A stretch of 64,000 nucleotides of DNA from Halobacteroides halobius DSM 5150 (GTDB lineage: Bacteria; Bacillota; Halanaerobiia; Halobacteroidales; Halobacteroidaceae), in the NCBI RefSeq assembly GCF_000328625.1, contig NC_019978.1:1364001-1428000 (forward strand), read 5' to 3'. The position numbers were made by a program, and so were the translations under genes. The notes under the pieces are model-generated. The model was not told the origin of the DNA, ran no database searches, and was given only the letters and a program-made list of their open reading frames with translations. Within the stretch, counting starts at the first letter, position 1; each line of letters opens with the position of its first letter. This document shows, piece after piece, positions 1-64,000 of this stretch.

Positions 1-58
1 ATAAACACCTCTTAAAGATAATATTCTTAATCAAAACAAATATTCCTACAAAAAAATA

Positions 59-92
59 AGAACCTGCTTATTATACTTAGTAAGCAGGTTCT
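59..92 (-). terminator. Intrinsic terminator of the efflux operon
   Basis: A perfect 12-bp inverted repeat (AGAACCTGCTTA at 59-70 and TAAGCAGGTTCT at 81-92) is followed on the minus strand by TTATTTTTTTG. It lies 7 bases beyond the stop of the permease gene and ends the five-gene efflux transcript. Confidence 0.9.
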
Positions 93-98
93 GTTAAT

Positions 99-1307
99 CT
101 ATTCATAACTTAACGCATCGACTGGGTCTAAGTCTGCTGCTTTCATAGCTGGATAGATCCCAAAAAATAATCCAACTAATAATGAAAAACCAACAGCTAT
201 TATTACTGACAGCGGAGAGACTATAAAGGACCAACCTGCAACTTGTGCTACCAAATAAGCACCTAAATACCCAAATCCTATCCCTAATAATCCCCCAACA
301 CTACTTAAGGTTAATGATTCAATTATAAATTGAGTTAATATATTTCTTTTTTTAGCTCCTAATGCTTTACGAATCCCTATTTCTCTAGTTCTTTCTGTTA
401 CAGAAACTAACATAATATTCATAATCCCAATACCACCAACTAATAATGAAATAGCAGCTACTCCTCCTAGCATCATAGTCATAGAATTAGTAACATTTTT
501 AATGGTCTTTAAAATTTGATCTTGACTCATAATATTAAAAGCATCATTATTATTTATACTCTGGGTTAAAAAATATCTAATCTGTTCTACCGCATTAGAG
601 GCCACTTTAGATGATTTAGCTTGAGCAGTAAAACCACTAACATATTCAGTAGTGGATAATTTATTCATATAAGTAGTAGTTGGAATGTATGCTTGTTCAT
701 TAAGATTTCCCATTGGCCCTGTACTCTTATTTTCCATTACTCCTATCACTGTAAAGAGAAAGGTCTTGTTTTGATAATTAAACTTAACTTTTTTGCCTAA
801 CGGATTAGTTTTAGGAAATAGCTCATCAACTAATTTAGCTCCTAAAACCATAACATTATTCGCCTCTTTTAAATTTGCTTGACTGATAAATTTCCCTTGG
901 ACAGGATAATAATCATAAATTCGCTGATAAGCTCCTTGAGTGCCAACTACCGTAGTTTGAAGATTATTATCTCCATTAATTAAAAGACCCCTCCCTTGAT
1001 TTTTAGGGATTATTTCTTTAACATCAGGGGCAACTTCTTTAATAGCATCAGCCATTTTAACAGTAAATACATTAGTTGCCCTAGAACTAACTCCACCTCT
1101 ACTCCACCTACGTCCTAAACTAATGTTAATCAAATTAGAACCTAAATTAGAGATATTAGCTGTTATTTGTTGTTGAGCTCCTGTCCCTACAGAAACAATA
1201 GCTATTACTGCTCCAACACCAATAATAATTCCTAACATAGAAAGAAAAGTTCTCATTTTATTAGCTTTTAAACTATTAAAAGCAATACCTATTATTTCAA
1301 AAATCAC
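99..1307 (-). CDS. MacB-like ABC transporter permease (FtsX family)
   Basis: Inner-membrane permease of a tripartite MacAB-TolC-type pump. The 402-residue protein has a first transmembrane segment at about residues 20-45, a MacB periplasmic core domain (about 50-240), and a C-terminal FtsX block with three transmembrane helices. The cytoplasmic stretch ERTREIGIRKALGAKKR typical of MacB/FtsX permeases is clear. Unlike E. coli MacB, the ATPase is a separate gene, as is usual in Gram-positives. The start is GTG at 1307 after GAGGTGGTA, overlapping the ATPase stop by 4 bases, which implies translational coupling. The substrate cannot be read from sequence; macrolides, lipids or peptides are all possible. 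Confidence 0.9.
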   Translation of the reverse strand: MIFEIIGIAFNSLKANKMRTFLSMLGIIIGVGAVIAIVSVGTGAQQQITANISNLGSNLINISLGRRWSRGGVSSRATNVFTVKMADAIKEVAPDVKEIIPKNQGRGLLINGDNNLQTTVVGTQGAYQRIYDYYPVQGKFISQANLKEANNVMVLGAKLVDELFPKTNPLGKKVKFNYQNKTFLFTVIGVMENKSTGPMGNLNEQAYIPTTTYMNKLSTTEYVSGFTAQAKSSKVASNAVEQIRYFLTQSINNNDAFNIMSQDQILKTIKNVTNSMTMMLGGVAAISLLVGGIGIMNIMLVSVTERTREIGIRKALGAKKRNILTQFIIESLTLSSVGGLLGIGFGYLGAYLVAQVAGWSFIVSPLSVIIAVGFSLLVGLFFGIYPAMKAADLDPVDALSYE

Positions 1308-1984
1308 ACTACCACCTCATCTTCAATTAATTCTCCATCAAGTAAATGTAAGATTCTTTCTGCATTATGTCCTACTTTTTTTGAGTGAGTAACTAATACA
1401 ATAGTATGGCCTTGGTCATGTAACTGATGAAGAATATCTATAATTTGATCTTCTGTTTTTGAATCAAGATTTCCTGTTGGTTCATCTGCTAAAATTAAAG
1501 AAGGATTATTAGCTAATGCTCTAGCAATGGCTACACGTTGTTTTTGACCACCAGATATTTCATTAGGTTGATGATCTAATCTGTGCCCTAGCCCAACCTT
1601 TTGTAATAATTTTCTAGCCCTATCCCGTCTTTTTTTTCGACTTACTCCTGCATAAATTAATGGTACTTCTACATTATGCAAAACAGAAGTTTTAGAAAGT
1701 AAATTAAACTGTTGAAAAACAAAACCAATTCTTTTATTTCTAATTACAGCTAATTCTTTATCATTAGCTGTAGTAACTTCTTTACCATCTAATATATATT
1801 TACCTGAAGTTGGGTGGTCTAAACAACCAATTAAGTGCATTAAAGTTGATTTACCAGAACCAGAGGGCCCCATAATTGCTACCATTTCCCCTTCTTGGAC
1901 ATTAAATGAAATATCCTTTAATGCTTCTACTGCTATTTCTTCTCCATCATGGTATTTTTTACTTAAATTTTTCACCTGTAGCAT
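1304..1984 (-). CDS. ABC transporter ATP-binding protein (MacB/LolD type)
   Basis: Cytoplasmic ATPase that energises the adjoining permease. In 226 residues it shows the Walker A motif GPSGSGKST (39-47), a Q-loop (FQQFNLL, about 90), the signature ISGGQ (143-147), Walker B LILADE (163-168) and the H-loop histidine in VTHS. This matches the LolD/MacB/FtsE subfamily. Its ATG overlaps the adaptor stop codon by one base (TAATG) and its own stop overlaps the permease start, so adaptor, ATPase and permease are tightly coupled. Confidence 0.93.
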   Translation of the reverse strand: MLQVKNLSKKYHDGEEIAVEALKDISFNVQEGEMVAIMGPSGSGKSTLMHLIGCLDHPTSGKYILDGKEVTTANDKELAVIRNKRIGFVFQQFNLLSKTSVLHNVEVPLIYAGVSRKKRRDRARKLLQKVGLGHRLDHQPNEISGGQKQRVAIARALANNPSLILADEPTGNLDSKTEDQIIDILHQLHDQGHTIVLVTHSKKVGHNAERILHLLDGELIEDEVVV

Positions 1985-3018
1985 TAACGCCCTCCTCCTC
2001 TTATCATTCCTCTTGGCCCTTGATTTTCTCCGGTATTAGCAAATTTATAAGTATTAATTACAATTTTATCTCCAGCTTGTAAGCCTTCTTTAATTATAAT
2101 TTTCTTTCCGTTAGAAATACCTGTCTTTACTTTAATTGGCTTCGGCTTACCATTAACTGCCTTAACTGCTTTAGTTTGACCTTCTTGATTATAAATAGCT
2201 GTAATTGGAACTAATAATTTGTTCTTTACTTGCTTAACTATTATTTCTACATCAGCTGAAAAACCAGGTTTGATAAATTGAGGTTTATTTATGATTGAAA
2301 CTGTAACTGGTAAAGTGATTACTCCACTTGTATTTGTAGCATTAGCGCCTATATCTATCACTTTTCCTCTTAATTCTTGATTAGGTAAGGCTTCCATTGT
2401 AATTCGAGCTGGTTGTCCTAATTCTAGTTGCTGACTTTCACTTTCATCAACACTAACTTCAACTTGATAGCTACTATTATCAATTAATTTTGCTACTGTT
2501 TTACCTTGGTTTTGAGCTGTATAACTCCCTTCTTCAATATTGATTTTATTAATTATTCCTGTGAAAGGAGCTTTTAACTTAGTTTCTTCTAATTTATCTT
2601 TAGCAATTTCTAAATTCAATCTTGCTTTTTTAATTTCAGATGGGGTACCATTAATTACTGCTTTTTCATAATTAGCTTTAGCTTTAAGATAATTTAGTCG
2701 TTGTTGATCATCATCAATTTTCATTAATATTTGGCCTTTTTTCACCTGGGCCCCTTCCTCTATATTAATTGAATTAATTGTTCCATTAGTTTTAAAGTAT
2801 AACTCCTGACTTTGAATAGGTTTAACAATTCCATTAATAGATATAATCTTTTCTAAATTGCCTTTTTTTAAAGTCATAATCATATTAGAGTTAACTTTTC
2901 TTTGCAGTAATTTTTTATTTGTTGAGGTTGCTTTGGGATTAATAAATTTATTCCAACTAAAAAATCCTAATCCTAAAACTAATACTACTATAACTCCAAT
3001 AATAATTTTTTTCCTCAC
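1984..3018 (-). CDS. Periplasmic adaptor (membrane fusion protein, HlyD/MacA family)
   Basis: Links the inner-membrane ABC transporter to a TolC channel. The 344-residue protein has an N-terminal anchor (about residues 4-22), a biotinyl-lipoyl half motif around 80-105, a coiled-coil hairpin (about 108-150), the second lipoyl half (LKAPFTGIINKINIEEG) and C-terminal beta-barrel and membrane-proximal domains. The C-terminus is Gly/Arg-rich. The start is GTG at 3018, preceded by GGGAGGG at good spacing and overlapping the TolC stop by 4 bases. A TolC partner is consistent with a diderm cell envelope. Confidence 0.9.
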   Translation of the reverse strand: MRKKIIIGVIVVLVLGLGFFSWNKFINPKATSTNKKLLQRKVNSNMIMTLKKGNLEKIISINGIVKPIQSQELYFKTNGTINSINIEEGAQVKKGQILMKIDDDQQRLNYLKAKANYEKAVINGTPSEIKKARLNLEIAKDKLEETKLKAPFTGIINKINIEEGSYTAQNQGKTVAKLIDNSSYQVEVSVDESESQQLELGQPARITMEALPNQELRGKVIDIGANATNTSGVITLPVTVSIINKPQFIKPGFSADVEIIVKQVKNKLLVPITAIYNQEGQTKAVKAVNGKPKPIKVKTGISNGKKIIIKEGLQAGDKIVINTYKFANTGENQGPRGMIRGGGR

Positions 3019-4409
3019 TTTAATTCCCTCCCTATATAATCAATTAATTCTAACTTACTAATTAATAACTTATCTTTTGCTGCTTGCCAATTAATTCTTA
3101 CTTCATTTAAAGCTATTTTTTTCTCTTGCCAGGCAACTTGGGCAAACAATCCTTCTTCGAACTGTTTTTTAGCAATTTGATTATTTAATCGAGCTTTCTT
3201 TAATCTAAGCTTTTGAGCTGCTAAGTTGATTTTATTAGCCTTTATTTCATTTATCAAACCATCTACTTTAAGCTTTAAATCCTTAATTAAAGATTGATAC
3301 TTTTGATTAAAGAAATTTAATTTTTTAGTTAAATTTTTAGTTTTTAACTCTTTTTTTCCACCATTAAAGAGATTATAAGAAATAGCAATCCCCAAATTCC
3401 AATTATTAGAATCATAGTAGCCATTCAAATTCACAGTAGGTTTATTTTTAAGTTTTTGCCATCTTAAATCATACTTTAAACTCTGCTGATTTATTTTATT
3501 TTGTAGCAACTTTAGATTATTATTCTTAGCTAAAGCAATTAACTTACTTTTATCATCTAACTTAGGAAGAAAAGAATCTGCAATCTTTTTTAATTTTTTC
3601 ATATAATGTGAATTATTAGTTAAAACCAAATCATTATTTAGAGAGAGTCCTAATTGATTAAATAAATTTTGTTGAGCTTGCTGATATTTATTTTCTATCT
3701 TCTTTAAATTATACTGAGCATCTTTTAAATTAGCTTTAGCACTTAAAACAGCTATTTTACCAACCTCATTTATCTTTTGATGGGCCAAGCTATGGGCCAA
3801 TTTTCTTTGAGCTAATTTAGATTTTACTTGAGCTAGTTTATATCTTTTCTTTTGTCTTTTTAAACTAAGATAATTATTGGCCCAAGTTATTAACTTATCA
3901 TTCTTTATATCTGCTAATTTTTTTCTAGCTGTCTGTAGCTTAAGTTTTGTTTTAAGATAATTTTGTTTTGACTTAACTGGAAGTTGCGGATAAATACTTT
4001 GAGTAGCACTAAGACTAAAATTAAGATTATTATCTAGTAGCTCACCTTGGGAGAGGTCTTGATCTTTAAAATTAAATTGAGGAGTTAGGGTTAATCCTGA
4101 CCAATAAGATTTAGTTCCTGCTAAGGAAAATTTTAAACTATTACCTCCACCTTTAGATACTTGAAAGATATTCTTTCCATTAGCACCTTCTAAATCAACC
4201 TGCCAATTAGCACCAGCTTTAATCCGTTTTAGATCTCTTTGGAGCTGCCTAACGTTACTTTCAGCTTTAGTTATTGCTAAATTGTTTTTTAATCCTAACT
4301 CTATAGCCTCTTTAAATGTTAATTCTGCTGCCAGACTGATATTAGAATTAACTAATACTAAAGTAGTCATAACTAATATAATTAATAATTTATTCTTGGC
4401 TAAAACCAT
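3015..4409 (-). CDS. TolC-family outer membrane efflux protein
   Basis: Outer-membrane channel of the tripartite pump. A signal peptide (about residues 1-28, ending near SLAAE) precedes two repeats of long periplasmic helices. Between the helices lie amphipathic beta segments, for example SLKFSLAG and NLGIAISYNLFNGG, which fit the barrel strands of OEP/TolC proteins. The length of 464 residues is normal for the family. The protein is rich in Lys and Asn, as expected from the AT-rich genome. Its ATG follows GGAGGGATTAATTA and lies within the 3' end of the preceding TolC-like gene, a 20-base overlap. A TolC protein in Firmicute-type DNA indicates a diderm lineage. Confidence 0.88.
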   Translation of the reverse strand: MVLAKNKLLIILVMTTLVLVNSNISLAAELTFKEAIELGLKNNLAITKAESNVRQLQRDLKRIKAGANWQVDLEGANGKNIFQVSKGGGNSLKFSLAGTKSYWSGLTLTPQFNFKDQDLSQGELLDNNLNFSLSATQSIYPQLPVKSKQNYLKTKLKLQTARKKLADIKNDKLITWANNYLSLKRQKKRYKLAQVKSKLAQRKLAHSLAHQKINEVGKIAVLSAKANLKDAQYNLKKIENKYQQAQQNLFNQLGLSLNNDLVLTNNSHYMKKLKKIADSFLPKLDDKSKLIALAKNNNLKLLQNKINQQSLKYDLRWQKLKNKPTVNLNGYYDSNNWNLGIAISYNLFNGGKKELKTKNLTKKLNFFNQKYQSLIKDLKLKVDGLINEIKANKINLAAQKLRLKKARLNNQIAKKQFEEGLFAQVAWQEKKIALNEVRINWQAAKDKLLISKLELIDYIGRELK

Positions 4410-5463
4410 TAATTAATCCCTCCACTTCTAACCTCATAACAGTTTTTAGAGCTAATTCTTGACTATAATAATTAATAACAGCAGATTGATAGTCATATTT
4501 GGTTTGTAATAATTGCACTTTTGAGGCTAAAACTTCTTCTGGAGATACCAATCCTTGCGCTGCCTTCTTATCTACTAAATTATAATTCTTTTTAATTTGA
4601 TTTAAATCTTTTCTTCTTAAATTAAGTTGTTTTATTGCTTGCTTAAATTGATAGTAATTTGTATATAGCGAGTTTTTTAGACTTTGTTTTAGCTTATCTT
4701 TTTTTAGTTTAGCAATCTGTAGATTATTCTTTAATTTTTTCAAATCAAGTTTAGGAGTTAGCACTTGCTGAGCTTTTTTTAATTCTTGCTGGGCCAATTT
4801 TATATTTTTTTGCTGTATCTTTAAGTTTATACTATTAGCAGTTCCAATTTTTAATACTTCTTTTTTGGCAATCTGCCAAATTTGTGGTGCTTTTAAATTT
4901 TTAAATTTAATTGCTAATTTTTTAATCTGATTAATCATAAATTTAAGTTCTCGTAAAGTCGTTTGATAGTTATTTTTAGCTTGTTCTAAATCAAATTTAG
5001 CAGTTTGAAACTTATTTATTTGTTTTATTAAAGCTAAATTGTTTTTATACCCCTTATCTACCTGTGCTTTAGTTTTATTTAATCTGATTTGCTCTAGTTT
5101 ATATCTTTTTTGTTTAATTGCTAAATTTTGTTTAGCTAAAAGCACTTTAGAATATTTAGTTATTAGTTTTTTAACCAATTGACTTTGAGTCTTATAGTAT
5201 TGGTTTCTAGCTTGTAATAAAGTTATGTTTGCTTGCATTTTAGAGCACTGAGATTGAGTAGCTAAATTATTGAGTTTGCTTTTTTGAAACTCAACCTTTG
5301 CATTATCTAATTTTAATTTAGCAATTTTTAAATTAGTATTCCGCTTTAAACCTAAATTCAGAAGCTTTGCCAATCCTGTTTTTTCATCAGCACTAAATCC
5401 AACCCCTGTAGTAACTAAAGTAAGTATTACTACATAGAGTACTATTCTTATTTTAAACTTCAT
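4390..5463 (-). CDS. Short TolC-like helical protein, first gene of the efflux operon
   Basis: A 357-residue secreted or anchored protein with an N-terminal hydrophobic signal (residues 4-22), followed by almost continuous Lys/Gln/Leu-rich helix arranged as two TolC-type helical repeats. In contrast to the next gene, the stretches where barrel strands should lie are short and look helical, so it may form only the periplasmic alpha-barrel part or a partner of the true TolC. The start at 5463 is chosen because TAAGGAGGAG lies 7 bases upstream; an in-frame extension to 5499 has no ribosome binding site. Family membership is likely, the exact role unknown. Confidence 0.7.
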   Translation of the reverse strand: MKFKIRIVLYVVILTLVTTGVGFSADEKTGLAKLLNLGLKRNTNLKIAKLKLDNAKVEFQKSKLNNLATQSQCSKMQANITLLQARNQYYKTQSQLVKKLITKYSKVLLAKQNLAIKQKRYKLEQIRLNKTKAQVDKGYKNNLALIKQINKFQTAKFDLEQAKNNYQTTLRELKFMINQIKKLAIKFKNLKAPQIWQIAKKEVLKIGTANSINLKIQQKNIKLAQQELKKAQQVLTPKLDLKKLKNNLQIAKLKKDKLKQSLKNSLYTNYYQFKQAIKQLNLRRKDLNQIKKNYNLVDKKAAQGLVSPEEVLASKVQLLQTKYDYQSAVINYYSQELALKTVMRLEVEGLINGFSQE

Positions 5464-5485
5464 TCTGCATCTCCTCCTTACAGTA

Positions 5486-5510
5486 TAAAAAAGGGCCAAC
5501 TAAGCCCTTT
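5486..5510 (-). terminator. Intrinsic terminator after the LUD gene
   Basis: AAAGGGC (5490-5496) pairs with GCCCTTT (5504-5510). On the minus strand the stem is followed by TTTTTTATA. It lies between the LUD stop and the start of the efflux operon, so the pump genes need their own promoter or read-through. Confidence 0.85.
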
Positions 5511-5519
5511 AATACCGAA

Positions 5520-6155
5520 TTAATAACCTAACTGCTCTCCTACTAAGACTACCTTAATCCTGCCGGCTGGTTTAGATAATCTAGTAATTACTGTCTGAGA
5601 ACAGATAGAACTATCACCTGTGCAGTTGGCACAAGAACCTGTTATAGCACAAGGGGTCTCCATCTCTAAACGTTGGGTATTGATTGGGGCAGCTTCATTC
5701 CTAACTCTTTTACGAGCATCTTCCTCATCAATAGTTAGTTTATTCATTCCAGCTACTACAATTACATTTTTAGGCCCATAAATCAAAGCTGCTACTCGAT
5801 TACCTCGACCATCAATATTAACTAATTTACCATCTTTAGTAATAGCATTAGTACTTGTTAAAAAGTAATCACTATTTAAAGCTTGATGATAAATCTTCTC
5901 CTTCTCTTCTTCACTACTAGCCTTGGCCCGGTCATAAACAGTATAATTACCTTGATGTACTTTCTCCTTTATATCTAATGCCTCTAGTGTCATAGACCCA
6001 CCCCAAGAAACACTTGTCCCTGCAGATAATAAAGACATTACTTGCTTTAGCGCTTCTTCTTTGTTAGCACAATAATAACCTTTCATCCCTCGCTGTTCTA
6101 ACTTATCAATTAGTTGTTTAGCATTAACTCTATAGTGCTTTTTTCGTGGTTTCAT
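5520..6155 (-). CDS. LUD-domain protein (LutC/YkgG-like, DUF162)
   Basis: A 211-residue stand-alone LUD domain. Conserved stretches include SVSWGGSMTL (about 49-58), DYFLTSTNAIT, LVNIDGRGNR and VIVVAGMNKLT. The C-terminal part carries a Cys cluster (CAITGSCANC...SSIC) seen in DUF162 proteins. LUD proteins of LutABC act in lactate oxidation, but many single-gene homologues in anaerobes have no assigned role and this gene has no lutA or lutB neighbours. It is divergent from the MarR-MATE pair and shares its control region, so it may belong to the same regulon. ATG follows AAGGAGGGCCAAG. Confidence 0.85.
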   Translation of the reverse strand: MKPRKKHYRVNAKQLIDKLEQRGMKGYYCANKEEALKQVMSLLSAGTSVSWGGSMTLEALDIKEKVHQGNYTVYDRAKASSEEEKEKIYHQALNSDYFLTSTNAITKDGKLVNIDGRGNRVAALIYGPKNVIVVAGMNKLTIDEEDARKRVRNEAAPINTQRLEMETPCAITGSCANCTGDSSICSQTVITRLSKPAGRIKVVLVGEQLGY

Positions 6156-6178
6156 CTTGGCCCTCCTTTTTTATTTAG

Positions 6179-6207
6179 TTGACAAGTCAACTATTCTTTA
6201 TTATAAT
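6179..6207 (+). promoter_or_regulatory. Consensus sigma-A promoter for marR-MATE
   Basis: TTGACA (6179-6184), 17-bp spacer, TATAAT (6202-6207): a perfect housekeeping promoter reading into the MarR gene, with transcription expected to begin near 6214, inside the second operator. Confidence 0.88.
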
Positions 6208-6228
6208 AAGATTTAGTTGTCTTGTCAA
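6200..6228 (-). promoter_or_regulatory. Consensus sigma-A promoter for the LUD gene
   Basis: On the minus strand TTGACA (6228-6223), 17-bp spacer, TATAAT (6205-6200). Its -10 box overlaps the -10 box of the opposite promoter within the self-complementary octamer ATTATAAT (6200-6207), so the two polymerases cannot bind together. Confidence 0.88.
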
Positions 6229-6246
6229 CAATTAGGAGGTGTTAAA

Positions 6247-6678
6247 ATGATAGATGAACCAATTGGTAAATACTTAAGTATGACTTATCGTGCTCATGTT
6301 TCATTACTGAATAAAAAACTAAAACCTTATGATATTAGTCATGGACAAATTTTATTATTGATTGCTTTATATAATCAAGAAGGAATCTGCCAACATCAGA
6401 TCTGCCAAATGTATAATTTAAATAAAGCTGCTGTAGGTAGAGGGATTAAAAAACTAGAAGAAATAGGTTTTATAACTAAACAAACTGATCCTAATGATAA
6501 ACGGAAAAATTTAATCTATTTAACTAATAAAGCTAAAAATTTCGAGACTAAATTTAGAGAAATTTTATGCACAGTTGAAAATGAAGTTAGAAGAGATTTA
6601 TCTAAAAAGGAAATTAAAACATTTCTTAAAGTGATCAATAAAATAAATCATAATTTAACAACAAAACTTAATAATTGA
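6247..6678 (+). CDS. MarR-family transcriptional regulator
   Basis: A 143-residue winged-helix repressor. The recognition region (HQICQMYNLNKAAVGRGIKKLEEIGFI) and the wing motif QTDPNDKRKNLIYLT are typical of MarR. It is followed directly by a MATE exporter, the usual arrangement of a ligand-released efflux repressor. The start at 6247 is preceded by TTAGGAGGTGTTAAA; an in-frame extension to 6217 would begin inside the second operator and lacks a ribosome site. Its own promoter carries the two palindromic boxes described above, so autoregulation is likely. Confidence 0.92.
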   Translation: MIDEPIGKYLSMTYRAHVSLLNKKLKPYDISHGQILLLIALYNQEGICQHQICQMYNLNKAAVGRGIKKLEEIGFITKQTDPNDKRKNLIYLTNKAKNFETKFREILCTVENEVRRDLSKKEIKTFLKVINKINHNLTTKLNN

Positions 6679-6698
6679 CTTTTTCAGGAGGGATAGAT

Positions 6699-8081
6699 AT
6701 GGAGCTTAATAAAAAATCTGATAGATTAGGAACAGAGCCTATTCTACCACTGTTATTCAAACTAGCGGCACCAGGAATTGTAGGAATGATAATTAATGCT
6801 TTATATAATGTAGTAGATAGTATTTATATTGGGCGTTTAAGCACAGAAGCACTTTCAGCTTTAGCCTTAGCTTTTCCGATTCAAATGATCTTAATTGCTA
6901 TTGGGGCTGGAACCGGGATTGGAACTAATTCTTTAATCTCTAGATTATTAGGAAAGGGAGAAGTGCATAAAGCAAATAATACAGCAGAACATGTCTTTTT
7001 AATTGCTATTATCTATTCAATAGTAACAGGAATTATAGGAGGCTTCTTTGGGGATGATTTGATTAATCTCTTTACTAATAACCCCCACTTAATTGCTTTA
7101 GGTAATAGATACATTAGGATAATTATGATGGGGTCAGTAGCTGTATTTGTCCCTATAATCTTTAATAATATTTTACGGGGTGAAGGTAATACTTTTGTTC
7201 CTATGTTAACAATGTTAATCGGAGCAATTACCAATATAATTCTTGATCCTTTTTTAATTTTTGGGCTTGGATTTTTCCCTAAACTAGGAGTTGAAGGAGC
7301 TGCTGTAGCTACTGTTGTATCTAGAGCATTAAGTGGACTGTTTATTACTTTAGTAATTTTAAGTGATAAAAATCAGATCCAATTAAAACTAGAAGAATTT
7401 GATTTTGATTTACAAATTATTAAAGAAATTTATCAAGTAGGATTTCCAGCAATGATCATGAGAGGATTAGCTAGTATCATGATTGCTGGCATGAATACAA
7501 TTGTAGGAGCATATAGTACAACAGCAATTGCTATAGTAGGTATTTACTTTAGATTACAAGCTTTTGTTATTTTACCTATTTTAGGTTTAAGCCAAGGTTT
7601 TATGCCTCTTGTTGGTTATAATTATGGCCATAACAACCCTAACAGAATGAAAAAAACAATCATTTCTGGATCTGCAGTAACTTTTTTATTTTCATTAGTT
7701 AGTTTTGCTACATTTCAACTATTTGCTGATGAACTAATTAGACTATTTAATAATGATCCTAAATTAATAACTATTGGAACTACCGCTTTAAAAAGAATCA
7801 GCCTTGCTTATTTGATTATGGGGGTTAATCTGATTGGTTCTACAACTTTCCAAGCAATTGGTAAAGGGTTCCCTAGTTTATTTATCTCATTTTTAAGACA
7901 AATTTTAATTTTATTACCAACTATGTACTTCTTAGGAGAAATTTATGGATTATCAACCTTATGGTTTGCTTTTCCAATAGCAGAAGGAATCACCTTTATC
8001 ATATTATCGATTTGGTTAATAACAACCCTAAAAAAATTATTTATTGATATGAAGACACCAAACTTAATTAATAACCACTAA
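6699..8081 (+). CDS. MATE-family multidrug or metabolite exporter
   Basis: A 460-residue polytopic membrane protein with about 12 helices in two MatE halves. Features include PLLFKLAAPGIVGMIINALYN near the N-terminus and the repeat-like GFPAMIMRGLASI beginning the second half, as in the DinF/NorM-type MATE proteins of Firmicutes. Substrate export coupled to Na+ or H+ is the family role. The ATG at 6699 follows CAGGAGGGATAGAT; the reading frame also extends to 6675, overlapping the marR stop, but that start has no ribosome site. Cotranscribed with marR. Confidence 0.92.
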   Translation: MELNKKSDRLGTEPILPLLFKLAAPGIVGMIINALYNVVDSIYIGRLSTEALSALALAFPIQMILIAIGAGTGIGTNSLISRLLGKGEVHKANNTAEHVFLIAIIYSIVTGIIGGFFGDDLINLFTNNPHLIALGNRYIRIIMMGSVAVFVPIIFNNILRGEGNTFVPMLTMLIGAITNIILDPFLIFGLGFFPKLGVEGAAVATVVSRALSGLFITLVILSDKNQIQLKLEEFDFDLQIIKEIYQVGFPAMIMRGLASIMIAGMNTIVGAYSTTAIAIVGIYFRLQAFVILPILGLSQGFMPLVGYNYGHNNPNRMKKTIISGSAVTFLFSLVSFATFQLFADELIRLFNNDPKLITIGTTALKRISLAYLIMGVNLIGSTTFQAIGKGFPSLFISFLRQILILLPTMYFLGEIYGLSTLWFAFPIAEGITFIILSIWLITTLKKLFIDMKTPNLINNH

Positions 8082-8097
8082 TAAAAGCAACTTAGAA

Positions 8098-8126
8098 TTG
8101 ACAATTTTTAAGAAAGAGAATAAACT
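8098..8126 (+). promoter_or_regulatory. Sigma-A promoter for the DUF1385 gene
   Basis: TTGACA (8098-8103), 17-bp spacer, TAAACT (8121-8126), 24 bases before the start codon. Confidence 0.65.
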
Positions 8127-8149
8127 ATTTAACAATCGGGGGTGAAAAA

Positions 8150-8914
8150 ATGAAAATTGGGGGTCGAGCTTATAAGAATGGAGTAGCCTTATATGGAAAG
8201 CATTATTCTGTTAAAGCCTTTTATAATGATGGCGAATTAGTCTATCAGGTAGGAAAGAATGCTCTAGCTAATAATAAATTATATCAATCAGCCAGAAAAA
8301 TTCCTGTTTTAAGAGGTATGATAAGTTTGCTTATTTCTCTTTACTTTTTCTTTAAGGAAGCTGCTAGTAAACCTAAACGCTTCTGGCCTATTTTATTATT
8401 AATTAGTTTTAATATTGTTTTGGAAGCTTATTTTATTTTATTTCCAGCCAGTAGTACTAAACTAGTCAATAATATCTTCTTTTTAAACCCATTCATTTAT
8501 TGGGGCTTACTATTAGGGGGATTATTTTTATTAAGACAAACTTTATTAGCAGAAATATTTAAATTCCATGGTGCTGAGCATAAAGCAGTTAATTATTATC
8601 AAGCAAATTTTTCTAAAAGCATAGCTAAGCATTCTCGTTTAGCTAGACGATGTGGAACTAATCTAGTAGCAGTTTATTTGATTATGACTGTGCTGATAGA
8701 ATATTTAGGGTTAGGATTTAATCTTTATTGGCAGACCTTACTTTTATTAGGAGTAGCTTATGAGATACTACTATTACTGCCAGATAGCTTATTAGCTATC
8801 CCTTTTATTCTGCAACGCTTTACTACTATCGAACCAGAGACTAAACATCTTAGGGCATCTAAAACAGCATTAGATATTTTAATTACTCAAGAAGAAAATG
8901 AGGTGATAAAGTGA
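8150..8914 (+). CDS. DUF1385 family membrane protein (YqhQ-like)
   Basis: A 254-residue protein. The N-terminal part begins IGGRAYKNGVALYG, typical of DUF1385, and is followed by four to five hydrophobic segments. The conserved motif KFHGAEHKAVNYYQ lies in the middle, then RLARRCGTNL. Function is unknown; homologues are widespread in Firmicutes, often near prfA, rpmE or efp. Here it is cotranscribed with a nucleotidase-like gene through a 4-base overlap. A GGGGGTG ribosome site precedes the ATG. Confidence 0.88.
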   Translation: MKIGGRAYKNGVALYGKHYSVKAFYNDGELVYQVGKNALANNKLYQSARKIPVLRGMISLLISLYFFFKEAASKPKRFWPILLLISFNIVLEAYFILFPASSTKLVNNIFFLNPFIYWGLLLGGLFLLRQTLLAEIFKFHGAEHKAVNYYQANFSKSIAKHSRLARRCGTNLVAVYLIMTVLIEYLGLGFNLYWQTLLLLGVAYEILLLLPDSLLAIPFILQRFTTIEPETKHLRASKTALDILITQEENEVIK

Positions 8915-9480
8915 ACAAGATAATTGGAGTAGATATTGATGCAGTTTTAACTGATGAAGGTACAGGTACAGATAATATTTGGCATCAAAAAATTTGTAAT
9001 TATTTTAATTTAGAAGAAAGAAAAGAACAGGTGTATGATTTTAGAGATGCTTATGGCTTAACTCTAGAAGAGATAGAAGAATTTATGGCTACAGAAGGAA
9101 GGAAAATCTTCGCTAATGTTTCTCCTCTTACTGAAGCAAAAGAAGTTTTAGCTGACTTACAACAGCAAGGTTGTACTATTATTTTAGTTACTGCTAGGGC
9201 AAAAGAACACAACCAAGTAACTCTTGACTGGCTTGATGAACATCAAATTCCTTTTGATAAATTAATTCACAGTGAAGAAAAGGCTAATATTTGTCAAGCG
9301 GAAGGAATTGAGTTGTTTATAGATGATAGAGTTAGTAATTTGCTACCAATTAAAGAGTTAGGAATTCCAGTCTTATTAATGGATATGGATCATAATCAAA
9401 GCTTTAAAGGGCCAATTCCTAGAGTGCATAATTGGCAAGAAATAAAAGAACAACTAGAGCAGATATTAAAAGGGGCTTAA
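8911..9480 (+). CDS. HAD-family 5'(3')-nucleotidase (NT5C type)
   Basis: A 189-residue HAD phosphatase of the 5'(3')-deoxyribonucleotidase (NT5C) type. HAD motif I is VDIDAVLTDEG (variant DxDxV), motif II LVTAR, and motif IV LFIDDR. The family removes phosphate from nucleotides, but substrates of the bacterial members are largely untested. Note that motif I has D-I-D-A-V-L, a common variant in this subgroup. The start is GTG at 8911, overlapping the upstream stop (GTGA). Confidence 0.82.
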   Translation: MNKIIGVDIDAVLTDEGTGTDNIWHQKICNYFNLEERKEQVYDFRDAYGLTLEEIEEFMATEGRKIFANVSPLTEAKEVLADLQQQGCTIILVTARAKEHNQVTLDWLDEHQIPFDKLIHSEEKANICQAEGIELFIDDRVSNLLPIKELGIPVLLMDMDHNQSFKGPIPRVHNWQEIKEQLEQILKGA

Positions 9481-9499
9481 AACTTGGCCCCTTTTTTTA
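9471..9499. terminator. Bidirectional terminator between convergent genes
   Basis: AGGGGC (9471-9476) pairs with GCCCCT (9487-9492), followed by a run of T on the plus strand and preceded by A-rich sequence giving a shorter T run on the minus strand. It serves the nucleotidase gene and probably the convergent small membrane-protein gene. Confidence 0.85.
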
Positions 9500-9781
9500 T
9501 TTTTGTTTAATCTCTTCTAAATTGGAGTTTATATCAATCATTAATAAGATTACCTCTCCACAACCATATAAAAAAACGCTTTGAAAGATACCAAATAAAA
9601 TAGGAAATAGTGTATTAAATAGAGCAAATAGGGGATTAGGATGAGATTTTAACCCCATTGCTGGTGCTTGAACTAAATTAACAAAGGTAATAAACATTGT
9701 AAACAAAAAAGCAAACACTGCTAAAATCTTAAAAGCCAAAGAAATAACCCTAAGCGTTTTATAATCACTAATTATTATCAC
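9497..9781 (-). CDS. Small two-helix membrane protein of unknown function
   Basis: A short protein (up to 94 residues) with two hydrophobic helices, about residues 12-36 and 49-72, and a charged C-terminal tail (NSNLEEIKQK). I do not recognise a named family. It follows splB by only a few bases, so it is probably cotranscribed with the asparaginase-splB pair. The start is uncertain. The GTG at 9781 sits inside the apparent ribosome site AAGAGGTG, whereas correct spacing would favour the ATT codon at 9772. Confidence 0.6.
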   Translation of the reverse strand: MIIISDYKTLRVISLAFKILAVFAFLFTMFITFVNLVQAPAMGLKSHPNPLFALFNTLFPILFGIFQSVFLYGCGEVILLMIDINSNLEEIKQK

Positions 9782-9784
9782 CTC

Positions 9785-10798
9785 TTAAGTGAAATACTCT
9801 ATTTTTGCTTTAGGAAATAAATCATTAATCTGTTTAGAAAGAAACTTTTTTAACTTATCTGCTTCATGTTCTGGATACACATACTTACCAAATCCTTTGT
9901 GCTGATAATCCTTTTTGTTAAGCTTTAATTTTGTATTAGGAAATCTAGCTTCAATTAAATTCTTAGACCTAGTACTAAAACGATGCATAATTAACTCAAA
10001 AGTTAAGTTTTCATCAGTAGGTTGAGAGAGTGACTCTTTAAGTTGGTTTAACAGGTTAGTATAACCTTCTTGCCAACCATCATAAATCATTAGTGGGGCT
10101 AAAATAAAACCTAACGGATAATTAGCTGCTTGAATTTTACTAGCTGCATTAATTCTTTCTTTTAGACTAGAAGTTAAGTGTTCAAAAGTATCTATTACAT
10201 ATTTAGTATTAAGACTAAATCTAAATCTAGTATGTCGTTGATGCTCTAAATTTAATAAAGAATCAACTCCTGCAAATTTAGTTACTACTCTAAGCCTACC
10301 TTTATCCTGTTTACCAAAGTATTCAATTGTTTTTGCTAAAGAACCAGTTAGATGCTCAACAGCAACTGGATCAGAAGAACTACTAGCTTCAAAAGTAATA
10401 ATTTCGCCATGCCCTTTTCTAATATGCTTTTTTACTGCTTTTAGAATTTCTTCTAAATTAACATAAATCCTAACATATGAAGCACTACCTAAATTCTTAG
10501 CTAAATAACAGTATTCACACTTAGCAGGACAACTGGTACTAGTTACTAAACGATAATCTGCTGAAGGTTGACAAGATTTAAAACGTAGAGTCTTTTTAGT
10601 ACCTATAACTAGTGTTTCTTTAGTCCAATTAAATAACTCAATAGGTTCCATTTCTTTTGCTGGACTAACTCGATTGTGTGATTCTATATAATCTACTGGG
10701 GTATCTTCTTTTAAAAATTGAGTTTCTAATTTCTTTGCTAGTGGATAGTCTAATGCTTGCTTTTCTATTAGAACTCTTTGTGGTTTGAATTTTTTCAT
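9785..10798 (-). CDS. splB: Spore photoproduct lyase-like radical SAM protein
   Basis: Radical SAM enzyme that in sporeformers reverses the UV-induced spore photoproduct in DNA. The 337-residue length is normal. The cluster motif CPAKCEYCY places cysteines at 90, 94 and 97, and the tyrosines that flank the third cysteine in characterised enzymes (Y96, Y98) are present, as is the family C-terminus GKYVYPEHEA...IEYFT. However, the conserved hydrogen-donating cysteine (140 in the Geobacillus enzyme, as I recall it) is serine here, in the sequence EASSSSDPV (137-145). So this may be a divergent subclass. ATG follows GGAGGTTACT. It sits between asparaginase and a small membrane protein. Confidence 0.85.
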   Translation of the reverse strand: MKKFKPQRVLIEKQALDYPLAKKLETQFLKEDTPVDYIESHNRVSPAKEMEPIELFNWTKETLVIGTKKTLRFKSCQPSADYRLVTSTSCPAKCEYCYLAKNLGSASYVRIYVNLEEILKAVKKHIRKGHGEIITFEASSSSDPVAVEHLTGSLAKTIEYFGKQDKGRLRVVTKFAGVDSLLNLEHQRHTRFRFSLNTKYVIDTFEHLTSSLKERINAASKIQAANYPLGFILAPLMIYDGWQEGYTNLLNQLKESLSQPTDENLTFELIMHRFSTRSKNLIEARFPNTKLKLNKKDYQHKGFGKYVYPEHEADKLKKFLSKQINDLFPKAKIEYFT

Positions 10799-10810
10799 AG
10801 TAACCTCCGC

Positions 10811-11788
10811 TCAAAATTTTAGTTTATGATTGATAAACTCTCTAATTTCAGTAATTGATTTGTTTTTACCTAGTAGTAATGTTAAAAGTAATCTAGCTTT
10901 AACACTAGTTAAATTTTTGCCATAGATTAGATTCATTTTAGTTATTTCTCTATCTCCAGCAAAAGCACCATAAAGATCATAAACTTGGCCCTCTAAACAC
11001 CTAGAAGTGATCATTACTGGTATTTTAGTCTCTTTGAGAGGGTCCATCACATTTTTAGGTACAGTACCTAAGCCAAAAGTTTCAATTACTAAGCCTTGAC
11101 ATTTGGAATCTAAAATAGTTTTAATTAGATTATCACTACTGCCCAAACCTAATTTGATAATTTCTATTGGTGTAGTCAAAGATTCTATTTTAATTGTAGT
11201 TTGAGGTTTAAGCTCATAAAAGTAATGAACTCCAGAATAATCAATTTTCCCCATGGGCCCACAATTAAGTGAACTGAATGCCTCTAATCGATTAGTATGG
11301 GTTTTATTCAAAAAACGAGCAGCATGAATTTGATTATTCATTACTACTAAGACTCCCCTATTGCTACTAGCTGGTTCTAAAATGGCCTGTAAAGAATGAA
11401 TTAAATTAGACTCCCCATCAGAACTTGGCTGATCAAAGGTTCTTAGTGCACCAGTTAATACTATTGGTTTAGGGGTATCAATTATTAAATCTAATAAATA
11501 AGCTGTCTCCTCTAGTGTATCAGTCCCATGAGTAATTAATACACCACTAACCTCATCATCTTTTAAACTGCTTTTTATTAGTTGGGCCAAACTTAAAATA
11601 TCTTGTAGAGTTAACTGGGAACTATCTACATTTGAAAATTGAGTCAACTCTAATTGGGCCATGCTCTCTAAAGTAGGAACTTTATTTAATAGATCTAGTC
11701 CTGATAGTTTAGGTACTATCTGGTGGGTAACCTCATCTTCTCCCATTGCAATAGTACCACCTGTAGTAATCATTTTTATCTTTTTCAT
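10811..11788 (-). CDS. L-asparaginase (type I)
   Basis: Hydrolyses asparagine to aspartate and ammonia. The N-terminal motif MITTGGTIAMG holds the nucleophilic threonine, and VLITHGTDTLEETAYLL carries the second catalytic Thr-Asp pair. The length of about 325 residues suits cytoplasmic type I enzymes and there is no signal peptide. The start at 11788 is chosen because AGAAGGAGAGACAATA stands directly upstream; an in-frame extension to 11836 lacks a ribosome site. It heads a probable operon with splB. Confidence 0.9.
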   Translation of the reverse strand: MKKIKMITTGGTIAMGEDEVTHQIVPKLSGLDLLNKVPTLESMAQLELTQFSNVDSSQLTLQDILSLAQLIKSSLKDDEVSGVLITHGTDTLEETAYLLDLIIDTPKPIVLTGALRTFDQPSSDGESNLIHSLQAILEPASSNRGVLVVMNNQIHAARFLNKTHTNRLEAFSSLNCGPMGKIDYSGVHYFYELKPQTTIKIESLTTPIEIIKLGLGSSDNLIKTILDSKCQGLVIETFGLGTVPKNVMDPLKETKIPVMITSRCLEGQVYDLYGAFAGDREITKMNLIYGKNLTSVKARLLLTLLLGKNKSITEIREFINHKLKF

Positions 11789-11863
11789 TATTGTCTCTCC
11801 TTCTGTATTTAAGTCTCCTACTATTAAATTATGCATTCTAGCTATTGATAATTCTAATTTAAA

Positions 11864-11886
11864 TAAAAAAACCGCCTTACGGCGGT
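11864..11886 (-). terminator. Intrinsic terminator of the M42 peptidase operon
   Basis: On the minus strand ACCGCC-gtaa-GGCGGT is followed by seven T (11870-11864). It lies 9 bases past the last peptidase stop. Confidence 0.92.
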
Positions 11887-11895
11887 AAATAGTGA

Positions 11896-12903
11896 CTAGA
11901 TTAAATTATTATAATTACTAACTAATATTTTTCTTAATAATTGGACACTATTTTTTAGATCATTGATATCAACCATTTCGGATGGTGAATGAACATGTCG
12001 GGCTGGAATAGAAAGAGCACCAGCTAAAACACCATCTCTAGTTAATTGAATGCTCCCTGTATCAGTACCTCCTCTTTTTAACACCTCTAACTGATAAGGA
12101 ATTTCATTTTTCTTAGCTAACTTAACCATCATTTCTTTAACTTGTGGGTTAGCTAACACTGTAGCATCCTTTACTTTAATTGCTGGACCTGCTCCTAATG
12201 AAACCGCCATTCTTTTAGCTTCTGGCATATCACCAGTTAAAGTTACATCAACAGCAATACCTAAATCAGGATTGATTCCATAAGCTGAAACTTTAGAACC
12301 ACGTGTTCCTACTTCTTCTTGAACAGTAAAGACAAAATAGGTATCATAAGTTGGTTGGTCTAATTCTTTAAGTGTTTTAATCAATACTGCACAACCTGTT
12401 CTATCATCTAATGATTTAGCAGTTATTCTATCACCTAAATCATTTAAATTTCGATAATAAGAAGCTGTATCTCCTATCTTTACTTTCTTCTTAGCTTCTT
12501 CTTTACTACTAGCACCAATATCTATATACATTTTAGAATTTTTCAAATCACTAATCTTTTCTAACTTACCTTCCTTATCTACAACTCCAACTGTTTCTCC
12601 ATTAAATAAAACTCGCTCTCCTATTAATGTATGGGGAGATACTCCTCCTACATTAGAAAAACGGATAAAACCATCATCATCAATATGAGTAGCTATTAAT
12701 CCAATTTCATCCATATGTGCTGCTAACATAACTTTTTTATCTGCACTTTGGCCTTTCTTTAGTGCAATTAAATTACCCATAGGGTCTTTGCTAATTTGGT
12801 CAACATAATCTTCAATTTCTGTTTGAATAACTCTACTAATTTCCTCTTCATCTCCTGCTGGCCCGTAGGTTTCTACTAATTTTTTAACTAATTCTTTCAT
12901 CAT
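11896..12903 (-). CDS. M42 family metallo-aminopeptidase (third of three)
   Basis: Cytosolic di-metal aminopeptidase of the FrvX/YsdC/TET type. Metal and catalytic motifs are visible: AAHMDEIGL (first His-Asp), SLDDRTGCAVL (bridging Asp), VFTVQEEVGTRG (general-base Glu pair) and RHVHSPSEMV near the C-terminus. About 335 residues, the usual length. The TTG further upstream is rejected in favour of the ATG pair at 12903/12900, preceded by AAAAGGAGGAATTG. It overlaps the preceding paralogue by 20 bases. TET peptidases form 12-subunit shells that trim peptides; substrate preference differs by pocket and cannot be read here. Confidence 0.9.
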   Translation of the reverse strand: MMKELVKKLVETYGPAGDEEEISRVIQTEIEDYVDQISKDPMGNLIALKKGQSADKKVMLAAHMDEIGLIATHIDDDGFIRFSNVGGVSPHTLIGERVLFNGETVGVVDKEGKLEKISDLKNSKMYIDIGASSKEEAKKKVKIGDTASYYRNLNDLGDRITAKSLDDRTGCAVLIKTLKELDQPTYDTYFVFTVQEEVGTRGSKVSAYGINPDLGIAVDVTLTGDMPEAKRMAVSLGAGPAIKVKDATVLANPQVKEMMVKLAKKNEIPYQLEVLKRGGTDTGSIQLTRDGVLAGALSIPARHVHSPSEMVDINDLKNSVQLLRKILVSNYNNLI

Positions 12904-13921
12904 CAATTCCTCCTTTTGCTACTTCTTGGCAGAATAACTTAGTTAATTTTATTGTTCTTTGGTAATCATCTAAATTAACTAATGAGACTGGAGAGTGGAT
13001 ATAACGACAAGGCACAGAAATAACACCACTAGGAATTCCTTCTCGAGTTAAATGAATTGCCCCAGCATCATTACCAGCTGCGGTTGATCTTCTAAATTGA
13101 TAGTTAATTTTTTCTTTCTCAGCAATTTCTATTAACTTATTAACAATTGTTTTATGAGGAATTACGCTACCATCTTGAACTGTAAAAGCAGGTCCTTGGC
13201 CCAAGCTAGTTGAGTAATCTTCTTCTTCACTACCAGGTACATCAGAAGCTGTTGTTCCTTCTAAAACTAAAGCTAGATCAGGATTTATATTATACGCAGC
13301 AATACTAGCTCCTCTTGTCCCTACTTCCTCTTGAGCAGTAAAAACTGCATATAAGGGAAGGTTATAGTCTTCTTGTAATAATTCAATTAAAGCAGCACAT
13401 CCTATTCGATCATCAAAAGCTTTGCCTTTAGCAGTTTTGGCTCCTAACCTTTTATACTTAGTATTAAATGTTGCCATAGTACCTAAGTCTACTAATTTTT
13501 CCCCTTCTTCTTTATCTTTAGCACCAATATCTATATACAAACTTTTATAATCTAATGGTTGTTCTCTTTCTTCTGGTTCTTGCAGATGAATAGCTTTAGC
13601 CCCAATGACACCAGGAATTCTATCTTCCCCTACTAAAACTTGTTTAGAAACTAAAACACGCTTATCTATACCACCTATTGGTTTAAATTTTAGTAAGCCG
13701 TCTTTAGTAATATCAGTAATCATTAATCCAATTTCATCCATATGAGCTGTTAACATAATTGTTGGCTTACTAGAATCGCCTTTTTTATGAGCAATTAAAT
13801 TTCCTATACTATCAGTCCTAATTTCGTCTACATAACTACTTATTTTTTGTCTAATTAACCCTCTAACCTCTTTTTCTCTACCGGAAACTCCATTAGCTTC
13901 TGTTAATTCTTTTAAAAGCAT
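12884..13921 (-). CDS. M42 family metallo-aminopeptidase (second of three)
   Basis: A 345-residue paralogue of its neighbours with the same motifs: TAHMDEIGLM, AFDDRIGCAAL, FTAQEEVGTRGA, and GNDAGAIHLTREG before RYIHSPVSLV. The ATG at 13921 follows GGAGGGATTAAA and overlaps the upstream gene by 10 bases. Overlaps on both sides suggest that the three peptidases are made in fixed ratio and may co-assemble into mixed TET particles, as reported for archaeal TET paralogues; that is inference here. Confidence 0.9.
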   Translation of the reverse strand: MLLKELTEANGVSGREKEVRGLIRQKISSYVDEIRTDSIGNLIAHKKGDSSKPTIMLTAHMDEIGLMITDITKDGLLKFKPIGGIDKRVLVSKQVLVGEDRIPGVIGAKAIHLQEPEEREQPLDYKSLYIDIGAKDKEEGEKLVDLGTMATFNTKYKRLGAKTAKGKAFDDRIGCAALIELLQEDYNLPLYAVFTAQEEVGTRGASIAAYNINPDLALVLEGTTASDVPGSEEEDYSTSLGQGPAFTVQDGSVIPHKTIVNKLIEIAEKEKINYQFRRSTAAGNDAGAIHLTREGIPSGVISVPCRYIHSPVSLVNLDDYQRTIKLTKLFCQEVAKGGIDDERIS

Positions 13922-14964
13922 TTTAATCCCTCCACAAAGTCAGCATCTATTTCTGCAATAAAATGTGCTAATAATCTACCAGCCCGCTTAACATCTTTAA
14001 AAGATATTGTTTCTACAGAAGTGTGCATATAACGTAAAGGAATGGTAATTAAAGCAGTTGGGATTCCAGACCTGGTAACTTGAATAGCATATGCATCAGT
14101 ACCTGCTGGAGTATTAGAAGGATCTACTTGATAAGGAATCTCTAAATCTTTAGCTATCTCTTCAAACTTGTTGAATAATTGAGGGTGCACATGCGGGCCA
14201 AAACCAACAGCTGGGCCTTCTCCTAATTCTGATGCGTTTTCATCACTAACTCCTGGCATAATACCATGAGAGACATCTACAGCAACTCCTATATCAGGGA
14301 CAACTCCATAAGTACTAGTAGTTGCTCCTCTAACTCCAACCTCTTCTTGTACAGTAGCTACAGCATAAAAATCAGCTTGATGACGTAATTTCTTTAACTC
14401 TTGAAGAGTATGTAATAAAACTAAAACACCTGCTCTATCATCAATTGATTTACCACTAACCCTATCATTTTCTAACTTCTTAAATTCTCTAACAAAGGAA
14501 ACAATATCTCCTACATTAATTTCTTTTTTAACCTTATCAGCTGCTAGACCTAAATCAATATAAAGATCTTTCATCTTATATGCTTTTTTTCTTTCATCTG
14601 CTTCCTGAACATGAGGAGGCTTGGCCCCAATAATTCCATGATATTTTTCCTCTCCATGAACTAATACCTCTTGTCCCACTAAAGTCCTTTGGTCAACTCC
14701 TCCTACAGGAGTAAATCTTAAAAAACCTTCATCTTCTATATCAGTAATCATTAATCCAATTTCATCAATATGGGCTGCTAACATGATTTTAAGGTTATTA
14801 GTCCCAGCTCCTTCTTTACAACTAATTAAATTTCCTAACGCATCATACTTTATTTCATCTACATAATCTATAAATAAGTCTCCTACTTGTTTTGCTAATT
14901 TAGCTTCATAACCAGAAACACCTATTGCTTCTGATAGTTCACTTAACTTTTGCTTATTTTCCAC
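13912..14964 (-). CDS. M42 family metallo-aminopeptidase (first of three)
   Basis: About 350 residues with AAHIDEIGLM, SIDDRAGVLVL, ATVQEEVGVRGA, GTDAYAIQVTRSG and RYMHTSVETI, all typical of M42 enzymes. GTG at 14964 is taken as the start because AAGGGAGGAAAAATA precedes it; the longer frame begins with TTG at 14982 inside that ribosome site. It is the promoter-proximal member of the peptidase operon, downstream of an unrelated tail-anchored protein gene with a 60-base gap. Confidence 0.88.
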   Translation of the reverse strand: MENKQKLSELSEAIGVSGYEAKLAKQVGDLFIDYVDEIKYDALGNLISCKEGAGTNNLKIMLAAHIDEIGLMITDIEDEGFLRFTPVGGVDQRTLVGQEVLVHGEEKYHGIIGAKPPHVQEADERKKAYKMKDLYIDLGLAADKVKKEINVGDIVSFVREFKKLENDRVSGKSIDDRAGVLVLLHTLQELKKLRHQADFYAVATVQEEVGVRGATTSTYGVVPDIGVAVDVSHGIMPGVSDENASELGEGPAVGFGPHVHPQLFNKFEEIAKDLEIPYQVDPSNTPAGTDAYAIQVTRSGIPTALITIPLRYMHTSVETISFKDVKRAGRLLAHFIAEIDADFVEGLKCF

Positions 14965-15025
14965 TATTTTTCCTCCCTTCAATATTATATTGTCATAATC
15001 AATAATTTTTCATACAATTTTTTAA

Positions 15026-16039
15026 TTAAATTAGATAAAATCCCACACTAACAATTGCTAAGATAATAATGCTCATAGCTACTAAGAGAATAATAGAATT
15101 ATTATTACTATCTTTTTCTTCTATCTTTGTAGAATTTGGAGTTGAATTAGAATCATTTTTAGTAGCAATTTTAATTTCAGTTCCTGTAACTAATTTTCCA
15201 TATACTCGTGGGCCAAATTGAACTGTAATAGAATAACGACCTACAGCAGAATTGAAATTTAGTGCTGTGATTTTTCCTGTAACTAAATCAGAGGATTTAC
15301 TTGTTAACAACTTACCAAAGTAACGACCAATTTCTCTATTATCTATAATTTCTACTACTAATTTATCTTCTATATGTAAATCTCTAGGTCTCTTTCCTTT
15401 AGTAGGGGAAATAAATGGTCTACATTTTAGTTTGATATCTAAACCTAGTTGGCCCTCTTCTTTTGTATTCTCTTTTGTATCTTCTTTCTCGTTAGAGAAT
15501 AAATCAGGGTGGTCTCTTGTTAATTGAACTTTAGTCTTTAGCTTAGCTATAATTTCTAATTCTACTGCTTCTTCTAAATACCTCTCTAATTTTTCTGCAA
15601 AGAAAAATTGCCTTTCTTCAATATTATCTTCTTTTGTTAATTGGAAAATTTGATATATATGAGCTGGAGTGAAGATTTTTTTTAAGGCTAGGTGTTGTTT
15701 CTTTTTATTTAAATTGGATGAAAATTGATCTATAGTTTTAGTAAAAACCTTATTATTAACTGTTAAATCTGTTTCCCATAGTTTATTATCTGTATCAACT
15801 ACAGAGTTGGTCTTAATAAATTCTCCTTCTTTTCCATTTAATATTAAATTAAATAGAGCATAATTTTTATTATAGCCACCATAGTTTAACTTACCTTGAA
15901 TTAGCACATAACTTTTATCAACAAACTCTACCATTTCTAATGCTTTATCTAAATCTTGGTCAGCTAAATCCAAAGCTTTTTTAGCTTCATTATTTTCAAC
16001 ACCTAGTGTTTCTTTTATTACCTCCACTTTATTATCCAT
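15026..16039 (-). CDS. Tail-anchored protein with N-terminal UBA-like segment, unknown function
   Basis: I do not recognise the family. Residues about 1-40 (VIKETLGVENNEAKKALDLADQDLDKALEMVE) resemble the UBA-like three-helix module of EF-Ts or NAC. A central region follows, then an Asp/Lys/Glu-rich linker, a compact beta-rich domain (about residues 205-295, RPFISPTKGKRP to GTEIKIATK), a Ser/Asn-rich linker and one C-terminal transmembrane helix of about 22 residues. There is no signal peptide, so the bulk should face the cytoplasm. ATG at 16039 is preferred over 16048, which would lie only two bases behind AAAGG. Confidence 0.7.
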   Translation of the reverse strand: MDNKVEVIKETLGVENNEAKKALDLADQDLDKALEMVEFVDKSYVLIQGKLNYGGYNKNYALFNLILNGKEGEFIKTNSVVDTDNKLWETDLTVNNKVFTKTIDQFSSNLNKKKQHLALKKIFTPAHIYQIFQLTKEDNIEERQFFFAEKLERYLEEAVELEIIAKLKTKVQLTRDHPDLFSNEKEDTKENTKEEGQLGLDIKLKCRPFISPTKGKRPRDLHIEDKLVVEIIDNREIGRYFGKLLTSKSSDLVTGKITALNFNSAVGRYSITVQFGPRVYGKLVTGTEIKIATKNDSNSTPNSTKIEEKDSNNNSIILLVAMSIIILAIVSVGFYLI

Positions 16040-16134
16040 TCTTACCATCCTTTATCAATATTATACTGTAACATATATTTATACTTCTTATTTTTAAAGT
16101 TTATTCCTCCAATAATTAATAAATTATCCATAAT

Positions 16135-16156
16135 AAAAAGGGAGCCTCCGCTCCCT
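16135..16156 (-). terminator. Intrinsic terminator of the UPF0182 gene
   Basis: AGGGAGC (16139-16145) pairs with GCTCCCT (16150-16156). The minus strand continues TTTTTATTATGG. Confidence 0.9.
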
Positions 16157-16161
16157 ACTTA

Positions 16162-18915
16162 TTACTTAACTTTAGTTTTTAGTTTCTTAAGTTTATCTTT
16201 TAATTTTTTAATTAATTGACCATATTTACTCCAGTTACCTGCTTTTAACTCAGTTTGAGCTTCTTTATATAGTTGATTAGCTTCTACTATTAATTTTTTA
16301 ATTGTTGTTGGTTGCTTAACTAGTGGAGCTTCTTCTATTGGAATATCTTTTTTAAATTCTTTTTTTATACCAAATAATTTCTGTAAAGCTAATCGAAGAT
16401 TAGTAGCCATTGCTAAATCATCACTAGTAGCAACAACAACTCGTTTTAACTCGGGTAGTTCACTTTGTTCAGCTTGCAAATAAATAGGTTCTATATATAA
16501 TAAAGATTTATTAACTGGAATGGTTAATAAGTTTCCTCTAATCACTTCGGAACCTCGCTGATTCCACAGGCTTAACTGTTTGGAAATACTAGAGTCTTGA
16601 TCTATTCTAGATTCAATTTGCATTGGCCCGTAAGTTAGTTTTTGTTTCGGAAATTCATATAAAACTAATTTGCCATTGGGTTTAGCTGCTAACCAAGAAA
16701 TCATATTATTCTTTTTAAATGGAGTAAAAGGTAGCATTAAAAGCATGCTAGCTTCTTTTTCTTGGGGTAGATTAAACAAAGCATAATATGGTTGCACTTC
16801 AATTATGGAGTTTAACCAACGTTGTGAATTGTTATTTTGAGCTCGTCTAGCATATGTTTGCTGAGGTATACTCCATAAGTCTTCTTTATTATAGAATACT
16901 CTTGGATTTTGCATATGATAATTTTTATATACATCTGCTTGAATATTGAATAACCCTTTAGGATATCTAAGATGTTTTTTTATATCTTGGGGCATCTTGT
17001 TAGCTGAAACAAATAATTCTGGGAAAATTTTATCATATGTTTGAATAATTGGGTCTGACTGATCAACCACATAAAACTTCATCTTACCACTATAAGCATT
17101 AACAACAACTTTTACAGAGTTTCTAATATAATTCCCCCATGTTTGAGGTTCTGAATAAGGGTATAAGCTAGTTGTTGTATAAGCATCCTGTACCCAATAA
17201 AGCTTTCCTGCTTTACTAATAACTAAATATGGGTCTGCATCATATCTTAAAAAAGGTGCTACTCTTCTAATTCTCTTATTAATATTTCGTCTAAGCATTA
17301 GTTGACTATCATTTGTAATATCTTCATTCAAAAATATCTTTAGTGTTTGATACTTTAAAGCAAAGATTATTTTCTTAAAAAATGTATTTAACTTAATTCC
17401 TCCGCTACCTTGATAATTAGTATATTGATTAATATCTCCTTTCGGATAATCAAACTCTTTTGCTTTAGTATCTACTATTGCATAACCATTGTTTGCCTCT
17501 CCATAGTAGATTCTAGGTTGAGTTATATTTATTTCTGTACTTTCGGGTGGAATATCCTTAATTAAAAATTTAGGCAATCCACTTGGAGTCACCTTATTAA
17601 CTGGACTCATAGCTACTCCAAACCCATGGGTGAATACTAATCTTTTATTAACCCAGGTTTGAGCACGGTTAGCTAATGAATCTTGATTTAGTTCTCTTGC
17701 TGATAACATTACTTGCTTTAACTTCCCATTAATTTTATATCTATCAATATCAATATTTTTAAAATTATAATAAGACTTGATTTCTTGTAACTGACTATAA
17801 GTAGCTTTTAAAGGTTTCTTATCCCATAATCTGATATTACCAATCAAGTTTTTATTATCAACAATTTTTTTATAACTTAATTCTTCCTTAACCGGAAAAT
17901 TTCTTTCTTCTATATTATCTAAATTATAAGCTTGTCTAGTAAATTTGATATTATATTTAAGATAAGGAGTTTCTTTAGCTATTTCGTTAGGTTCTACTAC
18001 AAATTGTTGAATAACTTGCGGATAGATTCCCCCTACTAAAACTGAAACTAATACTAAAGTTACTACTCCACCAATAATAAATTTTAGGTTTTTAAAGAAA
18101 ATATTGGTGAATACAAAGATAGCTATGATGATTGTTATTACTGATAATATTTTTAAAGCTAATAATCGAGCATTAATATCTGTATAACTAGCACCAAATG
18201 CTACTCCTCGGCCTGAATATAATAATTGGTACATATCGAGTCGATAACCCCAGGCTTTAAGTAAAAAGAAGATAGAAAGTAAAATAGATAGATGATATTT
18301 AATATGTTTATCATTTAACTTGCTAAACAAAGAATCACCGCTAGCAGTTATTAGATAAACAATCCCCGAAATAACCCCAGCTATAACTAGTGAAAACATT
18401 GCTAGTTGGTAGCTTAAATTATAGAAAGGAAGTTTGAAAACATAAAACCCTATATCATTCTGAAATATTGGATCAACTTTATTAAAAGAAGTACTATTTA
18501 TAAATTTAAGTATAATCTTCCACCCACCAAAATTACTAAAAATAAACCCTATAAATAAGCTAATCAGAATATAGACTATATTTATTCTATTGGGAGTAAT
18601 TAATTTGGCCCATTTATTTGAGTTCATAGGATTCATTTCAATAACATCTTTACCTTGTTGATGTTTTGTCTTTATTCTCTGCCAAAAATTAATCACTTTT
18701 TTTCTAGTTAAAAACAAATTAACCAGTATAATTGTTGAAATAAACAACCAAGTTCCCAATCTAACACTAATCTTACTTTGGATGATTGTCCAAAAACTGT
18801 TTGAAAACCCAAGGCTTTCAAACCATAACCAATCTATAAAAAAATTAATCCCCAAACTCAACAAAATATTAACGACAATAAAAACTGTTATTAGTATAGC
18901 TATTATTTTTCTAAT
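16162..18915 (-). CDS. UPF0182 family large membrane protein
   Basis: An uncharacterised UPF0182 protein: about seven N-terminal transmembrane helices (first 300 residues) followed by a large extracytoplasmic domain and a Lys-rich coiled tail. Family landmarks include FFIDWLWFESLG near the start, YLKYNIKFTRQAYNLD, RAQTWVNKRLVFTHGFGVAMSPVN in the middle and GPMQIESRIDQD later. The first clear in-frame ATG/GTG/TTG is TTG at 18864, which would remove half of the first helix. The strong ribosome site GGAGGTG (18932-18926) instead points to ATA 18918 or ATT 18915, giving a full N-terminal helix (IRKIIAILITVFIVVNILLS). Length is then about 917 residues, as expected. Confidence 0.87.
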   Translation of the reverse strand: MRKIIAILITVFIVVNILLSLGINFFIDWLWFESLGFSNSFWTIIQSKISVRLGTWLFISTIILVNLFLTRKKVINFWQRIKTKHQQGKDVIEMNPMNSNKWAKLITPNRINIVYILISLFIGFIFSNFGGWKIILKFINSTSFNKVDPIFQNDIGFYVFKLPFYNLSYQLAMFSLVIAGVISGIVYLITASGDSLFSKLNDKHIKYHLSILLSIFFLLKAWGYRLDMYQLLYSGRGVAFGASYTDINARLLALKILSVITIIIAIFVFTNIFFKNLKFIIGGVVTLVLVSVLVGGIYPQVIQQFVVEPNEIAKETPYLKYNIKFTRQAYNLDNIEERNFPVKEELSYKKIVDNKNLIGNIRLWDKKPLKATYSQLQEIKSYYNFKNIDIDRYKINGKLKQVMLSARELNQDSLANRAQTWVNKRLVFTHGFGVAMSPVNKVTPSGLPKFLIKDIPPESTEINITQPRIYYGEANNGYAIVDTKAKEFDYPKGDINQYTNYQGSGGIKLNTFFKKIIFALKYQTLKIFLNEDITNDSQLMLRRNINKRIRRVAPFLRYDADPYLVISKAGKLYWVQDAYTTTSLYPYSEPQTWGNYIRNSVKVVVNAYSGKMKFYVVDQSDPIIQTYDKIFPELFVSANKMPQDIKKHLRYPKGLFNIQADVYKNYHMQNPRVFYNKEDLWSIPQQTYARRAQNNNSQRWLNSIIEVQPYYALFNLPQEKEASMLLMLPFTPFKKNNMISWLAAKPNGKLVLYEFPKQKLTYGPMQIESRIDQDSSISKQLSLWNQRGSEVIRGNLLTIPVNKSLLYIEPIYLQAEQSELPELKRVVVATSDDLAMATNLRLALQKLFGIKKEFKKDIPIEEAPLVKQPTTIKKLIVEANQLYKEAQTELKAGNWSKYGQLIKKLKDKLKKLKTKVK

Positions 18916-19018
18916 TATTAATCTACACCTCCAATTTAATTTTAATTATATAATAAAGTACCTCCTTCCCATATTTTTAATTTTTCTATAAAAGATTAAT
19001 TTTACCTTCATAATAAAC

Positions 19019-19720
19019 TTATTTCAAGTTAATTGTAGGAGATATTTTATTTTTTTCAAAGTAAGTAAAATATTTACCATTACCTAAATTAGCTAATGAT
19101 TTTAATTTTAACTGACTAACTTTATCTATTTTACCAATATGAACAATATGTGTCTTTATTTTAAACTTAGTCAGCTTTTTTATTACTTTACTAGGCATAA
19201 TCTTTCCTGTATCTTCACCATCTGTTACTAATATAATATGTTTTGATCCTTTATACTTGATTAAATTCTGTTTAGCTTTTAGTAAACTTGTTCTAATAGA
19301 TGATTCCCCTGTTGGATTTATTTTATTTATAAAATTTATAATTTCTTTTCTATTTTTAACCCCCAATGGAATTGTAAAAAACGATGGGGTATTATTTCTA
19401 TCTTTATTTCCAAAAACCCTAATCCCTAAATTTAAGTTTGTAGGCAAGCGATTAACTATACTATATAGTACATTCTTTGACGTAGTTATTTTATTAATAT
19501 TTTCTTTATTTTGTATACTTTTTGATACATCCCAAATTATTTCTACATTATCTTTATATTTAATAGGCAATTGTGGTTGATTTACTTTTATTTCCCCTCC
19601 AGAAATCTTACTATTATTAGCTATGGAAAAAGATAAAATATCTAATTGTTCTATCCCCATGATAAAAGATATTAAACATATAATTAAAATTATTAGAGTC
19701 ATATTTAATTGTGATTTCAT
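19019..19720 (-). CDS. Anchored von Willebrand factor A-domain protein
   Basis: A 233-residue protein with an N-terminal membrane anchor or signal (about residues 5-25) followed by one VWA domain. The metal-ion-dependent adhesion site is complete: DVSKS (DxSxS), the Thr/Ser in PTGESS, and VTDGED. The partner is unknown. It follows the nonfunctional-looking NhaC locus and precedes the UPF0182 gene on the same strand, 104 bases away. A GGAGGG ribosome site precedes the ATG. A repeated box (19779-19793) lies 59 bases upstream. Confidence 0.82.
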   Translation of the reverse strand: MKSQLNMTLIILIICLISFIMGIEQLDILSFSIANNSKISGGEIKVNQPQLPIKYKDNVEIIWDVSKSIQNKENINKITTSKNVLYSIVNRLPTNLNLGIRVFGNKDRNNTPSFFTIPLGVKNRKEIINFINKINPTGESSIRTSLLKAKQNLIKYKGSKHIILVTDGEDTGKIMPSKVIKKLTKFKIKTHIVHIGKIDKVSQLKLKSLANLGNGKYFTYFEKNKISPTINLK

Positions 19721-19778
19721 TACAATCCCTCCTTAATATAATGTATTCTTTTTTTTATTGTTTATGATTTTTATTTTT

Positions 19779-19793
19779 ATGTTCATAAGTGAC
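19779..19793. promoter_or_regulatory. Repeated 15-bp box upstream of the VWA gene
   Basis: GTCACTTATGAACAT on the minus strand, identical to the box at 30571-30585 and two mismatches from that at 21854-21868. A half-copy (TTCACTTAAGA) lies just beyond. Possible regulator site; function not shown. Confidence 0.45.
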
Positions 19794-19823
19794 TATATCT
19801 TAAGTGAACTTAATACTAAAAAA

Positions 19824-19845
19824 AGAGCAGGAATTATCCTGCTCT
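19824..19845 (-). terminator. Intrinsic terminator of the NhaC-family locus
   Basis: AGAGCAGGA and TCCTGCTCT pair around a 4-base loop; the minus strand continues with seven T. Confidence 0.92.
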
Positions 19846-19855
19846 AAACCAAAAG

Positions 19856-21130
19856 TTATGCGGTAATTTCTTTTGTATCTTCTATTGTTACTTCATCTCC
19901 TTCGACTTCTTTTCCGAATATATTAATAGCTATATAGCAAGCAATCATACCTAATAGCAATAATGGAAATACTACCCAGTAAGGTAGTCCAAATCCAGCT
20001 GGAATAAAGCCAAAGACAATAGAAATGATTCCTACTATAAGCGCATAAGGGATTTGTGTATTAACATGATCAATATGGTCGGCAGCTGAAGCTGTAGAAG
20101 ACATAATTGTAGTATCAGATATTGGACTACAGTGGTCTCCTAAAACACAACCAGTCAATACTGCTCCAATTGTTGGTAACATAGGTGCCCCAAATTGATA
20201 CGCCATTGGAATTGCTAAAGGCATAATAATTGCGTTAGTTCCCCAAGAAGTACCTGTAGCAAAAGCAATTATGCCCGGAATAACAAACATCATTGTTGGA
20301 AGTAAAAATGGTGGAATAATATCCTTAGTTAAAGCTACAATATAATTAGCTGTTCCTAGCTTTTCAATTACTGTTCCTAAGGACCAAGCTAGAATAAGAA
20401 TACCACAGGCTACAGCTAATGCTTTAGCTCCATCAATCCAACCTTCCATAATTTCTTCTACTTCTAAATTCCCTTTAAATAGTCCTAATATTCCTGCAAC
20501 TATTGTACCACTAAACGAAGCCCATAGAAGAACTACACTAGAATCAGCATTTCCAAATGCTTCTCTAAGTCCCACATCGGCTGCTAATCCACCACCATTA
20601 TACCATAAACCAACTAAAGAAACTATAATAACTGTAATAATAGGTAAAAAAGCATCATACCATTTCATACTATTATTTTCTTTATAATTCATCTCTGTTA
20701 GTTCTTCAGAAGCCATTGGTGTGGCCCCATCTGCTAATACCTTTCCAGTTTTTCTAGCCCTTTGCTCTGCTTGATGCATAGGACCTATATCTTTGCCAGT
20801 CCAAATAACTACTAAAATCATAAATAAAGCTAATATACTGTAAAATCGATACGGAATTGTTTTAAGGAAAACAGAATAAACATTTTGCTCAATGCCTAAC
20901 TTAGTAAAAGCATCCTGAATTAATCCCATTTCATAACCAACCCAAGTTGAAATAAATGCCATACTAGTTACAGGTGCGGCTGTACAATCAACAATATAAG
21001 ATAACTTTTCTCGGGATACCTTTAACTTATCTGTAATCGACCGCATTGTAGTTCCTACAATCAAACTATTAGCATAATCATCAAAGAAGATTAATACACC
21101 CATTATCCATGTAGCTAACTGTGCTTTTTT
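19856..21130 (-). pseudogene. NhaC-family Na+/H+ antiporter-type transporter, 5'-truncated
   Basis: The C-terminal three quarters of an NhaC-family transporter are intact. Recognisable stretches are IFFDDYANSLIVGTTMRS, SREKLSYIVDCTAAPVTSMA and ATGTSWGTNAIIMPLAIPM, then VLGDHCSPISDTTIMSS. About 130-150 N-terminal residues normal for the family are absent. Homology continues upstream of the first ATG (21103) through KAQLATWIMG, then stops at about 21126 where sequence matching a lysine riboswitch begins. No ribosome site precedes 21103. I read this as a deletion that fused the riboswitch to the middle of the gene. A shortened functional protein or an assembly error are the alternatives. NhaC-type genes under lysine riboswitches are thought to move lysine. 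Confidence 0.75.
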
Positions 21131-21240
21131 AACAGTTTTATACCTGTTAAGTATAAACCCAACAACAAATATTTTAATTTGTTGTTTCGGCAGTTAACCC
21201 TTTCCTTAGCTAAGTACTTTTGATAACTGCTCCTCTACCT
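21124..21240 (-). promoter_or_regulatory. Lysine riboswitch (L-box) aptamer, 3' part missing
   Basis: On the minus strand the conserved blocks appear in order: AGGTAGAGGAGC, AAAAGTA, GGAAAGGG, CTGCCGAA and GTTGGG, then AAAACTGTTAA near the P5 start. Helices can be drawn: P2 GCAGTTA (21230-21224) with TAACTGC (21196-21190); P3 AACAACAAAT (21186-21177) with ATTTGTTGTT (21170-21161); P4 TTTATAC (21157-21151) with GTATAAA (21143-21137). The P5 3' strand, a normal P1 closure and the expression platform are missing where coding sequence begins. The P2 and P3 loops are also unusually short. Confidence 0.75.
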
Positions 21241-21259
21241 TATTATTTTGTTTATATTT

Positions 21260-21288
21260 AGAATAACACACATTAGTAACTAAAGCAA
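21260..21288 (-). promoter_or_regulatory. Sigma-A promoter of the lysine riboswitch transcript
   Basis: TTGCTT (21288-21283), 17-bp spacer, TATTCT (21265-21260), about 12 bases before the predicted riboswitch start. Confidence 0.65.
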
Positions 21289-21312
21289 GAAAAAAATAAT
21301 TTCATCCTTATT

Positions 21313-21789
21313 TTAGTTTATATTTATCATCTTTAACTTATCTTCTGCTGGGGTTAAAAAGAAAACCTTCTTAATCTCCTTTTCTTTTAAAGATAGTTCA
21401 ACAATATCATAAGGATAGGTAATCATTTGGATTACAGCTTGATTTGGTGACGGTCCAACTGCTTTAACAGTTACAATTAAATTATCATCTTTTTTTCTAA
21501 TCTCTTTTATTTTAATTTGAAATCCTCCTGATGAACGCTCGCCTAATGAAGCATAAACAGCAATCCTATTATTTAATGATAAATTTTCAATACCTCTTAG
21601 CTTGTTGCGTAACTGACCAATGGAATTAGGCGTTATTAGTTTCATTTGCCCTTGTTTAATAGATTCACTACTTAACTTTCTACCCTCTAATTTTTCTGTG
21701 TTATTATAAATAACTTTTCCTTGCCTTAAATTACAACCACTAATTGCTAAGACTATTAATAGATTTAAAATTATTATTTTGTACTTCAT
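21313..21789 (-). CDS. Lipoprotein with PrcB-like C-terminal domain
   Basis: A 158-residue exported lipoprotein. The signal sequence ends in the lipobox LAISGC (Cys 19). The C-terminal half (about 75-150: NNRIAVYASLGERSSGGFQIKIKEI...) matches the PrcB_C/protease-complex-associated domain, in which the GERxSGG turn is typical. The domain is often found in secreted Firmicute proteins and its molecular role is unclear. A sigma-A promoter (21820-21848) and an upstream 15-bp box (21854-21868) precede it. Confidence 0.78.
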   Translation of the reverse strand: MKYKIIILNLLIVLAISGCNLRQGKVIYNNTEKLEGRKLSSESIKQGQMKLITPNSIGQLRNKLRGIENLSLNNRIAVYASLGERSSGGFQIKIKEIRKKDDNLIVTVKAVGPSPNQAVIQMITYPYDIVELSLKEKEIKKVFFLTPAEDKLKMININ

Positions 21790-21819
21790 AATTATCTCTC
21801 CTTGTTTGTTATATTGTTT

Positions 21820-21848
21820 ATTATATTATAATTTTGTCTTTTTTGCAA
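21820..21848 (-). promoter_or_regulatory. Sigma-A promoter of the lipoprotein gene
   Basis: TTGCAA (21848-21843), 17-bp spacer, TATAAT (21825-21820). Confidence 0.75.
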
Positions 21849-21853
21849 TCTTT

Positions 21854-21868
21854 ATGGTCTTAAGTGAC
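21854..21868. promoter_or_regulatory. Repeated 15-bp box upstream of the lipoprotein gene
   Basis: GTCACTTAAGACCAT on the minus strand, close to the boxes at 19779 and 30571. It sits just upstream of the -35 element, an activator-like position. Confidence 0.45.
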
Positions 21869-21965
21869 TAATATTTTAATGAATAAGTTTAGGTTTGATT
21901 TAAAGGCATTTCTGGGATATTTTCTTCTCCATAAGTTAATAATAACCTTGAAAGGAGGCCCACAA

Positions 21966-22106
21966 ATGATGTTAAATGAAATTAAAAATCAACTAAGCAA
22001 AACTATGGATGATAACCAAGAAACAAATCATTATTCTAAATTAATTGTTACAGCGGCTGGAGCATTTCTATTAGGTAGAATTATGGGCTTTATTAAAAAA
22101 AAGTAG
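21966..22106 (+). CDS. Small single-helix membrane protein, unknown function
   Basis: A 46-residue protein: polar N-terminal half (NEIKNQLSKTMDDNQETN), one transmembrane helix (LIVTAAGAFLLGRIMGFI) and a KKK end. ATG 21966 (or 21969) is chosen because GAAAGGAGGCCCACAA stands directly before it; the open frame extends upstream to 21864 but without a ribosome site. A strong terminator follows 10 bases after the stop, supporting a real short gene. Confidence 0.65.
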   Translation: MMLNEIKNQLSKTMDDNQETNHYSKLIVTAAGAFLLGRIMGFIKKK

Positions 22107-22115
22107 CTTTCTTTC

Positions 22116-22143
22116 AAAAAAGCCAGGAAACCCTGGCTTTTTT
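22116..22143. terminator. Bidirectional terminator
   Basis: AAAAAAGCCAGG and CCTGGCTTTTTT pair perfectly around AAAC, serving the small membrane protein gene and the convergent deacetylase gene. Confidence 0.93.
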
Positions 22144-22149
22144 ACAATA

Positions 22150-23337
22150 TTAGATTAAATCACTTATTCCGACAAACTTTATTCCTATCTTATCTAACGA
22201 AGGTAATATTTTACTTAAAACTGAAAAAGTTATTCTCCCACCATGTGGGCCAACATGACCAATCCCTATTGCTTGACCTTCTTTGATAGCATGAGCTACT
22301 AATAATAAAAGATTCTTTCTAATATCACCATAATCTTTTTTATTATCTAAAAACACATCCCTTTCTAAGTAAGGAACTTCTAATTTATTAGCTAGCTGCC
22401 CTACAACTGATTTAGAAGTAGTACGACTATCTATAGCTATTAAATTATTACTTTTTGCTACCTTTAAAATAGCTTCCATTACTCTTTTATTAGCAGTAGC
22501 TTTAGAACCAGTATGATTATTAAACCCAATTGCTGTTGGAATATCAATTATTGCTTCTTGAACTCTAGATTTAATCTCCTTAGTCGATAAACTAGTTAAA
22601 ATTGGTTTAGAACCTAACCAACTTAACTTACCCTTTTCTGACTCCATTGGTAAATGTACAATTACATCAAATCCATTTTCCTTAATCTCTCTTGCCTCTT
22701 CAGTTGAAGTTTCTTTAAAGGGTAAGATAGCGCAAGTTATCTTTTGTTCTAACTTTAGTATTTCATCTGTTCCTGCAGCCCTATTTCCAAAATCATCAAT
22801 GATAATTGCTACTTTAGCTGGTCCTCGTCTAACTCTAAAAGGAGATTTAAAATTAATATAAGATGACAGTTTTGCTTTCCGACCATTAATTAAGAAATAA
22901 CCTGTTTTAGCACCATTTATTCTACCACCAATTTGAAGTAAAGAATCAATTAATGCAAATTGTTCCATTAATTTTAGTTTATATATCTTAGATGAAAAAT
23001 TATAATATATTTTACCATTTTTATAACCTACATCTTTAAGTGCTATCTTTGCATTATGAGATAAATCTATAGCTAAACTTTCAATTCTTTTTCTCACCTG
23101 ATAACTTTCATGATCTACAACTTTATTTATAGCTTGACTAACAGAAGAATAAAGAATTACATTTCTAATTTTGGCCCTGACTATAGTTTTTATTCCTTTT
23201 TGGCCTGGAGTTATAGCTAGTCTTTCATTTGCTAATAAATTATTTCCTTTTATAAAAAAGGTAAATATAGATGAAAATAAGAACACACTAATCACTACAA
23301 TAAAATGGATTCTTTTTTCTACTTTAAATTTTATCAT
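22150..23337 (-). CDS. Divergent polysaccharide deacetylase family protein (YibQ type)
   Basis: A 395-residue protein with an N-terminal membrane anchor (about 10-32), an intervening region (about 40-165) and a C-terminal divergent polysaccharide deacetylase domain. Key motifs are VAIIIDDFGNR, VIVHLPMES, GFNNHTGSKAT, AIDSRTTSKS and GIGHVGPHGG. The family (PF04748) keeps the NodB fold but its substrate is not established; in diderms it is envelope-associated. Monocistronic, between two terminators. Confidence 0.88.
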   Translation of the reverse strand: MIKFKVEKRIHFIVVISVFLFSSIFTFFIKGNNLLANERLAITPGQKGIKTIVRAKIRNVILYSSVSQAINKVVDHESYQVRKRIESLAIDLSHNAKIALKDVGYKNGKIYYNFSSKIYKLKLMEQFALIDSLLQIGGRINGAKTGYFLINGRKAKLSSYINFKSPFRVRRGPAKVAIIIDDFGNRAAGTDEILKLEQKITCAILPFKETSTEEAREIKENGFDVIVHLPMESEKGKLSWLGSKPILTSLSTKEIKSRVQEAIIDIPTAIGFNNHTGSKATANKRVMEAILKVAKSNNLIAIDSRTTSKSVVGQLANKLEVPYLERDVFLDNKKDYGDIRKNLLLLVAHAIKEGQAIGIGHVGPHGGRITFSVLSKILPSLDKIGIKFVGISDLI

Positions 23338-23431
23338 TTTATTATAACAACTCCTAAATCCTTTACCATATTATATTCAAAATCAAACCAGAAATATCAC
23401 TATATATATCCTATCAATATAGATAAATTAA

Positions 23432-23469
23432 AAAGGCTCTGGTATTTACGTAAATACCAGAGCCTTTTT
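23432..23469 (-). terminator. Strong terminator after mntP
   Basis: A perfect 19-bp-arm palindrome centred on the CG at 23450 (AAAGGCTCTGG...CCAGAGCCTTT), closed by T runs in both directions. It ends the mntP transcript. Confidence 0.88.
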
Positions 23470-23490
23470 ACCGCTAAAACTTATATTTTA

Positions 23491-24036
23491 TCATAAAATC
23501 ATTTTCAGACCAAATATGATTAAGATTACCCCACCTAAATAATCAGCATACTTCTCAATAACCATAAAGCTTTTAATGTAGTTACTAATTACAAAAGAAA
23601 CAAAGGTAAGTAAGCAAGCAACCAATCCAATCACAGTCGCTCTTAAAAGAATAAGCTTTAAACTTAAATTATATAGTACTGAAAAACCAATTCCTAAAGC
23701 ATCAATACTAACACTTACTCCTAAAATTACATAAGTTATTAAATCTAACTTTGTATAAACACAAGCCTCGTCATCTTCATGACCTTCTTTTAATAGTAAT
23801 AAACCCAATAATAAAATTACTACTCCACTAATATATCCACTGATATTAAAATAATTACCATCAATATAACTACCAAATAAAGCTCCTAATAAAACAAATA
23901 GAAATTGAAAACTTCCAAAAGATAAAATAAGATTTCCTCTTTCAATTTTATCTAATTTATTACCACAACTTATTCCTAAAGCAACACCAAAAGCATCTAA
24001 AGCTAGTGCTATAGCAATTGGCATAATTTCTAACAT
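23491..24036 (-). CDS. mntP: MntP/YtaF-family manganese efflux-type membrane protein
   Basis: A 181-residue, six-helix membrane protein made of two inverted repeats. Each carries the family aspartate: ALALDAFGVALGIS (about 10-23) and VSVSIDALGIGFSVL (about 107-121). MntP proteins export Mn2+. The sporulation protein YtaF is closely related, and a length near 180 does not separate them. The downstream partner in transcript order is absent; a Zn-ribbon protein gene lies directly upstream (18-base gap). No Mn-sensing yybP-ykoY element is seen. Confidence 0.8.
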   Translation of the reverse strand: MLEIMPIAIALALDAFGVALGISCGNKLDKIERGNLILSFGSFQFLFVLLGALFGSYIDGNYFNISGYISGVVILLLGLLLLKEGHEDDEACVYTKLDLITYVILGVSVSIDALGIGFSVLYNLSLKLILLRATVIGLVACLLTFVSFVISNYIKSFMVIEKYADYLGGVILIIFGLKMIL

Positions 24037-24054
24037 TTAATTCACTCCCTACAA

Positions 24055-24261
24055 TTAATCAGTAAAAAAATCAAAAATATTACTTAATGTACTGGTATCA
24101 TTTTTATACAACTCAGTATAACCACATTTGCTACAAGTTATAGTAGTGAATTTTTTATTTTGCACATCAAATACTTTAGATAAACCTCCTCCAGTAGCAG
24201 AAAAAGTATCAGATTCATAATTTTTATTACCACACTTCGGACAAGTATAGTCTTTAGACAT
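24055..24261 (-). CDS. Small zinc-ribbon protein (DUF2082 type)
   Basis: A 68-residue protein with two CxxC knuckles, CPKCGNKNY near residue 7 and CSKCGYTELY near residue 43, joined by FSATGGGLSKVFDVQNKKF. This matches the stand-alone 'nucleic-acid-binding Zn-ribbon' family PF09855; real function unknown. The ATG at 24261 follows GGGAGGTGAAAAA; a frame extension to 24276 runs through that ribosome site. Confidence 0.8.
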   Translation of the reverse strand: MSKDYTCPKCGNKNYESDTFSATGGGLSKVFDVQNKKFTTITCSKCGYTELYKNDTSTLSNIFDFFTD

Positions 24262-24306
24262 TTTTTCACCTCCCAACCTTTAATATTATACATCATAATA
24301 AGTAGA

Positions 24307-24335
24307 TTGTCAGATTATAATATTCATGATATAAT
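24307..24335 (+). promoter_or_regulatory. Sigma-A promoter of the DegV gene
   Basis: TTGTCA (24307-24312), 17-bp spacer, TATAAT (24330-24335), 36 bases before the start codon. Confidence 0.8.
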
Positions 24336-24371
24336 ATCAATATCACACACTAATAGAAAAGGGGCCAAATA

Positions 24372-25229
24372 ATGAAAAATAAAATTGCAATTTTAACAGA
24401 TAGTACATGTGATTTACCTCAAAAATTATTAGATAATTTACCTGTTAGCATCTTACCATTAAAAATTATTTATTCCGATAAAGAATATCAAGATAGAATT
24501 GAAATCAAACCACAAACAGTTTATGATAACTTCTCTACTGAGATCCCTACTACATCCATGCCTTCACCGACAGATGCTCAAGAAAAACTACTCAAACTAA
24601 AAGAAAAAGGTTACACTCATATAATTGCTATTCATATTTCAAGTGGTTTAAGTGGAACTTACAATATGGTGCAAATGGTAAGTCAACAGCTAAAAGATTT
24701 AACAATAGAAGTTATTGATTCCCAATCACTCTCAATTGGTTTAGGAAGTATTGTATTATATACTGCTAATTTAATTAAACAAGATTTAAGTTGGCAACAA
24801 ATAATTAATAAGACCAACAACAAAGTAGATAATACTGAGATTTTTTTCGTACTAAAAACTTTAAAGTACCTTCGTAAAGGTGGTCGTATTGGTAAAGTTA
24901 AAGGGGCAATTGGAGATTTGTTAAATATCAAACCAATCATTTCTATTAATCAAGAGGGTAAATATTATACTTATAAAAAAGCCAGAGGTCGTAAAAGATC
25001 AATTAATCAACTCTATAAAATAACTAGAAAGAAAATTAAAGAAGGGGTTAGTAAGGTTAATGTAATGCATGGTAATGCTTTACCTGAAGCAAAAAAGCTA
25101 TTGAATCGTTTTAAAAAATTAAACAATGTTAATAAAACATTTTTAGGACAAATTAGTCCAGTTATGGTAGTCCATACTGGTCCAGGATTAATTGGAGTTG
25201 TAGTTGAAAAATCAAACAGATATAATTAG
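24372..25229 (+). CDS. DegV-family fatty acid-binding protein (FakB-like)
   Basis: A 285-residue DegV protein. Landmarks are AILTDSTCDLP at the N-terminus, TSMPSPTDAQEKL, IHISSGLSGTYNM, VIDSQSLSIGLG and LKYLRKGGRIGKVKGAIGDLLNIKPI. DegV/FakB proteins bind a fatty acid and present it to the FakA kinase; no fakA is in the window. The gene stands alone on the plus strand, with the promoter above, and its last codons form one arm of a shared terminator. Confidence 0.9.
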   Translation: MKNKIAILTDSTCDLPQKLLDNLPVSILPLKIIYSDKEYQDRIEIKPQTVYDNFSTEIPTTSMPSPTDAQEKLLKLKEKGYTHIIAIHISSGLSGTYNMVQMVSQQLKDLTIEVIDSQSLSIGLGSIVLYTANLIKQDLSWQQIINKTNNKVDNTEIFFVLKTLKYLRKGGRIGKVKGAIGDLLNIKPIISINQEGKYYTYKKARGRKRSINQLYKITRKKIKEGVSKVNVMHGNALPEAKKLLNRFKKLNNVNKTFLGQISPVMVVHTGPGLIGVVVEKSNRYN

Positions 25230-25258
25230 TAGAGAATCTCTACTAATTATATCTGTTT
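25214..25258. terminator. Shared bidirectional terminator inside both gene ends
   Basis: Two perfect 22-bp arms (25214-25235 and 25237-25258) around one central base. The left arm encodes the last residues of DegV and its stop; the right arm contains the last codons and stop of the convergent aminotransferase. T-rich ends occur on both strands. Confidence 0.82.
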
Positions 25259-26410
25259 TACAAAATTATCTATTCTATTTAAAGCCTCATAAATATTATC
25301 TAAAGAAGCAGCATATGAACATCTAATAAACCCTTCTCCACTTTCTCCAAAGACATTACCTGGAATTACAACCACCCCTTCTTCTTGTAATAAACGCTCC
25401 GAAAATTCTTCAGAGCTTAAGCCAGTTGATTGAATAGAAGGAAAAACATAAAAAGAACCATGTGGTTTAAAACAGTCTAATCCAATATCATTTAGACCCT
25501 TAACAATCACTCTTCTTCTTTGGTTATAAGCTTTAATCATCTTTTTCTTTTCCTGGTTGCCATTTTTTAATGCCTCTAAAGCAGCCTTTTGGCCCATAAT
25601 AGGAGCACATAACATAGTATACTGGTGAATTTTCATCATAGATTTAATTACCGGTTTAGGAGCTACAGCGTAGCCTATTCTCCAACCAGTCATAGCATAA
25701 GCTTTAGAAAAACCATTAAACACAATAGTTCTCTCTTTCATCCCTGGTAAACTAGCAAAACTAGTATGTTCTCCATCATAAGTTAAATCACTATAAATTT
25801 CATCTGCTAATACAATTAAATCATGTTCTTTTACTACTTCAGCAATTTCTAATAAATCATCATAATCCATAGTAGCCCCAGTAGGATTATTAGGATAACA
25901 TAGTACTAACAATTTACTCCGTGGTGTAATAGCTTCCTTTAAGTTATCTGCGGTTAACTTAAATTCATCTTCTCTGGATGTTTGAACACGTACTACATCT
26001 CCTTCCGCCAATCTTGCTGCAGGTTCATAAGAAACATAACTAGGCTCAGGAAGTAATAACTCATCTCCTTTAGATAATAAAGTCCGCAGGGCCAAATCTA
26101 ATGCCTCACTAACTCCTACTGTAACTAATACCTCTTCTTTTGGATTATAACTTAAATTATGCTCCTGAGCTAAATAATTTACAATTTCTTTTCTTAATTC
26201 TAACAATCCATAATTAGACGTATACATTGTAGCACCTTGTTCTAAAGAATAGAAAGCACTTTCTCTAATATGCCAAGGAGTAACAAAATCCGGTTCTCCT
26301 ACTCCTAGTGAGATTACATCGTCTACTCCTGATACCAAATCAAAAAATTTCCTGATTCCTGAAGGGGAAACCTCTTGTACCTTAGTTGAAATTATTTCTT
26401 CCCAATTCAT
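25247..26410 (-). CDS. Class I aminotransferase (PatA/AspC-like)
   Basis: A 387-residue fold-type I PLP enzyme. Conserved residues are in VISLGVGEPDFVTPWHI, CYPNNPTGATM (Asn), VLADEIYSDLTYDG (Asp and Tyr), the PLP lysine in FNGFSKAYAMTGWRIGYA, and the carboxylate-binding Arg in FIRCSYA. It belongs to the aspartate/aromatic/PatA cluster, and substrate cannot be fixed from sequence. It overlaps the upstream Lrp-type regulator by 4 bases, as in many such pairs, so the regulator probably senses an amino acid tied to this enzyme. Confidence 0.88.
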   Translation of the reverse strand: MNWEEIISTKVQEVSPSGIRKFFDLVSGVDDVISLGVGEPDFVTPWHIRESAFYSLEQGATMYTSNYGLLELRKEIVNYLAQEHNLSYNPKEEVLVTVGVSEALDLALRTLLSKGDELLLPEPSYVSYEPAARLAEGDVVRVQTSREDEFKLTADNLKEAITPRSKLLVLCYPNNPTGATMDYDDLLEIAEVVKEHDLIVLADEIYSDLTYDGEHTSFASLPGMKERTIVFNGFSKAYAMTGWRIGYAVAPKPVIKSMMKIHQYTMLCAPIMGQKAALEALKNGNQEKKKMIKAYNQRRRVIVKGLNDIGLDCFKPHGSFYVFPSIQSTGLSSEEFSERLLQEEGVVVIPGNVFGESGEGFIRCSYAASLDNIYEALNRIDNFVKQI

Positions 26411-26892
26411 GGAGAAACCACTAGCCGTTCAGCTGCTTTTTGATCCCCTTTAAAAATTATTCCATCTTTCTTATAAGTTTTTAACATAAAATGAGTCGTA
26501 GTACTTTCTATTGGTTCTATTGTAGCCAATTTTTCTGCTACAAATAAAGCTACTTCTTTCATTGTTCTCCCTTCTATTTTAACAGATAGATCATAGCCCC
26601 CTGACATTAAATAAACAGATTTAACTTCAGAAAATTTATAAATTCTCTTTGCTACTGCATCAAACCCTAGATCACGTTCAGGAGTAACTTTAACATCGAT
26701 AAAAGCTGTTACAATTTCTTTATCAGTCTTATCCCAATCAATTAAAGTATGATATTTAACAATTACATTCTCTTCTTCTAACTTATTAATTTCCATTTTA
26801 ACTTTATTTGCAGGAATATCTAACATAGTAGCAATCTCTTTTGAAGATAAATCACTATCATTCTCTAATAATTCTAAGATTTCTTCCCTCAT
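26407..26892 (-). CDS. Lrp/AsnC-family transcriptional regulator
   Basis: A 161-residue protein: N-terminal helix-turn-helix (LLENDSDLSSKEIATMLDIPANKVKMEINKLEEENVI) and C-terminal RAM/AsnC ligand-binding domain (VTAFIDVKVTPERDLG...VYLMSGGYDLSVKIEG). It starts the operon with the aminotransferase and probably controls it. ATG follows GAAGGAGAGATAAA. Confidence 0.9.
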   Translation of the reverse strand: MREEILELLENDSDLSSKEIATMLDIPANKVKMEINKLEEENVIVKYHTLIDWDKTDKEIVTAFIDVKVTPERDLGFDAVAKRIYKFSEVKSVYLMSGGYDLSVKIEGRTMKEVALFVAEKLATIEPIESTTTHFMLKTYKKDGIIFKGDQKAAERLVVSP

Positions 26893-26976
26893 TTTATCTC
26901 TCCTTCTCCACTACTTATTATTTATTTATCTACTAGTTAAAACTAATTATAATAATAATTTCATAGTAAGTCAACA

Positions 26977-27564
26977 TTATTTAGATACAAATGGATTGTT
27001 AGGGATATAAAAACGCCATAATTTGTCTTTATATTCTTCAGCATAATCAATATTAATTCGTTTAGCAGAAACAACTTCACAACTCTTGCCCTCATCAATT
27101 ACATATATCTTCTCTCCGCTAGTTAAGTCATAATTGTTTAGACTTTTATCAATTTCTAATGCTTGACATAGTTTTCCAGGTCCATTGGTTAAATCTGCAC
27201 TGCGATTACTTTTAATCTGTCGCCTTTTTTCTATTACTTCTAAAGCTGTAAGTGGTTCGATAGCTCTAATTAATACAGCCTCTGGATTATTTTCTTTACT
27301 TGTTACAATATTAAAACAATAATGAATGCCATAAATCTGATAAACATATGTATAACCTCCTGGAGCAAACATTGCTTTAGTCCGCTTAGTTTTTTTATTT
27401 TGATAAGCATGACAAGCCTTATCATACGGGCCAATATAAGCTTCTGTCTCTACTATTTTACTCTTTATCTTTTTATTATCTAATTCTCTAACTAAAACTT
27501 TACCTATTAATTCTTGCGCCACAGTTAAAGTATCCTGTTGATAAAAGTTAGTATCTAGTCGCAT
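26977..27564 (-). CDS. DNA-3-methyladenine glycosylase (AAG/Mpg type)
   Basis: Base-excision repair enzyme that removes alkylated purines. The 195-residue protein shows the family stretches ELIGKVLVRE, KIVETEAYIGPYDKACHAYQ (catalytic Glu), TYVYQIYGIHYCFNIVT, AVLIRAIEPL and DLTNGPGKLCQAL. ATG 27564 follows GGGGAGGGATAAT; the longer frame starting with TTG at 27579 runs through that ribosome site. Transcribed separately from the neighbours. Confidence 0.93.
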   Translation of the reverse strand: MRLDTNFYQQDTLTVAQELIGKVLVRELDNKKIKSKIVETEAYIGPYDKACHAYQNKKTKRTKAMFAPGGYTYVYQIYGIHYCFNIVTSKENNPEAVLIRAIEPLTALEVIEKRRQIKSNRSADLTNGPGKLCQALEIDKSLNNYDLTSGEKIYVIDEGKSCEVVSAKRINIDYAEEYKDKLWRFYIPNNPFVSK

Positions 27565-27582
27565 ATTATCCCTCCCCAAATT

Positions 27583-27609
27583 AAAACAGGCCCAACTTGG
27601 CCCTGTTTT
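27583..27609 (-). terminator. Intrinsic terminator of the yyaL-like gene
   Basis: AAAACAGG (27583-27590) pairs with CCTGTTTT (27602-27609), with further GC pairs and one mismatch inside; a T run follows on the minus strand. Confidence 0.8.
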
Positions 27610-27610
27610 C

Positions 27611-29656
27611 TTACTCTATTAATTCTTTAAATTTATCCCTGCTAGTAACGGGGGCTAAACAACTAAAATCTTCACAAACATAAGCTGTTGTTTCTCCATT
27701 TTTTACTTGGTAATCTTTTATATAGGAAATTAATTCAATTAACTTGTCATTATTTTTAGTATCCTTAACTACAACTACACTAAAAGGATTAAATTTCTGT
27801 TGAAAGATATCAATCATCTCTGTTTCTTCCTTGGCTTTAACAATTATAACTTCTTTTCCAGGTTGCTGGTTAAATAAAACTGATATTAAAAAGGCTGAAT
27901 AAGCTCTTGGTGCCTTCCTAACTTGATTATAAAAATATTCAAATTGTTGCTGAGCCATATCGCTTAATTCTTGATTACTAACAAGTTTAGATAATTTTAA
28001 TAAATTTAAAGTAGCTATTGAATTTCCTGAAGGTAAAGCTCCATCTCTTACTCTCTTAGGTCTAGTAATTAATTTTTCTCCATCACTACCATATAAATAA
28101 AACCCACCATCTTCTTGGTCCCAGAAAAAATGGATTAAATCCTTATTTAAAATTAAAGCTCGCTCTAAATAATTGGCATTAAAATTAGCTTGATAAAGCT
28201 CTATTAACCCCCAAATATAAAAAGCATAATCATTAACATATCCTAAATAATCTGCTTCACCTTCTCTATATCTAGCTAATAATCTACCATCATCTTTTCT
28301 TATTAAATTATCCCAGATAAAATCAGCTGCTTCTTTAGCATAGTTTAGATATTCTTCTTTATCTAATATCTTTCCTGCTTTAGCAAAAGCTACAATCATT
28401 AATCCATTCCAAGCAGTTAAGATCTTATCATCCTTTGCTGGCCTAACTCTTTTCTCTCTAGCTAAAAATAACTTCTTTCTGGCTTTCCTAAATTCATGAT
28501 TAATCTTTAATTTATCACGTTCTGTCTTAATTAAATTTGGTATATTCTTTCCCGCAAAATTTCCTTCAGGAATAATATTATACGTCTGACAAAATTGGCT
28601 TCCTAACTTATCTCCTAAAGCTTCTTTTACTTCCCCTGGCTGCCATAAATAGTATTTACCTTCTTCTCCTTCTGAATCAGCATCCTCGGCAGAATAAAAA
28701 GCTCCTTTTGATGAAGTCATATCCCGGTTAATATAAGCTAAAATTTCTTCAGCTATCTTAGCATAAATCTCCTTTTCTAAAACTTGATAACCTTCCAGAT
28801 AGACAATAGTCAATAATGCATTATCATATAGCATCTTTTCAAAATGGGGTGCTAACCATTTTTCATCTGTTGCATAACGAGAAAAACCATATCCTATATG
28901 GTCATAAATCCCTCCCTGATACATACTATCTAAAGTTTTTTCTACTATAGATAAAACCTCTTGGTCATTATGAATTTTACCATATCTTAATAAAAACATT
29001 AAATTATGGGGACTAGGAAACTTAGGAGCAGAACCAAAACCACCATATTGGGCATCAAAGCTACTCTTTAAACTACTAACTGCCTCCTTAACTAATTTAT
29101 CTAAATCATTACTAGAAAAATTGGCAGCTTGCTTCTTCATATCTTGTTGCTTAATAGCTTGTACTAATTCTTCGCTAGACTCTAATATCTTTTCTTGTTG
29201 ATTAGACCACTTCTTTGTAATTTGATCTAGTATTTTTAATAAACCAGGACGCCCCCTTTTAGTTTGCTTAGGAAAGTAAGTACCAGCAAAAAAAGGTCTT
29301 TTATCAGGAGTCATAACTACTGTTAAGGGCCAACCTCCCCTACCAGTCATTGCTTGACAAACTGACATATAAATATCATCAATATCAGGCCTTTCTTCTC
29401 TATCCACTTTAATAGAAACAAAATTTTCATTTAAAACATTTGCTACCTCTTGGTCTGCAAAAGATTCTCTCTCCATTACATGGCACCAATGACAAGTAGA
29501 ATAACCTATTGATAAAAAAACTGGTTTATTCTCTTCTTGAGCTTTCTTAAATGCTTCCTCACTCCAAGGATACCAATTTACAGGATTATGTGCATGCTGT
29601 AATAAATAAGGACTCTTTTCATTTGCTAGTCTATTAACTGGTGTAGTTTCTACCAC
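27611..29656 (-). CDS. Thioredoxin-domain protein of the YyaL/DUF255 family
   Basis: A 681-residue cytosolic protein with an N-terminal thioredoxin-like domain ([20 protein letters not shown], then [14 protein letters not shown] with a CxxC pair) and a six-hairpin (alpha/alpha) glycosidase-like region holding [16 protein letters not shown] and [14 protein letters not shown]. The family, related to spermatogenesis-associated protein 20, is widespread but has no proven reaction. GTG start at 29656 after TAGGAGGTTAAATTC. Confidence 0.9.
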
Positions 29657-29713
29657 GAATTTAACCTCCTATAAAATAGAACTTAATTGATATATAGTGG
29701 TACTTCTTAATCA

Positions 29714-29871
29714 GGCATTGTGTGGCTTTTTCCTTAAATAGTTTTTGTTCATTTCATTCTAGGTAAAATGAGATAAACCAAATCATAGATTTGCTTATTC
29801 ATATCTATTTTACCTTTCATTCAAAGCATATGAACAAAAACTATAAGACAGTCCAAAAGCCCCACAATACC
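29714..29871. repeat. Inner long hairpin 1
   Basis: Arms pair in three blocks: 29714-29730 with 29855-29871 (GGC/TATTGTG..GGCTTTT), TAGTTTTTGTTCAT (29739-29752) with 29830-29843, and AGGTAAAAT (29761-29769) with 29807-29815. A small hairpin sits in the loop. Confidence 0.65.
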
Positions 29872-29880
29872 TTTAATAAT

Positions 29881-30060
29881 TGCTGGAGAGGGTTTCGCAA
29901 CGACTCCTAAATTTTTAATTAATGAGTCTTAGTGAACTGGAATAAAAATAAGGTTTGGGTTAGCTAATCACCTGTTTTTGATTAGCTTAACCTTATTTTT
30001 ATGGAAGTAAGCTTAGACGAATTTTGAGAAATTTATTTAGTGAGAAATCCTCTCTCAGCA
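29881..30060. repeat. Inner long hairpin 2
   Basis: TGCTGGAGAGGGTTTCGCA (29881-29899) pairs with 30041-30060. Inside is a second stem AAAAATAAGGTT (29944-29955) with AACCTTATTTTT (29989-30000), continued by AGCTAATCA with TGATTAGCT, plus a GACTC/GAGTC pair. Confidence 0.65.
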
Positions 30061-30138
30061 ATCCAAAAGTTAAACTATATATCAATACCCTATCATTTTA
30101 AAGTTTATTATCTATAATTTTTACTTAATTAACTAGTT

Positions 30139-30504
30139 TTATTCTTTCTTTTGTTTTGTTATTACTTTCTTAATCTTCTTAGTTCCATCTTCTTCTACTT
30201 CTACTATTTCCTCTTCTACTTCTAGTACTTCTGAATTATCTTTCTTAGTTTTATAATCAGTAGCTTCTAAATCAGCCTGAGATGATTTCTGTAACTCTAA
30301 ACCTGTACTGAGAACAGAATCTACTTTTTCCTGTAATTGAATTAATTTATCTACTGTAATATCATCTAAATCCATAACTCTTTTCAAATCCTCTGCTTCT
30401 GCATCAATTAATTCAGCCAAAGCAGTTTTTTCTAAAGCACTTGCTTGAATTACATCTGTTAATACTTCCTCTTTATCTTTAGTTTCAATAGATACTTTTT
30501 TCAT
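30139..30504 (-). CDS. Small acidic hypothetical protein
   Basis: A 121-residue soluble protein with no signal peptide. The middle (ASALEKTALAELIDAEAEDLKRVMD) resembles short clostridial and bacillar proteins of the type ALEEAALAHILNAEGEKIQ that are sometimes associated with spores or phage, but I cannot name it. The C-terminal third is a strongly charged Glu/Lys tail. ATG is preceded by AAGGGGGAGTAAT. A repeated 15-bp box lies 67 bases upstream. Confidence 0.6.
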   Translation of the reverse strand: MKKVSIETKDKEEVLTDVIQASALEKTALAELIDAEAEDLKRVMDLDDITVDKLIQLQEKVDSVLSTGLELQKSSQADLEATDYKTKKDNSEVLEVEEEIVEVEEDGTKKIKKVITKQKKE

Positions 30505-30570
30505 ATTACTCCCCCTTATTTTTAGTTATATTAAAGTATATTGTATAAGGAAGTAAAATATTACAATTTA

Positions 30571-30585
30571 ATGTTCATAAGTGAC
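30571..30585. promoter_or_regulatory. Repeated 15-bp box upstream of the acidic protein gene
   Basis: GTCACTTATGAACAT on the minus strand, identical to the copy at 19779-19793. Confidence 0.45.
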
Positions 30586-30608
30586 CAAGTAACTAATAAA
30601 TTTAACCT

Positions 30609-30643
30609 AAAAAGAATTCTGCCTCCATAGCAGAACCCTTTTT
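30609..30643 (-). terminator. Intrinsic terminator of the ligase pair
   Basis: An imperfect stem with AAAAG and TTCTGC pairing GCAGAA and CTTTT, 10 bases past the ATP-grasp stop; the minus strand ends in TTCTTTTTAGG. Confidence 0.75.
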
Positions 30644-30652
30644 AAACCATAT

Positions 30653-31972
30653 TTATTTTCTAGAAACAATAAAATTAGGTTGTGTAACGCATCCTGTAGC
30701 ACTAGCGATCACATTCTCTTTTCCAGCCCGAGTATAAATCCCTTGTAAATCTTGATTATAACAAAAAAGCCCTAAGGTATGCTTATAAGATTCAAAATTT
30801 AACTCCTGATTAGTAAACGTAGCTAATTTTATTTCTGGGACTAGACAAAACTCTTGGGCCAAATATTTCTCAGCTTCAAGATTAGATAACTTGTTTTGCC
30901 ACTCTTTTGGGGCTACATCTTGCCCAATAGTAACTCCCTCAGATCCATAACTATCTTTTGGTTTTAAAACTAATTGATCTTTAGTTTGCTTAATATACTC
31001 TATTTGTTCTTCATCTGCCGGATCAACCACGACCGTATAAGGAATATATTTTTCAATAAATTCTTGCTCTTCTTTAGTTAAAAAAGATACTTTATCTTGA
31101 TCATGTAAAATAGCAAAAATAATCTTATTATGTATAACTTGCGATCTTATTGGGCCAACAACACAAACATCTTGATTCTTATAAGCTGCTATAAAGTCAC
31201 CAATTTCTTCGTAATGATCCATTAAATCAGTAGTCACAGCTCGCCGATAAATTAAATCAATCTTAAAATCATCTATGTACAGATCTCCTTTATCATAAGT
31301 TAAATCCCGAGGATCAACTATTTTGGCTTCTAAACCTTCTTCTTCTAGCTTTTCTTTAAAAAATTTAAATTCACTCTCCATCCCATAACTATTAAAATCC
31401 ATAATAGCTACATTAGGATCTTTTTTAGTAACACTAAATTGATTATAATTCCCTAATAAGGTATCAATCCAACTATCTAACAAGTCACAATACATTAGAT
31501 CATAGTCCTCTTTTAAATCATTAACTGCTTTAGATTCTAAAAAATATTGCTCTAAAGTATTAGTCTTTACCATTCCTGATGACCCGTCAGCATTCAATTC
31601 ACAAAATTTAATCTTATCTTTACCATAATAGAAGATATCACAACGTTCCATTGGTAAGTTACACTCATAACCAGGATCAACTAAAATAAGTTCCTCTAAC
31701 TTTTTAGAAAAATCAAAGTAAGAACGAAACTCTTCACTAGTTAAATACTCATCTACTACTTTATTTAAAATATTATTTAATTTATCGACTAAATGACTAA
31801 AGTTATCTAATTCTGTACTGTTAAAAAATAATGGATTATATAAAAAAGGAATTACTCTCCCATTATAATAGGCATAAGAATCTTCTAATTGCTTATATAA
31901 TCTTTGATAATCTTGATAATAGTCATCGCCTTTTTTCAAAATTTCCTGATACTTAATAGTAGCTTCTTGCAC
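30653..31972 (-). CDS. Circularly permuted ATP-grasp ligase (glutathionylspermidine synthase-like)
   Basis: A 439-residue protein resembling the permuted ATP-grasp/GspS C-terminal synthase group. It has the acidic motif KFCELNADGSSGM (about 122-134), the nucleotide-binding lysine region QLVLKPKDSYGSEGVTIG, and AEKYLAQEFC further on, ending near ASATGCVTQPNFIV. Enzymes of this fold join carboxylates to amines with ATP. It lies directly downstream of a glutamate-cysteine ligase-like gene (13-base gap), so it may complete a gamma-glutamyl-cysteine-based thiol or a related peptide. GTG start at 31972 after GAGGAGAATAA. Confidence 0.75.
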   Translation of the reverse strand: MQEATIKYQEILKKGDDYYQDYQRLYKQLEDSYAYYNGRVIPFLYNPLFFNSTELDNFSHLVDKLNNILNKVVDEYLTSEEFRSYFDFSKKLEELILVDPGYECNLPMERCDIFYYGKDKIKFCELNADGSSGMVKTNTLEQYFLESKAVNDLKEDYDLMYCDLLDSWIDTLLGNYNQFSVTKKDPNVAIMDFNSYGMESEFKFFKEKLEEEGLEAKIVDPRDLTYDKGDLYIDDFKIDLIYRRAVTTDLMDHYEEIGDFIAAYKNQDVCVVGPIRSQVIHNKIIFAILHDQDKVSFLTKEEQEFIEKYIPYTVVVDPADEEQIEYIKQTKDQLVLKPKDSYGSEGVTIGQDVAPKEWQNKLSNLEAEKYLAQEFCLVPEIKLATFTNQELNFESYKHTLGLFCYNQDLQGIYTRAGKENVIASATGCVTQPNFIVSRK

Positions 31973-31985
31973 TTATTCTCCTCCT

Positions 31986-33275
31986 CTAAAGTTTATAATT
32001 AAGAATACATGGTTTAATGGCTTCTTTTTTATTTTCTTGGCGTAGTCTTTCTTTTAGCCTACTTGCCGGTGTCTTTCTTTCTCTAACTAATTCTTCTAAA
32101 GGTTTTAAATACTCAAGTTCTACTTCTTTTAAACCTGCTTTAGCCCAGTTAATATACTTACTTGCTATCTCTAAAATATCATAATCACCTAATTTAGTCT
32201 TGACACCTTGTTTAATAATTGCCTCTTTAGCTTCTAGAACATCCTCTAATCTAAATAGCTTTGAAAAATTAACTGCTTTATCTAAACTTGCTTGATTATA
32301 AAATAATCCTTTCCAAAAAGATACTAGAGCAAAACTAAGTTCAGGTGGTAATGAATCAGCCATCCTAATCTCAATAAATTGCTTGGCCCGTACATCTGGA
32401 AAAACCATAGTCAAAATATGTTCTAAATCCTGTAAGCAAAAATCTCGCTGAGCAAAAACTTGTCTATTTGTCTGAGAGCCAGTAGCCTGATAACTCTTAT
32501 CTTGCTTAATTAATATCGACTCTTTTGACAAAATATATTCAGCATATTTCCTATAATCAAAATCTGAAGCAAAACTTTCTTGAACTACTCCTGTTCTAGT
32601 TGGATCAGTATGATTCCAAATCAAGGTTCTTAAAGCTTGTTTATCATAAATTTGTCCTTCAAAAATAGGTGCATTATCTAACAAAATACTCAATACTGGT
32701 GATAAAAAGTTAGCTACTCTAAATTTATCTATAAAATCCTGTTCACTCTCATAATCTAAAGCAATTTGAAAAGCTGCAGTTCCTTTCATCATATTATGAG
32801 CATATTGACCTTTTTCATTAAAATAATCAGACATTATTTTATACCTTTGTTTAGGATTCCAAGCAATTTGATTAATCTTACTAGCTGGTTGATAACCTAA
32901 ACTAATCAAATAGTAATTATACTCTTCTAAAATAGGTATTAAATCTTGTAAAAACTGGTCGTAAACCTCTTCTAATTCTTTAATTTCAGCGCAGGGATAA
33001 ATTCCTAATTCTACCTGCCCACCTGGTTCTAAAGTTATATCAGCTTGAGAAGAGGAAAGTTGAATTAAATTACCTTCTTCTTTTTTTCCTTGCCAACCTT
33101 TAGCTTGTAACTGATATAATAAATCTTCAATTCCATTCTGTTCTTGATATGTAATAGTTCTTAAACCATTTTTATCTACTACAAAATGTTCAATTTCAAC
33201 ACCTATTTTTTGTTCTTCTGTTTCACCAACTCTAAAATAACTTTCCAATTCATTTAATAATTCTCTATACTCCAT
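31986..33275 (-). CDS. Glutamate-cysteine ligase-like enzyme (GCS2 / plant-type)
   Basis: A 429-residue protein of the plant/proteobacterial GCS2 group (as in EgtA and plant GshA). Seen here are KIGVEIEHFVVD (metal and glutamate-binding Glu pair), PGGQVELGIYPC, TAAFQIALDYESEQDFIDKFRVAN and WNHTDPTRTG. The family condenses glutamate and cysteine with ATP. Together with the adjacent ATP-grasp gene and the divergent glyoxalase it suggests production of a thiol cofactor. Other gamma-glutamyl acceptors cannot be excluded. ATG follows TTGAGGTGAAAAGGA. Confidence 0.82.
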   Translation of the reverse strand: MEYRELLNELESYFRVGETEEQKIGVEIEHFVVDKNGLRTITYQEQNGIEDLLYQLQAKGWQGKKEEGNLIQLSSSQADITLEPGGQVELGIYPCAEIKELEEVYDQFLQDLIPILEEYNYYLISLGYQPASKINQIAWNPKQRYKIMSDYFNEKGQYAHNMMKGTAAFQIALDYESEQDFIDKFRVANFLSPVLSILLDNAPIFEGQIYDKQALRTLIWNHTDPTRTGVVQESFASDFDYRKYAEYILSKESILIKQDKSYQATGSQTNRQVFAQRDFCLQDLEHILTMVFPDVRAKQFIEIRMADSLPPELSFALVSFWKGLFYNQASLDKAVNFSKLFRLEDVLEAKEAIIKQGVKTKLGDYDILEIASKYINWAKAGLKEVELEYLKPLEELVRERKTPASRLKERLRQENKKEAIKPCILNYKL

Positions 33276-33402
33276 TCCTTTTCACCTCAACTTTTAAATC
33301 AATAATATACCATATTTTAGTCTTGATAACTATTTTTATTATATCATTAGACTAGTTAATAATAAAGGATATTATTTAGACATCTAATTATATATCTTAT
33401 TA

Positions 33403-33431
33403 TTGACAATTAGATATTTTAATACTACAAT
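33403..33431 (+). promoter_or_regulatory. Sigma-A promoter of the glyoxalase gene
   Basis: TTGACA (33403-33408), 17-bp spacer, TACAAT (33426-33431), 35 bases before the ATG. Confidence 0.82.
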
Positions 33432-33466
33432 ATACAATACATACTACTAAGGAGGAGATTTAATCT

Positions 33467-33856
33467 ATGACACAAGAATACAATGTAGTGCATGCTTGTA
33501 TTAGAGTTCTTGATTTAGAAAAATCAATTAAATTTTACCAAACAGCATTAAACTTTGAAGTAGCAAGAAAAAGAGACTTCCCAGAAGCTGAATTTACACT
33601 TGTCTATCTTAAAAGTAAAACAAGCAATTTCGAACTAGAACTTACTTATAACTATGACCGTAAAGAACCTTATACCATTGGCAACGGCTTTAGTCATCTT
33701 GCTGTAACTGTGGAAGATTTAGAAGCTTCATACCACAAACATCAAGAACTTGGTTATCAAGTAAGTGAGCTAAAAAGTTTAGATAAAGAAGCAAGTGGTG
33801 GCTACTATTTCTTAACTGACCCTGATGGTTACAGGACTGAAGTCATACAAAAATAA
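33467..33856 (+). CDS. gloA: Glyoxalase I-like VOC protein (lactoylglutathione lyase)
   Basis: A 129-residue VOC-fold metalloenzyme close to E. coli-type GloA. The four metal ligands are present: His9, Glu58 (in ELELTYN), His77 (GFSHLAV) and Glu125 (DPDGYRTEVI). GloA isomerises the hemithioacetal of methylglyoxal and a thiol. Its placement across from two gamma-glutamyl ligase-type genes suggests that they supply the thiol. The start follows AAGGAGGAGATTTAATCT. Confidence 0.87.
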   Translation: MTQEYNVVHACIRVLDLEKSIKFYQTALNFEVARKRDFPEAEFTLVYLKSKTSNFELELTYNYDRKEPYTIGNGFSHLAVTVEDLEASYHKHQELGYQVSELKSLDKEASGGYYFLTDPDGYRTEVIQK

Positions 33857-33863
33857 TTCTAAA

Positions 33864-33893
33864 AATCCCCCACCTTTAAAGGTGGGGGATTTA
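33864..33893. terminator. Bidirectional terminator, 15-bp perfect stem
   Basis: AAATCCCCCACCTTT (33864-33878) and its complement (33879-33893) lie between gloA and the convergent transglycosylase gene. Confidence 0.9.
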
Positions 33894-34553
33894 TTAATAA
33901 AATTGATTGAATTTATAGTTAAAGTATTTTACTGCCGTAGCTGCTGTAGAATTACGCATAGCAAGCCTTTTTTGATAATATTTATAGCGTCCTAATACTT
34001 TAAATAAATAATTATCATATAATTGATCTACATCAGGACTAACCCCACTAAGTCCTTGGTTATAAGATAAAATAGCCTGATAGAGATTACCTCTATATTT
34101 ATCAAATGCTAAACCTAAATAATAAACTGCAAATCTAATTCCTAAATCTGTTGCATTTAATATACTCCATTTATTATAATCCACTCCTAATTGCTTTGCT
34201 ATCCATTTAGCTGTATTAATTTTCATACTTGCAACTCCTATACTATCTCCATTATCATAGTCAGCTCGAGAAACAAAATTTGTTTCTGTTTCTATAATAG
34301 CTGTTACTAATAAAGGATCAATATTAACATTTAATTCTCTAGAATAATAATCGGACCAATAAATAATAGATTCAGTATATTCTTGAACTCTCTCTTTAGA
34401 GAGATCTATGTTAGTATTATATGCTACACTATGAATATACTTAATTCGATAAGATATGTAACTTCTTACTGCCTTATGATCATAAGCTAGAGAATTGAGA
34501 CTAAAACTAACAATTATTAACACTAAACAAACTAAGATAAACCTTATTTTCAT
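33894..34553 (-). CDS. Exported lytic transglycosylase (SLT domain)
   Basis: A 219-residue protein with a cleavable signal peptide (about 1-24) and a single SLT domain. The catalytic Glu lies in VTAIIETETNF. IGVASMKINTAKWIAKQLG corresponds to the usual GLMQ segment in altered form, and AILSYNQG to the AYNAG motif. It cuts peptidoglycan strands. The gene has a promoter at 34612-34640, and a 28-bp palindrome separates that promoter from the ribosome site AAGGAGGT. Confidence 0.85.
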   Translation of the reverse strand: MKIRFILVCLVLIIVSFSLNSLAYDHKAVRSYISYRIKYIHSVAYNTNIDLSKERVQEYTESIIYWSDYYSRELNVNIDPLLVTAIIETETNFVSRADYDNGDSIGVASMKINTAKWIAKQLGVDYNKWSILNATDLGIRFAVYYLGLAFDKYRGNLYQAILSYNQGLSGVSPDVDQLYDNYLFKVLGRYKYYQKRLAMRNSTAATAVKYFNYKFNQFY

Positions 34554-34567
34554 ATTCTACCTCCTTG

Positions 34568-34595
34568 CCAATTAATAATAGCTATTATTAATTGG
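34568..34595. promoter_or_regulatory. Perfect 28-bp palindrome in the transglycosylase leader
   Basis: CCAATTAATAATAG and CTATTATTAATTGG abut each other with no spacer. It ends next to the ribosome site, between promoter and start codon, and has no T run, so operator or mRNA hairpin is likelier than terminator. Confidence 0.6.
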
Positions 34596-34611
34596 TTGCA
34601 CTCTAGTATTT

Positions 34612-34640
34612 AATATAAATAATCAAACTATACTTTGCAA
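34612..34640 (-). promoter_or_regulatory. Sigma-A promoter of the transglycosylase gene
   Basis: TTGCAA (34640-34635), 17-bp spacer, TATATT (34617-34612). Confidence 0.65.
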
Positions 34641-34834
34641 GTAAAAAAAGTAATTAAAATTAATCTATCTACTATTTTTATACAAACTTATCATATTTTA
34701 TTAAAACATACGCATAATAATGACATTATATTCGCTTATTTGAAATAATTTAAAAATGATATCACCAACAATTGAATATTAATCAGTGGATTAGATATAC
34801 TAAAAATGAAATATACTAGAAAGGAGCCAAAACA

Positions 34835-35026
34835 ATGAGCTCATTAGCCTTAACTTTAGTAATTATTGGTGCTCTAAATTGGGGATTAATTGGTTTATTT
34901 GGTTTTAATTTAGTTTCTGCTATATTTGGAACTGGTTTTCTGAGTAGAATAATTTATTCTTTAGTTGGATTATCTGGGTTATATTCTGTTAGTTTTTTAT
35001 TTGGCGAGCAGGAACATGTTGAGTAA
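34835..35026 (+). CDS. DUF378 small membrane protein
   Basis: A 63-residue protein with two transmembrane helices. IIGALNWGLIGLFGFNLVSAIFG followed by SRIIYSLVGLSGLYSV is the full DUF378 (YuzA-like) signature. Function unknown. ATG follows AGAAAGGAGCCAAAACA; a terminator follows 10 bases after the stop. Confidence 0.88.
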   Translation: MSSLALTLVIIGALNWGLIGLFGFNLVSAIFGTGFLSRIIYSLVGLSGLYSVSFLFGEQEHVE

Positions 35027-35036
35027 TAATCATATA

Positions 35037-35065
35037 AAAAGGCCTTCTATATAGAAGGCCTTAAA
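35037..35065. terminator. Bidirectional terminator
   Basis: AAGGCCTTCTAT and ATAGAAGGCCTT form a perfect stem (35039-35062) between the DUF378 gene and the convergent MEDS gene, overlapping the MEDS stop codon. Confidence 0.8.
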
Positions 35066-35618
35066 CTATTTCCTTACCCGATAAATTATGTACTTTACCT
35101 GCACTAAGCAAAGAAGAATGTTTACTAACCAGTTCTTGTAAAGCTGCTTTACTGACCTCTTGTTCTGAAATCAAATCAGCTATATCATACATAGATAACC
35201 ATTTAAGATCTGCCTTAGATAATGCTTTAGCTAGTCTAGATTTCCAGGTTAAAAATTTATTTGGTGATGTTTCTTCTATAGCTACTTTAGCTTGCACTAA
35301 AAATCTAATATCAGAATGTCCCGAACTTATTGTCTCTTGCTGCAAATTAATCAATCGTTTTGCTAAACTATCTAGATTCTTAGTTTTTATTGCGTCTTCT
35401 ATTATGGGTTCAAGTGATTTAAATCTAAGTTGATCTTCATTTAATTCAATATTTTCAAAATAACTTTTTATTTGCGAAATTAAGCCTGGTTCTAAATAAC
35501 ATAAACATTGCTCTTGGTGTTTAATTCCTGCTTCTAAAAAGGATATAGCCTTAACTAGAAAATGTTCCTCCCCGTAATAAAGACTACATAAATGACCATT
35601 ATAATTAATTCCCTTCAT
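35061..35618 (-). CDS. MEDS-domain (DcmR-type) sensory protein
   Basis: A 185-residue single-domain protein resembling the MEDS domain (a RecA/KaiC-like sensory fold first named in methanogens and DcmR). HLCSLYYGEEHFLVKAISFLEAGIKHQEQCLCYLEP is the diagnostic N-terminal part. No output domain (kinase, HTH) is attached, so it probably works with another protein. It has its own promoter (35653-35681) and is divergent from a Cys-rich protein gene. Confidence 0.72.
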   Translation of the reverse strand: MKGINYNGHLCSLYYGEEHFLVKAISFLEAGIKHQEQCLCYLEPGLISQIKSYFENIELNEDQLRFKSLEPIIEDAIKTKNLDSLAKRLINLQQETISSGHSDIRFLVQAKVAIEETSPNKFLTWKSRLAKALSKADLKWLSMYDIADLISEQEVSKAALQELVSKHSSLLSAGKVHNLSGKEIV

Positions 35619-35652
35619 ATTAGCCCCCTAATTTTTACATAGTTTACCAGTT

Positions 35653-35681
35653 ATTATAACATATTATGTAATAAATGACAA
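35653..35681 (-). promoter_or_regulatory. Sigma-A promoter of the MEDS gene
   Basis: TTGTCA (35681-35676), 17-bp spacer, TATAAT (35658-35653). Confidence 0.8.
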
Positions 35682-35725
35682 ATAATTGAGTAAGTTATCT
35701 AAAATAAATAACAAGGAGTCTTAAC

Positions 35726-36070
35726 ATGAAGATATACAAAAAGTGCACTAATATATGTATAAAATGCTTATCTGAATGTGAGGCATCTTTAACTTTCTCA
35801 CTGCAAGAATCTAAAAAAGATAACCAGCTAGATTGTATTAATCTCTTATTAGATTGTATTGATATATGTTCTATAACAATTAGATATCTCTTATACAATA
35901 GCAGATTTATAAGAGATATCTGCTATAAATGTGCTATTATTTGCAACAATTGTGCGAAAGTATGTGCTAAATCATCCAATAAACATTATCAATCTTGTGT
36001 AGAGATTTGCCATAAGTGTGCTAAAAAATGCAAAAAGATAGCAAGCTTTTCCTTAAATCAACTAGCTTAA
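35726..36070 (+). CDS. Cys-rich four-helix bundle protein (DUF326 / copper storage type)
   Basis: A 114-residue protein with 16 cysteines, mostly spaced CxxxC or CxxC along predicted helices (C7, C11, C14, C18; then LDCINLLLDCIDIC; CYKCAIICNNCAKVC; CVEICHKCAKKC). This is the DUF326/Csp pattern, in which a four-helix bundle lined with cysteines binds Cu(I). Histidines usual in relatives are partly replaced. There is no signal peptide, so storage or scavenging would be cytosolic. The start follows AACAAGGAGTCTTAAC. Confidence 0.78.
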   Translation: MKIYKKCTNICIKCLSECEASLTFSLQESKKDNQLDCINLLLDCIDICSITIRYLLYNSRFIRDICYKCAIICNNCAKVCAKSSNKHYQSCVEICHKCAKKCKKIASFSLNQLA

Positions 36071-36085
36071 TAATCTTATATACAA

Positions 36086-36112
36086 AAAACAGGGAGCCTA
36101 TATAGGCTCCCT
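36086..36112 (-). terminator. Intrinsic terminator of cstA
   Basis: AGGGAGCCTAT and ATAGGCTCCCT (36091-36112) are followed on the minus strand by GTTTTTTG. Confidence 0.88.
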
Positions 36113-36118
36113 CTAATA

Positions 36119-37537
36119 TTAGACAGATTTTTTCTTTTCTACTGTAGCATCTTGTCCTTTGGTTAAAAATAATGTTAACGCTCCACCTGCTGTTATTATT
36201 CCAATAGGAGTAGCAATTGCTAATGATAATTGAAATCCTTCTGGAGCAGCAAATATATAAGAGATTGAAACTGCTGTCATAAAGGTAGCTGGAATAGTAG
36301 CAATCCAGTGTAGTTTATCCTGCTGGGCCAAATACGCAGCTCCAGCCCATAATGCCATCATGGCTAAAGTCTGATTAGACCAAGCAAAGTATCTCCAGAT
36401 AATACTAAAATCAACTTGTGATAAGATAATACCTATCATAAAGATTGGAATAGCAATCTTAAATCTATTAGTTTTATCTTTTTGGTCTAGCTTAAGCATA
36501 TCTGCTAAAGCCAATCTAACACTTCTAAATGCTGTATCACCAGAACTAATTGGTAAAGCTATAACCCCCAACATAGCCATTATACCACCAGTCACTCCTA
36601 ACATACTATCACTGATTTCTTTAACTACTCCACCAGCTCCACCAAGACTATTCAGAGCTTCAGATAAACCTACTGTATCACCAAAAAAAGTCATAGAAGC
36701 TGCCGCCCAAATTATAGCTATAATTCCTTCTGCTATCATAGCACCATAAAAAACTTTTTTTCCATCATCTTCATTATCTAAGCACCGAGCCATTAAGGGA
36801 GATTGGGTAGCATGAAAACCACTAATTGCTCCACAAGCTATCGTTACAAATAAGAATGGCCATAAAGATAATGATTTAGGATGTAGATTAGCTAAAGTAA
36901 GATTTGGAATATTATAATCGCCAATAATTAATCCACCACCAACTCCTAAAGCCATTATTAATAAAGCACCACCAAGCAATGGATAGAATTTAGCAATAAT
37001 TTTATCTACTGGTAAAATAGTGGCTAAGAAATAATAAGAAATAATAAGTACTAACCAAGCATTAAGACTAAGTCCTGTCATACTAGCCAATAATTTAGCT
37101 GGACCAGTCATAAATACAGTCCCTACTAAAATCAATACTAAAATAGAGAAGACCCTCATAAACTTACGGGCACCTTCACCTAAATAATCCCCTACTATTT
37201 CAGCAACAGTAGCACCATCATCTCTAACTGATATCATCCCAATTAAATAATCATGTACTGTTCCAGCAAAGATACAACCTAGTACAATCCATAAAAAAGC
37301 AGCTGGGCCAAATAAAGCCCCCATTACTGCACCATAAATTGGCCCTAGACCAGCAATATTTAGTAATTGAATTAAAAATGCTCTAGGCCAACTCATCGCT
37401 ATATAATCCACTCCATCACTTTTAGTGTGAGCTGGTGTTTCTTTTGTTTTCTCTGCTCCAAAAATTTTTGTTACAAAATTACCATAAAAGATATAACCAG
37501 CTATTAAGATTAATATTCCACCAAGATATGATAACAC
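36119..37537 (-). CDS. cstA: CstA-family transporter (carbon starvation / pyruvate uptake type)
   Basis: A 472-residue membrane protein with about 13 helices, the short form of CstA common in Firmicutes (E. coli CstA is about 700). Conserved parts include YGNFVTKIFG, TPAHTKSDGVDYI, NIAGLGPIYGAVMGALFGP, GTVHDYLIGMISVRDDG and ISGFHATQSPLMARC. In E. coli CstA and BtsT take up pyruvate or peptides. Here a LytS/LytR pair lies directly upstream on the same strand, as BtsSR does for BtsT, so pyruvate-induced control is likely. GTG start at 37537 after AAGGGGGAGTTACTA. Confidence 0.9.
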   Translation of the reverse strand: MLSYLGGILILIAGYIFYGNFVTKIFGAEKTKETPAHTKSDGVDYIAMSWPRAFLIQLLNIAGLGPIYGAVMGALFGPAAFLWIVLGCIFAGTVHDYLIGMISVRDDGATVAEIVGDYLGEGARKFMRVFSILVLILVGTVFMTGPAKLLASMTGLSLNAWLVLIISYYFLATILPVDKIIAKFYPLLGGALLIMALGVGGGLIIGDYNIPNLTLANLHPKSLSLWPFLFVTIACGAISGFHATQSPLMARCLDNEDDGKKVFYGAMIAEGIIAIIWAAASMTFFGDTVGLSEALNSLGGAGGVVKEISDSMLGVTGGIMAMLGVIALPISSGDTAFRSVRLALADMLKLDQKDKTNRFKIAIPIFMIGIILSQVDFSIIWRYFAWSNQTLAMMALWAGAAYLAQQDKLHWIATIPATFMTAVSISYIFAAPEGFQLSLAIATPIGIITAGGALTLFLTKGQDATVEKKKSV

Positions 37538-37556
37538 TAGTAACTCCCCCTTTTAC

Positions 37557-37587
37557 TTTATAAGTTTAGAGGTTATAAACTTATAAA
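37557..37587. promoter_or_regulatory. 12-bp inverted repeat in the cstA leader
   Basis: TTTATAAGTTTA (37557-37568) and TAAACTTATAAA (37576-37587) flank 7 bases just upstream of the cstA ribosome site. Operator or RNA hairpin; no T run. Confidence 0.5.
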
Positions 37588-37686
37588 ACTTATATCCGTT
37601 ATTCATATTATACAATGGTTAATTTTTTAAATAATAATTTTAAACTGAATAACAGAAATCAGGGGCTGAATTACATTATACACTAC

Positions 37687-37712
37687 TAAAAAAATAATCC
37701 CCTAGCTAGGAG
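37687..37712 (-). terminator. Intrinsic terminator of the two-component operon
   Basis: On the minus strand TAATCTCCTAGC pairs with TAGGGGATTA (one mismatch) and is followed by seven T. Confidence 0.82.
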
Positions 37713-37713
37713 A

Positions 37714-38499
37714 TTATAGATTAAATATACTCTTGATTTTTTCTACCTTAGCTCTACTAACCGGAACTTTAATTTCTCCTTGATTATCCATCACAACTTG
37801 ATATTTTCCTTTAAACCAAGGAATTACTTCCTTAACATGCTTTAAATTAATCAAAAAACTACGATGAACTCTAAGAAATTGAGTAGTTGGTAGTTTTTCT
37901 TCTAAGTCTTTTAAAGTAAAATCAACTTCATATTCTTGCTTATACGTTTTTACATACACTTTACAATTACGAGTATGAAAAACTATAAGTTCAGTATAAG
38001 GAATCAATTTAATTCTACTTCGTTTACCTTTAACTGGCAATTTTTTAATTTTAGCAATTTCATTATCATCTTGAGGTAGTTTATTAAATAAAGCTTCTAT
38101 CTTATTTTCTAGTAGTTGCTGCTGATTACTAAAGTAATAGTCTTTAACTCGCTTTATAGTCTCTACTAATCTATCTTGTTCATAAGGTTTTAAAATATAA
38201 TCAATAGCTTCCACTTCAAAAGCTTGCAGAGCATATTCATCATATGCTGTAAGAAAGACAATAATAGTTTTTTTCTCTAATTTCTTTATTTCTTGGGCTA
38301 CTTCCAGTCCTGTCTTACCAGGTAATTGAATATCTAAAAAGACTAAATCAGGCTCTTTTTCTTTAATTATTTCTAAAATTTCTAGCCCATCTTTAGCACT
38401 TCCAATTAACTTCACATCATCAATTTCTTCTAATAAAAAGCTTAATTCATTACGAGCTGGTAATTCATCTTCAACAATTACTGTTTTTAATCTATTCAT
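37714..38499 (-). CDS. LytTR-family response regulator (LytR/BtsR-like)
   Basis: A 261-residue regulator: receiver domain with phospho-acceptor Asp in DLVFLDIQLPGKTGLE (about 54), switch Thr in FLTAYDEYALQAFEVEAIDYILKPY, and a C-terminal LytTR DNA-binding domain (LPTTQFLRVHRSFLINLKHVKEV). ATG 38499 overlaps the kinase gene by 8 bases; a TTG three bases earlier is less likely. It should control the downstream cstA gene, by analogy with BtsSR/BtsT and LytSR/LrgAB. Confidence 0.9.
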   Translation of the reverse strand: MNRLKTVIVEDELPARNELSFLLEEIDDVKLIGSAKDGLEILEIIKEKEPDLVFLDIQLPGKTGLEVAQEIKKLEKKTIIVFLTAYDEYALQAFEVEAIDYILKPYEQDRLVETIKRVKDYYFSNQQQLLENKIEALFNKLPQDDNEIAKIKKLPVKGKRSRIKLIPYTELIVFHTRNCKVYVKTYKQEYEVDFTLKDLEEKLPTTQFLRVHRSFLINLKHVKEVIPWFKGKYQVVMDNQGEIKVPVSRAKVEKIKSIFNL

Positions 38500-40201
38500 C
38501 AATATCTTCCTTTCCTACTTGCGGAAGATTAATTGTAACAGTTGTACCTTGACCTAATTTACTATTAATCATTAATCCATATTCAGTACCATAAATTTTC
38601 TTAATTCTTTGGTTGACATTAGATAAACCAATTTGATCACTAGTAGAATCCATTTCTAAAAGATTTCCCGGATCTTCTTTAATACCTACCCCATCATCTA
38701 TCACTTGTAACAATAAATCCTCTTCTTTCTTAGCTAAAATCTTGACTTGACCTGGGCCAACCTTAGGAGATATCCCATGTTTAATAGCATTTTCTACTAG
38801 AGGTTGTAAAATAAAGCTAGGTAATTGATAATCAGTTAAGTCTTCCGATATTTCTAATTCTACCTTTAATTTCTCCTCAAATCTAGCTTCTTCAATATCT
38901 ATATAATAGTGCACAAATTCTAACTCTTGTGCTAAAGAAATCATTTGACAACTCTGATTTAGAGTCTTACGCAAAAATTTAGCTAATTTCATTATTAATT
39001 CTCGCGCCCGTTTAGGGTCAGTTCGACAAAAAGAACTAATAGTATTTAATGAATTAAATAAAAAATGTGGCCGCACCTGAGCCTGTAAAGCTTTAAGTTC
39101 AGCTTCAGTAGCTAATTTAGCTTGTTGCTTTAAACTTGAGAGATGAAGTTGAGTCGATAATAAATTAGCTATCCCCCAAGCTAATTCAATATCTAATCCA
39201 TTAATACTTCCTTCTTCAGTCTTATATAATTTTAACGTTCCAATTACTTTTTTCTCAACTCCTTTAGTTAGTGGTGCTATAACAGCTCCTTTAAGAGTAC
39301 ATTCATCAACTGGACAACCAATCTCTTCTTTAGTAGAAATTATCTTTAATTGTCCTTGATTTAAAGCTTCTTTAGTAGCCTGCGTTATAATTTCTTCTTG
39401 CGGTCGATGATGATACTGCTCTTTGCCACAATGAGCTAATACTTCTTTACGGTTAGTTATTGCTACTGCAGATAAATCTGTTACCTGTAAGATGATTTTA
39501 GCCGTTTCTCTAGCAGATTCATAATTTAATCCTTCCTGTAAATAGGCTAAGCTTTGATTAGCTATTTCTAATGCCTTATAAGCCTGTAAAGCTTTAACTT
39601 TTTCCTTCTTCTCCAAATCCTTATGCAGAATATAAATAAAGAAAGCAACCCCTAAAGCATTACTTAAAATCATTGGCACAGAAATTATTTTAACCAATTC
39701 ATAAGCTCTAGCATAAGGATTGCTTAAGATTAAAACTAAAGCCATCTCCAAAATTTCTAATCCAACTCCTAATAAAAAGCCTTCTTTAAGACTAATCTTG
39801 CGTAAAGATCGATCCTTGTAAATAGCGCCTGAAATTAATCCGGCTAAAGTAGTTGCTAAAGCACAAGCTAAAGCAGTAAACCCACCCAAGTAATAACGAT
39901 GTAGACCACCTATTAAACCAGCGATAACTCCAACAATTGGCCCTCCTAATAAACCACCTATCACAGCACCAACAGCTCTAATATTAGCATAAGCACCATG
40001 GGTATAAATACCTAAATAAGTCCCCAATAAAGATAAGAAACCAAATAAGATAGCCAATAAAAACTGGTTTTTTATTTTAGTTTGATCTTTTGAATCAATA
40101 ATTAATTTCTGAAAAAAATTAGCCTCTAAAGCTAACAAATAAGCTGAAATACCAATTACAGAAATACTTTTAACCAAAGAAAAGAGCAAGTTATCAGCCA
40201 T
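38492..40201 (-). CDS. LytS-family sensor histidine kinase
   Basis: A 569-residue kinase: 5TM-LYT sensor (about 1-190, including GGPIVGVIAGLIGGLHRYYLGGFTALACALATTLAGLI), a GAF-like domain (about 215-345, with Cys in EEIGCPVDECTLKGAVIAPL), the phosphotransfer His in LQAQVRPHFLFNSLNTIS, and a HATPase with LVENAIKHG and GLSNVNQR. The 5TM-LYT/GAF layout matches BtsS/LytS, which sense pyruvate or related signals. It is the first gene of the kinase-regulator pair. Confidence 0.91.
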   Translation of the reverse strand: MADNLLFSLVKSISVIGISAYLLALEANFFQKLIIDSKDQTKIKNQFLLAILFGFLSLLGTYLGIYTHGAYANIRAVGAVIGGLLGGPIVGVIAGLIGGLHRYYLGGFTALACALATTLAGLISGAIYKDRSLRKISLKEGFLLGVGLEILEMALVLILSNPYARAYELVKIISVPMILSNALGVAFFIYILHKDLEKKEKVKALQAYKALEIANQSLAYLQEGLNYESARETAKIILQVTDLSAVAITNRKEVLAHCGKEQYHHRPQEEIITQATKEALNQGQLKIISTKEEIGCPVDECTLKGAVIAPLTKGVEKKVIGTLKLYKTEEGSINGLDIELAWGIANLLSTQLHLSSLKQQAKLATEAELKALQAQVRPHFLFNSLNTISSFCRTDPKRARELIMKLAKFLRKTLNQSCQMISLAQELEFVHYYIDIEEARFEEKLKVELEISEDLTDYQLPSFILQPLVENAIKHGISPKVGPGQVKILAKKEEDLLLQVIDDGVGIKEDPGNLLEMDSTSDQIGLSNVNQRIKKIYGTEYGLMINSKLGQGTTVTINLPQVGKEDIDE

Positions 40202-40214
40202 TATTTAATCTTCC

Positions 40215-40802
40215 TCACTCTAATAATCCTTCAATTTGAGTCATAATCTCTTGGCCAGCTTGTCTCATTTCTGTCTTGTCTAATTTTTTATTATAGTACT
40301 CTGTTAATCTAAAAGGTTTGCCAATGTTAACTTTGACTTGGTTTTGAATAGGACTTCTAGTTCCTAATAAACCTACCGGTAAGATTGGAACTTGAGATTT
40401 AGTAGCTAACATTACTATTCCTAACTTAGCTTTTTTTAGTTTTGGCCCTTGGTTACGAGTTCCTTCAGGAAATAAAGCTAAGATTTTTTCTTCTTTTAAT
40501 ATCTGAAGCCCTTTTCTTAAGGCTGATTTACCAACTCCACCTCTTCTAACCGGAAAAGCACCATAATACTTAAGCACTTTATCTGCTATTGGGTTATTAA
40601 AAAGTTCTTCCTTTGCCATATAATGTACCTTACGATGTAAAGCTGCTGCCAAAATAGGAGGATCAAAATTACTAACATGATTTGCTACCACAATCACTGG
40701 CCCATTTTGTGGTAAATTATCCTCTCCAGTTACTTCCCAACCAAATCCTAATTTAAATGCAGTACGAAATAATTTATGGGTTGTTTGATAGGTAAAATCC
40801 AT
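40215..40802 (-). CDS. plsC: 1-acyl-sn-glycerol-3-phosphate acyltransferase
   Basis: A 195-residue PlsC domain: catalytic NHVSNFDPP (HX4D), then FPVRRGG, LALFPEGTRNQGPKLKKAKLG and VPILPVGLLGT. It makes phosphatidic acid from lysophosphatidate at the membrane. It follows cmk by 2 bases, a common clostridial order (cmk-plsC). ATG after CAGGAGGTATAGAA. Confidence 0.92.
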   Translation of the reverse strand: MDFTYQTTHKLFRTAFKLGFGWEVTGEDNLPQNGPVIVVANHVSNFDPPILAAALHRKVHYMAKEELFNNPIADKVLKYYGAFPVRRGGVGKSALRKGLQILKEEKILALFPEGTRNQGPKLKKAKLGIVMLATKSQVPILPVGLLGTRSPIQNQVKVNIGKPFRLTEYYNKKLDKTEMRQAGQEIMTQIEGLLE

Positions 40803-40804
40803 TT

Positions 40805-41473
40805 CTATACCTCCTGGCAGATAGAAATTATCTTATTAATTACATCTTTTTTATCTAAATCCGTCGTATCAATTTCAACTGCATCATCTGCCTTCTGCAA
40901 TGGGCCAACCTCACGATTGCGATCTAATTGATCTCGCTTAATAATCTCTTCTTTTAACTCTGCAAAATTAACATTTACTCCCTTATCCTTTAGCTGCTGA
41001 AATCTTCTAGTAGTTCTTTCTTCAACAGAAGCAGTTAAAAATATCTTTACATCAGCATTAGGTAATACAACTGTTCCTATATCCCGACCATCCATTACTA
41101 CCCCACAACAAGTTGCTAATTTACGTTGAGCTTTTACTAACTCTTTTCGTACACCAGCTACCTTAGCAACTAATGATACATGATTATTTACTCTTTTAGT
41201 TCGAATCTGAGAGGTTACATCTTGCTGGTCTAATAGAATTCTCTCTTGCTTATTATTCTTAGAAAAACTAATCTTTGCTTGTTGAGCAATTTTAACTAAA
41301 TCTGCTTTATTTGTTAGATCTATATCTTCTTGTAAAGCTTTTAAGGTTAGAGCTCGATACATAGCTCCAGTATCAATATAAATATACTCTAATTTATCTG
41401 CTACAATCTTAGCTACTGTGCTTTTTCCAGCACCTGCTGGTCCATCAATTGCTACTGTTAATTCTTTATTCAT
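40805..41473 (-). CDS. cmk: Cytidylate kinase
   Basis: Phosphorylates CMP and dCMP. The 222-residue protein has the P-loop IDGPAGAGKSTVAKIVA (about 9-25), IDTGAMYRALTL, the CMP-binding VMDGRDIGTVVLPNADVKIFLTASVEERTTRR and RDQLDRNREVGPL lid. Normal length. It overlaps nothing upstream; plsC follows at once. Confidence 0.95.
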   Translation of the reverse strand: MNKELTVAIDGPAGAGKSTVAKIVADKLEYIYIDTGAMYRALTLKALQEDIDLTNKADLVKIAQQAKISFSKNNKQERILLDQQDVTSQIRTKRVNNHVSLVAKVAGVRKELVKAQRKLATCCGVVMDGRDIGTVVLPNADVKIFLTASVEERTTRRFQQLKDKGVNVNFAELKEEIIKRDQLDRNREVGPLQKADDAVEIDTTDLDKKDVINKIISICQEV

Positions 41474-41564
41474 TACTATCTACTCCTTCTTTCTTTTAAC
41501 TTCTAGAAATAATATGATATTCTTTACCAAAACTATTATAGCAGTCAATTATATTGTTTGCAAA

Positions 41565-42401
41565 TTAGAAAGAAAGATAACCCTTTAATCGTTTACTTCG
41601 TTTAGGATGCCTTAAACGTTGTAATGCTTTCTTTTCTATTTGTCTAATTCTCTCTCTAGAAAGATCATAGTCCTTCCCGATTTCACGTAAAGTTCGGGGC
41701 CTTCCATCTAATAAACCAAATCTTAATTGGAGAATCCTTTTTTCACGTTTTGATAAGGTATCTAAAACATCATTTAACTCTTCTCTTAACATCTCATCAT
41801 CAGCTAGTTGATCTGGAGTTAAGATATTAGGATCTTCAATTACATCTCCTAGATAACAATCATCATCCTCTCCTACTGGAGTATCTAAAGAAATGGGATC
41901 TTGAATTAATCTTTGGATCTTCTTAACTTTTTCTGTTGAAGAATTCATCTCTTGAGCTAATTCCTCTAATTTTGGTTCTCTTCCTAAATCTCCTGATAAT
42001 TTATTAAATATCTTTAAGTATTTATTAATTGACTCCCAAATATGAGCAGGAACTCTAATAGTTCGTGATTTATCAGCCAATGCCCGATTAATCCGCTGTT
42101 TAATCCACCAAGTAGCATACGTACTAAAGCGACAACCTCTTTCATAATCAAACTTTTGAATCGCTTTCATTAAGCCTAAATTACCTTCTTGAATTAAATC
42201 TAAAAAGTCCAATCCTTGGCCCACATATTTTTTAGCTATACTAACTACTAAGCGTAAATTAGCTTCAATTAAATCTTGTTCAGCCTCTTTATCCCCTTCT
42301 TCTATTCTTTTAGCAAGATTCTTTTCCTCTTCTGCTGTTAATAAATCATGTGCTGATTGATTAAGGTATAATTTAATCCCATCACTAATTTCTGCTCCCA
42401 T
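41565..42401 (-). CDS. Primary-type sigma-70 factor lacking region 1.1
   Basis: A 278-residue sigma factor with regions 1.2 ([27 protein letters not shown]), 2 ([58 protein letters not shown]), 3 and 4 ([53 protein letters not shown] described in part). Region 2.4/3 RTIRVPAHI is as in SigA/RpoD. It is shorter than the usual housekeeping SigA, so it may be a group 2 (RpoS/SigA-like) factor. Promoters in this window fit TTGACA-17-TATAAT. GGGGGATAAAT precedes the ATG. Confidence 0.87.
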
Positions 42402-42545
42402 ATTTATCCCCCTTTGTAGGAATTCTTTATTGGTTATTTTATTCTCTATCAGGAAGAACTTTACTCATATTGATTATTTCTAATAAAACTTCTTTTCTCC
42501 TGCAAAATATTATGTTTTAAAATAAAAATTATTCATTTTCAAAAA

Positions 42546-42575
42546 CAAAAAAACAGAGAGAAAAATCCCTCTGTT
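42546..42575 (-). terminator. Intrinsic terminator of the SLC13 gene
   Basis: AACAGAG (42552-42558) pairs with CTCTGTT (42569-42575); the minus strand ends in TTTTTTTG. Confidence 0.82.
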
Positions 42576-42588
42576 AAAAATTATCAAT

Positions 42589-44511
42589 TTATAGCCCCCA
42601 CAAAAGAGCAATACATAATGGAGTTATAATTGTTAGTAATAACTGGAGTGGTGCTCCAACTTTTATAAAATCTCTGAACTTATATCCACCAGGCCCATAA
42701 ACCATTAAATTAGTTTGGTAACCTATTGGAGTCATAAAAGCTGCACTAGCAGCAAAAGTCACAGCTATGACAAAAGAAAAAGGATTAGCATTTAGGATCT
42801 GAGCTGTTTCTATAGCCACAGGGATCATTAACACTACACTTGCATTATTACTAATAATATTAGTTAATAAAGATGTTAAAAGATAAAATAAGCCTAACAT
42901 AACTATTGCTGGAAGAAAGCCAGCCACTGCTAATAATTGATTAGCAATATAGTTAGCTGTTCCCGTCTGCTCTATTGCTATTCCTAAAGGAATCAAACCA
43001 GCCAATAGAAAGATAACTTCCCAATTTACAGCATCATATATTTCTTTTGGTTCTATACAACCAGTTAAAATCATAGCTAATACACCACCAAGAGCCGAAA
43101 TAGCCGTAGGTAAAATATTTAACCCCCCTAAAGCAACTACTCCTATTATAGAAGCTAGCGCAATAGGAATTTTAGAACGACGATAAACAGATTTTTCTAT
43201 TTCTCTAGTTATAATAAAATTAGGGTTGTTTCTTAAGCGATCTAAAGTAGTTTCATTAGTTAGTAATAACAATACATCCCCTGGTTTAAGTGCGATATTA
43301 TTCATCTGTTGATGAGTTAATTCTCTTCCTCTTCGTACAGCTAATATACTCGTATTATACCGTTCTATAAAGTTTACCTCATTTAGAGTTTGTCCTTCTA
43401 AATATGAACCATAAGAAATAATTACTTCAATTAACTTTTGACCTCTTTTAGGTTCTTCTAACTCCCGTTCTGTAACTTTAGTTTCAGATAAATGTTTTAA
43501 GCCTTCAGTTTCAATTAATTCCATTAAAGTTCTGCGGTCAGTACGAACAATTAAATGATCTCCAGCTTGAAAACTCTTTGAATCTAAAGGTTTTATGAAT
43601 TCTTTTCCATTTCGAATGATTTTAACTAAATCCATATCTAAATTAATTTCATCTAGACTACGTCCGACACTATGACCAATTAATGGTGACCCTATTTCGA
43701 TTATTACCTCAGTTAAAAAATCACCAACTTCATACTCTTCTACTAAATCCTCATTTGGCTCAATCCTTTCCGGAGTTAAATATCTCCCTGCTGTAAGCAA
43801 ATAAATAATTCCTATTACAAATATTATAGCGCCCAATTTAGTAAACTCAAACATTGAAAAAGGGTGATCAAGTAACCGAGCCGAAAATCCACTAGCTAAT
43901 AAATTAGTCGAAGTACCAAGTAAAGTCATAGTCCCCCCCATCATTGAAGCATATGATAAAGGAATCAATAACTTTGAAGGAGAAGTTTTTGTCTTTTCAG
44001 CCAATTCAGTTACCATAGGAATAAAAGCAGCTACGACTGGTGTATTGTTAATCATTCCAGAAGTTAATCCTGACAAACCAGTAATTACTCCTAACTGTCT
44101 TTTTTCCTTTCCAGCAGTAAGTTGCATAATTTTATCGCCTATAATTTGCATTAAACCACTACGTCTAATTCCTTCACTTAAAATAAACATTGCTAAAACA
44201 GCTATCGTTGCCTCATTAGAAAAACCAGACAAAGCTTCAGCAACTGATACTTTAGTCCAACGATTTAATGAAACTAAAACTACAGGAACACCTAATGCTA
44301 CAATATCAGGTCTTACTGGTTCCCATAAAAATAATATAACAGCTATAATAACTATAATAGTTACAATAACCATTCCTAGATTAATTTCTGGAGATAACTG
44401 TGTAGAATTAATATCTAACTCAGCAGCATTAACAGCTACAGGCTGGAATAATGTAAGAAAAAACAAACTGATAATTACTAAAGATATAAAAGAAAAACTA
44501 AAATTACGCAT
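42589..44511 (-). CDS. SLC13-family permease with two RCK_C (TrkA-C) domains
   Basis: A 640-residue membrane protein. After an N-terminal helix and a short loop come the CitMHS/SLC13 transport half (GINNTPVVAAFIPMV, LSYASMMGGTMTLLGTSTNLLASG), then two cytoplasmic TrkA_C domains (about residues 225-390), then the second transport half (NIISNNASVVLMIPVAIETAQ, MTPIGYQTNLMVYGPGGYKF). Such proteins are Na+-coupled anion (sulfate, dicarboxylate) transporters, and the RCK parts may bind a nucleotide or c-di-AMP. ATG 44511 is chosen over TTG 44520, which lies too near AAAGGA. Confidence 0.88.
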   Translation of the reverse strand: MRNFSFSFISLVIISLFFLTLFQPVAVNAAELDINSTQLSPEINLGMVIVTIIVIIAVILFLWEPVRPDIVALGVPVVLVSLNRWTKVSVAEALSGFSNEATIAVLAMFILSEGIRRSGLMQIIGDKIMQLTAGKEKRQLGVITGLSGLTSGMINNTPVVAAFIPMVTELAEKTKTSPSKLLIPLSYASMMGGTMTLLGTSTNLLASGFSARLLDHPFSMFEFTKLGAIIFVIGIIYLLTAGRYLTPERIEPNEDLVEEYEVGDFLTEVIIEIGSPLIGHSVGRSLDEINLDMDLVKIIRNGKEFIKPLDSKSFQAGDHLIVRTDRRTLMELIETEGLKHLSETKVTERELEEPKRGQKLIEVIISYGSYLEGQTLNEVNFIERYNTSILAVRRGRELTHQQMNNIALKPGDVLLLLTNETTLDRLRNNPNFIITREIEKSVYRRSKIPIALASIIGVVALGGLNILPTAISALGGVLAMILTGCIEPKEIYDAVNWEVIFLLAGLIPLGIAIEQTGTANYIANQLLAVAGFLPAIVMLGLFYLLTSLLTNIISNNASVVLMIPVAIETAQILNANPFSFVIAVTFAASAAFMTPIGYQTNLMVYGPGGYKFRDFIKVGAPLQLLLTIITPLCIALLWGL

Positions 44512-44656
44512 AAAAATCAATCCTTTCCCATGTATCTCTTAACTCTTTAAAACAAATCTATACTACTAAATTTAATCTAAACAGATTGGTTAGTTGGTGG
44601 GATGATAAATGTTATAAAATAATGAGTGCATAATTCCCCATATTAATTGTAATTAT

Positions 44657-44685
44657 ATTATACTAATATTTTTACACTATGTCAA
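44657..44685 (-). promoter_or_regulatory. Perfect sigma-A promoter of the SLC13 gene
   Basis: TTGACA (44685-44680), 17-bp spacer, TATAAT (44662-44657). The start codon is about 140 bases further, leaving a long untranslated leader. Confidence 0.85.
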
Positions 44686-44712
44686 TCTAAAAATTTAATT
44701 TAACATAAATAA

Positions 44713-44740
44713 GAAACCCCTGGTAGGTACCAGAGGTTTC
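44713..44740 (-). terminator. Intrinsic terminator of the aromatic operon
   Basis: GAAACC, CTGGTA pair with TACCAG, GGTTTC around GG with one mismatch. It starts 3 bases after the aroA stop; T-rich sequence follows on the minus strand. Confidence 0.85.
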
Positions 44741-44742
44741 TT

Positions 44743-46029
44743 CTATAAATCAGTTAATAATTGTTTAAAACCTGGGAAAGATATATTGATACAATCAGCT
44801 TCTTCTATCTTAAGTGGTTGTTCAGCTATTAAACCAGCTATAGCTAAAGACATTGCTACCCGATGGTCATGATAGCTTAAACAATTAACTCCGCCTTTAA
44901 TCTCTTGCGGGCCAACAATCTCTAACCCATCTTTCCGTTCAGTAACTTCTACACCTAATTTACGTAATTCTTTAACCATCGCAGCTATTCTATCTGTCTC
45001 TTTGACTCTTAATTCTTCAGCATCTTTAATTATTGTCTTACCTTCAGCTTGAGTAGCAGCAACAGCTAAAATAGGAATTTCATCGATTAATAAAGGAATT
45101 AAATCTCCTTCAATAGTAGTTGCTTGCAATTGGCTACTTTTAACTACAACATCAGCTATTGGCTCACCATTTACTTCACGCTCATTAATCAATTCCAAAT
45201 TAGCATCCATCTTTTCTAAAGCTGTAATTACACCAGCCCGAGTAGGATTAAGCCCTACATTCTCTAACACAATTCTAGAATCATCTGTAATTAAACCAGC
45301 TACCATTATAAAAGCGGCAGAAGAAATATCTCCAGGTACTATTACTTTCTTACCTTTTAATTTAGGTTTACCAGTAACACTAACTGTTAAACCATCTACT
45401 GTTATATCAGCTCCAAAATACTCTAACATTCGCTCTGTATGGTCTCTAGATTTAGCTGGTTCTACTACTTTGGTTACTCCCTTAGCATATAAACCAGCTA
45501 ATAAAATAGATGATTTAACTTGAGCACTAGCTACAGGTGATTGATAAGTAAGAGATTTTAAATTTTGGCCCCCCACTACTGTTATAGGAAGTAAATTAGC
45601 ATCATCTCGTCCTTTAAATTGACCACCCATTTGACTAACAGGATCAGTTACTCTAGCCATTGGTCGCCCCCGCAAAGAATCATCTCCTGTAACTACTGAA
45701 TAAAAATCTTGTCCAGCTAACATCCCTAACATTAACCGGGTAGTTGTACCTGAATTTCCTAAATCAAGTACATTATCTGGCTCCGTTAAACCATTTAATC
45801 CACAGCCATGAATTATCATTCTCTCTTCTCCTACTCCTTCAATCTTAACTCCTAATTGCTCAAAAGCCCGAACAGTACTTAAACAATCTTCTCCAGTTAA
45901 AAAACCTTTAACCTCTGTTTGACCTTCGGCTAAGGACCCTAACATTACAGCACGATGAGAGATTGATTTATCTCCGGGGACTTTAACTTGACCTTGTAAT
46001 TTAGATTTAGGTTCAACCTTAAGCTCCAT
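44743..46029 (-). CDS. aroA: 3-phosphoshikimate 1-carboxyvinyltransferase (EPSP synthase)
   Basis: Sixth shikimate-pathway step, joining PEP to shikimate 3-phosphate. The 428-residue protein has VPGDKSISHRAVMLGSLAEG at the N-terminus, LDLGNSGTTTRLMLG (PEP-binding), DDSLRGRPM, VASAQVKSSILLAGL and RDHTERML, with VKETDRI in the C-terminal half. It is the last gene of the hutP-aro operon and overlaps nothing; AGGAGTTAAG precedes the ATG. Confidence 0.95.
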   Translation of the reverse strand: MELKVEPKSKLQGQVKVPGDKSISHRAVMLGSLAEGQTEVKGFLTGEDCLSTVRAFEQLGVKIEGVGEERMIIHGCGLNGLTEPDNVLDLGNSGTTTRLMLGMLAGQDFYSVVTGDDSLRGRPMARVTDPVSQMGGQFKGRDDANLLPITVVGGQNLKSLTYQSPVASAQVKSSILLAGLYAKGVTKVVEPAKSRDHTERMLEYFGADITVDGLTVSVTGKPKLKGKKVIVPGDISSAAFIMVAGLITDDSRIVLENVGLNPTRAGVITALEKMDANLELINEREVNGEPIADVVVKSSQLQATTIEGDLIPLLIDEIPILAVAATQAEGKTIIKDAEELRVKETDRIAAMVKELRKLGVEVTERKDGLEIVGPQEIKGGVNCLSYHDHRVAMSLAIAGLIAEQPLKIEEADCINISFPGFKQLLTDL

Positions 46030-46040
46030 CTTAACTCCTC

Positions 46041-47129
46041 CTACTTCTTTATTACCTTATACTCTGCTTCTTTTAATAAACTATACGCTTTTTCTTGTTC
46101 TTCTTCTTGATTAAAACTTAATCTAACTGTCCCACCTTTATCTCTGACCTTTAATACTTCAATATCTTGAATATTTATCTTAGCTACCCCTAATAAAGTA
46201 GCAACTTTACCAATTTGATTAGGCTTATCTTTTAAAGTAAGTATTAGTTCATAGTTACTAGGCAATAAACCCTTTTTCTTCATTGGTATTTTAGTTCTAG
46301 CCTCTTTTATTTGGGCCAACTTATCTTTTAATTTTACTTCATTTTTACTAGCAATTAATTCTCTAAGTTCTGCTAGGTTATTAGAAAAAGCATCTATCCC
46401 CTCTAACACTTGGTCGCGATTATTAAGAAAGATATCCTTCCACATAGTAGGATCACCAGCAGAGATTCTGGTTGTATCTCTAAAGCCGCCCCCAATCAAA
46501 GAGGTTAATAAATCACTCTCTTTAGAATAATCAGCTACAACCTCCATTAAACTAACAGCTACTACATGAGGTAAATGACTAGTAATCCCTACAATTTGAT
46601 CATGAGCTTGGGGGGATATAATTAAAGGCTGAGCCCCTAATTGTTTTACTAAATTCTTTAATTTAGCTAAAGCTTCTTCATCTGTTTTATTTGATTTTGT
46701 TAAAGCATAGATAGCATTCTCAAACAAATACTTATCTGCTCCACTTGGCCCAGAAACTTCAGAACCAGCCATCGGATGTCCACCAATATAAGTATTATCT
46801 TCTACTATTTCTTCTAACTGCTTAACTAATTGTAATTTAGTACTACCTACATCAGTAATAATCGTTTCAGAATTAAGATAAGGCGCTATCTTAATAACTA
46901 AATCTTTAATAATTCCTACTGGAACAGCTAAAACTACCAAGTCTGCTTCTTGGACACCCTCTTTTAAAGTAGCTTCTTCATCAATCGCTCCAATATCTAA
47001 GGCTTCTTGTACATGGCGGGAATTATTATCAATCCCCACCACAGATTTAACTTCTGTAACATCTTGTAAAGCTAATCCCAGAGAAGATCCAATTAATCCT
47101 ACTCCTATAATTGCTACTTGTTCTATCAT
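46041..47129 (-). CDS. tyrA: Prephenate dehydrogenase with ACT domain
   Basis: Oxidises prephenate to 4-hydroxyphenylpyruvate for tyrosine. N-terminal NAD-binding motif IGVGLIGSSLG (8-18); catalytic histidine region GITSHLPHVVA and HPMAGSEVSG; C-terminal ACT domain from about residue 290 (YELILTLKDKPNQIGKVATLLG), which usually gives tyrosine feedback. 362 residues, standard for Firmicutes. GAGGTGAGAAG precedes the ATG. Confidence 0.94.
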   Translation of the reverse strand: MIEQVAIIGVGLIGSSLGLALQDVTEVKSVVGIDNNSRHVQEALDIGAIDEEATLKEGVQEADLVVLAVPVGIIKDLVIKIAPYLNSETIITDVGSTKLQLVKQLEEIVEDNTYIGGHPMAGSEVSGPSGADKYLFENAIYALTKSNKTDEEALAKLKNLVKQLGAQPLIISPQAHDQIVGITSHLPHVVAVSLMEVVADYSKESDLLTSLIGGGFRDTTRISAGDPTMWKDIFLNNRDQVLEGIDAFSNNLAELRELIASKNEVKLKDKLAQIKEARTKIPMKKKGLLPSNYELILTLKDKPNQIGKVATLLGVAKINIQDIEVLKVRDKGGTVRLSFNQEEEQEKAYSLLKEAEYKVIKK

Positions 47130-47159
47130 CTTCTCACCTCATTAATATAAGTCGCTAAC

Positions 47160-48176
47160 TTATAACTTTCGTCCTACTGCTTTAGCTATTGGCTTCATCT
47201 CTGATACCATTTTTCTAAATTTATCCGGTCGTAGTGATTGAGGTCCATCACACAAAGCATTTGCTGGATCTGGATGTACCTCTGTCATTAATCCATCAGC
47301 CCCTGCTGCTAGAGCAGCTTTAGCTAACGGAGTAACGTACTTCCAACTACCTGTACCATGGCTTGGATCAATAATAATTGGTAAGTGGCTTAACTCCCTA
47401 ATAACAGGAATTACAGATAAATCAACTGTATTTCTTGTTTCATTAACAAAAGTTCTAATTCCTCGCTCACAAAGAATTACATTATAGTTTCCGCCAGCCA
47501 TTATATATTCAGCAGCCATTAATAATTCTTTATAAGTTCCTGTCATAGCTCTTTTTAGTAATACAGGTGTATCTGTCTTTCCAACTTCTCTTAATAGTGG
47601 GTAGTTTTGCATATTCCTAGCACCAATCTGAAATATATCTGCATACTGACCTACTAACTCTACTTCACGAGTATCCATTACTTCAGTAACAACTTTTAGT
47701 CCTGTTTTTTCGGCAGCTTCAGATAACATCTGTAATCCTTTTTCCTTTAACCCCTGGAAGCTATATGGGGAAGTACGTGGTTTAAAAGCACCACCTCTTA
47801 AAATTTTTGCTCCACCTTCTTTAACCTGTCTAGCTGCTGTAAATAACTGCTCCTTACTTTCTACAGCACATGGTCCTGCCATAATGGTAAAGTTATCTCC
47901 ACCAATTTTAACACCATCAACATCAATTACTGATGGTTCAGATTTAAACTCATTGCCTACTAGTTTATAAGGCTTACTAATTTCAATAACCTGTTCAACT
48001 CCAGCGAAAGCTCCAATTGAATTAAGTATCATCTCCCGCTTGCCCTCACCAACTACTCCTACTACAGTCTGCTTTTCACCTTGGTCTGGGTGAGCTTGAA
48101 ATCCTCCCTGCTCTACTTTCCCAATCACCTGCTCAATTTGTTCTTCAGTTGCCTGTGGCTCCATTACTATAATCAT
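47160..48176 (-). CDS. aroF: 3-deoxy-7-phosphoheptulonate synthase (DAHP synthase, type I-beta)
   Basis: Commits PEP and erythrose 4-phosphate to the shikimate pathway. The N-terminal ferredoxin-like regulatory domain (about 1-70) is followed by a KDO8P/DAHP TIM barrel: IMAGPCAVES, LRGGAFKPRTSPYSFQG, DIFQIGARNMQNYPLL, VLLKRAMTGT, LCERGIRTF and IIDPSHGTG. The subfamily is the one used by Thermotoga and many Firmicutes. Regulation in this family acts through the N-terminal domain. Confidence 0.95.
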   Translation of the reverse strand: MIIVMEPQATEEQIEQVIGKVEQGGFQAHPDQGEKQTVVGVVGEGKREMILNSIGAFAGVEQVIEISKPYKLVGNEFKSEPSVIDVDGVKIGGDNFTIMAGPCAVESKEQLFTAARQVKEGGAKILRGGAFKPRTSPYSFQGLKEKGLQMLSEAAEKTGLKVVTEVMDTREVELVGQYADIFQIGARNMQNYPLLREVGKTDTPVLLKRAMTGTYKELLMAAEYIMAGGNYNVILCERGIRTFVNETRNTVDLSVIPVIRELSHLPIIIDPSHGTGSWKYVTPLAKAALAAGADGLMTEVHPDPANALCDGPQSLRPDKFRKMVSEMKPIAKAVGRKL

Positions 48177-48205
48177 CTTTAAATCTCCTCCCTACTCTTA
48201 TTATA

Positions 48206-49297
48206 TTATAATACTTTTTTTAAAGCTTCTATAAAGGCTTTGTTCTCTTCAGGTAAACCAACAGTTACTCTAATCTTAGTCTGATAACCAAAAGAAGATA
48301 AACTTCTAATAATAACCCCTTCTTTAAGCAGTTTATCAAAAATTTGATCATTCGACTCCTCTACATCAACAATTATAAAGTTAGATTCAGTCGGTATATA
48401 ATCTAATCCTAACTCCTCAAATTGCTGATAGAGATACTCTTTTCCTTGGTTATTATACTCTAAAGTCTTTTCTAAATGCTTCTTATCATCTAAACTACTA
48501 TATGCCCCTACTTGAGCAATTTCATTAACATTAAAGGGTTGTCTTACTCTTTTTAAATAATCGATTAATTCTGGATTTGAGATGCCATATCCAATTCTTA
48601 ACCCTGATAGACCATATGCTTTAGAAAAAGTCCTCAAAATAATTAGATTATCATAATCAGATAAATAATCTATTGTCTCAGGGTAATCATCATTAGTAAC
48701 ATATTCATAATATGCTTCATCAAAAACTACTACTACATCATCAGGCACCTGCTCTAAAAATTCTTCTACTTCTTTACTAGTTACAATTGTTCCTGTTGGA
48801 TTATTAGGATTACAAACAAAAATCATCTTTGTCTGTTCTGTAATAGCTGCTACCATTTCTTCTAAATCATGTTTATAATCCTTTAAAGGAACCTTAATTA
48901 AATTCCCTCCCATCAAATTAGTAGTAAATTCATACTCACTAAAAGTTGTTTCGGCCATAATTACTTCATCATCAGACTTAATAAATGTTTGCCCCAAATA
49001 AGCTAATAATTCATCAGATCCATTACCAAAGATTAACTGGTCTTGGGCAACTTCTAACTTAGAACTTAATTTGGCCCTTAAACTATAGGCATTTCCATCA
49101 GGATAAATATGTGCCCGTTCTAATCTCTCTTGCATCTTCTCTACTGCAGTTGGTGAAGTACCTAATGGATTTTCATTAGAAGCTAACTTAATTACCTTAT
49201 CTAACCCTAACTCCCTTTTTACTTCTTCGATAGGTTTTCCAGGTACATAAGGCTTGATATTCATAATTGCTTTTCGAACCATTTTTTCAGCTACCAT
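48206..49297 (-). CDS. hisC: Histidinol-phosphate/aromatic aminotransferase
   Basis: A 363-residue PLP aminotransferase with KLASNENPLGTSP, FGNGSDELL, CNPNNPTGT, VVFDEAYYEY, the lysine in LRTFSKAYGLSGLRIGYG and RVTVGLPEEN. HisC-type enzymes in aromatic operons also transaminate phenylpyruvate and 4-hydroxyphenylpyruvate. Its position between aroH and aroF, away from other his genes, favours that role here. GGGAGGAGAGTAAATG joins it to aroH. Confidence 0.92.
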   Translation of the reverse strand: MVAEKMVRKAIMNIKPYVPGKPIEEVKRELGLDKVIKLASNENPLGTSPTAVEKMQERLERAHIYPDGNAYSLRAKLSSKLEVAQDQLIFGNGSDELLAYLGQTFIKSDDEVIMAETTFSEYEFTTNLMGGNLIKVPLKDYKHDLEEMVAAITEQTKMIFVCNPNNPTGTIVTSKEVEEFLEQVPDDVVVVFDEAYYEYVTNDDYPETIDYLSDYDNLIILRTFSKAYGLSGLRIGYGISNPELIDYLKRVRQPFNVNEIAQVGAYSSLDDKKHLEKTLEYNNQGKEYLYQQFEELGLDYIPTESNFIIVDVEESNDQIFDKLLKEGVIIRSLSSFGYQTKIRVTVGLPEENKAFIEALKKVL

Positions 49298-49672
49298 TTA
49301 CTCTCCTCCCTTCTCTATTAAATCTGGTCTTAATTCTTTAGCTGCTTTTAAATAGATATGATTAATTTCTGTTAATGCTTTTTCTGTATTATAATGAATT
49401 AATATTCTAATACACTTCGCTAAAGCTCCTTCGATAGCTAACTCTTGTGTACAAAATAGTGGAACTTCATTCCACCCCATCTCTCGAGCAGCTTGTGCTG
49501 GAAAAGCTTGATCTAAATCAGGGGTCATAGAAAATATAACTGAAGCAACATTGTCTTCTTTAAGATCATTTGTTTCCTCTAATTCTTGTAATAATTCCTG
49601 AGTAGCTGATAATATCTGCTCACTACTATTTTTCTCAACTGTTATAGCTCCTCTAATACCTCTAACTTTCAT
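49298..49672 (-). CDS. aroH: Chorismate mutase (AroH type)
   Basis: A 124-residue trimeric AroH-fold chorismate mutase: VRGIRGAITVEKNSSEQI, VASVIFSMTPDLDQAFPAQAARE, WNEVPLFCTQE. It converts chorismate to prephenate, feeding TyrA. Catalytic Arg7 (RGIRGA) and Arg near position 85-90 regions fit the family. Second gene of the operon after hutP. Confidence 0.94.
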   Translation of the reverse strand: MKVRGIRGAITVEKNSSEQILSATQELLQELEETNDLKEDNVASVIFSMTPDLDQAFPAQAAREMGWNEVPLFCTQELAIEGALAKCIRILIHYNTEKALTEINHIYLKAAKELRPDLIEKGGE

Positions 49673-49694
49673 TTTCTCCCCCTCTTTTCTAAAG

Positions 49695-50120
49695 TTATTT
49701 ATGTACTGCTCGATGTCCTAAACCTATTGACATTTCATTAAGATGTAATAACCCAATAGCAAAGAAGACTGCTACACTAATATGATCTTCTTGTCTAGCA
49801 ACACCAATCTTACCACCTACATTAAAACCAGTTGCCTTATTTTGAATTTGAGTTACAGCTTCTCTAGCAGCACCAGCAACTGCTCCTAATTCTGCATGAT
49901 CATTTTCATCAATTACTCCTTCTCTTTCAGCTGCTACAACTGCTCTTTCAATTATCTTCTTAATTGAATCATTAAACTCCCCACCAAAATCTACAGCAGC
50001 AACTTCTAACTCTTGAACTCGATATTTTTCTTTTAATTTACTTTCTTCTTTTCTATCACTTAAAGACATTTTAATTGCTGCTGCAGCAACTTCTTTACTT
50101 AATGCATCTTTTTTTACCAT
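49695..50120 (-). CDS. hutP: HutP-family RNA-binding antiterminator, first gene of the aro operon
   Basis: A 141-residue HutP homologue. In B. subtilis HutP, a histidine- and Mg2+-bound hexamer, binds UAG-containing repeats in the hut leader and prevents termination. Matching parts are AAEREGVIDENDHAEL, GAAREAV, FNVGGKIGVAR, and DHISVAVFFAIGLLHLNEMSIGLGHRAV. The HxxxH metal/histidine ligands of the B. subtilis protein appear to be GxxxG here (about 79-83), so the effector may differ. The gene heads hutP-aroH-hisC-aroF-tyrA-aroA. Its own leader carries twelve UAGs and a terminator, so autoregulated attenuation is likely. Confidence 0.86.
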   Translation of the reverse strand: MVKKDALSKEVAAAAIKMSLSDRKEESKLKEKYRVQELEVAAVDFGGEFNDSIKKIIERAVVAAEREGVIDENDHAELGAVAGAAREAVTQIQNKATGFNVGGKIGVARQEDHISVAVFFAIGLLHLNEMSIGLGHRAVHK

Positions 50121-50153
50121 AATTTATTCCTCCATTTAAATAGATTATAAATC

Positions 50154-50180
50154 AAAAAAAGTACTCCTTAAGGAGTACTT
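50154..50180 (-). terminator. Attenuator terminator in the hutP-aro leader
   Basis: AAGTACTCCTT and AAGGAGTACTT form a perfect 11-bp palindrome (50159-50180) followed on the minus strand by seven T. It lies 34 bases before the hutP start codon, inside the transcript of its own operon, so it must be conditionally bypassed. Confidence 0.9.
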
Positions 50181-50181
50181 A

Positions 50182-50282
50182 CTAGATATAGTTATCCCTA
50201 CTATTCCCCCTACTTTCCTACTATAACAAATATTTAATTTTACTACTAGATATTCCATTTCCTACTTTCCTACTATAATCTA
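50182..50282 (-). promoter_or_regulatory. UAG-repeat leader, candidate HutP binding region
   Basis: Twelve UAG triplets lie in 101 bases of leader RNA. In plus coordinates they are the CTA triplets starting at 50182, 50198, 50201, 50210, 50218, 50221, 50243, 50246, 50262, 50270, 50273 and 50280. Four are tandem UAGUAG pairs. The 18-mer TTATAGTAGGAAAGTAGG occurs twice, and ATATCTAGTA twice. HutP is known to bind UAG triplets separated by short spacers. Confidence 0.75.
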
Positions 50283-50291
50283 CTGTATATT

Positions 50292-50320
50292 ATCTTAACA
50301 TATTTATATTTTCATGGCAA
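50292..50320 (-). promoter_or_regulatory. Sigma-A promoter of the hutP-aro operon
   Basis: TTGCCA (50320-50315), 17-bp spacer, TAAGAT (50297-50292). Transcription would begin near 50285, just before the first UAG. Confidence 0.78.
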
Positions 50321-50327
50321 GTTAAAA

Positions 50328-50846
50328 TTAAAATTTACTAAGTCTCTTTACCCGTCCTAAAACTTTATATTCATTCTTTACCCAAAACTGTTGTTGAGGT
50401 TTAAAGGTTGCTAGACGATTAGATAATTCGACTACTTTAAACCATAACCCTCCTTTACTTCCTCTAGCATCAATAGCAATCAAATCACCTTCTTGAATCT
50501 TAAATCTAACTACTCCATCTTTAAAGTTATCTACAACTTGATTATTAATGATTAAATTAACATGAGGCGTCTTTAATTTATTTTGTAAACTGAGAGTCAT
50601 ATAATCCTCTTGAACAGAGAAAACTTGTTTAGCAGAAGTATTTTTAACTGGTGGATTAAAGTTAGACTGTTGTCCAATAGTTAATATCTTTTTGACCCTA
50701 GGAATTTTACTAATTAAACTTTTTTCTAGATTAGGATTAGCTAAAATCATTTGAACAGTCACCATTAATAATAGACCAGTTACTACTACCCACATCACTA
50801 ACCTTTGAATCTTGTCAATTAATCTATCAAAAAAACCTCTGGGCAT
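50328..50846 (-). CDS. Membrane-anchored protein of unknown function
   Basis: A 172-residue protein with an N-terminal cytoplasmic stretch, one transmembrane helix (about 17-37, LVMWVVVTGLLLMVTVQMIL) and an extracytoplasmic part. The C-terminal half (about 85-165) looks beta-rich: LSLQNKLKTPHVNLIINNQVVDNFKDGVVRFKIQEGDLIAID. I do not recognise a family. It follows the flavoprotein gene and ends 8 bases before the aro operon promoter. Confidence 0.65.
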   Translation of the reverse strand: MPRGFFDRLIDKIQRLVMWVVVTGLLLMVTVQMILANPNLEKSLISKIPRVKKILTIGQQSNFNPPVKNTSAKQVFSVQEDYMTLSLQNKLKTPHVNLIINNQVVDNFKDGVVRFKIQEGDLIAIDARGSKGGLWFKVVELSNRLATFKPQQQFWVKNEYKVLGRVKRLSKF

Positions 50847-50921
50847 AAAACTCCCCCCCTATAATACACTATTTAATATAGTAATATGTATTATAAGAGA
50901 AGGACATTCTTAAATTTTCGA

Positions 50922-52148
50922 TTACACATTATTTCCAACTACATAGCCCATTGAAAATGCTCCTTGTAGATTAAATCCACCGGTATAAGCATCTACATCA
51001 ATTACCTCTCCAGCAAAATATAACCCTTGCACTAACTTAGATTCTAAAGTAGATGGATTAATCTCCTCTGTATCTATACCACCTACTGTAACAATAGCTC
51101 GTTTAAATCCTTGAGTGCCTGTTATAGTTAATTTTAAATTAGTTAATAAATCTACCAATTCCTCTCGTTCTTTTCTAGTAATTTGATTAACAAATTTAGT
51201 AGCAGGAATTGATGATAACTGAACAATAACAGGAATTAACTTACTAGGTAATAGATCACCAAGGCTATTTTTGAATTGTTTTCTTGAATATTTAGCAAAA
51301 TCCCTTTGTAATCGATTATCTAGTTGTTCTAAAGACAAAGCTGGTTTAAGATTAATTCTTAATTTTATACTATGACGTCCTAAATAATTTACGACATCAC
51401 GACTTAAAGTTAAAATAATTGGCCCACTAACTCCAAAGTGAGTAAATAACATTTCACCAAATTCTTCTTTCTTTTCTGCACCATCTATTACTAGAGTGGC
51501 TGTTACATTTCTTAAATTTAAACCCTGTAATTTGGGTGCCCAATCTTCTTTTACTTCTAAAGGAACTAAAGAAGGCTTGCTGGGTATAACTCTATGTCCT
51601 AACTCTTTAGCTATATCATAACCATCACCTGATGAACCAGTTGTCGGATAAGCTTTACCTCCAACTGCTAATAAAATATTAGCTGCAAAATAGATTTTTT
51701 TATCTTTAGTCTGTACCCCTGTTACTTGCTTATTTTTTACGGTAATAGTTTCAACTGCACTATTAAGTCTAATTTCAACCCCGTTTTCTTCCATAAATTT
51801 TTTTAAAGCGCTCACAATATCATGAGCTGAATCTGAAGTAGGAAAGACCCTATTTCCTCGTTCTACTTTGGTCTTAACTCCTAGCTTAGCAAAAAAGTCC
51901 CTTAACTGCCAATTAGAAAAAGTATACAAAGAACTATAGAGAAATTTACCGTTATCAGGAAAGTTATTAATTATTTCTTCTATATCACAATCATTAGTTA
52001 AATTACATCTACCTTTCCCAGTGATTAATAATTTTTTGCCTACCTGTTCATTTTTTTCTAGTAATAAAACCTTCTTCCCTCTAGTAGCTGCTTGTCCTGC
52101 AGCCATCATACCTGCTGCTCCACCACCTACTACAATTAAATCATACAT
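50922..52148 (-). CDS. BaiN/HI0933-family flavoprotein oxidoreductase
   Basis: A 408-residue FAD protein with the dinucleotide motif VVGGGAAGMMAAGQAA near the N-terminus, KKLLITGKGRCNLTN, ALVAVGGKAYPTTGSSGDGYD in approximate form, TVGGI and the C-terminal GLYFAGEVIDVDAYTGGFNLQ. The family is often named after BaiN of Clostridium scindens, but most members have no known substrate. ATG 52148 follows AAAGGAGATTAAGT; the frame extends to 52202 without a ribosome site. Confidence 0.88.
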   Translation of the reverse strand: MYDLIVVGGGAAGMMAAGQAATRGKKVLLLEKNEQVGKKLLITGKGRCNLTNDCDIEEIINNFPDNGKFLYSSLYTFSNWQLRDFFAKLGVKTKVERGNRVFPTSDSAHDIVSALKKFMEENGVEIRLNSAVETITVKNKQVTGVQTKDKKIYFAANILLAVGGKAYPTTGSSGDGYDIAKELGHRVIPSKPSLVPLEVKEDWAPKLQGLNLRNVTATLVIDGAEKKEEFGEMLFTHFGVSGPIILTLSRDVVNYLGRHSIKLRINLKPALSLEQLDNRLQRDFAKYSRKQFKNSLGDLLPSKLIPVIVQLSSIPATKFVNQITRKEREELVDLLTNLKLTITGTQGFKRAIVTVGGIDTEEINPSTLESKLVQGLYFAGEVIDVDAYTGGFNLQGAFSMGYVVGNNV

Positions 52149-52185
52149 ACTTAATCTCCTTTCATAACTGATAACTAAAACAAAA

Positions 52186-52212
52186 AGTAGCCCGTAATTC
52201 ACGAGCTACTTC
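52186..52212 (-). terminator. Intrinsic terminator of the fab-rnc cluster
   Basis: AAGTAGC, CGT pair with ACG, GCTACTT around AATTC with one bulge. It overlaps the rnc stop and is followed on the minus strand by TTTTTGTTTTAG. Confidence 0.82.
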
Positions 52213-52904
52213 ACCTTAGCAATTGCTTTTTTGGCTGCTTTTTGTTCAGCTTCTTTTTTACTAAAACCCACTCCTACACCTAATATTTCTTGATCAAAAA
52301 TAACTTCAACAGTAAACCTTTTATTATGGTCAGGTCCTTTTTCTTCTACTACTTTATAATCAGGACGCAAATTAGAATCTTTTTGAATTAATTCCTGCAA
52401 TAAAGTTTTATAGTCACGAACATAACTTCCTTGCTCTACCTCTTTTATATTAGGAACTAGTAAGTCTAGAATAAATTCTTGTGATGCCTCTAATCCTTGA
52501 TCTAGATAGATACTTCCTACTACCGCTTCAAATCCATCAGCTAAAATAGAATCTCTCTTTCTACCACCTGTCATTTCTTCTCCTTTACCTAGTAACATAT
52601 ATTTTCCTAATTCAATCTCTCGCGCTTTTTCGGCTAGGATAGGAGCACTTACTACTACAGATCTAATTTTAGCTAATTCACCTTCAGGATGATCAGGATA
52701 ATTGAGAAAGATATATCTACTAATAATCAAATCTAATACAGAATCACCCAAAAACTCTAAACGTTCATTATCTTTAATCTTTAATTCTTGTTTCTCATTT
52801 GCGTAAGATTTATGGGTAATAGCTTTCTCTAATAATTTCAAATCACTAAATTGAACTTCAATTTCTTGCTGAAGCTCAATCAATACTTCTTTATTTGCTG
52901 CCAT
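52206..52904 (-). CDS. rnc: Ribonuclease III
   Basis: Double-strand-specific endoribonuclease for rRNA and mRNA processing. Of 232 residues, the N-terminal domain carries the signature ERLEFLGDSVLDLIIS and the catalytic Asp-Glu pair (ILADGFEAVVGSIYLD); the C-terminal dsRBD (about 160-230) ends KKEAEQKAAKKAIAKVK. It follows fabF by 17 bases, the common Firmicute order fabF-rnc. Confidence 0.95.
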   Translation of the reverse strand: MAANKEVLIELQQEIEVQFSDLKLLEKAITHKSYANEKQELKIKDNERLEFLGDSVLDLIISRYIFLNYPDHPEGELAKIRSVVVSAPILAEKAREIELGKYMLLGKGEEMTGGRKRDSILADGFEAVVGSIYLDQGLEASQEFILDLLVPNIKEVEQGSYVRDYKTLLQELIQKDSNLRPDYKVVEEKGPDHNKRFTVEVIFDQEILGVGVGFSKKEAEQKAAKKAIAKVK

Positions 52905-52921
52905 AAATTTTCACATCCTAT

Positions 52922-54172
52922 TTAAGCATTATACTCTTTAAATAATACGCAAGCATTATGTCCTCCAAAACCTAATGAATTAGATAAAGTAACCTTAGTC
53001 TCTATTTCTTTGGCTTCATTTGGTACATAATTGAGATCACATTCTGGATCCTCATTCTGATAGTTAATTGTTGGTGGTACAATATTGTTTTTGATAGCTA
53101 ATACTGATGCAATAGCTTCAATCCCTCCAGCTCCACCAAGTAAGTGACCTGTCATTGATTTAGTTGAACTAATTGCTAAATCATAAGCATGATCTCCACA
53201 AACTTCTTTAATCGCTGCTGTCTCCAACTTATCATTTGCTGGAGTTGATGTACCATGAGCATTAATATAATCAATTTCATTGGGAGCAATACCTGCTTTA
53301 TCAACTGCCATTTGCATAGCTCTAGCAGCTCCTTCTCCTTGAGGCGCTGGAGCTGTAACATGATGAGCATCAGCTGATAATCCATAGCCAGCTAATTCAG
53401 CATAAATGTTAGCCCTCCTAGCTTGAGCATGTTCTAGTGTCTCAAGAATTAACACTCCTGCACCTTCTCCCATTACAAAACCATCTCGTTCAGCATCAAA
53501 AGGGCAACTAGCTTGTTTTGGATTCTCATTATTAGTACTCATTGCTTTTAGAGAACAAAATCCTGCATATGATACAGGAGTAATTGCAGCCTCACTACCT
53601 CCAGCAATCATCACATCTGCATCTCCACGTTGAATTATTTCATATGCTTCTCCAAGAGCATGAGTTCCAGTAGCGCAAGCAGTTACTATTGATGAATTAG
53701 GTCCTTTAGCCCCTGTTTGAATAGCAACTTGCCCAGCTCCTATGTTAGCAATCATCATTGGTATTAAAAATGGACTAACTCTATTTGGCCCACGTTTAAG
53801 TAACCTTTTATGTTGCTGCTCTAATGTTTCAATCCCTCCAATTCCAGAACCAACTAGAGTTCCTACTCGTTCTGCATTTCCATCATTAATCTCTAAATTA
53901 GCATCCTTAACTGCCATATTAGAAGCAGCAACAGCATATTGAGTATAAGGATCCATCCTTTTAGCTTCTTTTCGATTAATCCCAAAATCCTGTGGATTAA
54001 AGTCATTAACTTCTCCACCAATTCTAGTTTTATACTCTGTAGCATCAAAATTAGTAATTTCACTAATTCCAGATTTACCTTCTATTAAAGACGTCCAGTA
54101 TTCTTCTATCTCATTTCCTACAGGAGAAATAACCCCCATCCCAGTAACAACTATACGTTTATTCATCTTCAT
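52922..54172 (-). CDS. fabF: 3-oxoacyl-ACP synthase II
   Basis: Chain-elongating condensing enzyme. The Cys-His-His triad is seen in [14 protein letters not shown] (Cys), [14 protein letters not shown] (His) and [15 protein letters not shown] (His). 414-416 residues, normal. Two ATGs (54172, 54166) are possible after GGGAGGGAAAA; both give the same fold. It overlaps the upstream FabK-like gene by 14 bases. Confidence 0.95.
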
Positions 54173-55130
54173 TTTTCCCTCCCAAATATTCTTGCGCTTC
54201 AGTAACTAAATTATTAATTATTTCTTTAACAGGTAATATTTCATCAAGTAAATATGCTCTTTCCCCAGCAAAGACTAGTCCTTCTTCCATATTACCAGCT
54301 TGTGCTTTTAGCAAAGAATCCATAATGCAAAATCTTCGGGAACACTTCTTCAAACAGAGATAATCACATGTTTCTCCAGTTGTAACCTCTTCATCTTCTA
54401 ACCTTTCTATAAACTTATTCTTTAGTGCCCGTCCAGGCAAGCCAACAGGACTATCAATTAAATAACCTTTCTCTTCATCAGCATTCATATACTGATGTTT
54501 AAATTCATCAGCAACTTCACACTCCTCACTAGCTACAAATCTTGATCCCATTTGTACCCCAGCTGCACCTAATTTTAAAATTTCAGCAATATCTTTACCA
54601 TTAATAATTCCTCCAGCACCGATAACTGGTATATCAACAGCTTCAACAACTTTTTTTAGTAATGGCTTTAGTGGTTTATCAGTCCCTAAATGCCCCCCCG
54701 CTTCTTTTCCTTCTACAACTATTGCTGAAGCTCCAAGTCTTTCAGAAATTCTAGCTAACTTTACTGAAGAAACTATTGGTACAATCTCTACGTTATTTTC
54801 TTTTCCTAGAGAAAATAAATCACGAGAGAAACCAGCTCCAGCAACAATTACATCAATCCCTTCAGCAATTGAAGCCTTAACTAGGTCTTTAAATTTACTA
54901 ATTGCTACCATAATATTTACCCCAATAATTCCAGAAGACATCTTTCGAGCCTGTCTAATTTCCTTACGTAACTCTTCCGTTTCAAAACCAGAACCAGCTA
55001 TTAAACCAATACCTCCCTCATTAGCCACTGCTGCAGCTAATGGAGCAGTAGAAACTTTAACTGCCATACCTCCTTGTACAATAGGCACTTTAGCTACTAA
55101 ATCTCCAATTTTTAATTTTGGTAATTTCAA
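54159..55130 (-). CDS. FabK-like/nitronate monooxygenase-family flavoprotein
   Basis: A 323-residue FMN TIM-barrel protein of the 2-nitropropane dioxygenase/FabK superfamily. [37 protein letters not shown] and [35 protein letters not shown] are typical. Unlike the true FabK downstream of fabH it has a Cys-rich insert near the end ([14 protein letters not shown]). It may be a second enoyl-ACP reductase or a nitronate/quinone enzyme. It sits between acpP and fabF in the fatty-acid cluster. Confidence 0.83.
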
Positions 55131-55256
55131 TATTATTCCCCCATTGGTTAATTATTAAAAGTCTTTGACCTTCACTTTATGTTTTATAATTATAATATGT
55201 ATTAACAGATTGGATATAAACAAAATTTATATTAATCCTTTATATAGTTGAATAAA

Positions 55257-55286
55257 AGCCCCGCCTATATAAAATAAACGGGACCT
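55257..55286 (-). terminator. Weak hairpin after acpP
   Basis: A short CCCG/CGGG stem closes an AT-rich loop on the minus strand, followed by CTTTTATT. It could partly end the acpP transcript. Confidence 0.45.
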
Positions 55287-55303
55287 AATTAAATAATTAA
55301 GAA

Positions 55304-55558
<255 letters not shown>

Positions 55559-55584
55559 TTATAATCTATAACTAATATACTTAG

Positions 55585-56334
55585 TTACATTGCCATTCCG
55601 CCATCAATTCTAATAACTTCTCCAGTAATATATCTTGCTTCATCACTCGCTAAAAATAATATTGTATCAGCTATATCTTCAGGCTGACCAAATTCTTGCA
55701 TAGGAATCTCATCTGTCATTTTCTTAACTACCTTATCAGATAATTCATCTGTCATAGCTGTTTCAATAAATCCAGGAGCAACAGCATTAACAGTTATTCC
55801 ACGCTTAGCCAGTTCTCTAGCAGTTGATTTAGTCAATCCTATTAAACCTGCTTTAGAAGCAGAATAATTAGCTTGCCCTGCATTACCCATTAATCCTACT
55901 ACAGAAGAAACATTAATTATTCTACCACTTCTTTGCTTCATCATCAACCTACTTACTGCTTTTGTAGCATTAAATGCTCCTTTTAGATTAACATCTAATA
56001 CTGCATCCCAGTCTTTTTCTTTCATTCTCATCAATAATGTATCTTTAGTAATTCCAGCATTATTAACTAAAATATCTAAACTACCATACTCTTTTTTAGT
56101 CTGCTTTACCATACTCTTTACTTCTTTTAAATTAGTTACATCAGCTTTAATTGCTGTTGCCTTAGCACCTAATTTTTCAATTTCAGCTACAACCTGTTGA
56201 GCATTCTCTGCTTCCGCTTCTAGAGGATAGTTAACTACTATTTTAGCTCCTTCTCGGGCCAACTTTAAAGCTACCTGTTTACCAATCCCCCGAGAACTAC
56301 CTGTTATAAGTGCAACTTTATCCTTAACTCTCAT
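55585..56334 (-). CDS. fabG: 3-oxoacyl-ACP reductase
   Basis: NADPH-dependent short-chain dehydrogenase: ITGSSRGIGKQVALKLA (cofactor), DILVNNAGITKD, catalytic Ser in INVSSVVGLMG, YSASKAGLIGLTK (Tyr-Lys) and VAPGFIETAMTDEL. 249 residues. ATG 56334 follows GGGAGGGATTTG. Confidence 0.96.
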   Translation of the reverse strand: MRVKDKVALITGSSRGIGKQVALKLAREGAKIVVNYPLEAEAENAQQVVAEIEKLGAKATAIKADVTNLKEVKSMVKQTKKEYGSLDILVNNAGITKDTLLMRMKEKDWDAVLDVNLKGAFNATKAVSRLMMKQRSGRIINVSSVVGLMGNAGQANYSASKAGLIGLTKSTARELAKRGITVNAVAPGFIETAMTDELSDKVVKKMTDEIPMQEFGQPEDIADTILFLASDEARYITGEVIRIDGGMAM

Positions 56335-56385
56335 CAAATCCCTCCCTACAGTTTATATAACTAATATTTGCATTTAACTTATTAT

Positions 56386-57315
56386 CTATAACTTCTTTAA
56401 TGTCTTTTTTAAAGATCTCATACTTCCTACATTTAAAGCAGTTACACTCCGGTCAATACGTCTCATAAAGCCTTTTAATACTCTACCCGGGCCAACTTCA
56501 ATAAATGTATCAAGATCCTCATTAATCATTTGTTTAATTGATTCTTCCCAACGTACTGAACCACTAATTTGCTTGATTAAAGCTTCTTTAATTTCAGCCG
56601 GTTGAGTAGTAAAATCAGCCTTAACATTTGGCACTAGTGGTAAATCAGCTTCATTAAACTCAATTTGCTCTAAATAATCCGCTAACTTTTTACCAGCAGA
56701 TTCCATTAAACTAGAATGGAAGGGCCCACTGACATTTAGTGTAATAGCCTTTTTAGCTCCTGCTTCTTGAGCTAATTCTGCTGTGTTAGTAACTGCTTTC
56801 TTTTGACCAGAGATAACTACTTGACCTGGACAATTATAGTTAGCTACTTCTACTATACCTTTTTCACTTCCTTGCTGGCAAACTTCTTTTACTTCTTGAG
56901 GTTCTAAACCAATAATTGCTGCCATAGCACCCTCACCAGAAGGGTCAGCTTGACTCATTAATTGTCCCCGTTTTCTAACTAATTGTAATCCAGTAGCAAA
57001 ATCAATTACTCCAGCAGCAACTAAAGCAGAGTATTCGCCTAAACTATGTCCTGCTACTACTTCTGGTTCAATGCCTTTCTCTAATAACAATCTATAAACT
57101 GCAATACTAGTTGCTAAAATAGCAGGTTGAGTATTAGCTGTTTCTTTTAACTTATCTTCTGGTCCTGTAAAGCACAACTTAGTAATATCTATATCCAAAG
57201 CCTGATTTGCTTCCTTAAAAGTTTCTTTAACAACTGGAAATTCTTCAGCTAAATCTTGGCCCATCCCTACATGTTGAGAACCTTGACCAGGAAAAATAAA
57301 TGCAATCTTACTCAT
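56386..57315 (-). CDS. fabD: Malonyl-CoA:ACP transacylase
   Basis: Loads malonate onto ACP. IFPGQGSQHVGMGQDL at the N-terminus, the nucleophile in VAGHSLGEYSALVAAG, MAAIIGLE and the histidine in NVSGPFHSSLM. 309 residues. AAGGAGGATAAAG precedes the ATG, 11 bases after fabK. Confidence 0.96.
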   Translation of the reverse strand: MSKIAFIFPGQGSQHVGMGQDLAEEFPVVKETFKEANQALDIDITKLCFTGPEDKLKETANTQPAILATSIAVYRLLLEKGIEPEVVAGHSLGEYSALVAAGVIDFATGLQLVRKRGQLMSQADPSGEGAMAAIIGLEPQEVKEVCQQGSEKGIVEVANYNCPGQVVISGQKKAVTNTAELAQEAGAKKAITLNVSGPFHSSLMESAGKKLADYLEQIEFNEADLPLVPNVKADFTTQPAEIKEALIKQISGSVRWEESIKQMINEDLDTFIEVGPGRVLKGFMRRIDRSVTALNVGSMRSLKKTLKKL

Positions 57316-57326
57316 CTTTATCCTCC

Positions 57327-58271
57327 TTACTTAACAAGTTGACAGTTATCTTCTAATATTTCTTTTGTTTCTCTCATGATTTCTTCAATCATATCTGCAG
57401 CTGGTTTAATTTCATTAATCATTCCTGCAACCTGCCCAGCCATTACTGTACCTTCTTTAGTATCTCCATCAATAACTGCTTGTCTTAATCTACCAATACC
57501 TAATTCTTCTATTTCTTCTTTAGGAGCACCCTCTTCTTCCATCTTTTTAATTTTACGTGTTAGCTTATTCTTTAAATTTCTAACTGGATGTCCTGTAGAT
57601 CTTGCTGTTACAATTGCATCTCTATCTTTTGCCTTTACAATAGCTTTTTTATAATTATCATGTGCAATACATTCACTAGCACAAACAAATCTAGTTCCAA
57701 TTTGAACACCTTTAGCTCCTAACGCTAAAGCAGATGCAACTCCTCGTCCATCAGCAACCCCACCAGCAGCAATTACAGGAATATTAACTTCATCAGCTAC
57801 CTGAGGGATTAATGGCATAGTAGATAATTGTCCTATATGTCCTCCAGCTTCGTTACCTTCAGCAATTACAGCATCTACACCATATCTAGCCATTCTTTTT
57901 GCTAAAGCAACAGAAGGTACTACAGGAATCACTTTTGCCCCCATATCTTGTAATTTATCTAAATATTTAGCCGGATTACCAGCTCCAGTAGTTACTACTG
58001 GTACCTCTTCTTCTAAAATAACTTCTATCACTTCATCTATATGAGGTGATAGTAACATCGCATTAACACCAAATGGGTTTTTAGTTTGAGACTTAACCTT
58101 TTTAATCTCTTCTCTAACTATATCAGCAGGAGCATTTCCAGCTCCAATAATCCCTAGCCCTCCAGCTTCAGAAACTGCAGCAGCTAATTCACCAGTAGCA
58201 ACCCAAGCCATACCACCTTGAATAATAGGATACTTAATATCTAATAAATCACATAATTCAGTCTTAAACAT
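57327..58271 (-). CDS. fabK: Enoyl-ACP reductase II
   Basis: FMN-dependent enoyl reductase replacing FabI. KYPIIQGGMAWVATGELAAAVSEAGGLGIIGAG is the N-terminal hallmark; AVIAEGNEAGGHIGQLS and IPVIAAGGVADGRGVASALALGAKGVQIGTRF bind FMN. Position between fabH and fabD supports FabK. 314 residues. No fabI was seen in the window. Confidence 0.94.
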   Translation of the reverse strand: MFKTELCDLLDIKYPIIQGGMAWVATGELAAAVSEAGGLGIIGAGNAPADIVREEIKKVKSQTKNPFGVNAMLLSPHIDEVIEVILEEEVPVVTTGAGNPAKYLDKLQDMGAKVIPVVPSVALAKRMARYGVDAVIAEGNEAGGHIGQLSTMPLIPQVADEVNIPVIAAGGVADGRGVASALALGAKGVQIGTRFVCASECIAHDNYKKAIVKAKDRDAIVTARSTGHPVRNLKNKLTRKIKKMEEEGAPKEEIEELGIGRLRQAVIDGDTKEGTVMAGQVAGMINEIKPAADMIEEIMRETKEILEDNCQLVK

Positions 58272-58284
58272 TTTTTCATCCCCC

Positions 58285-59280
58285 TTAAGTCCATTCTAAA
58301 ACTGTTGCACCCCAAGTTAAACCTGCACCAAATCCAACTAAAACTACAATATCTCCTTGCTTAATTTTATTCTTCTTTGCTGCTTCGTCTAAAGCAAGAG
58401 GAATAGATGCAGCAGAAGTATTTCCATACTTATCTAAATTAACATAAATTTGTTCTTTATCCAATCTTAGTCTTTTAGCAGCAGAATCTATAATTCTAAT
58501 ATTAGCCTGATGAGGAATTAAATAATCAATATCATCCCTATTTAAGCCAATCTGTTGTAAAGCATTTTGAGCAGCTTTACCTAAAATCCTAACGGCAAAC
58601 TTAAAGACGGCGCTACCTTCCATTTCTAAATAATGATTACCTTCATCAAGTAACTGTTGGGATAATGGATTACATGACCCGCCACCTGGTATTTTTAATA
58701 CATCACTTTTTGATCCATCTGCACCTAAATGATTAGTTAGAATGCCACCAGATTGAGCAGGTGTTAAAACTGCAGCTCCTGCACCATCACCAAATAAAAC
58801 ACAAGTACCTCTATCCTCCCAATCAATCACCTTTGATAAAGCTTCAGAGCCAATTACTAATATATTATCATAAGCTCCTGTTTCAATATACTGGCTTGCT
58901 ACTGACAAAGCATAAATAAAGCCTGTACAAGCTGCAGCTACATCAAAAGCAGGAATTCCTGGCAAACCTAATTTATCCTGAATTAAACAAGCGGTTGAAG
59001 GAAACCCTACATAATCAGGAGTGGAGGTAGCTACCAAAATCAAATCTAATTTGTCTTTATCTATATCCGCATTCTCAATAGCCTTTTGGGCTGCTTGATA
59101 ACCAAGATCAGATGCAGTTACATCCTCTTTAACAACCCTTCGTTCTTTAATTCCAGTCCTTTGTGTAATCCATTCATCACTAGTATCAACTAGTTCCTCT
59201 AAATCACTATTAGTTAGTACTTGGTCAGGAACATAAGAACCTAATCCGGCAACTTTGGCCCTTCTTGAAGATTGATTCAT
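58285..59280 (-). CDS. fabH: 3-oxoacyl-ACP synthase III
   Basis: Starts fatty-acid chains from acetyl- or branched acyl-CoA and malonyl-ACP. Catalytic Cys in DVAAACTGFIYAL, His in YLIPHQANIRI and Asn in KYGNTSAAS. ATG 59280 just past the plsX stop, after AAGGGACTGATAAATAGT, is preferred to an ATG 21 bases earlier that lacks a ribosome site. About 331 residues. Confidence 0.95.
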   Translation of the reverse strand: MNQSSRRAKVAGLGSYVPDQVLTNSDLEELVDTSDEWITQRTGIKERRVVKEDVTASDLGYQAAQKAIENADIDKDKLDLILVATSTPDYVGFPSTACLIQDKLGLPGIPAFDVAAACTGFIYALSVASQYIETGAYDNILVIGSEALSKVIDWEDRGTCVLFGDGAGAAVLTPAQSGGILTNHLGADGSKSDVLKIPGGGSCNPLSQQLLDEGNHYLEMEGSAVFKFAVRILGKAAQNALQQIGLNRDDIDYLIPHQANIRIIDSAAKRLRLDKEQIYVNLDKYGNTSAASIPLALDEAAKKNKIKQGDIVVLVGFGAGLTWGATVLEWT

Positions 59281-59281
59281 A

Positions 59282-60283
59282 CTATTTATCAGTCCCTTCA
59301 TTAATGTTCTGCTTAATTAAATCAATCAATTCCACATTTATTGATTCTTCCGCTATTTTGATAGCATTGGCAATTGCTTTAGCATTTGAACTTCCGTGAC
59401 CAATAATGGTTACACCATTAACTCCTAATAAAGGAGCTCCACCATATTCTGTATAATCCATTTTCTTCTTAATGCGATTAAAAGCTGGCTTTAATAATAA
59501 GCCACCTAATTTACTTAACCAACTTGCTTGAATCTCTTTTTTTATAATCTTAAATATAGCCGAAGATAATCCTTCAGAGGTTTTAAGAACTACATTTCCA
59601 ACAAAACCATCCGATAATATAACATCATACTCGCCGGTAAATATGTCTCTTCCTTCTACATTGCCGACAAAATTTATATTATCTAACTCTTTTAATTTCG
59701 GATAAGTTTCTTTAGTTAATTGATTTCCTTTTTTAGCTTCTTCCCCAATACTTAATAACCCCACTGTAGGATTAGATTTATGTAGTATTTCTTTAGCATA
59801 GATTTGGCCCATTTGGGCTTGTTGGACTAAATGTTCTGGCTTACTATCAGCATTAGCTCCAACGTCTAAAACTAATGTTTCACCTTTCAAACCTGGAAAA
59901 ACTGTTGCAATCGCTGGTCGCTTGACTCCTTGAATTCGACCAACCTTTAAAGTGCCAGCTGCCATAACTGCTCCCGTATTTCCAGCAGAAACAAAAGCAT
60001 CAGCTCTTCCTTCCTTAACTAATTTAGCTCCTACTACAACTGATGAGTCTTTCTTCTTTCTTAAAGCCCGAGCAGGAGATTCATCCATACTAATGGTTTG
60101 AGATGTATGATAGATCTCTATTTTATCTTCTGGATAGTTATATTTATTAAGTTCAGTTTTTATCTTTTCTTTTAAGCCTAGTAAAATAATTTGGCCCTTA
60201 ATATCTGAACTAGCTTGTACTGCTCCTTTAACTACTTCTAAAGGAGCATCATCTCCTCCCATAGCATCAATAGCTATCTTCAA
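59282..60283 (-). CDS. plsX: Acyl-ACP:phosphate acyltransferase
   Basis: Makes acyl-phosphate for PlsY in phospholipid synthesis. IAIDAMGGDDAP at the N-terminus, MDESPARALRKKKDSSVVVGAKLVKEGRADAFVSAGNTGAVMAA, and DVGANADSKPEHL follow the family. The start is TTG at 60283, giving LKIAIDAMGG (initiated as Met), seven bases after AAGGAGGAG. The fapR stop lies one base upstream. About 333 residues. Confidence 0.94.
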   Translation of the reverse strand: MKIAIDAMGGDDAPLEVVKGAVQASSDIKGQIILLGLKEKIKTELNKYNYPEDKIEIYHTSQTISMDESPARALRKKKDSSVVVGAKLVKEGRADAFVSAGNTGAVMAAGTLKVGRIQGVKRPAIATVFPGLKGETLVLDVGANADSKPEHLVQQAQMGQIYAKEILHKSNPTVGLLSIGEEAKKGNQLTKETYPKLKELDNINFVGNVEGRDIFTGEYDVILSDGFVGNVVLKTSEGLSSAIFKIIKKEIQASWLSKLGGLLLKPAFNRIKKKMDYTEYGGAPLLGVNGVTIIGHGSSNAKAIANAIKIAEESINVELIDLIKQNINEGTDK

Positions 60284-60284
60284 A

Positions 60285-60866
60285 CTATTTCTCCTCCTTA
60301 CCACTAACTTCATCCTCTACAGCAAAAATAACAAATTCCCCTGCAAAGATTACTTCATCTTTAATTTTAGTTTCTACTTTAATATGAAATTTATTCTCTT
60401 TTTTATCCGTTACTTTAGCTTGAGCTACCAATCTTTCTCCAACAGATACTGGTCTATCATATCTTACTTCTGCTGCACCAGTTAATGCTACATCTGTATC
60501 TATAATTGCTGCAGCTAAAGAATTTGCTTGAGCAAAAATATGATGTCCACGCACTATGTTAGATTTTTCCAATCCCATTTCATTGACTGTTTCTAAGATA
60601 GAAAGTCCACTCTTATTTAATTCTATATGTATTAATTCACCAATTATTTCTCCACTTTGAACTGATTTAACTTTAGAATAAGCATTTTGAGCTACTGATT
60701 TAGTCCTCTTCCTTACTTCTGGAATACCCAATTCTTTTCTATCCAATCTAATCGTTTGAATACTAACTTTAAACAATTCAGCTAATTCCTTATCAACTAA
60801 AAAAGGATTATCAGCCAATTTCTCTTTCAATCGTCTTTGTCTCTCTAACTTATTTAATTTTGCCAT
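60285..60866 (-). CDS. fapR: FapR fatty-acid and phospholipid biosynthesis repressor
   Basis: Malonyl-CoA-responsive repressor. N-terminal helix-turn-helix (about 1-50, NPFLVDKELAELFKVSIQTIRLDRKELGIPEVR) and a C-terminal hot-dog thioesterase-like domain (about 75-190, with GHHIFAQANSLAAAIID). 193 residues. It heads the plsX-fab cluster. A FapR box under its promoter shows autoregulation. Confidence 0.94.
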   Translation of the reverse strand: MAKLNKLERQRRLKEKLADNPFLVDKELAELFKVSIQTIRLDRKELGIPEVRKRTKSVAQNAYSKVKSVQSGEIIGELIHIELNKSGLSILETVNEMGLEKSNIVRGHHIFAQANSLAAAIIDTDVALTGAAEVRYDRPVSVGERLVAQAKVTDKKENKFHIKVETKIKDEVIFAGEFVIFAVEDEVSGKEEK

Positions 60867-60895
60867 TTGGTATTACCACCTACTAATAGCTTCTA

Positions 60896-60912
60896 TTAAC
60901 ACCTGGTACTAA
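60896..60912. promoter_or_regulatory. FapR operator
   Basis: On the minus strand TTAGTACCAGGTGTTAA, close to the known FapR consensus (TTAGTACC-TA/G-TACTAA). It lies at about +10 to +26 of the fapR promoter, where bound FapR would block the polymerase. Confidence 0.85.
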
Positions 60913-60927
60913 ATCAGTCCATTTAAT

Positions 60928-60956
60928 ATTATATATAATTTTTTCTTTAAACGCAA
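60928..60956 (-). promoter_or_regulatory. Sigma-A promoter of the fapR-plsX-fab operon
   Basis: TTGCGT (60956-60951), 17-bp spacer, TATAAT (60933-60928). Confidence 0.8.
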
Positions 60957-60985
60957 GTATAAAGTTATTTTTTTCAAAAACTAAA

Positions 60986-61018
60986 ATAGACAAGGTGGTT
61001 AATACCTACCTTGTCTAT
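60986..61018 (-). terminator. Intrinsic terminator of rpmF
   Basis: ATAGACAAGGT (60986-60996) pairs with ACCTTGTCTAT (61008-61018), followed on the minus strand by TTTTAGTTTTTG. Confidence 0.87.
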
Positions 61019-61026
61019 GATAATTA

Positions 61027-61194
61027 TTACTTAACTTTTCTGCCCTTGTAATATCCACATTCAGGACACACCCGATGTGATAATTTCGGTTCATGACATT
61101 GTGAACACTCCACTAAGTTAGGAGCATTTAACTTCTTATGAGTTCTTCTTTTTCTTTTACGCGTTTTTGAAGTTTTCTGCTTTGGTACTGCCAT
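61027..61194 (-). CDS. rpmF: Ribosomal protein L32, zinc-ribbon form
   Basis: A 55-residue ribosomal protein. It begins [19 protein letters not shown] and has a Zn ribbon with cysteines 30, 33, 43 and 46 (ECSQC, VCPEC). ATG follows AAAGGAGGTGTTGATA. It lies directly after yceD, the common bacterial order. Confidence 0.96.
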
Positions 61195-61241
61195 TATCAA
61201 CACCTCCTTTATTAATAATACTAATTCTAAACTATATATTT

Positions 61242-61712
61242 CTAATCATCTAGTAATTTATCTAGCTTAGCAAGCCGAGGGTCGACTTCATGCATATAAC
61301 ATTCACATTCATCATCATTTAAATTAATACCACAGCTAGGACATAAGCCAGCGCAATCTTCATCACAAACAACTTGCATTGGTAAAGATAACCTAATATA
61401 TTCCTCTAATGAATTGGATAAATCTAATTCATTATGCTCAACATCAACTTTTTTAATTTCTTCATTAAAATTAAAATTTAATTCTTCTTTAACTTCTTCT
61501 AAACAGCGACTACAAGGTAGTTTAACTAACACTTTACCTGGGCCACTAACTACATATTTATCTTCTGCATTAATTACCATTAAATCTAATTCACATGATC
61601 CAATAAATTCAATCTCCTGACCTCTAATCTTTCTAGACTCCAAATTAATAGATTTTTTTACATCAATTTTAGCGCCTAAAGTATCTTTAATGGATTTAAT
61701 ATTTATTTTCAT
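61242..61712 (-). CDS. YceD/DUF177 family protein (23S rRNA accumulation)
   Basis: A 156-residue DUF177 protein. It has [10 protein letters not shown] (CxxC) in the middle and [21 protein letters not shown] near the C-terminus, as in relatives linked to large-subunit rRNA accumulation in E. coli. The linkage yceD-rpmF is conserved widely. GGGGTGATTAG precedes the ATG. Confidence 0.9.
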
Positions 61713-61827
61713 CTAATCACCCCAGGAATCATATAATATAAAAAGAATATTAAACTCAAGATTCCAAAGCAACATCTCTTATTATAATATACACTTTACA
61801 TTCTTGTCAAGAAAAGGACTCAGATTT

Positions 61828-63018
61828 TTACTTAATTAACTCTTTAGTATCCCGTGCAATAACTAATTCTTCATTAGTTGGAATCACATAAACATTAACC
61901 TTAGAATCAGTAGTACTAATCTCTTGAGTTTTACCTCGTACATTATTTTTATCAGCGTCAATCTTAACCCCTAAATAATCTAATTCAGAGCAAGATGCTT
62001 CTCTTACTTCACTTCCATTTTCTCCAATTCCTGCTGTAAATACTATAGCATCTACTCCATTCATCTCTGCTGTATAAGAACCAATATACTTTTTAACTCG
62101 ATTAGTAAACATATCTAAAGCTAATTGGGCTCTTTTATTGCCATCAGACGCAGCATCTTCTACATCTCTCATATCACTACTAACACCAGAAACTCCTAAC
62201 AATCCACTCTTGTTATTCATTAACTGATCCATTTCTTGAGGAGATAAATCTTCCTTTTCCATAATAAATGGTACTGCTGCTGGATCAATATCTCCACAAC
62301 GAGTCCCCATTACTAAACCTTCTAAAGGTGTTAAACCCATACTTGTATCATAAGCCTTACCATTTTTAACTGCTGTTACACTAGCCCCATTCCCTAAATG
62401 GCAAGTGATAATCTTTAGATCTTCAACAGGTTGGCCCATCTCCTCAGCCACGCGTTGTGCCACAAATTTATGGGATGTTCCATGAAAACCATAACGACGT
62501 ACTCTATGTTTTTCATAAAATTCATACGGTAAAGCATACATATAAGATTCTTTAGGAATAGACTGATGGAAAGCAGTATCAAAAGTAACCACTTGAGGCG
62601 CATTAGGAATTAATTCCTCACAAACCTCAATCCCCATTAAATTAGCTGGATTATGTAGAGGGGCTAATTTTGCACATTCCTCAATTTTTTCTTTTACATC
62701 ATCATCTACAACAACTGATCCATCAAAGTATTCTCCACCATGAACCACCCTATGACCCACAGCATCAATTTCTTCTACATCTGAAATAACTCCAGTCTCA
62801 GTGTCAGTTAAAGTATCAATTACTAATTTCATACCTACTGAATGATCAGCAATTTCTTGTTCTATTTCAATTTCTTCTCCATTAACCTCTTGTTCTAATC
62901 TAGATCCTTCAATACCAATTCTTTCTACTAATCCTTTAGCTAGTACTGATTCATCATCCATATTAAATAATTGGTATTTAATCGAAGAACTACCACTATT
63001 AATTACTAAAATCCCCAT
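61828..63018 (-). CDS. ackA: Acetate kinase
   Basis: Forms ATP from acetyl phosphate in fermentation. ILVINSGSSSIKYQLF at the N-terminus, RRYGFHGTSHKFVA, ITCHLGNGASVTAVKNG, and FTAGIGENG match the family. 396 residues. It follows pta with a 46-base gap; CTAAGGAGGAATTCAA precedes the ATG. Confidence 0.96.
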   Translation of the reverse strand: MGILVINSGSSSIKYQLFNMDDESVLAKGLVERIGIEGSRLEQEVNGEEIEIEQEIADHSVGMKLVIDTLTDTETGVISDVEEIDAVGHRVVHGGEYFDGSVVVDDDVKEKIEECAKLAPLHNPANLMGIEVCEELIPNAPQVVTFDTAFHQSIPKESYMYALPYEFYEKHRVRRYGFHGTSHKFVAQRVAEEMGQPVEDLKIITCHLGNGASVTAVKNGKAYDTSMGLTPLEGLVMGTRCGDIDPAAVPFIMEKEDLSPQEMDQLMNNKSGLLGVSGVSSDMRDVEDAASDGNKRAQLALDMFTNRVKKYIGSYTAEMNGVDAIVFTAGIGENGSEVREASCSELDYLGVKIDADKNNVRGKTQEISTTDSKVNVYVIPTNEELVIARDTKELIK

Positions 63019-63064
63019 TTGAATTCCTCCTTAGTATCGATTATTAAAAATATTAATTTATAAA

Positions 63065-64000
63065 TTAACAATTCTGGGCTTGTACAACAGTAATAGCAAC
63101 TACATTAACAATATCTTGTACATTACAACCCCGTGATAGATCATTAACTGGTTTAGCTACTCCTTGTAAAATAGGGCCAATCGCTTCTGCACCTGCTAAT
63201 CGCTGTACCAATTTATATCCAATATTACCTGCTTGTAGATCAGGGAATACCAATACATTAGCATTACCAGCAATCTCACTCTCAGGATATTTCTTATCCG
63301 CTACTTTAGGTACCAAAGCTGCATCAGACTGCATCTCACCATCTATCTTTAGATCAGGATTTATCTCTTGGGCTTTATCTGTAGCTTCTTGTACTTTATT
63401 AACTAAATCATGCTGAGCACTACCATTTGTAGAAAATGATAACATACCCACTTTAGGATCAATATTAGCTAAATCTTGAGCAGTTTTTGCTGTAGATACA
63501 GCAATCTCAGCTAATTGATTAGTATCAGGATTTGGATTTACAGCACAATCCCCAAATAATAATAATCCATCATCACCAAAATCTTTATCTTGAACAATCA
63601 TTACAAATGCACCCGAGATAACAGAAATTCCTTCGGCTGTACCAATAATCTTAATAGCAGACCTTAAGACATTACCAGTTGGATTAGCAGCACCTGCTAC
63701 TTGTCCATCCGCATCTTCTTGCTTAACCATCATTGCTCCAAAATATAATGGTTCCTTAATCTTTTCTTGTGCCTCTTCTTTAGTAATTCCTTTATGTTTT
63801 CTTAACTTATAATAAACTTGAGCATACTCTTCTAACTTATCTGACTTAACTGGATTAATAATCTCTGCTCCAGATAAATCAACTCCATGTTCTAGAGCAA
63901 TATCTTGAACTTCTTGCTTATCACCTAATAAGACAACCTCAGCAATCCCTTTTTCTATAATTAAAGGAACAGCCTTAATCATTCTTGGTTCAGTGCCTTC
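63065..64000 (-). CDS. pta: Phosphate acetyltransferase, 5' end outside window
   Basis: Makes acetyl phosphate from acetyl-CoA for AckA. The reading frame continues to the window edge (EGTEPR before the methionine at 63982), matching the family start LPEGTEPR, so some 15-25 residues are missing. PTGNVLRSAIKIIG, SFSTNGSA, ANVLVFPDLQAGNIGYKLVQRL and LSRGCNVQDIVNV are typical of the short PTA form. Confidence 0.94.
   Translation of the reverse strand, partial: EGTEPRMIKAVPLIIEKGIAEVVLLGDKQEVQDIALEHGVDLSGAEIINPVKSDKLEEYAQVYYKLRKHKGITKEEAQEKIKEPLYFGAMMVKQEDADGQVAGAANPTGNVLRSAIKIIGTAEGISVISGAFVMIVQDKDFGDDGLLLFGDCAVNPNPDTNQLAEIAVSTAKTAQDLANIDPKVGMLSFSTNGSAQHDLVNKVQEATDKAQEINPDLKIDGEMQSDAALVPKVADKKYPESEIAGNANVLVFPDLQAGNIGYKLVQRLAGAEAIGPILQGVAKPVNDLSRGCNVQDIVNVVAITVVQAQNC

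Follow-up and report, generated by a model that had tools for sequence, protein, structure and literature searches.

Probable recent deletion joining a lysine riboswitch to the interior of an NhaC-family transporter gene in Halobacteroides halobius

The lysW genes code for transporters of the NhaC superfamily (COG1757) and are preceded by a lysine riboswitch (L-box, RF00168) (PMC5584792). The same riboswitch class and the same kind of target gene are found together in the window, the 64,000-nucleotide stretch of the Halobacteroides halobius DSM 5150 chromosome analysed here, and intact pairs are present in relatives from the same family and order. In contrast to these pairs, the window locus is devoid of P5, the 3' strand of P1, the terminator and approximately the first 100 codons of the gene. 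The name lysW and lysine as the putative substrate are assigned here by analogy, from the L-box and the published description. A search of the literature returned this lysW background and no paper on the fused L-box/nhaC locus.

Deletions between short homologies, independent of RecA, are known from bacterial deletion mutants. The window locus resembles them in having a single junction at a 7-base sequence, a few hundred lost bases and no insertion. It differs in that its repeat has to be read from the relatives, by comparison with which the junction lies within sequence shared by both ends. We estimate at nearly nine chances in ten that a real and recent deletion of about 400 bp fused the L-box to codon ~101 of the transporter gene under its control, leaving a young pseudogene.

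Riboswitch and transporter gene at the fused locus

A cmscan search against Rfam gave an RF00168 match at 21245-21104 on the minus strand (84.2 bits, E 1.4e-20), reported as complete over model positions 1-182. When the sequence was trimmed at 21133, the match still scored 80.3 bits, ended at model position 145 of 182, on the CUG that follows P4, and was flagged as cut off at its 3' end. Model positions 146-182, corresponding to P5, J5-1 and the 3' strand of P1, add about 4 bits and are aligned to nhaC codons, so that these three elements contribute almost nothing to the RF00168 score. The 5' part of the L-box (21140..21245, minus strand) comprises the P1 5' strand, P2, P3 and P4, with the P4 pairing UUUAUAC/GUAUAAA intact and the conserved junction sequences GUAGAGG, GCCGAA and CUG in place. 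The five-way junction is not completed by P5, J5-1 and a closing P1, and five P5 pairs were marked as non-standard. Between 21133 and the coding sequence there is no expression platform, either as a terminator or as ribosome-site sequestration, and the scan listed none. These results call for caution in automatic annotation, as the "complete" 1-182 match in Rfam takes transporter codons (21104-21132 of the window) for P5 and P1.

A possible riboswitch promoter, TTGCTT and TATTCT separated by 17 nt with TGTG before the second hexamer, can be read from the sequence at approximately 21261..21289 (minus strand). The match is weak and does not appear in the consensus-scan listing, but the layout of the region resembles that of the same region in two relatives (L017 and L019); the intact promoter described in the first-pass annotation is thereby reduced to a weak candidate. 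The L-box before nhaC in Halanaerobacter jeridensis (L014, G001:C6:178541-178674) is unusually short (134 nt), and its P2 is apparently reduced, as in the window.

The truncated NhaC/MleN-like transporter gene of the lysW type (19856..21132, minus strand) corresponds to the full-length orthologue from about codon 103 onward, stop codon included, and belongs to the PF03553 family of NhaC/MleN-like Na+/H+ antiporters (E 2.3e-68). Its frame is open from 21193 to 19856 (445 amino acids) with neither stop nor frameshift, and the fusion is in frame with 30 more open codons upstream. The residues after the join read K-T-V-K-K-A-Q-L-A-T-W-I-M-G-V-L-I-F-F-D-D and continue unbroken to the stop at 19856. 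The first in-frame ATG, GTG or TTG is the ATG at 21103, from which a product of 415 amino acids would be made, and no Shine-Dalgarno site was found before it. The remnant is 70-74% identical to the closest full-length orthologues. It falls short of the full length of ~510-530 amino acids with N-terminal helices, residues 1-100 being absent. An intrinsic terminator with a 9-pair stem followed by T6 is located 3' of the gene (19824..19845, minus strand). A search of plasmids yielded distant relatives only (<60% identity), and the family profile, run against PDB sequences, found no more than marginal matches, to designed proteins. Four elements of the first-pass annotation were thereby borne out: a lysine riboswitch fused to an nhaC-family remnant, an L-box intact through P4, a first usable ATG at 21103 lacking a ribosome site, and an undamaged remainder of the gene.

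Comparison with relatives and the deletion junction

Orthologues are full length in all 29 relatives examined (L013-L041) and all carry the N-terminal ~100 codons. The closest ones come from nine genomes of the same family and order (L013-L021); the twenty further genomes are more distant. As stop-to-stop frames, the orthologues in the relatives measure 511-567 residues, and they start about 100 codons before the homology to the window begins, nearly all behind an AGGAGG-like site. Eighty further loci were drawn from a collection of 84,980 species, and in 79 of them the frame continues upstream for 95 codons or more, the remaining one being interrupted by a contig end. Full-length orthologues beginning naturally at the start point of the window, which would have spoken against a deletion, were thus sought and not found among the 29 relatives and the 80 further loci (one cut by its contig end).

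In most relatives an L-box lies a few hundred bases upstream of the transporter gene. H. jeridensis has a readily recognised terminator between aptamer and start codon, and one is present at this place in other relatives too. The order of genes (PrcB-like, L-box, nhaC, VWA, UPF0182) is identical in the window and in H. jeridensis (L071), so that synteny is exact around the gap. The conserved upstream neighbour is a PrcB_C-domain gene (21313..21789, minus strand; PF14343, E 1.2e-15) and the downstream one codes for a VWA-domain protein (19019..19720, minus strand; PF13768), both as in H. jeridensis. Relocation of the lost N-terminus was considered and rejected, since the only matches to this segment elsewhere in the genome lie within intact paralogues. 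Conserved gene order together with the lack of a displaced N-terminus argues for a simple internal deletion rather than a rearrangement. Compared with these relatives, the riboswitch 3' part, the expression platform and the start codon had rightly been described as skipped: P5, the 3' strand of P1, the terminator and the start are all absent from the window.

The CUG that follows P4 is separated from the gene's Lys-Thr codons by 396-452 bp in the seven relatives measured and by zero in the window. The equivalent of the join in H. jeridensis is Lys101-Ser102, which places the loss at codons 1-100; the 130-150 codons first proposed are therefore reduced to about 100. The junction itself, initially placed at 21120-21130, lies at 21139-21133. 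Its ambiguous bases AAAACTG (21133..21139, minus strand) fit both the riboswitch P4 3' strand with CUG and the nhaC Lys-Thr codons. In the relatives the Lys-Thr codons read AAAACTG (L013, L016), AAGACTG (L020) or AAGACT (L017, L018), and xxxACTG follows P4. Among random endpoint pairs in the relatives, with deletion lengths of 350-499 bp, only 0.03-0.16% share 7 bp or more.

From this sequence comparison, a short-homology deletion at AAAACTG is the probable event. Slippage or illegitimate recombination between AAAACTG in the L-box and AAAACTG or AAGACTG in the Lys-Thr codons of the gene would have produced a deletion of ~400 bp, fusing the aptamer at a point just beyond P4 with codon ~101 in the NhaC/MleN-like gene. 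This one event would have removed P5 and the P1 3' strand of the aptamer, along with the terminator and Shine-Dalgarno site, and the gene's first 100 codons, including its start.

Age of the deletion and competing explanations

Of 201 positions at which the nine near orthologues do not vary, 4 are changed in the window; the same treatment of intact orthologues gives 0-13 differences. In a simulation of neutral change, the joint probability was 0.39 (compatible) at 0.01 substitutions per site, 0.043 (marginal) at 0.02 and 0.001 (rejected) at 0.03. The deletion thus appears to be younger than about 0.02 substitutions per site, assuming neutrality. With four unique changes, no stops and these simulated values, it is young unless selection still acts on the remnant, and the lack of erosion agrees with the recent event suggested in the first-pass annotation. 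An old pseudogene was rejected on the same grounds, as decay is lacking.

An error of assembly or consensus, by which the locus would be intact in the organism and ~400 bp were dropped during assembly, has a small chance of being correct. A remnant without decay is what would be expected of a truly intact gene. However, the genome is a single 2,649,255-bp contig with 99.99% completeness, the join is of the kind known from short-homology deletions, and no repeat of greater length is seen at these two places in the relatives. Assemblers join on overlaps far longer than 7 bases, and the overlap at this junction is far below such a length.

Slightly less probable is a shortened carrier that still works and whose function is under selection, with a translation start located within the fused leader, such as CTG 21193 (immediately following AAGGAAAGGG) or ATG 21103. 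The in-frame fusion with its 30 open codons upstream, the freedom from stops and frameshifts and the normal conservation over the remaining frame are all in keeping with such a protein. The alignment of the NCBIfam Tet(35) model (369 positions) to the full-length protein begins at residue 163, a hint that the wider family may include shorter members. Against it, there is no in-frame ATG, GTG or TTG before 21103, this ATG is without a Shine-Dalgarno site vs the clear AGGAGG-like sites of the orthologues, five predicted helices and 13 nearly invariant residues are removed, and the form is unseen in any other genome examined. That such a carrier starts inside the old riboswitch and has been kept by selection, regulatory RNA having turned into coding sequence, is a shade more doubtful again. 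Least credible, with hardly any weight, is a hybrid RNA in which the nhaC codons GCUAC rebuild P1 and which would keep its response to lysine, with a direct action on the new start region: cmscan does align positions 146-182 to nhaC codons with a GUAG/CUAC pairing, but the gain is ~4 bits over 80, the RNA has neither P5 nor the longer P1 seen in relatives, other segments pair in the minimum-energy fold of the fusion, and the Ala-Thr codons giving GCUAC are conserved as coding sequence in intact orthologues, so that the P1 match was rejected as a selected feature and attributed to coincidence.

Predicted consequences and other outcomes at the L-box/transporter pair

The structure predicted for an intact orthologue (mean pLDDT 89, pTM 0.89) matches MleN (PDB 9a59) over residues 1-485 with a Z of 24.6 and an rmsd of 3.8 over 416 residues, and DASS/INDY transporters with a Z of about 20-23. 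In contrast to these folds, the window protein is without residues 1-100, which correspond to the N-terminal helices. The deletion takes predicted helices 5-22, 25-40, 45-62, 64-85 and 88-99, and the lost part contains 13 positions at least 90% conserved among 39 diverse sequences. As a result of the deletion, the lysine response of the switch, transcript attenuation and an efficient translation start would all be gone, and the remnant is probably a dead gene, a young pseudogene.

Lysine-controlled uptake through the NhaC/MleN-like carrier would be lost with it, while the other L-boxes of the genome remain. These are kept before dapB (followed by a dpaA-like gene) and before lysA, which indicates that lysine synthesis remains under control. 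The locus offers a clean, roughly datable snapshot of a riboswitch-controlled gene dying, in which the decision part of the switch and the start of the gene were removed together. It is ordinary gene loss, caught early.

In genome G003, an IS110-family transposase gene lies between the L-box and an intact nhaC/lysW-type gene (L046:1915-3177, L156:2409-3692). This insertion is a separate uncoupling of the L-box from the transporter gene. Three genomes lack a close nhaC/lysW orthologue: G010, of the same order, and two of the same family, G004 and G006, whose L-boxes are all found before dapB and lysA. The window deletion, the insertion in G003 and the absence of the orthologue indicate that the link between switch and carrier was broken more than once. 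The IS insertion and the loss of the whole unit among relatives are in keeping with a lesser need for imported lysine in these bacteria. At L009:1763-3170, a lysine riboswitch of the H. halobius genome precedes dapB and then a gene similar to that for dipicolinate synthase subunit A; with this arrangement, lysine may also control the dipicolinate branch.

Follow-up and report, generated by a model that had tools for sequence, protein, structure and literature searches.

Within the window, by which we mean the whole 64,000-nucleotide stretch of DNA analysed here from the halophilic anaerobe Halobacteroides halobius DSM 5150, the genes for a GCS2-family ligase and an ATP-grasp ligase form a two-gene operon, the former ending 13 bp upstream of the latter on the same strand, and gloA diverges from them (Table 1); the first-pass annotation had described the three open reading frames at these positions, the two-gene operon and the divergent gloA in just this way. 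Terminator-like hairpins are overrepresented in the region (five found by pattern scan, 1.1 expected), and promoter-like sites number 32, against 22.9 in shuffled sequences, an excess so slight that the gloA site alone is notable. The sole match to an RNA regulator in the window is a lysine riboswitch distant from the gene pair, and no RNA regulatory element exceeded the threshold at the pair in seven related loci.

Table 1. Genes and putative signals of the locus; positions are those of the window.
Feature	Position	Strand	Remarks
Terminator-like hairpin	30603-30649	-	Directly after the ATP-grasp gene, at the end of the two-gene unit; pattern scan, consensus match only
ATP-grasp ligase gene	30653-31972	-	439 aa, GTG start, second gene of the operon
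GCS2-family ligase gene	31986-33275	-	429 aa, first gene of the operon
Divergent intergenic region between the GCS2 gene and gloA	33276-33466	.	Promoter-like sites
Weak promoter-like site for the operon	33329-33302	-	Pattern scan
Promoter-like site of gloA, TTGACA-17-TACAAT	33403-33431	+	11/12 consensus positions
gloA, glyoxalase I (lactoylglutathione lyase)	33467-33856	+	129 aa, divergent from the operon

Sequence and predicted fold support the first enzyme of the pair as a glutamate-cysteine ligase (GCL). The protein matches the GCS2 family (PF04107) with 106.2 bits, at a cut-off of 21; its nearest relative in the PDB by sequence is plant GCL (6gmo, 2gwc; E 1.6e-47), whose active-site motif blocks are present in the phmmer alignment, and 33 columns are invariant in an alignment of 37 sequences. 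The predicted structure (pLDDT 95.4) superimposes on 2gwc, solved with a transition-state analogue, with Z 53.3 over 420 residues at 1.8 A, the next structural family being YbdK at Z 36. The earlier designation as plant-type is correct for the nearest relative, but not for membership: the plant and proteobacterial GCL equivalog TIGR01436 scores 263.7 bits, under its curated cut-off of 463.15, so that the protein is filed beside this equivalog rather than in it. It also differs from these enzymes in its 30% identity to them, its occurrence in anaerobes and its different synthetase partner. The shortfall against the cut-off would fit a pair whose gamma-glutamyl product has nothing to do with thiols, with the GCS2 enzyme using an amine other than cysteine, and it counts in the same direction that certain enzymes of the GCS2 type, YbdK among them, are not known to act as GCL in vivo; however, the wide margin by which plant GCL is the closest structure, the one genome in which a bona fide GshA takes the place of the GCS2 enzyme and the co-occurrence of GloA with the pair (both described below) make this very improbable.

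The second enzyme has, in its predicted structure (pLDDT 93.5), the glutathione synthetase/glutathionylspermidine synthetase fold, a circularly permuted ATP-grasp. It belongs with E. coli gss and YgiC/YjfC to the GSP_synth family (PF03738; 43.3 bits, cut-off 29.3), also matching PF14403 (40.6 bits), and the R-x-D, E-x-N-x-D, NK, KP and C-terminal R blocks of these proteins align with it; R110, D112, E125, N127, K283, K337 and R415, and with them the R-x-D and E-x-N patterns, are the same in all 53 sequences aligned. At E <= 0.001 its PDB sequence matches are Cp1B and YgiC only. The best of them (profile E 9e-7) is Cp1B (9cjn), a fungal enzyme of E-64 synthesis that has the fold and the catalytic R-x-D / E-x-N pattern in common with it; according to excerpts of PMC12568646, R139, D141, E163 and N165 of Cp1B are needed for activity, and the enzyme differs in using epoxysuccinate and hydrophobic amino acids, in fungal secondary metabolism.

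Among the structures listed, the folds closest to the model are those of YgiC (Z 31.6), GspS (Z 29.8) and homoglutathione synthetase (Z 29.1), and YgiC/YjfC, GspS and the eukaryotic glutathione and homoglutathione synthetases together lie at Z ~28-32 over 355-416 residues. The eukaryotic structures (2hgs, 1m0w, 3kal, 5oes) are alike over the whole fold, with Z 27.6-29.1 over 398-416 residues (2hgs: Z 28.3, 416 residues; 3kal: Z 29.1, 413 residues), but identities are 12-15% and no eukaryotic GSS family is among the Pfam matches at E <= 0.1; E. coli GshB (1gsa) aligns with Z 9.6 over 214 residues only. The best Z of the model is thus to YgiC/YjfC, YgiC being annotated as a peptide-spermidine ligase, and not to glutathione synthetase. 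The acceptors used by enzymes with this fold include glycine and beta-alanine as well as polyamines and hydrophobic amino acids. The Z values of GspS, YgiC, GSS and Cp1B fall within a few units of each other, so that structure does not decide the acceptor. Glutathione by a non-homologous route, as previously suggested, is apt insofar as the enzyme is no orthologue of GshB, but 'non-homologous' is too strong for a protein folded like eukaryotic glutathione synthetase.

The two genes keep together across genomes almost without exception. Among 398 genomes of the phylum, the 26 with the ATP-grasp gene have the GCS2 gene adjacent in 25 and fused in one; the pair occurs in phyla beyond Bacillota as well. 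In a second sample, of 80 named relatives, 69 are linked (68 adjacent, one fused), and 8 of the 11 unlinked ones carry a same-subfamily GCS2 gene at another place in their genome. One of the last three, Candidatus Formimonas warabiya, lacks GCS2 and encodes an E. coli-type GshA (TIGR01434, 405 bits, cut-off 393.3) 1.7 kb from its ATP-grasp gene, an arrangement suggesting that gamma-Glu-Cys is the intermediate common to both. In the two fusion proteins, L079 (869 aa) and L202 (886 aa), the GCS2 part precedes the ATP-grasp part; the tree, in which L202 has a long branch, places them apart, the AU test does not reject a single clade (p 0.234), and two independent fusions are not claimed.

A chance neighbourhood, or mere co-inheritance of genes from different pathways, is scarcely credible as an account of this pattern. 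Comparing the distance matrices of the GCS2 and ATP-grasp proteins gives r 0.83 over 67 pairs, a value reached in 0 of 2000 permutations, and co-inheritance alone would also yield such a correlation. However, even at identities as low as 28-33% the two genes remain together in several phyla, whereas no other neighbouring gene recurs at over 12 of the 80 loci: an all-against-all clustering of the 1222 flanking ORFs of the 80 loci revealed no conserved third partner besides gloA (6 loci), two other clusters reaching 12 and 10 loci. The fusions, the retention of unlinked GCS2 genes and the GshA replacement speak against chance likewise, as do GCS2 relatives in three genomes lacking the ATP-grasp gene, which have lost most of the invariant residues. 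These observations support the pair as a real, widely conserved functional unit.

The standard genes for the pathway are missing. As the first-pass annotation had noted, there is no standard gshB: TIGR01380 (cut-off 299 bits) has no match in the complete 2.65-Mb genome from which the window is taken, and the only PF02955 match, of 24 bits, lies within an open frame of 877 aa. TIGR01380 exceeds its cut-off in 0 of 46 genomes with the pair and in 3 of 14 control genomes; one pair genome of Cloacimonadota (L081) has a full-length gshB-like gene of 207 bits, under the cut-off, so that the displacement of gshB is not perfectly exclusive. E. coli-type GshA (PF04262) was not found in the genome of the window, nor, therefore, the GshA part of GshF (GshAB). 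GshF, which consists of an E. coli-type GshA and an ATP-grasp of another family (excerpts of PMC7278568), resembles the pair in proceeding by two steps, and the present family likewise includes two fused GCL-synthetases.

GloA would use the thiol made by the pair. The protein matches Glyoxalase (PF00903; 71.8 bits, cut-off 20.6) and NF050074 (185.1 bits, cut-off 165), and its four metal ligands are in place as annotated: H9, E58, H77 and E125 align with H5, E56, H74 and E122 of E. coli GloA, which we take to be the metal ligands there. Also kept are the residues aligned with R9 and N60 of E. coli GloA, presumably glutathione-binding. A lysine of E. coli GloA in the loop near residues 107-114, which by comparison with human GLO1 we assume to bind the glycine carboxylate, is not conserved, so the thiol could differ from glutathione; the length of this loop varies among the aligned enzymes, so that the loop counts neither for nor against glycine. 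The gene adjoins the pair in related genomes too, and GloA above the cut-off is found in 11 of the 26 pair genomes against 6 of the 372 others (Fisher p 9e-11) or, by taxonomic family, in 7 of 17 with the pair against 4 of 124 without it (p 2.6e-5). GloA is proposed as one consumer of the thiol, against which count the 15 pair genomes that lack it and the 6 genomes that have it without the pair.

These considerations suggest a pathway in which the GCS2 enzyme would join the gamma-carboxyl of glutamate to cysteine in an ATP-dependent reaction, a step that we infer chiefly from the GshA replacement in Formimonas (L025); the ATP-grasp enzyme, predicted to act here as the eukaryotic synthetases do, would phosphorylate the cysteine carboxylate of gamma-Glu-Cys and link it with an amine, of which glycine, yielding glutathione, is the likeliest. 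Such a pairing of a plant-type GCL with a synthetase of eukaryotic fold would resemble that of plants and eukaryotes, and may replace gshA/gshB or gshF in Halobacteroidaceae, Alkaliphilus/Tissierella-type clostridia, Desulforamulus and others. We consider this pathway the best explanation overall, and on balance a probable one. Its parts differ in strength: gamma-Glu-Cys as the intermediate is a strong inference, the addition of a residue to it is likewise strongly indicated, the pair very probably makes a gamma-Glu-Cys-X thiol, and glycine is the probable X with moderate confidence. The earlier reading as a thiol locus is supported in part, by the conserved unit, the GCL as first enzyme, the synthetase fold, the missing gshB and the co-occurrence of GloA; its last residue and the use of the product by GloA are putative.

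The acceptor is where the alternatives to glycine lie. A polyamine, also named in the first-pass annotation, would yield a thiol like trypanothione or glutathionylspermidine, and is in line with the GSP_synth family, with the nearest folds, YgiC/YjfC (Z 31) and GspS, and with hhalign matches to both (YgiC E 2.9e-5, GspS E 2.2e-4). It is disfavoured, and we regard it as improbable, since the complete genome of the window and 14 others of the 46 pair genomes lack spermidine synthase (PF01564, E <= 1e-10), although import or the carboxyspermidine route could still supply a polyamine; moreover, the 439-aa protein matches ATP-grasp families only and has no GspS-type N-terminal amidase domain, whereas gss is annotated as a fused amidase/synthetase. 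A further difference from gss and YgiC/YjfC is its tie to a GCL gene. Another amino acid or small amine (beta-alanine, serine, alanine, a diamine), giving an undescribed thiol, would suit the distance of the enzyme from characterised glutathione synthetases, its PDB matches being Cp1B and YgiC. Unidentified thiols reported in clostridia (PMC6336425) lend this some weight, as does the fact that enzymes of this fold differ mainly in acceptor, homoglutathione synthetase taking beta-alanine (excerpts of PMC5919673) and Cp1B hydrophobic amino acids (excerpts of PMC12568646). Against it, the adjacent GloA keeps the R9/N60-aligned residues, and there is no positive pointer to another amine. Glycine being the commonest acceptor in known pathways also counts against it, and we hold an acceptor of this kind to be rather unlikely.

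Searches of the open-licence part of PubMed Central, subscription papers lying outside its scope, found no description of the gene pair and nothing relevant on Halobacteroides halobius and glutathione. According to excerpts of PMC6282198, gshA-gshB genes are known only from one actinobacterium, Cyanobacteria, Proteobacteria and eukaryotes, and many prokaryotes have no identified thiol; excerpts of PMC6336425 report surveys of anaerobes, of other species, that found no glutathione, which counts against the proposed pathway, and novel thiols in two clostridia. The pair would represent glutathione-type thiol synthesis in a new, non-orthologous form. More tentatively, and rather improbably, it may be a further, independently recruited ATP-grasp route whose product, an undescribed gamma-Glu-Cys-X thiol, takes the place of glutathione in many anaerobic members of Bacillota, Cloacimonadota and Bipolaricaulota. 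Should the product be glutathione, gene surveys that seek gshB or GshF overlook the pair; should it be a different gamma-Glu-Cys thiol, the pair offers a genetic handle on an unknown cofactor. The pair looks like an unrecognised route to glutathione, or to a molecule much like it, in bacteria supposed to be without glutathione, and either way the thiol of these anaerobes becomes directly testable.

The GCS2 enzyme and the ATP-grasp ligase constitute a real and widely conserved, predicted two-gene pathway of thiol synthesis. All three open reading frames (ATP-grasp, GCS2, gloA; see table) coincide to the nucleotide with those of the first-pass annotation, in a host genome that is a single contig of 2,649,255 bases (99.99% complete), of which the window covers positions 1364001-1428000. 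The GCS2 gene comes first, 13 bp ahead of the ATP-grasp gene, which has a GTG start preceded by a strong ribosome-binding sequence and a terminator-like hairpin on its 3' side; a promoter-like site (11/12 match) precedes the divergent gloA. The table also lists four further features of the window.

Features of the window and of compared loci (L) and genomes (G)
Feature	Location	Strand	Description
GCS2 gene	window 31986-33275	-	429 aa
ATP-grasp gene	window 30653-31972	-	439 aa
gloA	window 33467-33856	+	divergent from the pair
Thioredox_DsbH (DUF255)	window 27611-29656	-	681 aa, thioredoxin-like domain protein near the thiol genes
Charged protein	window 30139-30504	-	121 aa, downstream of operon; no Pfam/NCBIfam match
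Cysteine-rich protein	window 35726-36070	+	114 aa, DUF326 repeat
Lysine riboswitch aptamer	window 21104-21245	-	84 bits
GloA-profile match	G056:C1:2534310-2534393		one in-frame TGA
GloA-profile match	G095:C1:2356150-2356233		one in-frame TGA
Tandem GSP_synth protein	L013:943-3579 (G090)		878 aa, two GSP_synth-type ATP-grasp stretches
gshB-like gene	G197:C24:2942-3928 (L162)		full length, 207 bits
GshA	L025:13002-14543		513 aa
Partnerless GCS2 relative	L170:4261-5328 (G006)		open frame, 355-417 aa range
Partnerless GCS2 relative	L171:2830-4062 (G053)		open frame, same range
Partnerless GCS2 relative	L172:4385-5638 (G092)		open frame, same range

An initial sample of 149 genomes from the phylum includes 12 with the ATP-grasp ligase at E ≤ 1e-5, of which 11 are strong matches, all with GCS2 directly upstream; the twelfth is a tandem GSP_synth protein of another kind, from a separate permuted ATP-grasp family. 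Among 398 genomes, 26 (the window's included) carry the ligase at E ≤ 1e-40, with GCS2 adjacent in 25 and fused in one. When 84,980 species' genomes were scanned, 419 stretches proved to encode relatives; in the best 80, GCS2 is adjacent in 68 and fused in one, three loci are truncated at a contig end (L036, L049, L077), and in eight the ligase stands alone. For eight of the remaining 11 loci (six stand-alone, L049 and L077), a GCS2 of the same subfamily lies elsewhere in the genome; the L036 genome has only a distant one, and genome-wide searches found none for L025 and L046, the latter within a 1.3-Mb metagenome bin. The family occurs in Bacillota, Cloacimonadota, Bipolaricaulota, Mcinerneyibacterium and a Haloplasmataceae bin, some of these being metagenome bins that possibly hold stray contigs; in the ligase tree the window's closest relatives are Halobacteroidaceae (Orenia, Halanaerobacter, Natroniella, Halonatronum). 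Distances between GCS2 proteins correlate with those between their ligases (r 0.83 over 67 pairs, comprising 64 named relatives, the window and two split fusions; 0/2000 permutations as high), which shows joint inheritance of the two proteins, not function.

The window's GCS2 matches PF04107 (106 bits). Its nearest relative is plant glutamate-cysteine ligase (E 1.6e-47), and its 263.7 bits fall short of the 463 set as curated threshold for the plant equivalog. Its model, built with 36 named relatives (pLDDT 95.4), superimposes on the plant enzyme with bound transition-state analogue over 420 residues at 1.8 A (Z 53.3), followed by YbdK (Z 36) and E. coli GshA (Z about 20). PF04107 occurs in 19 of the 149 genomes, 11 with the pair and eight others; three of these eight (G006, G053, G092) encode relatives of the GCS2 subfamily (256-266 bits) without the ligase, in which the majority of 21 examined invariant positions are no longer conserved. 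Judged by these losses, they are probable pseudoenzymes, and an apparently intact GCS2 active site accompanies the ATP-grasp partner.

The exception at L025, the complete chromosome of Candidatus Formimonas warabiya, is an informative one. Its ligase sits among Alkaliphilus-type sequences in the tree, and 1.7 kb away, convergent with it and directly before two ABC-transporter-like genes, lies a GshA, the E. coli-type glutamate-cysteine ligase (TIGR01434, 405 bits; curated cut-off 393.3). PF04262, the E. coli-type GshA domain that also forms part of GshF, was found in this genome and in none of the other ten tested, which to that extent lack GshF as well. In Formimonas an enzyme of another architecture but identical known product has replaced GCS2, which is the best evidence for gamma-Glu-Cys as the shared intermediate.

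The ATP-grasp protein belongs to the GSP_synth family (43.3 bits). Cp1B is its only PDB match at E ≤ 0.001 in a single-sequence search, to which the family profile adds YgiC (E 6e-4). A model built on the window protein plus 52 of the 80 named relatives (pLDDT 93.5) is closest to YgiC/YjfC (Z 31), glutathionylspermidine synthetase GspS (29.8), soybean homoglutathione synthetase (29.1), human glutathione synthetase (28.3) and Cp1B (27.6), whereas E. coli GshB scores just 9.6 (214 residues aligned); by these scores the ligase has the fold of the eukaryotic synthetase and GspS, not of GshB. Eleven residues are invariant in all 53 aligned sequences (R110, D112, E125, N127, D129, R243, R244, K283, K337, P338, R415), and the R-x-D, E-x-N-x-D, NK, KP and C-terminal R blocks of E. 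coli GspS align with those of the ligase (hhalign). Cp1B has the same R-x-D/E-x-N pattern in R139, D141, E163 and N165, which matter for activity according to the alanine substitutions described in a section of PMC12568646. In potato glutathione synthetase, a passage of PMC5919673 has the cysteine of gamma-Glu-Cys held by the side chain of an arginine and the backbones of two serines; at 13% identity these residues are too remote to map onto the ligase.

The product is very probably gamma-Glu-Cys with one further residue. Spermidine is an unlikely acceptor, because the pair occurs regardless of spermidine synthase: in a search with PF01564 alone (E ≤ 1e-10), 31 of 46 pair genomes (the window's and 45 of the 80 named, a choice that favoured isolates and longer contigs) had the enzyme, and the window's genome had none. 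We favour glycine, with moderate confidence, as the most likely addition; other amines remain candidates. Standard gshB, which the first-pass annotation called absent, exceeds its TIGR01380 cut-off in none of the 46 genomes, the window's included, as against 3 of 14 controls. One Cloacimonadota genome (L081) has a gshB-like gene in addition to the pair, and two routes may coexist there.

GloA (NF050074) exceeds its cut-off in 11 of the 26 pair genomes and in 6 of the 372 that lack the pair (G081, G255, G395, G026, G297, G345; Fisher p 9e-11), 17 of 398 overall; by taxonomic family the counts are 7/17 and 4/124 (p 2.6e-5). Among the 46 chosen pair genomes 26 have it, and Halobacteroidaceae and Desulforamulus/Desulfotomaculum have gloA next to the pair in divergent orientation. 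The association is genuine, though not strict in either direction. This GloA is missing from 15 of the 26 pair genomes, so the thiol must serve other purposes too, and in a few genomes a different thiol may supply this GloA. Two related genomes (G056, G095) hold TGA-bearing GloA matches, possibly a VOC-fold selenoprotein or a broken gene.

No published description of the pair was found in the open-licence literature. Passages of PMC6282198 and PMC6336425 mention novel thiols in anaerobes and describe the gshA-gshB pathway as not reported in Firmicutes, and part of a review of Archaea (PMC7278568) assigns GshF to methanogens, along with separate GshF-like halves, and makes no mention of the pair. 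According to a view repeated in a section of another review (PMC10295655), the second-step enzyme of eukaryotes and of most bacteria was recruited from the ATP-grasp superfamily; the ATP-grasp family of the pair would be one more such recruitment.
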